A stretch of 26,557 nt of DNA. Source: a virus. The translations under genes and the position numbers were made by a program. Position 1 is the first letter of the stretch. The number at the start of each line of letters is the position of its first letter. Location of the stretch: IMG/VR virus record IMGVR_UViG_3300035659_000088, positions 1 to 26,557 of that record. One strand, written 5' to 3'. Below are positions 1 to 26,557 of this stretch, one piece after another. Under the pieces are notes generated by a model, which had not been told where the DNA came from, searched no databases, and saw only the letters and a list, made by a program, of their open reading frames with translations.

Positions 1-24
1 GGAGAAGCCCACCGATGAAGATCG

Positions 25-453
25 CTACTGATTGTGGTAGTAACATGAGATTTTCCCTTCAGCTGGGGAATCAGTTGGTGTGCTGCTGTCCTTGGCATCC
101 GTCGTAGTCCCACAAGGATACACTACTGCGGGATCGTACGGAGGCCAGGTTGTGATCACATACGGAGGATTGCAAGACTCACACATCCGAACGGTAGGAG
201 CCCAGATCTTTCCACACTTAGGGCAAGCCCAACCGGTCGGGATTTGAACATCGGAATTAGGGACTACGTGGACGAAGTAGTTCTGGCGAGTGAACCCTGT
301 TCCCTCATTCATCGCCCATCCATCAGTCTTAGAACCTTCGCTCTGCTTATCAAACTGCCCCAGTGGACAATTCGCTTTGTGGTATCCCTTGATGAATCCT
401 CCATCCCCGAGATAATTGTTGCAGTAGGGGCAATATTTTGAATTCTTTTCCAC
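25..453 (-). CDS. Zinc-ribbon hypothetical protein next to a homing endonuclease
   Basis: The 142-residue protein has an N-terminal CPYC pair and a second CPKC...CESC set, which together look like a zinc ribbon. Its function is unknown. I chose the GTG start at 453 because GGAGG lies five bases upstream. An in-frame ATG at 465 lies inside the 3' end of the endonuclease gene and has no good ribosome-binding site. The ribosome-binding site, GTG and the YCxYCNN codons resemble a truncated copy at 1112-1168 on the other side of the endonuclease gene. The first codons may therefore have arrived with that element. The gene ends in TAG. Confidence 0.7.
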   Translation of the reverse strand: MEKNSKYCPYCNNYLGDGGFIKGYHKANCPLGQFDKQSEGSKTDGWAMNEGTGFTRQNYFVHVVPNSDVQIPTGWACPKCGKIWAPTVRMCESCNPPYVITTWPPYDPAVVYPCGTTTDAKDSSTPTDSPAEGKISCYYHNQ

Positions 454-454
454 T

Positions 455-1102
455 TCAACCTCCATTCACAAATTTAAGAATCTTCTTCTTCAGTTTTTCC
501 GGATTCTTCAATTCCCTACTCCAAATAAAAAGAGTCCGATATCCATACTTAGCAAAGTGTCTTGCTCGTGTTCTTGTATTCTCTCCCCTATGCCAATGTT
601 CTCCATTGAACTCTATCAATAGCATAGAACCATCAGTACTGACAAAGTCAGGACACTTGCCATCGACGAATAACTTTCCATTTCCTACATATTTGAACAA
701 CCTCAGAAATAGGGAATTGAGAATACTTAGAATTCTCAATTCCATTTTATTTGGACTCCTACGAAAAGCCAACCACATCTTCTTAGCAAACTCGGGATCC
801 TTCCACAACAGCTTCCAAGAATTGGAAATTTTTCTCTTGCGACTGATAGAATGGAGTTTTCCTTTGTGTGAATCAGATATCTTTTTTCTGTGGGCCGACG
901 AAAGGGAATTTCCATACATAGGATTATTTGGGCCCATCAACTTCAAGGCTATCTTCCTCCTATGGTCCAAAGAAAACTGTCTTCCTTGAAGAGCACGAGA
1001 TAATTTCTCCTTTGTCCTTAATGAAAGATGTTTCCCAAACATTGGATTGTTCTCACCTTTTATAGCATCAGAAATCCTTGTCCTATGTTCCAGCGAAAAC
1101 AT
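455..1102 (-). CDS. NUMOD3 / Vsr-like (EDxHD-type) homing endonuclease, copy 1
   Basis: A 215-residue protein. Residues 1-90 hold NUMOD3-type repeats (NNPMFGKH near 18-25, NNPMYG near 59-64, each followed by a basic KxxIS-like helix), which are DNA-contact modules of homing endonucleases. Residues 119-215 form a very-short-patch-repair-like nuclease domain: PDF (D152), IEFNG (E164) and HWH (H169/H171), then an FAKYGY...LFIW core. The layout recalls the EDxHD family of phage homing endonucleases such as I-Bth0305I. The last about 97 residues are roughly 85% identical by eye to the endonuclease at 21484-22275, while the NUMOD3 arrays differ. It probably cuts DNA lacking the element and drives its own spread. 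Its target gene is inferred from flanking repeats (see findings). No self-splicing intron fits in the flanks. Confidence 0.88.
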   Translation of the reverse strand: MFSLEHRTRISDAIKGENNPMFGKHLSLRTKEKLSRALQGRQFSLDHRRKIALKLMGPNNPMYGNSLSSAHRKKISDSHKGKLHSISRKRKISNSWKLLWKDPEFAKKMWLAFRRSPNKMELRILSILNSLFLRLFKYVGNGKLFVDGKCPDFVSTDGSMLLIEFNGEHWHRGENTRTRARHFAKYGYRTLFIWSRELKNPEKLKKKILKFVNGG

Positions 1103-1111
1103 CCTTACGAC

Positions 1112-1168
1112 CTATTTCTCAGCTGTGTTGTTGCAGTAAGAGCAATAGCCTTTCCCCGTCTTACTCAC
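1112..1168 (-). pseudogene. 5' relic of a zinc-ribbon gene, upstream of endonuclease copy 1
   Basis: An 18-codon open frame starts at a GTG that overlaps the TGA-type junction of the previous gene (GTGAGTAA) and has GGAGG five bases upstream. It encodes a GYCSYCNN segment and then stops at TAG. The ribosome-binding site, GTG start, TATTGC codons and TACTGCAACAA codons match the beginning of the zinc-ribbon gene at 25-453. I read it as the original 5' end of that gene, cut off by insertion of the endonuclease gene. It could still be translated as a short peptide. Its TAG is in frame with the endonuclease ATG, three codons ahead of it. Confidence 0.6.
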
Positions 1169-1466
1169 TTTTTCCTCCAATGCTCAATAGTGTTGACTTG
1201 ACCTTTTGGTATTCGATCAATGCGATCGACCCCTCAGGCCGAGGAGTTATAGCTATCCAACCATTCTTATCCAGGTGGTCATAGACGATCTGTGCATCAG
1301 ACAACGAATAAAAGACATCTGATACAGAGTAGTTGCTCTCTGATTTGAGACCATCCCGAGGATCGACATATTCGACATGGACACTGAGCACCCAGACGTT
1401 ATCCCCGTCCTTGAACTCTTCCTCAAGAGCAAACTCTCGTTGTGTGATCAGGTCAGGATAATCCAT
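1161..1466 (-). CDS. Hypothetical protein
   Basis: A 101-residue acidic protein with no recognised domain. The ATG directly follows the TAA-type stop of the upstream terminase gene (TTAAATGG), so the two are probably translationally coupled. Its 3' end overlaps the GTG of the zinc-ribbon relic by a GTGAGTAA junction. The predicted fold is mixed alpha/beta, judging from alternating hydrophobic stretches (WVLSVHVEYV). I cannot assign a function. Confidence 0.65.
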   Translation of the reverse strand: MDYPDLITQREFALEEEFKDGDNVWVLSVHVEYVDPRDGLKSESNYSVSDVFYSLSDAQIVYDHLDKNGWIAITPRPEGSIALIEYQKVKSTLLSIGGKSE

Positions 1467-3521
1467 TTAACCACCCATCCTTATAGATTTCGGGAATTTG
1501 CCGCGTCCAGAGCCACCAGACTTCCCCCCTCCACTCCCGACTGGGTTGGACGGGACAAAGGGAAAGGAGAATCCTGAACCAGCAGCGAACTCATCGAATG
1601 TGACTCCTGGTGATTGCCTCATCTGACCTGAGGAAGACAATGCCCTCCTCATGTTTCCGAATGTCTCCTGTGCAGCTGACCTGTTCATGTCCATTGCGAA
1701 GATCTCTTGCCCCATGGCACGGCCTTTGGGGACCTGAGAGAGGAATCGTTCCTTTGTCTTCAAGTCCCCGATCAGCCGTGCAACACCCGCCCAAGTGTCG
1801 GAGGCGTCTTGCTTCATCCCACTCCGTTTCCTGGGCTTCTCCTTACCACTGGGATTCCTCAGATACTTCAACTCATCGATGACGGGTCTGGCATCGTAGG
1901 ATTCGATCAGTCCGGTGTATACCAGGGACTTGAGGAAGTCGTAATCCTGGCAGGAGACGTTGTGCCGTTCAGCCTTGATCCCCAGCTTGACTAATCGTTC
2001 TACTCCAGTGGCCGAGTTCCAGTGGTCAAAGGCAACGTACCTGACGGGAAGGATCTTGGCCAATTGGACAATGATATCTTCCAAGTTCAGAAGTGAGACC
2101 TGGAGTCCTGTCCTCCGATCTGGCTCCCAAATGATCGTCACATCGACGATGAGCTTAGCTCGCCTGATCCTTACCGCGTTCTCTATCCCATCGACTTCCT
2201 CGATGTGAGCAAGAGTCATTGCTGCGTTGCACTGAATCTCACCACCATCAGCGTGGATGAAATAGGAAGTCTTTGGGTTGATCATCTCTGATCGGATCAG
2301 AGTGATCTCTTTCCCGATGTACTTGATGACCTTCCCTGAGGAGTCCGGGTAGCTTACGAAAGTGCTCTTGACTTCTAGGAGAGCTCTCCGGTCGGGGACA
2401 ATGCAACCATCCAACCGGTCAGGGTATTCGAAGTAAGGGTCCTCAGCCTTAGGAGGATCACAGAGGTATTTGCAAACTGCATCGGAGATCCCCATCGGGC
2501 TGTTGAAGTCATCGAAGTACTCGATCGGGATCTCGAGTGAAATCCCCTTGTGATCGAAGATGAAGACTTCGCCAGAATAGCAGATCGTCTCATTGCCCTT
2601 GGTGAAAGGCTTCCACTCCCACGGGTAAGCGAAATCTCGGTAGACTCTCTTGTTACCTTCTACCGATTCGTAGAGGGTGAGTGTGAAGTCCTTCTCCTGC
2701 CGAGGGAAGGACATGACGATGCCCTTCCAATGTGGAAATCGTGAGGAGGCTGAAGTCCTGAGCGTCGAATAGATACGATCTGCATTCTCTTGCTCGTTCT
2801 CAGACCTAAACGCCGAAGCTTCATCCATCACCCAGAAGACGATGTTCAATCCTTCCCACCGCTCGTTCATGGAGTGGCGGGATACGATCCTTATCCCATG
2901 AGGAAAGACGATCTTGTCGGCAGTGATCTTGACCACGTCCTTGAAACGATCGAACCCTGGAGGAGGGTTCTGTGGCCGTGAGATCACCCGGTCTGACTCC
3001 ATGATGACATATCGATTCTTGAGCCACCGCCAGCTGAGAACCAGGGACTTCAGCTTCTCGAAGTATACGTCCTGGGCCTGCTGCTGGTTGGAAGCTACGT
3101 TCACAAAGTCCAACTTCTCATGAGGGAGCTGGCGGCAGAGCCTCTGGGGATTCTTGTTGCAGAGGAGGACATGGACAACTGCACAAGCCATGAGGGTCCC
3201 TACGGTATCCTTCCCTCCTCCTTTGCCTACGACGAAGACCCCCATGTTCGCCAGAGCGGGGTCTGTGAACGTCTTCGTCGGGTCTTTCCCCAGGAGTGCT
3301 TCAGCTGCCTGGTACTGCCGCTCGGTCAAAGGTGGGAGTCCCATGTGGTCATAGGACTCGACCAATGTCCTGAAGTCTACAGGGACCTCTCCCCAGTCTC
3401 GAGCGAGGTCATCGTCTACATCATTGAAGAATGAATCCAGATCGGAGGGGAGATCTTTGACGCCAACATTTGAGCCTTCCAGGAATTTCTTCTGGAAGGC
3501 AATGCGTTTGCCTTGGGACAT
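1467..3521 (-). CDS. terL: Terminase large subunit (DNA packaging ATPase/nuclease)
   Basis: A 684-residue packaging motor. The N-terminal ATPase domain has a Walker A variant VGKGGGKD at about 98-105 and a Walker B with catalytic acidic pair IVFWVMDEAS at about 227-236. The C-terminal RNase-H-like nuclease domain has the expected three acidic clusters: HADGG (D425), AFDHWNS (D499) and QDASDTW (D572/D575). The family cuts concatemeric DNA and pumps it into the prohead. The protein is longer than many TerLs, with a Gly/Ser-rich C-terminal tail. A KAEDPYFEYPDRLD segment at 358-371 recurs almost identically in the small gene at 19327-19593. The start has only a weak ribosome-binding site. The gene lies close upstream of the first homing endonuclease, and TerL is a common target neighbourhood for such elements. 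Confidence 0.9.
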   Translation of the reverse strand: MSQGKRIAFQKKFLEGSNVGVKDLPSDLDSFFNDVDDDLARDWGEVPVDFRTLVESYDHMGLPPLTERQYQAAEALLGKDPTKTFTDPALANMGVFVVGKGGGKDTVGTLMACAVVHVLLCNKNPQRLCRQLPHEKLDFVNVASNQQQAQDVYFEKLKSLVLSWRWLKNRYVIMESDRVISRPQNPPPGFDRFKDVVKITADKIVFPHGIRIVSRHSMNERWEGLNIVFWVMDEASAFRSENEQENADRIYSTLRTSASSRFPHWKGIVMSFPRQEKDFTLTLYESVEGNKRVYRDFAYPWEWKPFTKGNETICYSGEVFIFDHKGISLEIPIEYFDDFNSPMGISDAVCKYLCDPPKAEDPYFEYPDRLDGCIVPDRRALLEVKSTFVSYPDSSGKVIKYIGKEITLIRSEMINPKTSYFIHADGGEIQCNAAMTLAHIEEVDGIENAVRIRRAKLIVDVTIIWEPDRRTGLQVSLLNLEDIIVQLAKILPVRYVAFDHWNSATGVERLVKLGIKAERHNVSCQDYDFLKSLVYTGLIESYDARPVIDELKYLRNPSGKEKPRKRSGMKQDASDTWAGVARLIGDLKTKERFLSQVPKGRAMGQEIFAMDMNRSAAQETFGNMRRALSSSGQMRQSPGVTFDEFAAGSGFSFPFVPSNPVGSGGGKSGGSGRGKFPKSIRMGG

Positions 3522-3532
3522 AAATCAATCAG

Positions 3533-4213
3533 CTAGTCTTTCTTGGAAGCTGAGGAAGGAGGTCCCATCCTCTCGGCTGGACCATGGCCCGGCTCACCGG
3601 GGCCAACCTCTTTTGCCACAGGGATATACAGCCCGATGTAACGCTCCAAGGTCTCCAGAGCCATGTCCGCTGACTCCTTCGCATCTTGGACCAACTTCTG
3701 GATCTCTTTGATATCCCCATCGGAGACTTCCCAAGTCTTACCCTTCTCCTTCCCAGGCTTCTCGAACAACTCCCAGGCCTCGGAAGCGGACGATGTGAGT
3801 TCATCCAAGGCCATCTCGATGTCACCGAGGTACTCTTCCTTCTCACCCCCTGGGTCCTCAGCCTTCTTCTTCAAGGAAGCTGTGACCCCTTCCTCCGGAG
3901 GAGCCTCAGTGAAGTTACCCTGGTACTCCATGACCGTTCGAGAACACTTCTCAGCAGTGTCCTTCAGATCCTCGAGGCCCTTGAGGATACTCTCTAAGTC
4001 TTCTTTCCCCCGGGGAGCAGCCTCGAACGTGTCGAACAAATGGGTGGCTTCCTCCTTCAACATCTCGAGTCCCGCTTCTACACCACCCAGACCTTCTTCC
4101 TGTTCGTCCTCGACAGATTGCTCCCCTACTCCAGGAACAGTCTCTGGCCCTTGCTCATCCCCTACCGGAATCTCTGGAGCAGCTAACCTGACCATCTTCT
4201 CAGTGAGTGGCAT
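3533..4213 (-). CDS. Acidic coiled-coil protein, unknown function
   Basis: A highly acidic, Glu/Lys-rich protein of 226 residues, predicted by eye to be mostly helical with coiled-coil stretches (residues about 40-110 and 120-200) and low-complexity ends rich in Pro, Gly and Glu. I prefer the second ATG (4213) because AAGGAG lies seven bases upstream, while the ATG at 4219 is too close to it. The gene ends just before the terminase gene. A packaging accessory or scaffold-like role is possible from position and composition, but nothing in the sequence proves it. Confidence 0.65.
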   Translation of the reverse strand: MPLTEKMVRLAAPEIPVGDEQGPETVPGVGEQSVEDEQEEGLGGVEAGLEMLKEEATHLFDTFEAAPRGKEDLESILKGLEDLKDTAEKCSRTVMEYQGNFTEAPPEEGVTASLKKKAEDPGGEKEEYLGDIEMALDELTSSASEAWELFEKPGKEKGKTWEVSDGDIKEIQKLVQDAKESADMALETLERYIGLYIPVAKEVGPGEPGHGPAERMGPPSSASKKD

Positions 4214-4225
4214 CTTCATTCTCCT

Positions 4226-4624
4226 TCATGGATTTGCAGATTCAACAAGTTGAGGTGGTGATTGATCTATCTTTTCATTCTCACCCCCAATCTCTTCATC
4301 TACCACAGGTCCAGGAGCGGTAGTTGGTCCGTCTTGTGGATGATCAGTCAATGAAGGTCCTTTGTAAGCTCCCCTAGCTTCCACGACTTCGGGAGGCGAG
4401 GGAGGAGGTTCTTGTATCTTCATGGGAACACAGGGGCAGACGAGAACCTCCCCGGTGTGAACGTACCGTCCGGTGTATCCCCGGCCGAAGCATTTCTTGC
4501 AGTTCTTCTTGGCGGCAGATAGGTCCCAAGCTCCAAGCTTGTTGTTGATAACCACTCTCCCACCGCCTAGGTACTGAACCGCGGGGCTCTCAGGCGGGAA
4601 TCCCATTGTCGGCCTGTGTGACAT
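4226..4624 (-). CDS. Small Cys-motif protein with proline-rich tail
   Basis: A 132-residue protein. A CKKCFGRGYTG motif followed by CPC resembles half of a DnaJ-type CxxCxGxG zinc centre (residues about 42-66). The C-terminal half is Pro/Glu-rich and probably disordered. It overlaps the end of the upstream gene by about 35 bases. An alternative ATG seven codons in (4606) would reduce the overlap. The function is unknown; it belongs to a run of small zinc-binding proteins in this operon. Confidence 0.6.
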   Translation of the reverse strand: MSHRPTMGFPPESPAVQYLGGGRVVINNKLGAWDLSAAKKNCKKCFGRGYTGRYVHTGEVLVCPCVPMKIQEPPPSPPEVVEARGAYKGPSLTDHPQDGPTTAPGPVVDEEIGGENEKIDQSPPQLVESANP

Positions 4625-4844
4625 AGATCATCTTGGAACGGTCAATCGTTCCATCTTCTAAGACTGGATAGACGTGATGACAGCTGAAACATATCTCTCC
4701 GAGTTTCTTCTTGTCCTTCCCCAACCCTTTGTAGAGTGGGTAGAAGTCTCGATTCTTGAGACAATGCTTGCAGTGAAAACCTATCCGGACCTCACTTGAC
4801 TTCTTTTCTTCTTTCTTCTTGACTGGCATCAGGAGACGCACCAT
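4590..4844 (-). CDS. Small zinc-ribbon protein
   Basis: An 84-residue protein with a Lys-rich N-terminus and CKHC...CFSCHH pairs that form a likely zinc ribbon (residues about 24-57). GGAGGG lies nine bases before the ATG at 4844, which supports this start even though it overlaps the upstream gene by 53 bases. An internal ATG at 4829 is the alternative. No specific function can be read from the sequence. Confidence 0.6.
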   Translation of the reverse strand: MVRLLMPVKKKEEKKSSEVRIGFHCKHCLKNRDFYPLYKGLGKDKKKLGEICFSCHHVYPVLEDGTIDRSKMIYVTQADNGIPA

Positions 4845-5328
4845 GGATATTACCCTCCGTCTTTCGGAAATGTTTCAACAACCAATCCACTACCTTCTGA
4901 GGAATGCTTTCACCAAACACGAATGATCCGCAGACAGACTCTCCGTTGCAGAGTCCTGCGTAAGAAACCATCCCGGACTTGTTCAAGTCGATTGAGAAGA
5001 CTCCATTGGTCAGACTATCCCACTCGAGCCTGGGGTCTCCCGTGTAGGGATCCCCATGGATCTCAGGTTGGATAAGTCCTTCTGGCAATGAAGCAATAAA
5101 CGAATCTATGCTGATAGGAGGTCTGTAACCCATGATGTCCTCCAAGAGTCCTTGTGTTCTAACTTTGTCAGCTACGTCTTCCTCTTCTTCGTAGCCACAG
5201 CTGAAACAGATACGGTCCTCTGTAGCATACATGAGCTCACCAGTTGCCATGTTGATGCCCCAGACCGATCCCATAGAAAGGTATTCATTGCAGATGGGAC
5301 AACGTCTGTTCCAACCTTCATCACTCAC
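4792..5328 (-). CDS. Zinc-ribbon hypothetical protein
   Basis: A 178-residue protein starting at GTG in a GTGAGTGATG junction that overlaps the upstream stop codon. The N-terminus carries CPIC (about 10-13) and CFSC (about 41-44), a typical four-cysteine zinc ribbon. A central stretch of beta-like sequence follows, with CNGESVCGSFVFGES, and a short helical tail. The function is unknown. Tight overlaps on both sides mark it as part of one operon. Confidence 0.68.
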   Translation of the reverse strand: MSDEGWNRRCPICNEYLSMGSVWGINMATGELMYATEDRICFSCGYEEEEDVADKVRTQGLLEDIMGYRPPISIDSFIASLPEGLIQPEIHGDPYTGDPRLEWDSLTNGVFSIDLNKSGMVSYAGLCNGESVCGSFVFGESIPQKVVDWLLKHFRKTEGNIHGASPDASQEERRKEVK

Positions 5329-5600
5329 TTCTTCTGGCCCAGAAAATGGTCTTCCCTGAATCCTTTCATTGAGTTCTGAATGTATTCGAACTCTTTCATC
5401 AAGGGAAAGATGTTGAGCAAAGGAGAAGGACCGAAGTAGGGGAGTTGTTCCTTCTCCTTATGAATAGAGAAATGACGGAGCCTTGCTCCTTTGTAGAGTC
5501 GATGAACACCAGACCTATCCACAGTGTGGAGATCAATCCCCTCCCACCACATCCTGACCATCTCGTAGTGTACTGTCTGATCAGGAATGAGGATTGTCAT
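5325..5600 (-). CDS. Hypothetical protein
   Basis: A 91-residue protein with many aromatic and basic residues. Its ATG overlaps the upstream stop (ATGA) and its own stop overlaps the next gene, which supports translation as part of the operon. No domain was recognised. Confidence 0.6.
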   Translation of the reverse strand: MTILIPDQTVHYEMVRMWWEGIDLHTVDRSGVHRLYKGARLRHFSIHKEKEQLPYFGPSPLLNIFPLMKEFEYIQNSMKGFREDHFLGQKK

Positions 5601-5800
5601 CGGACCTCAGCCTTCGTGATGAACTCATACTTCATGTTGATCTTGTCCACTGGAGCAGGAGGGACGATGTTCCAAGTTATGAAAGCCGTGCCCTGATCGT
5701 TGACAGAAATAACTTCATCGACCTTGGAAGCCAAAAGCAATCCTGATCGGACCAAGTACTTCCCGTGTTCCTCAAGCCATTGAGAAAAAAGAATAGTCAT
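5597..5800 (-). CDS. Hypothetical protein
   Basis: A 67-residue protein with no recognised domain, starting in a TGATG overlap with the upstream gene. The middle (INMKYEF, TAFITWNIVPP) suggests a small beta-rich fold. The gene is supported mainly by the overlapping start and stop signals on both sides. Confidence 0.58.
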   Translation of the reverse strand: MTILFSQWLEEHGKYLVRSGLLLASKVDEVISVNDQGTAFITWNIVPPAPVDKINMKYEFITKAEVR

Positions 5801-6654
5801 CAGCTGAGAGCCTCCTTCATCTTCCGTGTAGAAGTGATGGCTCGTTCTACAACCTCAGCATGCTTCGTTTCCTGATACACCAAGATCCTCTGCTTGAACT
5901 CTTTCTTGGCGACTTCCTTGTCCTCCTTAGCGATCTTCGAATAGAGGACTTCGATAGCAATCTGAGCAACCTCTCCCGTGATCGATGTGTAGAGCTCGGT
6001 CAGGTCTTGACCCCGAGTCCGCTTCCAAAGAGAATCCTTGATCTGCCTGATCTGATCGAAGACATCGACTAACCGGTCCACTGAGGTATAAGTCTTAGCA
6101 GTCCGTATCTCAGTCAGGAGAATCCCACCGATCTCTTCCAAGTGATGGAGAAGTTGGGTGAGGTAGTCGACATCAGTTGCTGTACCAGACTTGATCAGCT
6201 CCTCGATGTGGTCCAGGATGCCATCCTTCTTCTCTGTAGCAACCTTGAGCTCTGACATCCTCCTTGACTTGACTTCTGGGTCCATAGAAGAGTAATACCG
6301 TTTCTTGTAGTCCAGTAAGCAGGATCGTGAGACGTTGAATCCGTGTTGCTCAATCAGGAGTCTCCTGATGCCCTCCACGGAGACCTTTAGAAATCCTACC
6401 TCCTGCTTCATGAGGAGATCGTCCACTACAGCTCGGAGGGGAGAGTTCATTATCTTCCCCGAGGGGACCTTAGCCCCTTTGACCTTCTTAGAGAGAGCAG
6501 CCATCTTCCCTGCGAACTTCGAGGAGAGAGATCGTTTCTCTTTCCTTGTGAGCATTGGAGCCCCGACCTTACGGGGAGGCTTCTTTTCTAAGAGTTTGTC
6601 TGTGTTACCTAATTCGTTGTCAACCATGAAGTTAGACGAATTGTACCTTTTCAT
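5800..6654 (-). CDS. Helical DNA-binding-like protein; possible small terminase subunit
   Basis: A 284-residue basic, mostly helical protein. Around residues 90-115 the pattern VEGIRRLLIEQHGFNVSRSC looks like a helix-turn-helix, followed by a long helical and possibly coiled-coil region. The Lys/Arg-rich N-terminus is probably flexible. Small terminase subunits combine an N-terminal DNA-binding helix-turn-helix with a helical oligomerisation core and often lie upstream of terL. The position fits, but there are several genes between. This assignment is inference only. The ribosome-binding site is weak. Confidence 0.6.
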   Translation of the reverse strand: MKRYNSSNFMVDNELGNTDKLLEKKPPRKVGAPMLTRKEKRSLSSKFAGKMAALSKKVKGAKVPSGKIMNSPLRAVVDDLLMKQEVGFLKVSVEGIRRLLIEQHGFNVSRSCLLDYKKRYYSSMDPEVKSRRMSELKVATEKKDGILDHIEELIKSGTATDVDYLTQLLHHLEEIGGILLTEIRTAKTYTSVDRLVDVFDQIRQIKDSLWKRTRGQDLTELYTSITGEVAQIAIEVLYSKIAKEDKEVAKKEFKQRILVYQETKHAEVVERAITSTRKMKEALS

Positions 6655-6672
6655 TTAGAAGAATGGTTAAGA

Positions 6673-6855
6673 CTAATGCTCATCTCTTTTTCTCTTGAGC
6701 AATTCAATAGCTTTCTTAGTCCCGTAGATCACCCCTGAAACATAGTTCTCAAACTTCTTGTCTCGTCGCTTCTTCTTGATGTTCTTGTTCAGTGTTCTCA
6801 CCAAGAAGTCTAACTCGGCTTTCAAGTCTTTCTTTACATTGGGAATGGTTCTCAT
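6673..6855 (-). CDS. Small basic helical protein
   Basis: A 60-residue Lys/Arg-rich helical protein. Its ATG overlaps the stop of the upstream gene (ATGA), which supports both genes. No family was recognised; the strong positive charge would allow nucleic-acid binding. Confidence 0.58.
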   Translation of the reverse strand: MRTIPNVKKDLKAELDFLVRTLNKNIKKKRRDKKFENYVSGVIYGTKKAIELLKRKRDEH

Positions 6856-7061
6856 CCCAGAATCCCTCTTGCTTTATTCCTGGGACATTGCTTTCCTTGA
6901 TAGTCATGTAGCCAACTTTCGCAAGCTGAACAGTGCTCTGGGTTCGGAGACATCTGGTAGTTTGATTTCTCAAGGATTGGACAAGGGAGTATCATACCAG
7001 AACCTCTTCCTGCTCCAATGAGTTTTTCTTCCTCAGGAACTTCTGTTAGTTTCCCACTCAT
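6852..7061 (-). CDS. Small Cys-containing hypothetical protein
   Basis: A 69-residue protein with a CxxC pair (CSAC), a further Cys before it (ILPCP) and one near the end (KQCP), so it may bind a metal. AAAGGAG precedes the start at 7061 at a suitable distance, and the stop overlaps the next start. An overlapping frame at 6749-6973 is less likely because it lacks these signals. Confidence 0.6.
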   Translation of the reverse strand: MSGKLTEVPEEEKLIGAGRGSGMILPCPILEKSNYQMSPNPEHCSACESWLHDYQGKQCPRNKARGILG

Positions 7062-7073
7062 TCATCTTCTCCT

Positions 7074-7529
7074 TTAGAATGGCCAGAACAAGTGTCTCTT
7101 CTCTTTCTTCTCCAAACCCTTCTTGATCACATCGAGAAGCTCTTTCTTCCGTTCTACTTCCTGTTCTGTATCTCCATATCCAGAAGGGCAAGCTAGAAAC
7201 TCTTTTGCAGCATCAAAGTCACGTTCTAAAACCTCGTGGAGTTCACTCATCGGGAGTTGAGAGGTTCGGAGTAAGTTCACCAACTTAGGAGTAAAGTCTA
7301 CAACAGGAGATCCTGAGAATCCTGAACGTCCATAATAAGAAGGATATGAGTCTCCTTTTCCCCATTTCCCTAAGTAGCTTGGACTGCTGTCTGGTCCTCC
7401 TACGAAGACTGTATTGCAGTACTCACAAGTCCAAGGAGGACTCTCCTTAGCCTCTAGAGCAGCTCCACAGTAGGTGCACCTCAGAGCAACGATCGGTGTT
7501 GAATGTGGAGAAATGAACTCACTCACCAC
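7074..7529 (-). CDS. Zinc-ribbon hypothetical protein
   Basis: A 151-residue protein with GTG start and an excellent AAGGAGG site. CTYC (about 18-21) and CEYC (about 34-37) form a classic N-terminal zinc ribbon. A Gly/Ser/Tyr-rich linker and a charged helical C-terminal third follow. The function is unknown; it resembles small metal-binding phage proteins in overall design. Confidence 0.68.
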   Translation of the reverse strand: MVSEFISPHSTPIVALRCTYCGAALEAKESPPWTCEYCNTVFVGGPDSSPSYLGKWGKGDSYPSYYGRSGFSGSPVVDFTPKLVNLLRTSQLPMSELHEVLERDFDAAKEFLACPSGYGDTEQEVERKKELLDVIKKGLEKKEKRHLFWPF

Positions 7530-7547
7530 TTTACACCTCCTTGAATG

Positions 7548-7979
7548 TCACAGAATCAAGATCTCCCAAGCGAGAATGACTACCCGGTTTGGTTTCATTT
7601 CATCCACTGCAATCGTCAAGTCAGGGTGCTTCCTGATACCGAGTCCACTCTTCATTGCTTTCCCCTTGAAGAGAAGACCATTCTCTTTCCTGATCATCTC
7701 AGCGACGACCTCTTTGAATGCCTTATCCAGTTTGCTGAACAATGAATCAAGTGGCTCACATTGGTCTTCGATCTCGAAGACTGATCTGGCGACTACGTCG
7801 TACTCGACCAAGTAAGGAGGAGGTTGGACTCCATCCATTTCCTCAGGACCTATCCTCTTCTCCTGTGGGTAAGCCTTCCTCAGGTCTGATTCCTCAATTC
7901 TCTTGAAGAGTAGAGCTCTGAGCTCTGAGTACTTCTTGTGGATCTCAATGCTCCGGTTAGGAAACTCTAATGTAAGCAC
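7548..7979 (-). CDS. Hypothetical protein
   Basis: A 143-residue protein starting at GTG (7979) with GGAGG just upstream. It begins inside the last codons of the preceding gene. Mixed charge and predicted helices dominate, with a hydrophobic C-terminus (VVILAWEILIL). No domain was recognised. Confidence 0.62.
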   Translation of the reverse strand: MLTLEFPNRSIEIHKKYSELRALLFKRIEESDLRKAYPQEKRIGPEEMDGVQPPPYLVEYDVVARSVFEIEDQCEPLDSLFSKLDKAFKEVVAEMIRKENGLLFKGKAMKSGLGIRKHPDLTIAVDEMKPNRVVILAWEILIL

Positions 7980-8290
7980 TGTCCCTCCAATGAAGCAAAG
8001 AATGGAACGAGAATAGTCTTGGGTCCTTTGATCACAGCGACCATCTTCGTTGGGTCACCATGAGGATCTGGCTCGACTTCTACTGTAATCAAATCGTAAA
8101 GCACCTTGAGCTCGGGGAAGAATTGGTCAGAATATTTCATGAGACTCTCCAACGTCTTCTTCCGGATGGCTTCCTTCACTCGCTCATTCAATCCCTGTCC
8201 GATAAACCCCTTCAACGAATCCTTGAGGTCAGCCTTCATCCTGACCATCGTCTCATCGATGATCAACGTCGGCTCAGTCAAGCTGGTCAT
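7967..8290 (-). CDS. Hypothetical protein
   Basis: A protein of about 107 residues that overlaps both neighbours. The start is uncertain: ATG at 8290, TTG at 8296, or a TTG a few codons further in (about 8281) that has GAGG at a better distance. The N-terminal half is helical and the C-terminal half has alternating beta-like residues (MVAVIKGPKTILVPF). The function is unknown. Confidence 0.58.
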   Translation of the reverse strand: MTSLTEPTLIIDETMVRMKADLKDSLKGFIGQGLNERVKEAIRKKTLESLMKYSDQFFPELKVLYDLITVEVEPDPHGDPTKMVAVIKGPKTILVPFFASLEGQCLH

Positions 8291-8609
8291 CCTCAAAAGC
8301 TGAATGGCCCCTGGTCTGCTCCTTCATCTCCCACTGTTGGAACTTCTTGTCCTCCTTCATCTCCCAATCATCCCCAACCATGGAGATGAGATTATCAGAG
8401 ACAATCGAGATCATTCTTGGCACCTGGACCAGATCGAAAATCTCTTGGTTCAGGTACGTTTTCCAGTATAGTGAAGAAGATGCAGGAACGAGATCCTTTA
8501 GAGAATAGCCGCTTTTTCCGAAATGTCCATCGGGAAATCGGTAATTATCCAACCAGTAGACTGAGTCCTCAGCGGCATCAGTCAGAAACTTCTCTTCTCG
8601 GACTACCAT
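8274..8609 (-). CDS. Hypothetical protein
   Basis: The frame is open from a GTG at 8651. I prefer the ATG at 8609, which has AGAGGAG four bases upstream, giving 111 residues. Acidic and aromatic residues are frequent and no domain was recognised. It is the first protein gene after tRNA-Pro in the direction of transcription. Confidence 0.55.
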   Translation of the reverse strand: MVVREEKFLTDAAEDSVYWLDNYRFPDGHFGKSGYSLKDLVPASSSLYWKTYLNQEIFDLVQVPRMISIVSDNLISMVGDDWEMKEDKKFQQWEMKEQTRGHSAFEDDQLD

Positions 8610-8687
8610 GGAACTCCTCTCCATCTCCCAAAACGGTAAATCAGCTGCCACCTGAAACCATACCCACCAATGAACCCATTGAGAGAT

Positions 8688-8763
8688 TGGTCAGCGGGGC
8701 GAGACTCGAACTCGCAATCTCCTGGTCCCAAGCCAGGAGCGCTACCTATTGCGCTACCCGCTG
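8688..8763 (-). tRNA. tRNA-Pro (anticodon UGG), CCA encoded
   Basis: A complete cloverleaf can be drawn. The acceptor arm CAGCGGG pairs with CCCGCTG, with discriminator A and an encoded CCA. The D stem is GCGC/GCGC, the anticodon stem CCTGG/CCAGG closes the loop CTTGGGA with anticodon TGG, and the T stem GCGAG/CTCGC closes loop TTCGAGT. A C at position 1 fits bacterial tRNA-Pro. It lies between two small protein genes. It is the only tRNA gene I found in the window. Such a tRNA reads CCA and, by wobble, other Pro codons. Confidence 0.96.
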
Positions 8764-8777
8764 GCTTGGGGTTCGGG

Positions 8778-8960
8778 TTATCTCTCAACGAGTTTTCCAT
8801 CGATTATTTCGAAATCCTTTCCATTGATCAAGTCGCTAACAAGAACATTGGGATGCCAGTATGAAATCAGAACTGTATCCTCGGGAACTTTAAGAACCTC
8901 TCCCAACGTTGGGCCGCTTTTTAGTCCTAACGGATCACCGTCAGCTTTAACAGGAAGCAT
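8778..8960 (-). CDS. Small hypothetical protein
   Basis: A 60-residue protein if started at the ATG at 8960, which has GGGGGT upstream. A GTG at 9002 in the same frame is a weaker alternative. The sequence is compact with beta-like strands (TVLISYWHPNVLV). The gene ends 15 bases before the tRNA. No domain was recognised. Confidence 0.52.
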   Translation of the reverse strand: MLPVKADGDPLGLKSGPTLGEVLKVPEDTVLISYWHPNVLVSDLINGKDFEIIDGKLVER

Positions 8961-9050
8961 CTTACCCCCGCGTCGTCGCCACGTTGGGAGAGACTCCACC
9001 ACAAACGGAAAAGGACGGCACCCACAAGATGATCTCGGTGGCGATCGGGA

Positions 9051-9641
9051 TCACCCACTCCATGGGGGCCGTCCTTTTGTACCTGAGTCCAAGCTTCCTG
9101 AATCAGTCGCAGAGAAGTCTATTGCATCCCCGCCGTCAGGAGCCTTCAATCCTTGAAACGCTTTGTAGTCTTCAGTGTGTTCACGATTCGTCTTCCCTTG
9201 GTTGAGAGGAACTCTCTTCCGCTGAGGACAGATGTGATTTCCCGTTGCAGGGCATCCACACATTTCACAAAGATCTTCATCGGAGAACATGTCCCGGAGG
9301 TTGACGACTTCCTCCTGACCGCCAGGGCCACCGACGAAGTCGGCGAACAGGAACTTGTAGGGAGCTTCCTTCGCAACGACCTCTGGAGACAACCCTTCAG
9401 GGATTCGATAAGCCAGCTTAGTGAAATGGATCATCTCACCATCTCGAACCCCTGAAGCAGTCATCTCGATCAACCCATCACCTGTAGCTGAACTCGGGGC
9501 AAACGTCCCCTGCACAGACACGACAACATCTCCAGATAGCCCCTTGGTCTCATCGACCTGGAATGGGGTGAACCTGGAGATCATCTCGATGTATGCATCA
9601 TGAGGAACGATGTACGACATTTTGAACTGCCCCTTGTCCAT
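9051..9641 (-). CDS. Hypothetical protein with Cys/His cluster, first gene of the left operon
   Basis: A 196-residue protein (190 residues if the ATG at 9620 is used, which has GGGG eight bases upstream). Residues about 130-145 contain CEMCGCPATGNHIC, a likely metal-binding knuckle. The N-terminal part is beta-rich and the C-terminal part low in structure. It follows the non-coding gap at 9642-9792 and is probably the first gene of a new transcript. The function is unknown. Confidence 0.65.
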   Translation of the reverse strand: MDKGQFKMSYIVPHDAYIEMISRFTPFQVDETKGLSGDVVVSVQGTFAPSSATGDGLIEMTASGVRDGEMIHFTKLAYRIPEGLSPEVVAKEAPYKFLFADFVGGPGGQEEVVNLRDMFSDEDLCEMCGCPATGNHICPQRKRVPLNQGKTNREHTEDYKAFQGLKAPDGGDAIDFSATDSGSLDSGTKGRPPWSG

Positions 9642-9792
9642 GTGCCTTGCTTCTTGCCCTCCATATTTGGGAGTCGCTTATATAATATAGATCCGTGGGT
9701 GTTTTACTTAAGCGTTTTGGCAAGGTGTCTATAGATAGTATCCGATACAGACTACAGTCGATAACTATAGCAAGTGATTAAAATAGATTGAG
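9642..9792 (-). promoter_or_regulatory. Intergenic control region with dyad element and AT-rich promoter-like box
   Basis: This is one of the few gaps over 140 bases. A 42-base element at 9729-9770 begins and ends with CTATAG and has inner complementary arms (ATAGTTATC against GGATACTAT) around GACTGTAGTC. It could form a hairpin or an operator. Nearer to the 9641 gene, TATATTATAT at about 9680-9690 could serve as a -10 box, but I see no convincing -35 at 17 bases. I see no clear rho-independent terminator for the gene at 9793. Confidence 0.4.
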
Positions 9793-10353
9793 TTACCCGG
9801 TAGATCCTACAGCTGAAAAATATCTACATGCCCCACCCACATTGCGGTGAATGAGGAGGTTGTTAAGCACCCTCCTAGGTGGAATATGCTTCTCGAAAGT
9901 CATCCAATCGATCCAAGTACCTTTCCCAGTAAGCTGTCTGAAATTCAGAACGCGTACAACTTCATTCCAACCAAATGAACCGATACCCGCTCCGAGATCG
10001 GGATGAATCATGGTCTTGAACTTATCCTGCCCAATTGCGTCAATAACCAGAACTGAATGATATCCTACATTAGGATGATAAATAGCAAACTCGATTGGAA
10101 ACCCTTTCTCGATTATCCTCTTAACCCAGGAGAATGTTATCTTTCCCGAATAGTGATGCTCCACAAGGAAGAGATCCTCATACACCCAGTTCATCCTGAG
10201 AGCTGATCCATATCTCGCCCGAGCCATATCCACAAGGCATTCATACCGCTGAGAATCCTGAAGGATTGGAGTCTTCCCAAGGAAGACAGCAGCATTGAGT
10301 GCAGCAACTAACTGGCATTCATTATACTTCTGTTTGTTTATGTATCCTTTCAC
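9793..10353 (-). CDS. C39-like cysteine peptidase-fold protein
   Basis: A 186-residue protein with the hallmarks of the papain-like C39 fold: NECQLVAALNA near the N-terminus gives a nucleophile Cys (C13), GYHSVLVIDAI gives the His (H99), and the following IHPDLG gives a candidate Asp (D119). C39 domains process leader peptides or act as stand-alone peptidases. There is no signal peptide and no transporter domain here. GTG start in a GTGA overlap. It is the last gene before the intergenic control region. The catalytic triad is read by eye, so activity is an inference. Confidence 0.6.
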   Translation of the reverse strand: MKGYINKQKYNECQLVAALNAAVFLGKTPILQDSQRYECLVDMARARYGSALRMNWVYEDLFLVEHHYSGKITFSWVKRIIEKGFPIEFAIYHPNVGYHSVLVIDAIGQDKFKTMIHPDLGAGIGSFGWNEVVRVLNFRQLTGKGTWIDWMTFEKHIPPRRVLNNLLIHRNVGGACRYFSAVGSTG

Positions 10354-10574
10354 TCTTTAATCCCTTTGATGAAATGACCCAACACTACTGCAAGAACCCA
10401 AACACCAATTGAGACGTACACCAACCAGTGCAGATCAGGACCAGGTGTGTAGATGGTCAGTGGACCTTGGGAAGTAACTGACCCGCCAATCACTCCCGAG
10501 CAGGCTCCTCTGAAGAACAAATAGAAACACAACCCGATCAAGACCCACCAGATCTTTTTAAGACAATATTTCAT
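10350..10574 (-). CDS. Small membrane protein, two transmembrane segments
   Basis: I chose the ATG at 10574, which overlaps the upstream stop (ATGA), giving 74 residues. The longer frame up to 10649 only reads through the upstream gene. Two hydrophobic segments (about 8-28 and 50-66) flank a short polar loop. The position two genes after MazG and the size would also fit a holin-like protein, but no lysis gene is adjacent, so it stays unassigned. Confidence 0.62.
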   Translation of the reverse strand: MKYCLKKIWWVLIGLCFYLFFRGACSGVIGGSVTSQGPLTIYTPGPDLHWLVYVSIGVWVLAVVLGHFIKGIKE

Positions 10575-11026
10575 AATTTCATTTTTATGATAGCATCCGA
10601 ACTGAACCCAAATTGAACAACAATAAAATCGGGGGAAGGGAGAGTCCACTCAAATCTCAGACCGATCATACAATCCTTCCCATCGATAGACACACCCTTC
10701 AACCTAGCATGATTAGGAACATCTTTGATAAACTGCCTGAGATCTCCAGCAGTAATTCCTTCTTTGAACTCTACTTCCCCTTTAGGGCCCTTCCATTTTT
10801 CTAAAGTATCAATCAGACGGTCTAGATGAAACTTCTCCACGTTGGACAAATCAGAAGGAGACAGCGGATGAAGCAAAAGTTTAGCAAGATCCAAAATAGC
10901 TTGTCGTTCCTCAGTCATCTCACCCTCCCACCTTTTGCTCTTCTTAGGATTAGGTCCATGGCACTTAGGACACTTCTTTTCCGTTCGATGGTCATATCCG
11001 GTCCCGCACTTAAGACAACGGGTCAT
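10571..11026 (-). CDS. Zinc-ribbon protein with helical C-terminal domain
   Basis: A 151-residue protein with ATG at 11026 overlapping the MazG stop (ATGA) and GGAAGGGG upstream. The N-terminus has CLKC and CPKC pairs (zinc ribbon). A second strong ribosome-binding site, GGGAGG, lies just before an internal ATG at 10918, so a shorter protein lacking the zinc ribbon may also be made. The remainder is helical and then beta-like. The function is unknown. Confidence 0.66.
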   Translation of the reverse strand: MTRCLKCGTGYDHRTEKKCPKCHGPNPKKSKRWEGEMTEERQAILDLAKLLLHPLSPSDLSNVEKFHLDRLIDTLEKWKGPKGEVEFKEGITAGDLRQFIKDVPNHARLKGVSIDGKDCMIGLRFEWTLPSPDFIVVQFGFSSDAIIKMKL

Positions 11027-11400
11027 TTCCCCTTCCATCCCAGTTCTTCCAACATCTTCTTGATCCGAGGAGAATCAAACCCCTCACCCTTGACAACCTT
11101 TCCATCCTCTCGCTTGGAACTCAGTGGCTTGGTCATATTGCTCCGGTGTACCTCATCGAAGAAAGTATCAATGACTATCCCAAAGGATACACAAGTCCCT
11201 ACGACCACGTAGAGGAGATCACAGATCCCGTCCACAGTCTCTACCATATCTCCTGCCCGGATGGCCTCAACAAGCTCCTTGGCTTCTTCCTCAATCAGAT
11301 TAGCACGAAGGTCCGGTTGTTCGAAATCGGGAATAAGCCCCCCGATGGCTAAACAGTGTTTCTCATGGAACTCCTCAAGCTGTGATCTCATCTTGAACAT
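11023..11400 (-). CDS. MazG-like nucleotide pyrophosphohydrolase
   Basis: A 125-residue all-helical protein of the all-alpha NTP-pyrophosphohydrolase (MazG/PRA-PH) superfamily. The metal-binding signature appears as EEEAKELVEA (about 37-46) followed by ETVDGICDLLYV (about 54-65), which gives the Exx(E)-12-ExxD pattern. Family members hydrolyse (d)NTPs to monophosphate and pyrophosphate. Phage members can adjust nucleotide pools or alarmone levels. The ATG at 11400 has GGGAG upstream; an alternative ATG at 11391 sits in an ATGA overlap with the AAA+ gene stop. Confidence 0.78.
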   Translation of the reverse strand: MFKMRSQLEEFHEKHCLAIGGLIPDFEQPDLRANLIEEEAKELVEAIRAGDMVETVDGICDLLYVVVGTCVSFGIVIDTFFDEVHRSNMTKPLSSKREDGKVVKGEGFDSPRIKKMLEELGWKGK

Positions 11401-13136
11401 GACTTCTTCTCCCGATCTGCCGTAGGCTTGAACTGTTTCACGAACTTGATTGTCTCGAACGTGACCGGCTCATTCCTGCCCTCAGAAACCAGCTTGGCCA
11501 GCTTCAGAAGATTTTTGATGTCACGTCCTGTGAGATCATCGAACTCCTTTGCAGCCTGATTGATGACTGAAACAGAGATGTTGACCTTCGCAGTATCAGA
11601 CAAGATCTTCCAGATCCTCTTCTGGTTCTCAACCGTAGGGACACGATAATCGATCCTAGCGACGCACCGGCTGGCAATGGCATCATCCACCAAGTCAGCC
11701 CGGTTAGTCGTGAGGAACAAGACCCCCTTGTAGTACTCCAAGACCCTGAGGAAGACACCGACGATTGCGTTCTGAGCCAGATCACTCCCTCTAGGGGACA
11801 TGTAGACATCAGCCTCATCGATGAGAAGAATAGCTTTCCACCGTGCCGACCTAGCGAAGACCTTAAGGAGTTCATTCTCCAGTTCCTCAGCATTGATCCC
11901 TAACTGTGAAGCCTGGACAGAGTACAGAGGCAGCTCCATAACCTCCGCATAGACCTCCGCAGTTAGCGTCTTACCCGTCCCGGGGATCCCTGCACAGAGG
12001 ATGATCGACCCTCCTCCTTTCCCAGAGATGATGTCACTGAAACCTCCTTTGTGGGCTAAGAGCATCCCAACAAGGCTCCTGGACTCAGGAGGAAGGACAA
12101 GCTTGTCACCAAGCTTAGGGTCGTACTTGTACTCCGTGAGCTGTTCTACATCTACCCTCAACCTCAGTTGGCGTCTGAGATCGAAGCAGACTAGTGTCGG
12201 GTGGACAGGGAGATCAGGATCGGGGAGTTCATCAACCTTATCTTCCACATGATCACCATCATCGTCACCGTCATCCGCTTCATCCTTAGCCTTCCCGACT
12301 TTAACTTTCATCCAGAAGAACCTATCGATCTCGATCTCCTTAGATTCCTTCTTCTCACTTTCAAAGAATAGATCGATGACAACCCGTGCCGGTTCTCCAT
12401 CCTTATCCAGGATGATAGTCTTCGTATCATCCCTCCACCATCTCCAATCATCACCGTCGTCATCCTCGTCATTCCCATCTACATCGTCAGAAGCTGTCCC
12501 GGTGGCCAGGTACTGTTTCCCAATATTGGTGCAATGCTCATAGAACAACTTCTTCCTCAGCTCATACTCCTCCTCGAGTTCCTTAGTCTCGAGGATGTAC
12601 CCCTTCTTCGCCAAAGCTTCCTCGATCATCATCCCCGTGCAATCTTCGTCGTTGAAATGAAGAACTTTTTTGGAACGCTTCCCGAACTCGATCCAGATCA
12701 GATCGATTGTAGCATAGGCCGGTTGAAAGTACCGTCCCTTTTCAGGAGGATGGTACTCGATGTCTGAAACGTAGGAGGCATACCAAGCATCTCTCCCCTC
12801 ATCCTTCAGGTAGAGTCTGTGCTTAGGAAGCTCTAAGATGGCCAAACGGACCAAGGAGAAGAATTGCTGCACTGTGCGGCACTTGACCTTGTTCCCCTTC
12901 CCCTCTAGGGCATTTAGCCACTTCTTACAGTCCATAACAAGGATTCGCGCTCTCCTGTTCTCCTTGAACGGAGTCACAAGTTGGATCAGCTTGTTGATCT
13001 CGGGGACAGAAAGCTCATCCAGCTTCACCTCATGTCCACTTCTCCAATTCCATTCCGCATCCTTATCAATCCCATACGGCTTGAGCTTAGCTGGACCGAT
13101 GTTATCGATCAAACTCTTTGGCAGTCTTACTTTCAT
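11388..13136 (-). CDS. Large AAA+ ATPase with unknown N-terminal region
   Basis: A 582-residue protein. The C-terminal AAA+ module has Walker A GIPGTGKT (383-390), Walker B ILLIDEAD (436-443), sensor 1 LTTNR (475-479), arginine-finger candidates in ASRCVARIDYR (489-497) and a sensor-2-like GRDIKNLLKLA. It belongs to the classic AAA clade (remodelling ATPases). The N-terminal 340 residues match nothing I recognise and include two acidic tracts (about 218-230 and 284-302), which may be flexible linkers. The start has AGGAG at good distance. Such phage ATPases can remodel protein or nucleoprotein complexes; the substrate is unknown. Confidence 0.86.
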   Translation of the reverse strand: MKVRLPKSLIDNIGPAKLKPYGIDKDAEWNWRSGHEVKLDELSVPEINKLIQLVTPFKENRRARILVMDCKKWLNALEGKGNKVKCRTVQQFFSLVRLAILELPKHRLYLKDEGRDAWYASYVSDIEYHPPEKGRYFQPAYATIDLIWIEFGKRSKKVLHFNDEDCTGMMIEEALAKKGYILETKELEEEYELRKKLFYEHCTNIGKQYLATGTASDDVDGNDEDDDGDDWRWWRDDTKTIILDKDGEPARVVIDLFFESEKKESKEIEIDRFFWMKVKVGKAKDEADDGDDDGDHVEDKVDELPDPDLPVHPTLVCFDLRRQLRLRVDVEQLTEYKYDPKLGDKLVLPPESRSLVGMLLAHKGGFSDIISGKGGGSIILCAGIPGTGKTLTAEVYAEVMELPLYSVQASQLGINAEELENELLKVFARSARWKAILLIDEADVYMSPRGSDLAQNAIVGVFLRVLEYYKGVLFLTTNRADLVDDAIASRCVARIDYRVPTVENQKRIWKILSDTAKVNISVSVINQAAKEFDDLTGRDIKNLLKLAKLVSEGRNEPVTFETIKFVKQFKPTADREKKSCSR

Positions 13137-13146
13137 GATTTCTCTC

Positions 13147-13392
13147 CTAATGAATTGGAGTGAATGAAACTACCTTCCTGTTCAAGTCTGATCCTTCCCA
13201 ATCAATCCTGATAAAATGACGACCGGAGACTGTAGTGACTGAAGTAGTCTCAAGGTCGCTCAACATGATTTTACAGAGACCATGAATCATACTAACAACG
13301 ACTAATTCCGAGGGATGGATCTTTTCATCGAGAACTTCATCCATGAAAAGGAAGTGTTCATTGACCGCAACTTCCCTGAGCAGCTTGATCAT
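13147..13392 (-). CDS. Hypothetical protein
   Basis: An 81-residue protein with ATG overlapping the upstream stop (ATGA). Predicted alpha/beta with no recognised motif. It lies directly upstream of the AAA+ gene and could be cotranslated with it. Confidence 0.6.
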   Translation of the reverse strand: MIKLLREVAVNEHFLFMDEVLDEKIHPSELVVVSMIHGLCKIMLSDLETTSVTTVSGRHFIRIDWEGSDLNRKVVSFTPIH

Positions 13393-13736
13393 AATCCTAA
13401 CGCCTTAACGGAGTTATCCTGACGGACTTTCTCTTCGGGAGTCAAATGCCAAGCATGGTATGACTTATATTGCCCTTGGGTGATACACTTTGAACACCCA
13501 ACCTTGAAAGCCCCACCAATCCAAATGTGGGATGCATGTCTCTCAAACTTCTTCCTCAAAGGATAAAGGACAGATAGCAACTCCTTTGTTGCAACGACTT
13601 CTTTTCCAAACCCTATAAGACCCCCTCTTGCTTTGCACTTCATACAGAACCATTCAGCTCCGGGGAACAAGAAGGTTGAAATGAGAGGAGTCCCGCAGTT
13701 GGGGCAGACCATGATCTTTCGATAATTCCTGATCAT
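13389..13736 (-). CDS. Zinc-ribbon protein
   Basis: A 115-residue protein with CPNC (about 11-14), CMKC (about 31-34) and a later CSKC pair, so probably one zinc ribbon plus an extra metal site. The first codons encode MIRNYR, and the next upstream zinc-ribbon gene begins with MIWNYR. The two starts share 16 of 17 bases. This hints that the two genes arose by duplication or share a translation leader. The function is unknown. Confidence 0.64.
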   Translation of the reverse strand: MIRNYRKIMVCPNCGTPLISTFLFPGAEWFCMKCKARGGLIGFGKEVVATKELLSVLYPLRKKFERHASHIWIGGAFKVGCSKCITQGQYKSYHAWHLTPEEKVRQDNSVKALGL

Positions 13737-13761
13737 GCCATACAGTCCTTAATAATGACGT

Positions 13762-14013
13762 TCATTTCCCCGCCAAAACCCGAAGAGCGTGCTGTTTCCT
13801 GAGTTCCCTTTCCTCCTTCAGCGTCATACCATAGGGAGGATTGAAATGCTGTTTCTGGTAGTAAATCACGCCTGTCTTAACCCAGGGTTTCCTGCACCAA
13901 CGGCAAACGACCTCCCCTTTCGGACTTATAATGACCCCATTATCACAATCGCATCCCGGACAAAGATAGACCTGAAATTCGGTAGACTTCTCCATACGAT
14001 AATTCCAGATCAT
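13762..14013 (-). CDS. Zinc-ribbon protein
   Basis: An 83-residue protein with CPGCDCDNG and CRWC pairs that form a zinc ribbon. The ATG overlaps the stop of the topoisomerase-like gene (ATGA). Its start codons resemble those of the next zinc-ribbon gene. The basic C-terminal helix could contact nucleic acid. No specific function can be assigned. Confidence 0.64.
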   Translation of the reverse strand: MIWNYRMEKSTEFQVYLCPGCDCDNGVIISPKGEVVCRWCRKPWVKTGVIYYQKQHFNPPYGMTLKEERELRKQHALRVLAGK

Positions 14014-14870
14014 ACCACTGCTTTCCGCAAGAGCCTGATATCTTCCTTCTCTTTCTTCAAGATCTTGAACAACACTTGCTTATTGACTTCATGATCAATG
14101 GCATTGTCTATAAGCAAGGTTAGAACATTAGGAGGAAGCGCATCGACCTCCCAAGAGTTCCCCCCATGTTTTTCAATGAAACCTCTAGCCCTAGGATCAC
14201 TTGTCTTAGCCGGGTTAGGAGGAAGCGAATAAGAAGCGATCTGATCTTTTGTCAAAGCGAGCTTGGACACAGCTACCTCTTCTGCACCGAACGTATATAA
14301 GCGGTCCCGGATATCCCTTACCATATCCTCACCACTGGGATCGAAGTCCCCAATGTAGAACAATGACTGAATCTCACTCCGGTGATCGATAAATCGCTTA
14401 GAGGCCTCATACATAGCAGTCTGTGAAGAGTACCCCTTGTTGACCATGAGCGTCACATGGTGCTTCTTAGCCAAGGGGGACAGAACCCCCGCCAATGCAT
14501 CTTTCTCGACCCAGAGCTCAACATACTTGTTCTGCCCTTCCCACCGAGGAAGCCTGTAAGATGCCACAGCTGATTCAACAAGATCAGCAATGCTGTCCCA
14601 TTCCGAGGAACGATGTGGAGGACGTCCACGGTCCTCGATTGCATCCCAATCGACCAACCCTGCAAGCCTTGCTCGGCTGACCAAACGGGAAAGATTCTTA
14701 TAAGATCGTTCCTTGTTTATGATGATGTTTTGCGTAACCAATTGATAGTAAAGCTGGCGTAAAGTCAAACGGAGACCCTGGGCCATGTAGTCTTCGGTTA
14801 CTTGTATGCAACGGGCCAGAAGGTCCCGAGCCTCCCCTCCGAAGTTATGATCTACGAAATGTTCTTTCAA
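14010..14870 (-). CDS. Spo11 / topoisomerase VI subunit A-like protein (Mini-A type)
   Basis: A 286-residue protein. The N-terminal part has a winged-helix (5Y-CAP-like) motif TLRQLYYQLV, where Y41 or Y42 would be the DNA-linking tyrosine. The C-terminal part is a Toprim domain: VEKDA (E122) and GDFDPSGEDM (D175, D177) coordinate magnesium. Topoisomerase VI-A and Spo11 cut duplex DNA through this pair of domains. The protein is shorter than true TopoVI-A (about 360 residues), and no GHKL ATPase (B subunit) gene is visible in the window, so it resembles the stand-alone Mini-A group described in mobile elements. The start is TTG with AGGAG seven bases upstream. Confidence 0.78.
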   Translation of the reverse strand: MKEHFVDHNFGGEARDLLARCIQVTEDYMAQGLRLTLRQLYYQLVTQNIIINKERSYKNLSRLVSRARLAGLVDWDAIEDRGRPPHRSSEWDSIADLVESAVASYRLPRWEGQNKYVELWVEKDALAGVLSPLAKKHHVTLMVNKGYSSQTAMYEASKRFIDHRSEIQSLFYIGDFDPSGEDMVRDIRDRLYTFGAEEVAVSKLALTKDQIASYSLPPNPAKTSDPRARGFIEKHGGNSWEVDALPPNVLTLLIDNAIDHEVNKQVLFKILKKEKEDIRLLRKAVV

Positions 14871-14880
14871 TGGACCGCTC

Positions 14881-15180
14881 CTAAACTATCCATTTCTCTC
14901 CAAAAACTTCAACGGGGAAGATATTAGAACTTTTTTCACGTGAATTAACCCTGAACAAAACTGAATCAAAATCAAGACACCGGACTGACTTCCCTCGGCG
15001 AATGACATTCGAAAGATGAAGATAAGTGCGAGACTCGCAACGAGTAAGCTTCTTATCGGAGTAGATCTTCAACAATTCAATAGCTAGTACCAAAGCCTCA
15101 CCTCTCCCCAAACAGATAACAAAATCCTGTAGAGTAACTCCACTCCCGGGTTTTACTTTAACAACCTGTATACTAGCCAC
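14881..15180 (-). CDS. Hypothetical protein
   Basis: A 99-residue basic protein starting at GTG with AAGGGG upstream, overlapping the end of the previous gene. The motif SRTYLHLSNVIRRGK is helix-turn-helix-like but too weak to call. It sits just upstream of the TopoVI-A-like gene. Confidence 0.6.
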   Translation of the reverse strand: MASIQVVKVKPGSGVTLQDFVICLGRGEALVLAIELLKIYSDKKLTRCESRTYLHLSNVIRRGKSVRCLDFDSVLFRVNSREKSSNIFPVEVFGEKWIV

Positions 15181-15397
15181 CTTGTTTCCCCTTGATCAAT
15201 TCCAATTGGTTCTTATTCTTTGGTCTTCTCGTCCAAGCATAACCAGGCTTTCTGACTTTCTTGACAGTAACCTCGACATAGTCACCCTTCTTGAAAGGAG
15301 AATCGACCTGCACCTTGACAGTCAAGTAGTTATCTCCGAGATCCCAAACCTCCTCCTGGACGGATGCAATCTTTTTTTCAATTATTGGTTTCTTCAA
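15173..15397 (-). CDS. Small beta-rich basic protein
   Basis: A 74-residue basic protein with a TTG start in a TTGA overlap and GAGGT upstream. The repeated hydrophobic-alternating pattern (YLTVKVQVDSPFKKGDYVEV) suggests a small barrel such as SH3 or OB. The function is unknown. Confidence 0.58.
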   Translation of the reverse strand: MKKPIIEKKIASVQEEVWDLGDNYLTVKVQVDSPFKKGDYVEVTVKKVRKPGYAWTRRPKNKNQLELIKGKQGG

Positions 15398-15588
15398 GAC
15401 AATACCTCGATCTTGAAAACAGTTTGCTCTTCTTGATCCTTACCAAAAGGAGCATCAGTCCTGATGTAAACCTTTTCACCTATTGCCATAGGATCTCTGC
15501 GACTCCAGTAAAGAGGACCGGCCGTGCTGAACAGCTCACCGGGTTTAAGGTCTTTTCCTTTTATTCGAATCGCTTTGATCTTGAGCAA
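15394..15588 (-). CDS. Small beta-rich basic protein
   Basis: The TTG at 15588 (AAGGAG five bases upstream) is the best start and gives 64 residues; the frame stays open to a GTG at 15606 that lies too close to the promoter. The composition resembles the next gene, with GEKVYIRTD matching the style of a small barrel. It is the first gene after the promoter at 15618-15646, so it begins a transcript that probably runs to 9793. Confidence 0.58.
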   Translation of the reverse strand: MLKIKAIRIKGKDLKPGELFSTAGPLYWSRRDPMAIGEKVYIRTDAPFGKDQEEQTVFKIEVLS

Positions 15589-15617
15589 TCGGTCTCCTTT
15601 TATCACTATTTAGTATA

Positions 15618-15646
15618 ATTATACCACGAAATGATCAAACTTCCAA
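15618..15646 (-). promoter_or_regulatory. Sigma70-type promoter with extended -10
   Basis: On the minus strand TTGGAA (15641-15646) is followed after exactly 17 bases by TATAAT (15618-15623), preceded by TGG (extended -10). Start of transcription is expected near 15611, about 23 bases before the TTG start of the downstream gene. The -35 box begins immediately after the stop of the gene at 15648. Confidence 0.75.
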
Positions 15647-15647
15647 T

Positions 15648-15833
15648 TTAGAGTTCCTCTTCCTTTAGGATCTTGTACCGGAGATATGTAGTAGCGTAGG
15701 ACCGAGCCAGGCCCAAGTTCTTCTTCTTAGCAATGAATCCCCCGGTAGATTCATGGATCATAACCCAACCATCCGCATCAACCTCTAAGTCCCAAACGAT
15801 TCCATTCCCAAAAGTCCAACGGTATTTTTTCAT
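15648..15833 (-). CDS. Small hypothetical protein
   Basis: A 61-residue protein from the ATG at 15833. A TTG one codon earlier is possible. AAGGA lies about nine bases upstream, in the end of the preceding gene. The sequence shows beta-like alternation around WDLEVDADGWVMI and then a basic helix. The function is unknown. Confidence 0.56.
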   Translation of the reverse strand: MKKYRWTFGNGIVWDLEVDADGWVMIHESTGGFIAKKKNLGLARSYATTYLRYKILKEEEL

Positions 15834-15839
15834 CAAACT

Positions 15840-16064
15840 TCAATCCTTCTTGATTTCATAGGCACCGGGAACATGATGAGTCACAACTTCAACATCATTC
15901 AGTTTATCTACGTAGAAATGAACTTCGTCCGTATTCTTATTCTCCACTCCTTCCGGGCCACCAAAGGAAAGAGAATATGGGAACTGATGATTATGCACAA
16001 TGACCGAAGTCTCTGCTTCTTGATTGTATGACTGTAATTTCTCAATCAATTCTTTGACTTTCAT
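15840..16064 (-). CDS. Small protein of the MKVKELIEKL-type phage family
   Basis: Starting at the ATG at 16064 gives 74 residues beginning MKVKELIEKLQSYNQEAETS. This amphipathic helix followed by an 'x-A/D-x-E-V' strand is common in small phage and bacterial proteins of unknown role. The gene at 18223-18495 begins in the same style (LFEALEKLPGNTEVLL), so the two may be distant paralogues. Confidence 0.6.
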   Translation of the reverse strand: MKVKELIEKLQSYNQEAETSVIVHNHQFPYSLSFGGPEGVENKNTDEVHFYVDKLNDVEVVTHHVPGAYEIKKD

Positions 16065-16081
16065 CTCACGGTCCTCCACAT

Positions 16082-16318
16082 TTAACAGCAACACCTTTCG
16101 GGGAGCTCAGCAAACCAAGCCCTCCGGTATTTCGCCCTCGCTCCATCTTCCCCGCCACGAAACTCTCTAATCTTAATGGACTTTGGATGAACATAGACAT
16201 TGCAACCACCCATCCCCCACCGAGCATCGTTCAGAACAGTAACTTTGAGTCCCTGCTCTTTCGCATGTCTTCTGATGCTCCTGAGATTGCAATAGTTGCA
16301 AGTGGTCAGTTCACTCAT
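16082..16318 (-). CDS. Small Cys-motif protein
   Basis: The ATG at 16318 overlaps the stop of the prepilin-like gene (ATGAGTGA) and gives 78 residues starting MSELTTCNYCNLRSIRRHAK. One CxxC near the N-terminus, a lone Cys in the middle and CCC at the end suggest metal binding. A basic patch follows the CxxC. The function is unknown. Confidence 0.6.
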   Translation of the reverse strand: MSELTTCNYCNLRSIRRHAKEQGLKVTVLNDARWGMGGCNVYVHPKSIKIREFRGGEDGARAKYRRAWFAELPERCCC

Positions 16319-16808
16319 TGCTATGCCCAATGGCATCCTGAGACAGAACTTTCATTCCATCTTTCTTCTCGACGTTCAAGAAATCGTATCCAACCAAGTG
16401 GCGCTCGTTGTCTCCATCCTTCTTGATCGTCTTATACTCCTCCCGATAGAACACCCTCACACTGTCACCTTCGGCCAGATGGTCCCAGAGCTCTTTGCCC
16501 GTAACGATGAACTTTCCATGCTGGCATTTGAAAACTACAGCATACTTCTCCGGGATGTCAATCTTCATATCAGTGAAGCTCAGGTCTCCATGAGTATCAA
16601 AGCCAGTTCCTGAGCCCGAACCATGTCTTGATGGAGTATAGACCACATCAGCCACAACCGCGGGCTCAGTCAGAGTATCAGAAAACTGCATGTTCTGCCT
16701 CTGCCTCATACGGTTGAAAGCAGGCACAGCGATAGCGAACAGAATACCGATGATGACCACTACCACCATCAGTTCGATGAGTGTGAACCCTTTGATTTTT
16801 CTAAGCAT
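16311..16808 (-). CDS. Type IV prepilin-like N-terminus fused to a phage domain
   Basis: A 165-residue protein. Residues 1-31 are a near-perfect class III (prepilin) signal: a short basic leader ending in KG, cleavage expected between G7 and F8, then FTLIELMVVVVIIGILFA with Glu at mature position 5. The host prepilin peptidase PilD would cleave and N-methylate it. The remainder (about 35-165) does not look like a pilin globular domain. It contains KCQHGKFIVTGKELWDHL and VRVFYREEY, which resemble small phage domains often found behind a single membrane anchor. AAGGAG supports the start. Possible roles are a pilus decoy (superinfection exclusion) or simply a membrane anchor; neither is proven. 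Confidence 0.75.
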   Translation of the reverse strand: MLRKIKGFTLIELMVVVVIIGILFAIAVPAFNRMRQRQNMQFSDTLTEPAVVADVVYTPSRHGSGSGTGFDTHGDLSFTDMKIDIPEKYAVVFKCQHGKFIVTGKELWDHLAEGDSVRVFYREEYKTIKKDGDNERHLVGYDFLNVEKKDGMKVLSQDAIGHSNE

Positions 16809-16817
16809 CTCTTCTCC

Positions 16818-17768
16818 TTAGTTCTGTCCACCCAGAATGAGTGGAAGACCATTCTTCGGGTTACCAATAACCACGATCTTGGCATTTGGAGAATGCGCCA
16901 GACGCTCTGTAGCCTCAATCCCCTTCCATTCCAAAAGCTGCTGGGAGATCCCCTGTTGAACAGTGATTTGAAAATCTCTAATGCCTGTGGCCTCCACTCT
17001 CTTGCGTTCAGCCTCCATCCTTTCCTTGTCCAAGACGAACTTCATCTGCTCAGCTTGTTGTTCCGCTGCCATCTTGTTATTGATGGCCTCAGTCAAAAGA
17101 GTTGGCAAGGCTACAGACCGAAGAAGCACTCGTTCCAAGATAATCCCCCTTCGCATAAGGGAGTCTGACAGCTCGTTGAAAATTTCATTGGAAATCTCCT
17201 CCCGGCCACTGGTATATAGAGCCTTCGCTTCGTACCTTACTGTAGCTCCTCTAGCGGCAGACCGACTCTGAGGAACTATAATGGTTTCATTAAATTTAGG
17301 GCCAAGCTCCTTGTAAAGTTTCACTGACTGAGAACCATCTACGTGGTAGAGTATCGAAACATCCAATGACACAGTCAACCCCTCTTTTGTAGGACAGGGC
17401 ATTGTCTCCTGGTCCTGCACTGTTCTCGTAGGGATCATCACGAGCTTAGAGAGAGGAACGATGAAGTTCAGACCAGGAGACTTAGGTCCGTAGACCCACC
17501 CGTAGAAATCTCCTACTCCTACGTGGCCAGCAGGGACAGATCGGATTGAGGAGAACAGGAAGGAGATCCCTGCGAATGTGAACAAGACCGCATAGATGAC
17601 ATTTGCTATGCCATCGATCTTGATCACGATAGTCTTACTTTTCTCACCCCCCAACTGTTTGGGTGTATCATCATCCACAAACCAGGATGGATTGTTCATC
17701 ATGGCTTTCCGGAACATCTTGCCAACGAGCACAGCCACAATCGCCAGAACCAACCAGAACCAGAACAT
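16818..17768 (-). CDS. SPFH / prohibitin-like (band 7) membrane protein
   Basis: A 316-residue protein with an N-terminal membrane segment (about 2-16) and a second one at about 57-74, then an SPFH domain (about 75-250; SVPAGHVGVGDFYG, LNFIVPL, TKEGLTVSLDVSILY) and a charged coiled-coil (NNKMAAEQQAEQMKF...). This is the layout of prohibitin/stomatin/HflK-HflC proteins, which form large membrane rings and regulate proteases. Some large phages encode such proteins. The start has GGGAGAAGG upstream. It lies directly upstream of the prepilin-like gene in the same transcript. Confidence 0.86.
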   Translation of the reverse strand: MFWFWLVLAIVAVLVGKMFRKAMMNNPSWFVDDDTPKQLGGEKSKTIVIKIDGIANVIYAVLFTFAGISFLFSSIRSVPAGHVGVGDFYGWVYGPKSPGLNFIVPLSKLVMIPTRTVQDQETMPCPTKEGLTVSLDVSILYHVDGSQSVKLYKELGPKFNETIIVPQSRSAARGATVRYEAKALYTSGREEISNEIFNELSDSLMRRGIILERVLLRSVALPTLLTEAINNKMAAEQQAEQMKFVLDKERMEAERKRVEATGIRDFQITVQQGISQQLLEWKGIEATERLAHSPNAKIVVIGNPKNGLPLILGGQN

Positions 17769-17785
17769 CTTCCTTCTCCCTCTGT

Positions 17786-18223
17786 TTAAGTGTTTTTCTC
17801 GACTACGATAAAATTGTCACCAAGCAACTTCTCGATCACAGGCTTCACATCTGCCCATCGGAGACCACCATTCCCACATCCAGGGCGTACCATGTAAACC
17901 TTATGATTATCCTTACTAGGAAAGGAACGAGCAATAATCTCGGCTGACTCTTTGATCAACTCGAGATCCGCCCTCTCCCACCAATTGTGTTTGACCGGGA
18001 AAGTGATAACCTGATACTGCCCAAAGACCATAGGGATGTTCTCATGTTCCCTCAACCCCTTGCCTAATTCGAAAGGGAGCTTAGGAAACTTGAGAGCAGC
18101 TTGCTTAGCCACTCCTCGGCCCATCACACATGACCCATCCTTCTTCACAGTCCCATTGGTCGTAATGCAGACCCACTCGCCCTTCTCCCAGAAGTCCCAG
18201 AGATTTCCGGTTACCTCGAGCAT
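17786..18223 (-). CDS. Macro-domain protein (ADP-ribose-binding type)
   Basis: A 145-residue protein that spans one macro domain. It shows a hydrophobic strand before TTNG, a glycine-rich loop GSCVMGRGVAKQA (about 30-42), and the second loop RPGCGNGGLRW (about 113-123) before the last helix. Macro domains bind ADP-ribose or related compounds and may remove ADP-ribose from macromolecules or hydrolyse ADP-ribose phosphate. A phage use could be NAD-derivative recycling or reversal of ADP-ribosylating defences; that is inference. Its ATG overlaps the upstream stop (TGATG). Confidence 0.75.
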   Translation of the reverse strand: MLEVTGNLWDFWEKGEWVCITTNGTVKKDGSCVMGRGVAKQAALKFPKLPFELGKGLREHENIPMVFGQYQVITFPVKHNWWERADLELIKESAEIIARSFPSKDNHKVYMVRPGCGNGGLRWADVKPVIEKLLGDNFIVVEKNT

Positions 18224-18495
18224 CAGAAAACTATCACCCTCTCTGAGTCACTAAGAACCACAGCCGCAACGTGGTGAGCATCGTCGCTTCCAGGGAACAG
18301 CATAACATTACTCATGAACGAGCCCCCGTAAGTCTTATGGTCCTGGGTGAATGTGTTCACATGCATAACACCAAGGGGACTCACTCCCTGGACAGCATGG
18401 TAAGAAATCCCCATACCCCCTACACGAGACTCCAAAAGAACCTCAGTGTTTCCCGGAAGCTTTTCAAGCGCCTCGAACAATTTGCTGATCGTCAT
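18223..18495 (-). CDS. Small hypothetical protein
   Basis: The ATG at 18495 with AAGGAG seven bases upstream gives 90 residues. The N-terminus MTISKLFEALEKLPGNTEVLL resembles a widespread small phage family (also seen at 15840-16064). The C-terminal part is beta-like. No enzymatic motif is present. Confidence 0.62.
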   Translation of the reverse strand: MTISKLFEALEKLPGNTEVLLESRVGGMGISYHAVQGVSPLGVMHVNTFTQDHKTYGGSFMSNVMLFPGSDDAHHVAAVVLSDSERVIVF

Positions 18496-18509
18496 CTCAC
18501 TACTCCTTT

Positions 18510-19046
18510 TTAAGGAACAACTACCTTCCACCGCTCAACACTGCACCCTTGGAACACAGCATCCTTCTTGTATTCAACACATACATCCATTATCATCCCA
18601 CGAGTCTTGGCAATCGCAGCATCATCTACCTTATCTCCTGCGACATACCACCCCTTGTCACTGAGCCTATAGAGCATACTGCCCATAGGAACTCTCTTAG
18701 GATCTACCGCCACTGTAAATCCCGGGAGGATCTCATACCCATTGTACCCGATAGGAGAATGATCTCCATACCTGGTTATCGAACTATCGTCATTGAACTT
18801 GCTGTAGAATGTAGTTGTGTATCGTGCACTCTCGAAATGTCCTAACATCCGGTCAATCACAAAAGACTTGAACTTGTCTCGGGCATCCATAGCGACAACA
18901 AGGAGCTTGAGTGAGTCCCTTTCCATAACCAACCCATCACGCTCATCCCTGATCCTCGTAACCCTCCTATCAATATCCAAGAGCAACAAGCCTAGAAGTA
19001 TCAAAGCCACTATGAGACAAATGATAAAAAAGACTAAGCCCTTCAT
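18510..19046 (-). CDS. Membrane-anchored 3D-domain protein (cell wall-acting candidate)
   Basis: A 178-residue protein with a hydrophobic N-terminal anchor (about 4-24), a coiled segment and a C-terminal 3D domain (about 72-178). The three name-giving aspartates are visible: VAVDP (D115) with RVPMGS following, AGD (D138) and MIMDV (D154). The 3D domain is a double-psi barrel related to the MltA lytic transglycosylase core and occurs in peptidoglycan-acting proteins. The expected topology puts the domain outside the membrane, so a lysis or wall-remodelling role is likely but unproven. It starts in an ATGA overlap. Confidence 0.74.
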   Translation of the reverse strand: MKGLVFFIICLIVALILLGLLLLDIDRRVTRIRDERDGLVMERDSLKLLVVAMDARDKFKSFVIDRMLGHFESARYTTTFYSKFNDDSSITRYGDHSPIGYNGYEILPGFTVAVDPKRVPMGSMLYRLSDKGWYVAGDKVDDAAIAKTRGMIMDVCVEYKKDAVFQGCSVERWKVVVP

Positions 19047-19330
19047 GTTGGCTTCCCGATGATCTCTTCTAACTTCTTCTTCACGATATCGAACTGTTCC
19101 CGGAGACCAACCAACTCCAACAGCGCCATGGCCAACAAGATCTGGTCATCCGAAGTCAATTTATAATCCACTTTGCTTGCCAGACTCCTCAGATGATCAA
19201 TCCCTGCATCAATGATTATCCACATCCCCGGGGAGACTTCCTCGACAAATGGAACTACACTTTGCAGTCTCTCATTCACATCCACAACTTTTCGGTCCTC
19301 AGGAAAAAGAATAATTTTATCACCGTTCAT
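19043..19330 (-). CDS. Hypothetical protein
   Basis: The ATG at 19330 overlaps the upstream stop (ATGA), giving 95 residues; the longer frame only extends into the upstream gene. It is a helical protein with hydrophobic heptads (LLAMALLELVGLREQFDIVK). The function is unknown. Confidence 0.6.
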   Translation of the reverse strand: MNGDKIILFPEDRKVVDVNERLQSVVPFVEEVSPGMWIIIDAGIDHLRSLASKVDYKLTSDDQILLAMALLELVGLREQFDIVKKKLEEIIGKPT

Positions 19331-19593
19331 GACTTTTTTCTCACAGGAAGGTCCTCTTCTCCCCGGACAATACGGCCAATCTGAAGCAACCAAGGAGGAG
19401 TGATTAGTCCTACCGACAATTCAGTGAGTAAAGCCCCTAGCTCACCCCACCGGATATGCATTGCCTCGGGAGCAGTATAAAACGAGGATGTGACAATCCT
19501 ATCCAACCGATCAGGATATTCGAAGTAAGGGTCCTCAGCCTTGGGGATAAGCGTCTTTATGGCCTCAATGACTTCAGCAATGTTTCTCTCCAT
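19327..19593 (-). CDS. Hypothetical protein carrying a TerL-derived segment
   Basis: The ATG at 19593 has GGAGG five bases upstream and directly follows the TGA of the previous gene, giving 88 residues. Residues about 18-31 read KAEDPYFEYPDRLD, identical to TerL residues 358-371, and the DNA matches at 40 of 42 bases. The rest of the protein is unlike TerL. The segment may be a recombination scar or a mimic. The function is unknown. Confidence 0.62.
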   Translation of the reverse strand: MERNIAEVIEAIKTLIPKAEDPYFEYPDRLDRIVTSSFYTAPEAMHIRWGELGALLTELSVGLITPPWLLQIGRIVRGEEDLPVRKKS

Positions 19594-19594
19594 C

Positions 19595-20326
19595 TCACCC
19601 TCCAGTATAACTAACATGACAGTACTTGTGAACTTGCTGAACCACTGAAGTGATTCCTCCATCGATGAAAGACACCTGGTCTCCATACTTTCCTCTTACC
19701 TTGTTCCACCACTTGTGGCTAGAAAACTTAGAGACGATGATAAAATCAAAAGATCCATTGAATGAGATCCTATTCGTAGCCTTGCAATGGACAAAGTCTA
19801 CTGGCAAATACTTACACTTCTCATACACGGCTTGAAACTGATCCGCCAGGAGACCCACAATGCAGACCTTGTACCGGTCCTTCTTCTCTGGAACAGCAAC
19901 CTTCTCAAGTCTGGGGACAGTCCGTTCTGCGAAAGGCTGGACAGGAAACCTCTCCCGAAGGAACAACTCCAACTTCCCAAAGGACTCCGAGAACCGAAGC
20001 ATTGCATGCAAGAGAAGCTTGTCAGTAGGAACCTTAGAGAGAAGAACATCCTCATCGACCGTCTCGGGATCTCGCTCAAGGATCAAAGGCTCGGGATCCT
20101 TGAAGTCTGCGACCATCTGATTGATCTGCATCTGGACCCTAGATGCAATCCCCTTTGGCATCGCGGGGAGCTTCCTTCTCCTATCCTCGGGGAGCACAGC
20201 AGTCTGAACTTCCTCAAAGATCTGGCGGAGGCTTTTGCTCACATCCTTGAGCCTCCGCTCCGCGATCTCCTTCGTCAGGAGGGACTTCTCTTCCTCAGTC
20301 CAGTAAACTTTTTCTGCTTTTGACAT
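19595..20326 (-). CDS. Protein with SANT-like N-terminus and DUF2325-like C-terminus
   Basis: A 243-residue protein. The N-terminal YWTEEEKSLLTKEIAER resembles a Myb/SANT-type helix. The C-terminal 90 residues, from about 150 (KVCIVGLL...), contain the spaced pattern seen in DUF2325 proteins: a Rossmann-like strand, FDFIIVSKFSSHKWWNKVRG and a final SFIDGGITSVVQQV. DUF2325 domains are of unknown biochemical role. A sigma70-type promoter (20364-20392) lies upstream; the start codon has no clear ribosome-binding site. Confidence 0.55.
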   Translation of the reverse strand: MSKAEKVYWTEEEKSLLTKEIAERRLKDVSKSLRQIFEEVQTAVLPEDRRRKLPAMPKGIASRVQMQINQMVADFKDPEPLILERDPETVDEDVLLSKVPTDKLLLHAMLRFSESFGKLELFLRERFPVQPFAERTVPRLEKVAVPEKKDRYKVCIVGLLADQFQAVYEKCKYLPVDFVHCKATNRISFNGSFDFIIVSKFSSHKWWNKVRGKYGDQVSFIDGGITSVVQQVHKYCHVSYTGG

Positions 20327-20363
20327 GAATGTAGAATGGGTAGAATAAGTGCTTCCAAGTATA

Positions 20364-20392
20364 ATTATACCTCAAATTTTTCAAATGGTCAT
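20364..20392 (-). promoter_or_regulatory. Sigma70-type promoter
   Basis: On the minus strand ATGACC (20387-20392), four of six matches to TTGACA, is followed after 17 bases by a perfect TATAAT (20364-20369), which lies within the palindrome GTATAATTATAC. The same palindrome surrounds the promoter at 15618. Expected transcript start is near 20357, about 30 bases before the ATG of the downstream gene. Confidence 0.6.
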
Positions 20393-20405
20393 CACCACCC
20401 CCTTT

Positions 20406-20729
20406 TCAGCGTATGAACACCAGACAGATCTGGATGACATGCAACAGTTGATCAATCCACAATGCTTCTTTCAAAGGATGCATCTGTTTCATGATCCAAA
20501 CCTTCCGACACTTCAGATAGTCAATTCCATAGTGTCCCACAACCAACATGACAACTTTCCACCATTCGAATAGGCCAAAAGGAACTAAGGCAATAGACAT
20601 CCCGAGTCCCCAAATCGCGCTGTGGACAAACAGCAGATAGCTGTAAGTCGCTTTCCCGACTCCAAGAAAATCCCCCTGCAGAGGATAGTCCAGAAGAAGA
20701 TTCCACCAATACAAAACGATGAAAATCAT
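20406..20729 (-). CDS. DUF3307-like membrane protein
   Basis: A 107-residue hydrophobic protein with three or four membrane segments. Conserved-looking polar residues are placed as in DUF3307 phage proteins: LLLDYPLQGDF near the N-terminus, a His in LFVHSAIWG, GHYGIDYLKC in the middle, and WIDQLLHVIQ near the end. The role of the family is unknown. The start overlaps the upstream stop (ATGA). Confidence 0.66.
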   Translation of the reverse strand: MIFIVLYWWNLLLDYPLQGDFLGVGKATYSYLLFVHSAIWGLGMSIALVPFGLFEWWKVVMLVVGHYGIDYLKCRKVWIMKQMHPLKEALWIDQLLHVIQICLVFIR

Positions 20730-20920
20730 TTCCCAATCTCCAACAGTATCTCGTGTATCCTGTTGTGCATATCATCGGTTGAAGGCAATGACTTATTCCA
20801 TCCATACTTTCCAAGATGGACATCTATATCATGCAGCAGATTCAATGCGGAATCACGCTCAGTCAGTGCATGCGACAAGGACTCAGCCATCACATCCCAC
20901 ATCTTCTGACTTATTTTCAT
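20726..20920 (-). CDS. Small helical protein
   Basis: A 64-residue, mainly helical protein with its ATG in a TAATG overlap with the SSB stop. No recognised domain. It is probably translated together with SSB. Confidence 0.6.
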   Translation of the reverse strand: MKISQKMWDVMAESLSHALTERDSALNLLHDIDVHLGKYGWNKSLPSTDDMHNRIHEILLEIGK

Positions 20921-21372
20921 TAAGACTCCACTCCGTGATCTTGAAGATCGGGGGGAGGAGTCTGTTGCTCTTCTTCAGGAACTGGAGGAATCTCCTCTTC
21001 CTTCTTCTCCGTATAGGTCAGGTCCTGAACGTAGAACGCCCGGATCTCTACCGCGGAGAACTTCCGGTCGATCTCAGCAACATGAACCTCCCGGCAAGTC
21101 AAGCATCCCTCAACGAAAACCAATGAGCCCTTCTTTAGAGTCCTATCCAACCGCTCAGCAAGCTCATCAGTCGCTACCACCCGGACAAACGTGGAGTCCT
21201 TCTTGGTCTTCTGCTCCCGGAGATCGAAGTATTCCCTCCGGATCACTACACCGAAGGAGACCATCGGGACCCGGTTGTACATGTACCTGAGCTCGGGATC
21301 TTTGGTCAGATAAGCAACGACCATCACCCTGTTGATGTTCGGTACGAACATCTTCTCCGCATTATTGCTCAT
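20920..21372 (-). CDS. ssb: Single-stranded DNA-binding protein
   Basis: A 150-residue protein. Residues about 12-115 form an OB fold with SSB features: NRVMVVAYLTKDPELRY, VSFGVVIRREY and STFVRVVATDELAERL...LKKGSLVFVEG. The C-terminus is acidic and Pro-rich, but does not end in the usual DDDIPF-type tip; it ends LQDHGVES. It would coat single-stranded DNA during replication and recombination. A GGGGGG-type ribosome-binding site precedes the ATG. The gene lies directly downstream of homing endonuclease copy 2. Confidence 0.84.
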   Translation of the reverse strand: MSNNAEKMFVPNINRVMVVAYLTKDPELRYMYNRVPMVSFGVVIRREYFDLREQKTKKDSTFVRVVATDELAERLDRTLKKGSLVFVEGCLTCREVHVAEIDRKFSAVEIRAFYVQDLTYTEKKEEEIPPVPEEEQQTPPPDLQDHGVES

Positions 21373-21388
21373 AATAATTCCCCCCCTA

Positions 21389-21478
21389 TTAAGTAACTTT
21401 AGGATCTCCCGTGGGCAACAAACCTGAATCCAGCGCTCCCTCCCACAAGAAGCACATAATCGATAAAGCCCTTTTCAT
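21389..21478 (-). pseudogene. 3' relic of the gene at 22250-22588, downstream of endonuclease copy 2
   Basis: A 29-codon open frame that encodes ALSIMCFLWEGALDSG and ends at TAA just before the SSB ribosome-binding site. The gene on the other side of the endonuclease contains ALSVMCFLWE near its C-terminus. The DNA of the two copies matches at about 26 of 32 bases around GATAAAGCCC (plus-strand reading). I interpret it as the original 3' end of the upstream gene, displaced by the endonuclease insertion. It might still be translated from its ATG. Confidence 0.65.
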
Positions 21479-21483
21479 TTGAC

Positions 21484-22275
21484 TCACCGATATTCCTCAA
21501 CAAACTTTATGATCTTCTTTTTCAATCTTTTAGGATTCTTCAATTCTCTCTGCCAGATGAATAGTGTTTTATATCCATACTTCGCAAAGTGTCTAGCCCT
21601 TGTTCTTGTGTTTTCTCCCCTATGCCAATATCCACCATTGAACTCGATCAACAACATAGAACCGTCGGTACTAACGAAATCTGGACACTTGCCATCGACG
21701 AATAACTTACCATTCCCGACGTACCTGAATAATCTTGGAAACAGCGAATTAAGGATACTTAGAACCATCTGTTCTAGTTTGTTTGGACTACGGTGACAAG
21801 AGGATAAAACCTTGCTAGCAAATTTTGGATCTTTCCACTTCTCAACCATCCGTCTTTTAGAAACTTCCCCTATTTTCTTCTTCGTCATTTCTGTATGATG
21901 CTTACCAAACCAATAATGAGAATGATTTAAGCTCATCTTTTTTCTTATATTCTTAGAAAAATGTTTTCCGTAGTTAGAACTACATTCACCACTATTAGCC
22001 TTAGATATCTTCTTTCTAGTCTTCAGAGAAAGGTGTTTCCCGTACATAGGACTACTCTCACCAGTTTTTCCAAACTGGGGATGATTCCTCCCAGACATTC
22101 TTTCAGATAGACTTTTCTTCCACTTCAAAGTATGATGTTTCCCCCAAAATGGAGCATCTTTACCATAACGATGAACACCATACATAGGGGCATCCTTACC
22201 CCGACGACCATACATAGGATTATTTTTTCCCTTAACATCAACAAGATTTTTACGAATCTTTTTTCCCATCCTCAA
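21484..22275 (-). CDS. NUMOD3 / Vsr-like (EDxHD-type) homing endonuclease, copy 2
   Basis: A 263-residue protein with a long array of NUMOD3-type units in residues 15-130 (NNPMYG, DAPMYG, DAPFWGKHH, NHPQFGK, SSPMYGKH, SSNYGKH, YWFGKHH), about twice the number in copy 1. The C-terminal nuclease (about 165-263) has PDF (D199), IEFNG (E211) and a WH pair (H218), as in Vsr-like EDxHD endonucleases. One difference at the active-site edge is GGYWH here against GEHWH in copy 1. The start overlaps the altered 3' end of the upstream gene by 26 bases. Confidence 0.88.
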   Translation of the reverse strand: MRMGKKIRKNLVDVKGKNNPMYGRRGKDAPMYGVHRYGKDAPFWGKHHTLKWKKSLSERMSGRNHPQFGKTGESSPMYGKHLSLKTRKKISKANSGECSSNYGKHFSKNIRKKMSLNHSHYWFGKHHTEMTKKKIGEVSKRRMVEKWKDPKFASKVLSSCHRSPNKLEQMVLSILNSLFPRLFRYVGNGKLFVDGKCPDFVSTDGSMLLIEFNGGYWHRGENTRTRARHFAKYGYKTLFIWQRELKNPKRLKKKIIKFVEEYR

Positions 22276-22588
22276 TACTCGATAATTCCCAAAGGAAACA
22301 CATCACCGATAAAGCCCCAATGGTCATATAACTTAGAAACATTTGCTTATCTTTCTCCGGACTATCCTTGAGCATTGAAGACTGGTTGACATAGAATGCC
22401 ATCGCCTGGAACAAGGACGCCACGAAGGGACACTCACTCCCTACCTTGATCCCCGTCCCCCAGAATGCTCCAAAGATGTCAAGGGCTCCAGCAGCCTCTC
22501 CGGACTGTGGCTGCTGACCAAACTTTGTGATGTAAAAAGCATAGTCATCAAACTTGAGTGCTTTAAGGTCCACATAGTTGATCATCAC
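22250..22588 (-). CDS. Hypothetical protein with C-terminus rebuilt by endonuclease insertion
   Basis: A 112-residue protein beginning at GTG (22588; ATG one codon later) with AGGAG upstream. Two hydrophobic stretches (about 50-68 and 85-101) suggest a small membrane-associated protein. The last about 22 residues (from GALSVMCFLWE) correspond to a diverged relic at 21389-21478, beyond the endonuclease gene. The present C-terminus SSIEDGKKDS lies inside the overlap with the endonuclease gene, so it was probably delivered with that element. The function is unknown. Confidence 0.64.
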   Translation of the reverse strand: MMINYVDLKALKFDDYAFYITKFGQQPQSGEAAGALDIFGAFWGTGIKVGSECPFVASLFQAMAFYVNQSSMLKDSPEKDKQMFLSYMTIGALSVMCFLWELSSIEDGKKDS

Positions 22589-22598
22589 TTATCATCTC

Positions 22599-22778
22599 CT
22601 ATAAAAGTTCACACTGTCTCTGTGCAAGAGTACTGACCAAAGAATTTTTGCGCCATTTTGCAAAATCAGATTTCCTTATCCTGACTTCATAACGCTTTAG
22701 CTCATCCAAAGATTGAGCCAATACGATCTTTCCCTTCAACGTATAATATCGACTATCTACTGGCTTCATCCTACTCAT
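22599..22778 (-). CDS. Small basic protein (59 residues)
   Basis: A complete frame between two accepted genes: its ATG overlaps the upstream stop (AATGAG) with GGAGGGGGA just before it, and it ends at TAG 11 bases before the next start. The protein begins MSRMKPVDSRYYTLKGKIVL and ends AQRQCELL; it is basic and probably alpha/beta. Coupled start and strong ribosome-binding site support it. No family was recognised. Confidence 0.7.
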   Translation of the reverse strand: MSRMKPVDSRYYTLKGKIVLAQSLDELKRYEVRIRKSDFAKWRKNSLVSTLAQRQCELL

Positions 22779-23377
22779 TCCCCCTCCAACCTTGGAACAA
22801 GCTCTTTCCCTTTCACAGAGAAGATGCTCTTCCCATGAAACACCATACCAAGGAAAAGCATATACTTCTTGACTAGTAGATCATCTGACCGAGCCATACG
22901 GATATAGGATCTCCTGAGATGATTCTTCAAACAGTTCCGTGACATCCCCATAAGGGTTGCCGCATCGGTCGTGGAGATCCTAACTTCCAAACACTTCAAG
23001 ACCTTGACCTGGTTCTCAGTGAGAACATCGGTCAAGGCTTTCCGGATAATTTCCTCATTCATCTCGAACCAACAATAGCACCGAACGATCTTGAGAAGTT
23101 GCTTAACTCTCGTTGAAGTCCATACTTTCGACTTCTTGCAAAAGAATGAAATGTCTCTTCCACTTTTTTCTTTCACCAAAAGACCGAGCATGAAAACTTC
23201 CTCTTCTTTGAGCCAATGGTCTCGGACACGGTTCAAGATTCCTGAATAATACTCTGCATCAAATGCTTCAACTTCTTCGACAGCTGGTTCGGGTGACGGT
23301 ACTTCTTCCGGATCACCATGACAAAAGAACTTAGATACTGCTTCAGGATCGATATACCAAGTGTCCCTGTCGAACAT
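22775..23377 (-). CDS. Putative transcription regulator with sigma-region-4-like helix-turn-helix
   Basis: A 200-residue protein. Residues about 117-165 (LTENQVKVLKCLEV...TTDAATLMGMSRNCLKNHL) follow the pattern of sigma70 region 4 or LuxR-type helix-turn-helix: an initial 'LT..Q..VL' helix, then a turn and a recognition helix. The N-terminal 50 residues are acidic. No region 2 is present, so it is not a complete sigma factor. It could steer phage transcription; the promoters in this window are sigma70-like. Confidence 0.58.
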   Translation of the reverse strand: MFDRDTWYIDPEAVSKFFCHGDPEEVPSPEPAVEEVEAFDAEYYSGILNRVRDHWLKEEEVFMLGLLVKEKSGRDISFFCKKSKVWTSTRVKQLLKIVRCYCWFEMNEEIIRKALTDVLTENQVKVLKCLEVRISTTDAATLMGMSRNCLKNHLRRSYIRMARSDDLLVKKYMLFLGMVFHGKSIFSVKGKELVPRLEGE

Positions 23378-23383
23378 CGGTTC

Positions 23384-23587
23384 TCAACTGTATTTCGTAC
23401 ATAGCTTACGAATTCCTCTAAGATCTAAGATATCATAAAGACGATTGATGCATATCCAACCTTCACGGGTAGCCAATCTCCGGATATCAGTTACCGCAGC
23501 ATCAACTGCCTTCCTATCGTGAGAAGACAAACCCTTCCTGCTCTTGATTTCCTGGACAATGGCTACAGCCTCATCAAGTCTTGGCAT
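23384..23587 (-). CDS. Small helical protein
   Basis: The ATG at 23587 gives 67 residues starting MPRLDEAVAIVQEIK. The open frame extends to 23608 but that would begin upstream of the likely transcript start, so I use 23587. AAGGAG abuts the ATG directly, and the -10 box ends only nine bases before it, so the message may be almost leaderless. The protein is helical and basic. The function is unknown. Confidence 0.58.
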   Translation of the reverse strand: MPRLDEAVAIVQEIKSRKGLSSHDRKAVDAAVTDIRRLATREGWICINRLYDILDLRGIRKLCTKYS

Positions 23588-23596
23588 CTCCTTATT

Positions 23597-23625
23597 ATTA
23601 TACCACAAAAGTGTGCGCTTTTCTC
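23597..23625 (-). promoter_or_regulatory. Extended -10 promoter (downstream copy of a duplicated pair)
   Basis: On the minus strand TGGTATAAT is an extended -10 (TATAAT at 23597-23602). The -35 at 17 bases (GAGAAA) is poor. The box and about 60 bases upstream of it are an imperfect direct repeat of the region at 24160-24237, on the other side of the HNH-AP2 gene. Confidence 0.6.
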
Positions 23626-23667
23626 GGGTTATCTGATTTAATCATTTGCCCCCTAAAACAAGGACCG

Positions 23668-24150
23668 CTATGCCTCCCAGTGGAAATTAAGTTTTGCAAA
23701 TTCTCCAAACAGTTTCATTGCTACTTCATCGTATGCATGAGCAGCAGCATCCTCTCGCGGGAAATACCCAATACGTATTTGCTTCCCTTTGAACCGGATC
23801 TGTACTCTCCAAGCTTTACTTTTCCTATTCCAATGAACACCCTTAAACCTTGAACTTTTCAGTCTGATTTGAATCTGTTGGTTGTATTGGTTCTGAGCAG
23901 GAGTCGCTATTCGTAGATTCTCCCTCCGATTATCAAAATGATCCCCACTCCTATGGTCTGCCTCCATTCCATCTCCGGGAATCAATCCCAATAAAAGACG
24001 ATGGAGATACAAAGGAACCTGTCTTTCTTTGATTCGCAAATTGGTTGCAACATAACCATTTCTAACATGCCACTTGAATTCAGAAATCAACAAATAATCC
24101 TCATCATCCACTATCGCATGTCTTCCTTGAGTCAATTCAATTATTTTCAT
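23668..24150 (-). CDS. HNH homing endonuclease with AP2 DNA-binding domain
   Basis: Starting at the ATG at 24150 (GGAGG eight bases upstream) the protein has 160 residues. Residues about 47-90 are an HNH nuclease (LHRLLLG, EADHRSGDHFDNRRENLR) and residues about 100-155 an AP2/ERF-type DNA-binding domain (SRFKGVHWNRKSKAWRVQI...GYFPREDAAAHAYDEVA). This HNH-AP2 combination is a standard free-standing homing endonuclease of phages. It has its own promoter and lies between two imperfect copies of that promoter region. Confidence 0.9.
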   Translation of the reverse strand: MKIIELTQGRHAIVDDEDYLLISEFKWHVRNGYVATNLRIKERQVPLYLHRLLLGLIPGDGMEADHRSGDHFDNRRENLRIATPAQNQYNQQIQIRLKSSRFKGVHWNRKSKAWRVQIRFKGKQIRIGYFPREDAAAHAYDEVAMKLFGEFAKLNFHWEA

Positions 24151-24169
24151 TTCATAATCCTCCAACTAT

Positions 24170-24198
24170 ATTATACCATAAAATTGGCCGCTTTTCCA
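24170..24198 (-). promoter_or_regulatory. Extended -10 promoter (upstream copy of a duplicated pair)
   Basis: TGGTATAAT on the minus strand (TATAAT at 24170-24175). A weak -35 (TGGAAA) lies 17 bases upstream. Transcription is expected to begin near 24163, which leaves a short leader with GGAGG before the HNH-AP2 ATG at 24150. Confidence 0.62.
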
Positions 24199-24270
24199 GA
24201 ACTATCTTACTTAATCACTTACACCTTAAAATAAAGAGTATCATGTTAGTCGATGTTTCCCCTCCAGGGA

Positions 24271-24306
24271 GCTGGTAGGCAGGCGCTATGGCGCCGTTAT
24301 GCCAGC
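24271..24306. other. Strong hairpin of unknown function in an intergenic region
   Basis: GGCGC-TATG-GCGCC (24282-24295) forms a perfect inner stem with a four-base loop. Outer arms GCTGG (24271-24275) and CCAGC (24302-24306) extend it across small internal mismatches. There is no adjacent T run, so it does not look like a terminator. It lies in the roughly 190 bases between the terminator of the DUF932 gene and the promoter of the HNH-AP2 gene, where I see no protein gene. It could be a small RNA, processing site or protein-binding site. Confidence 0.45.
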
Positions 24307-24385
24307 GGAGCACACCTAAAACAACCTGCCCAATGAGCTCCAATAACCGAAAATACACCATAGTCCGTTCACTATGCAAAAGTGC

Positions 24386-24421
24386 ACAAAAATAGGGGGC
24401 TCCTTTACCAGTGGAGCCCCC
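24386..24421 (-). terminator. Rho-independent terminator of the DUF932 transcript
   Basis: A perfect nine-base-pair stem (GGGGGCTCC with GGAGCCCCC, nine-base loop) is followed on the minus strand by TATTTTTG. It begins 16 bases after the stop of the DUF932 gene. Confidence 0.9.
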
Positions 24422-24436
24422 CTTTGATCCGTCAGG

Positions 24437-25495
24437 TTAGTTGGACTTCTTGGACTCGTAGGAAATGCTGGCGAGATAGTCGTCGATGGAAGCTACCCCC
24501 TTGGTAGCCATCGAGGCTGCCACCGAGAAGGCCCTGGTCTTGAGGTCAGCTCCCCGTCCGAATAGGATTCGGTTCAACCGGTTCTCACCGGCATTGTCCT
24601 CCCGACGGGTGTCTCTGTAGTCCACGAATTCCGTGACCGCGTTGTAGCCACCCCAGAGAGTCCCCCTGACTCCCTTGATCTCAGTGCCCCTTCCCGAGAC
24701 GGCCAACCTTTTAATCTCCTCCCTGATCCGAGCATTGCGGTCATTCTTCACCTCGGCCCGAGGAGAGTCCAGATTGGTCGAATCCCTGACCACCGCCTGG
24801 AGGTACTTGGAGAAGTAGTTGTCCGGGAGCTTCACCAGACTCAACTTCTTCATGACCTCCTCGATGGAGTCGTAGTTGTTCTTGATGATCCCCAGGAGAT
24901 CCTCCACCTTCTCCAGGTTGGTCTTGACATCCGGATAGTGGTAGACCCGGAAGGTCTGTTCCTGTCCACCCTGGGCCATAACCAGAGTGTTCTGGCAGAC
25001 CACCCTGACCGGAGTGAACTTCACACCGACCACTGTCCCACCATCGTGCCCGTTGTAGAGCAAGAGGTACTTCTTCGTGATGTCCTGGTTGAGGACCTTG
25101 ATCTCCCCAGGAAGCTTAGCCAAGATCCAGATCTTCTCTCCCCGGCCCAGTGCACCAGCGGTCTCGAAGATCGCCTTCTTTGCTCCGACCACTCCGTCGA
25201 AGAAGCTGAAAGCCTCGGAGTTCTGGAGTGGCGTGTAGGACTTGCCAACCACCCCGAGCGGGGACCATTCATCCTCCCGAACCGTAGCGAAGTAGTCAGG
25301 GACTTTCTTCATCGAACCGGACTTGACCTTGGCGTAGAGATCGTACTTCCCAACCTGCCAGTCGAGACCAGCAGCCTTGATGGCTTCCTTGGAAGTCGCT
25401 GGACCTTTCAGCTTGGTCCCCAATCCATGCCAGGGGGTCTCCCCGTGGTAGAACATCGCGTGCTTCCCGTTGGTTTTCGCCAGATTGTGTACCAT
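24437..25495 (-). CDS. DUF932 phage/plasmid-like protein
   Basis: A 352-residue protein that fits the DUF932 (phage/plasmid-like, TIGR03299-type) family over its length. The N-terminus MVHNLAKTNGKHAMFYHGE with TPWHGLGT is typical, as are YTPLQNSEAFSFFD, PVRVVCQNTL and the C-terminal GTLWGGYNAVTEFVDY region. The biochemical role of the family is unknown, although it is abundant in phages and plasmids and often highly expressed. AAGGAG lies upstream of the ATG and a strong terminator follows. Local base composition is richer in G+C than in the neighbouring endonuclease genes. Confidence 0.88.
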   Translation of the reverse strand: MVHNLAKTNGKHAMFYHGETPWHGLGTKLKGPATSKEAIKAAGLDWQVGKYDLYAKVKSGSMKKVPDYFATVREDEWSPLGVVGKSYTPLQNSEAFSFFDGVVGAKKAIFETAGALGRGEKIWILAKLPGEIKVLNQDITKKYLLLYNGHDGGTVVGVKFTPVRVVCQNTLVMAQGGQEQTFRVYHYPDVKTNLEKVEDLLGIIKNNYDSIEEVMKKLSLVKLPDNYFSKYLQAVVRDSTNLDSPRAEVKNDRNARIREEIKRLAVSGRGTEIKGVRGTLWGGYNAVTEFVDYRDTRREDNAGENRLNRILFGRGADLKTRAFSVAASMATKGVASIDDYLASISYESKKSN

Positions 25496-25539
25496 GGTTC
25501 TTTCTCCTTTTATTTAATGGTTAGCTTAGTTTCCTTCGA

Positions 25540-25728
25540 TCAAACTTTGGTTAACCCCCACAACACCATCACCTGCCCGAGATTTCCTTTAGCCCAGAGT
25601 AACCCTGCCTCGAGACCCATTGAAGTTAGACCTCCGATAATCAGGTTAGGACTTAACTTAATCCCGTCCATCATCCCCCCACCCTTCAGGGTCTCGAAAT
25701 CCTCCTTTACGTCCTTCGGATATTCCAT
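25540..25728 (-). CDS. Small protein with hydrophobic C-terminus
   Basis: A 62-residue protein from an ATG with GGGGG upstream. Residues about 25-60 form one moderately hydrophobic Gly-rich stretch that may associate with the membrane. No family was recognised. Confidence 0.58.
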   Translation of the reverse strand: MEYPKDVKEDFETLKGGGMMDGIKLSPNLIIGGLTSMGLEAGLLWAKGNLGQVMVLWGLTKV

Positions 25729-25738
25729 TGTTCCCCCC

Positions 25739-25942
25739 TTACTCTACGTTGACCCAGTTCATTGCTGTCTGAAGGAGGTGGTCATAATCCCCGGACTCAG
25801 CCTCCTTCGTGAACTCCGCAATTTCCTCTGATGGAACATTAGCTCTCTTGAGTGCCTTCCTAACACTTCCCAGGATGAAGAAGGCGTTTCCATCGTGTTC
25901 AGTCAACTCCACTGTGACCTCAGGGTGACGAACATCTGACAT
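25739..25942 (-). CDS. Small conserved-type phage protein
   Basis: A 67-residue protein with an excellent AAGGAGG site. The pattern VTVELTEHDGNAFFILGSVR, a helix, then SGDYDHLLQTAMNWV is one I recognise as recurring in small proteins of phages and their hosts. Its function is unknown. Confidence 0.68.
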   Translation of the reverse strand: MSDVRHPEVTVELTEHDGNAFFILGSVRKALKRANVPSEEIAEFTKEAESGDYDHLLQTAMNWVNVE

Positions 25943-25956
25943 TAGATTCCTCCTTC

Positions 25957-26286
25957 TTAGTGTTGTCTGATCTCAGCGATCTGGATAGCCTGGAGGGAGG
26001 CTCTGAACATAGAACCCCGCCCCATGAACTTATCCCAGGAAGTCGTCCCGGCTATCTTCTTCTCCAGAGCAGCAGCCACTTCATATCCGTTGGCCGTCTT
26101 GTCATCTGGATTTCCTTCGACGTAACCCCCAACTCCCCGAGCATGGATTGCCTTCCGGCATTCGGCCACGGTGTGCTCGGGCCAACATGGCTCCATGCCA
26201 CATTCCTTTCTGAACCTATTCCCAAGATCTACCGAATCATAGATCGTGTGGGAACTGAGCTTGGCCAACCATTCGGAGACTTTCAC
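25957..26286 (-). CDS. Hypothetical protein
   Basis: I chose the GTG at 26286, which lies in a GTGA overlap with the upstream stop and has GGAGG six bases before it. This gives 109 residues beginning VKVSEWLAKLSSHTIYDSVD. The longer frame to 26418 only reads the upstream gene in another frame. Two Cys residues occur in CGMEPCWPEH, and the C-terminal half is helical. The function is unknown. Confidence 0.62.
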   Translation of the reverse strand: MKVSEWLAKLSSHTIYDSVDLGNRFRKECGMEPCWPEHTVAECRKAIHARGVGGYVEGNPDDKTANGYEVAAALEKKIAGTTSWDKFMGRGSMFRASLQAIQIAEIRQH

Positions 26287-26507
26287 TTCTTGCCTCCTTT
26301 CTTTGGAGGATGTCCTGGGCACTTCCAAACCCCCGGACTCTCCTCGACGGCTTTGGGGCAGGTACTGACTACCTTCAGACCCTTCCTGATCTTCTCCTCG
26401 AGTTGCTTGACAGTGCAATGAGGAAGAACAGTGGGATCCTTCTTGGCCTCAGCCAAAATGAAATTGGCGGAGAAGCCCATGTGAACAGTTCCGATGCGCT
26501 TCTTCAT
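26283..26507 (-). CDS. Hypothetical protein, 5' end possibly beyond the window
   Basis: A 74-residue protein if started at the ATG at 26507. The same frame stays open to the window edge (26557; YPSDGAGTFLPGTVEN precedes the ATG), and the ribosome-binding site before 26507 is weak, so the true start may lie outside. The C-terminal part has a Cys pair (STCPKA, WKCPGHPP) that may bind metal. Function unknown. Confidence 0.6.
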   Translation of the reverse strand: MKKRIGTVHMGFSANFILAEAKKDPTVLPHCTVKQLEEKIRKGLKVVSTCPKAVEESPGVWKCPGHPPKKGGKK

Positions 26508-26557
26508 GTTCTCTACAGTCCCGGGTAAGAAAGTTCCCGCTCCGTCGGAAGGGTATG

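Follow-up and report, generated by a model that had tools for sequence, protein, structure and literature searches.

Diverged duplicate gene ends around a predicted free-standing homing endonuclease in a virus genome suggest one-sided homing

In the window, the whole 26,557-base virus record analysed here (its genes are on the minus strand), a predicted homing endonuclease lies between two in-frame copies of the 3' end of its host gene, and we consider it likely that one-sided homing brought in a functional, diverged end and stranded the original one. The host gene (22250..22588) is an open reading frame for a 112-aa protein with no assigned function. It terminates in GALSVMCFLWE followed by a unique tail, LSSIEDGKKDS (22250..22286), which shares 11 nt with the endonuclease start (ATG at 22260). 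The last 10 shared codons, ALSVMCFLWE (22287..22317), reappear past the endonuclease (copy 2, 21484..22260) on the same strand and in the same frame as ALSIMCFLWE (21441..21471). This second copy belongs to a short open frame after the endonuclease stop (21389..21487) that encodes ALSIMCFLWEGALDSGLLPTGDPKVT and would be the stranded old 3' end of the host gene. The frame has 29 codons from the ATG at 21478 to the TAA at 21389, or 32 codons from the GTG at 21487 (MKRALSIMCFLWEGALDSGLLPTGDPKVT); the GTG overlaps the endonuclease stop, and the relic stop lies 16 nt ahead of ssb (20920..21372; Pfam SSB, E=4e-18). The preliminary description had correctly reported the host gene terminus with its short tail running into the endonuclease start, and the 29-codon frame with its different tail. 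It had also reported a DNA match of about 26 in 32 positions with the uninterrupted GGGCTTTATCG; the exact stretch is present, and the count is 26 of 31 nt, ungapped.

We confirmed that the duplication flanking copy 2 is real. The repeat scored 21 at the DNA level, where the best of 2000 Markov shuffles reached 16 (0/2000 as good), and 55 at the protein level, where the best of 20000 shuffles reached 50 (0/20000 reached the score). Ranked against left and right flanks randomly paired across different endonuclease loci, it gave a p of about 0.001-0.002. Four codons differ between the two copies, three of them synonymously, and the remaining one is V/I.

The endonuclease was identified as copy 2 in the preliminary description, and rightly so, as copy 1 of the same family (455..1102; NUMOD3 E=1e-21, DUF559) is 60% identical to it over 205 aa. 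NUMOD3 DNA-binding repeats, as in NUMOD3-containing homing endonucleases, were found in three stretches of copy 2 (Pfam NUMOD3, E=1e-17). I-Bth0305I and fractured-gene endonucleases were reportedly described by Dassa et al. in 2009 (cited in PMC10448857); a profile of 28 members of the copy 2 family matched the catalytic domain of I-Bth0305I (PDB 3r3p, E=4e-9), which places them in the same nuclease domain family, whereas the split inteins of the fractured-gene endonucleases are absent from the window. The profile also matched Vsr chains (E=1e-4 to 2e-4; 1cw0, E=1e-4) and the DNA-binding part of I-TevI (1i3j, E=0.009). E163, D194 and E206 are invariant in the family and H213 is conserved in at least 90% of its members; these may correspond to the acidic and His catalytic residues. 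The family carries the Vsr-like nuclease domain of EDxHD or I-Bth0305I-like homing endonucleases, no self-splicing intron or intein was found around copy 2, and copy 2 is predicted from its sequence to be a free-standing homing endonuclease of the I-Bth0305I/Vsr-like (EDxHD-type) kind.

Free-standing phage endonucleases cleave their neighbour gene in viruses that do not carry them, and the endonuclease is then copied in by repair. In the reading that we favour, a diverged version of the 112-aa gene in a donor virus would have had the endonuclease immediately behind it, and in a recipient without the endonuclease the enzyme would have cut the 112-aa gene close to the 3' end. One broken end would have been repaired by homologous recombination inside the gene, with the donor 3' end copied in together with the endonuclease, while the other broken end, with no match in the donor, would have been joined near the cut. 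The event would leave a chimeric gene that works with its new 3' end, then the endonuclease, then the old 3' end of the recipient before ssb. The tail LSSIEDGKKDS would then read into DNA that arrived with the endonuclease, the relic tail would be the original C-terminus of the 112-aa protein, and an uninvaded gene would end in FLWEGALDSGLLPTGDPKVT directly before ssb. We infer the donor origin, the cut position and the route of repair and joining. The direction of the exchange is inferred as well, because no 112-aa homologue, donor or uninvaded relative was found. The 112-aa protein gave no homologue in tblastn against 50,697 phage records, IMG/VR pattern scans, a scan for the CFLWEG DNA pattern, PHROGs or Pfam, and its single-sequence fold was poor (pLDDT 47). 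As queries for a related virus, ssb yielded no relative and a 352-aa gene (24437-25495) one distant match. Since the 112-aa protein has no homologue in these searches, end replacement is unproved at 22250-22588 itself, and the earlier proposal that copy 2 replaced the 3' end and stranded the old one draws its support, which is good but indirect, from the same layout in relatives.

This layout was found at recA and nrdJ. In L067 (IMGVR_UViG_3300035701_000512), a 15.7-kb virus contig, two endonuclease copies show the 3'-type scar. Behind recA lies an endonuclease that ends in 27 residues repeating the C-terminus of recA (GEKVRGVSGFEKYLEEHSDFKKKIL and GSKVRGVAGFEEYLTEHPDFKKKVL), the two ends being identical at 18/25 aa and 49/78 nt (63% nucleotide identity); this stranded end is fused to the endonuclease and has an ATGA overlap with the next gene. 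Six nucleotides past the fourth endonuclease of the contig, IWVLVADKYWIKKFVDLFIKEVEG is a copy of the upstream gene's IWVLVADKYWIQKFVTLFINEIEG (59/72 nt), again with an ATGA overlap with the next gene. The junctions of stranded ends with the native next gene are thus tight, with ATGA overlaps in these two cases and 16 nt to ssb in the window. In L150, NrdJ terminates in MRCKKCGWSRCD, and a second terminus, MKCKKCGWNKCD, lies past the endonuclease in a relic whose ATG shares bases with the endonuclease stop. Five endonuclease-free phage NrdJ genes each have a single C-terminal end and no further copy of it within 1.5 kb, one of them (L177) having a slightly different end motif. The searches for close recA relatives of L067 returned L067 itself, and the second host gene of that contig had no homologue in phages. 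We also observed that L067 holds five members of one endonuclease family in its 15.7 kb, each between consecutive co-directional genes. Separately, the NrdJ fragment of L150 (586-1758) starts like the C-terminal end of an intein (Pfam Intein_splicing, below the cut-off), so this gene may carry the marks of two kinds of mobile element.

A mirror arrangement at 5' ends was found at copy 1. A stub, MSKTGKGYCSYCNNTAEK* (1112..1168), adjoins copy 1 as the putative stranded old 5' end; its GTG start and the stop of the gene upstream overlap by 8 nt, and the stub matches the start of the host gene at 18/21 nt (YCSYCNN against YCPYCNN). The host gene itself (25..465), a zinc-ribbon-like gene of 146 aa whose start overlaps the end of copy 1, begins with MEVEVEKNSKYCPYCNN, which would be the imported 5' end. 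L077, L154 and L087 have the same order as copy 1, namely a stub with the old start, the endonuclease and the full gene. In L068, a related endonuclease immediately precedes a gene homologous to the L077 host gene (48% identical), which indicates that endonuclease and gene remain together in diverged viruses; this homologue matches the two L077 copies at 83 and 82 of 129 nt and does not separate them. The L077 host gene had no homologue in phages. Two long homologous genes around an endonuclease in L085 may represent either a 5' relic of unusual length or paralogues of the ordinary kind.

We then measured how often the scar occurs, defining a strong scar by a flank protein similarity of at least 45. 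It was present in 8 of the 97 family members, compared with 2/1500 random flank pairings and 5/308 other genes in the same contigs, the latter set leaving out the window's own HNH-AP2 endonuclease (6/309 with it). For all members, the excess over same-contig genes gave a Fisher p of 0.004. When the window and L067, the contigs in which the scar pattern was first sighted, were set aside, the comparison at a stricter threshold was 4/90 against 3/308 (p=0.049), and the same 4/90 stood against 1/1500 for random pairings (p=5e-5), so that the statistics beyond the two discovery contigs are modest. The scar is recurrent yet a minority state, which fits a decay of stranded ends and is no proof of it. 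The 46 other NUMOD3 open reading frames were near background except for promoter-like or weak cases (L011, L013), and we therefore rejected the scar as a general feature of NUMOD3 endonucleases.

Several other repeats were noticed. In the window, an HNH-AP2 endonuclease gene (23668-24165) is immediately flanked by 69-nt direct repeats (23596-23664 and 24169-24237; 75% identical) that contain a promoter-like TATAATA, and with the repeats at copies 1 and 2 all three endonucleases of the window therefore have flanking repeats. A 45-nt repeat, 93% identical, is shared by the terminase gene (2409-2453) and an unrelated open reading frame (19501-19545 in 19327-19686); both encode PKAEDPYFEYPDRLD, and the 3/3 differences are synonymous. 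In L011, a promoter-like 27-mer (2656-2682 and 3674-3700; 24/27) flanks a NUMOD3-containing endonuclease ORF of another type. In L147, two homologous genes are each preceded by a YRGLSDSILGG segment (4103-4291 and downstream of 4288-4869), and this repeat flanks a control gene; the arrangement resembles an ordinary tandem duplication that includes the leader.

The divergence of the paired ends bears on how they arose. The proportions of synonymous and nonsynonymous differences (pS/pN) were.66/.10 for the 112-aa gene ends,.67/.06 for the copy 1 pair, 1.04/.19 for the L067 recA ends, where synonymous sites are saturated,.59/.09 for the second L067 gene,.72/.18 for the L150 nrdJ ends,.65/.27 for L077 and.76/.32 for L154; the L087 pair (.21/.21) is neutral and the exception, and the numbers per pair are small throughout. 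Mainly synonymous differences are expected if the copies had diverged as functional alleles in separate viruses before they were joined. The scar pairs came in part from protein similarity, a criterion biased against nonsynonymous differences, and the synonymous saturation at recA is hard to explain by this bias.

The foremost alternative, which we regard as unlikely, is a local duplication, in which staggered repair between sister genomes turned one sequence into a long target-site duplication (20-70 nt) whose two copies diverged later. The copies closely flank the endonuclease, their lengths are modest and the HNH-AP2 endonuclease is flanked by repeats likewise. Against this, a stranded fragment should drift freely, and locally made copies of which one is useless should not show such a synonymous excess, whereas the differences are largely synonymous with recA saturated and the stranded recA end still retains 18 of 25 residues at 63% nucleotide identity. 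Less probable again is a functional split gene, in which selection maintains the stranded piece, either because it encodes a small protein or because it serves ssb as a translational-coupling leader. In favour, the relic is an open frame with a GAGG-like site that begins with a GTG on the endonuclease stop and ends just before ssb, and L067 and L150 show overlaps of this geometry too; however, the duplicated segment is already in the host gene, so that splitting lost no function, and the stranded recA end in L067 is fused to the endonuclease. Chance similarity or an unrelated tandem gene duplication would suit the shortness of the repeat (31 nt) and the flank similarity seen in five of the control genes, and we consider it highly improbable given that the shuffles never reached the score and that the layout recurs at recA, nrdJ and other genes in the same endonuclease family. 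We rejected an intron or intein that would, once removed, connect the host gene with the frame past the endonuclease, despite the gene-like arrangement that the endonuclease interrupts, since neither the window nor the other loci held an Rfam intron above the gathering score (matches with E<=5 in the window being chance ones), the host gene and copy 2 contain no intein domain, almost no non-coding sequence surrounds the endonuclease and the joined product would hold the duplicated segment twice.

One-sided homing with an imported end has a published precedent in fungal mitochondria. Mobile ORFs with inserted C-termini are described in Allomyces atp6 and in Glomus atp6, atp9, cox2 and nad3, where an endonuclease separates the displaced native C-terminal end from a foreign one that is fused to the host gene; the ends differ mostly synonymously (for atp6, 63.5% nucleotide against 91% amino acid identity), and donor phylogeny and transcripts were tested (PMC3630166). 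The window family likewise shows an endonuclease between two in-frame homologous host-gene ends whose copies diverged mainly at synonymous sites, with L087 as the exception. The fungal enzymes are LAGLIDADG or GIY-YIG proteins of mitochondria, whereas those described here combine NUMOD3 with a Vsr-like nuclease in virus contigs; the virus ends are shorter, occur in 5'-end versions too, and have a putative donor. By analogy, and with the loci of the relatives, the precedent suggests a gene-end swap at the window gene as well.

Among phage systems, the T-even free-standing endonucleases segF, segG and mobE, known for intronless homing, similarly adjoin their target gene and often overlap the upstream stop codon, but flanking duplicated gene ends are not described in the accessible part of the review (PMC2988022). 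The genes-in-pieces covered there (mobE in Aeh1 nrdA and mobA in T4 gene 60; PMC2988022) share a free-standing endonuclease that interrupts a phage gene; they need both pieces, whereas the host gene in the window has a full replacement end and the downstream piece is redundant. A gene-end replacement scar in phages was likewise not described in the accessible text of this review and of a survey of phage endonucleases (PMC2988022, PMC10448857). In the open-access literature no phage precedent was found and the fungal paper was the sole match, which is weak evidence of novelty.

Taken at this strength, it is probable that a diverged relative supplied the new 3' end along with the endonuclease, and that the same event also occurs at 5' ends. 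Engineered home-and-rescue drives, which restore the essential gene that the drive cuts, follow a related logic as far as the accessible text of the source describes them (PMC7968924). We tentatively raise the possibility, which we hold at somewhat less than even, that the endonucleases are natural home-and-rescue drives, each moving as a unit with a 3' or 5' end of the essential gene under attack that is diverged and cleavage-resistant but functional; with such an end carried along, conserved coding sequence could be targeted without killing the gene. If the reading of one-sided homing is right, phage homing endonucleases would reshape the ends of core genes such as recA and nrdJ by importing diverged ends, exchanging the 3' or the 5' end and leaving chimeric genes and misleading phylogenies. 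The stranded copies would mark the cut and the failed homology, and target sites would therefore be predictable and testable. Intronless homing in phages and the fungal mitochondrial cases would be united as one mechanism, a natural counterpart of engineered home-and-rescue drives.
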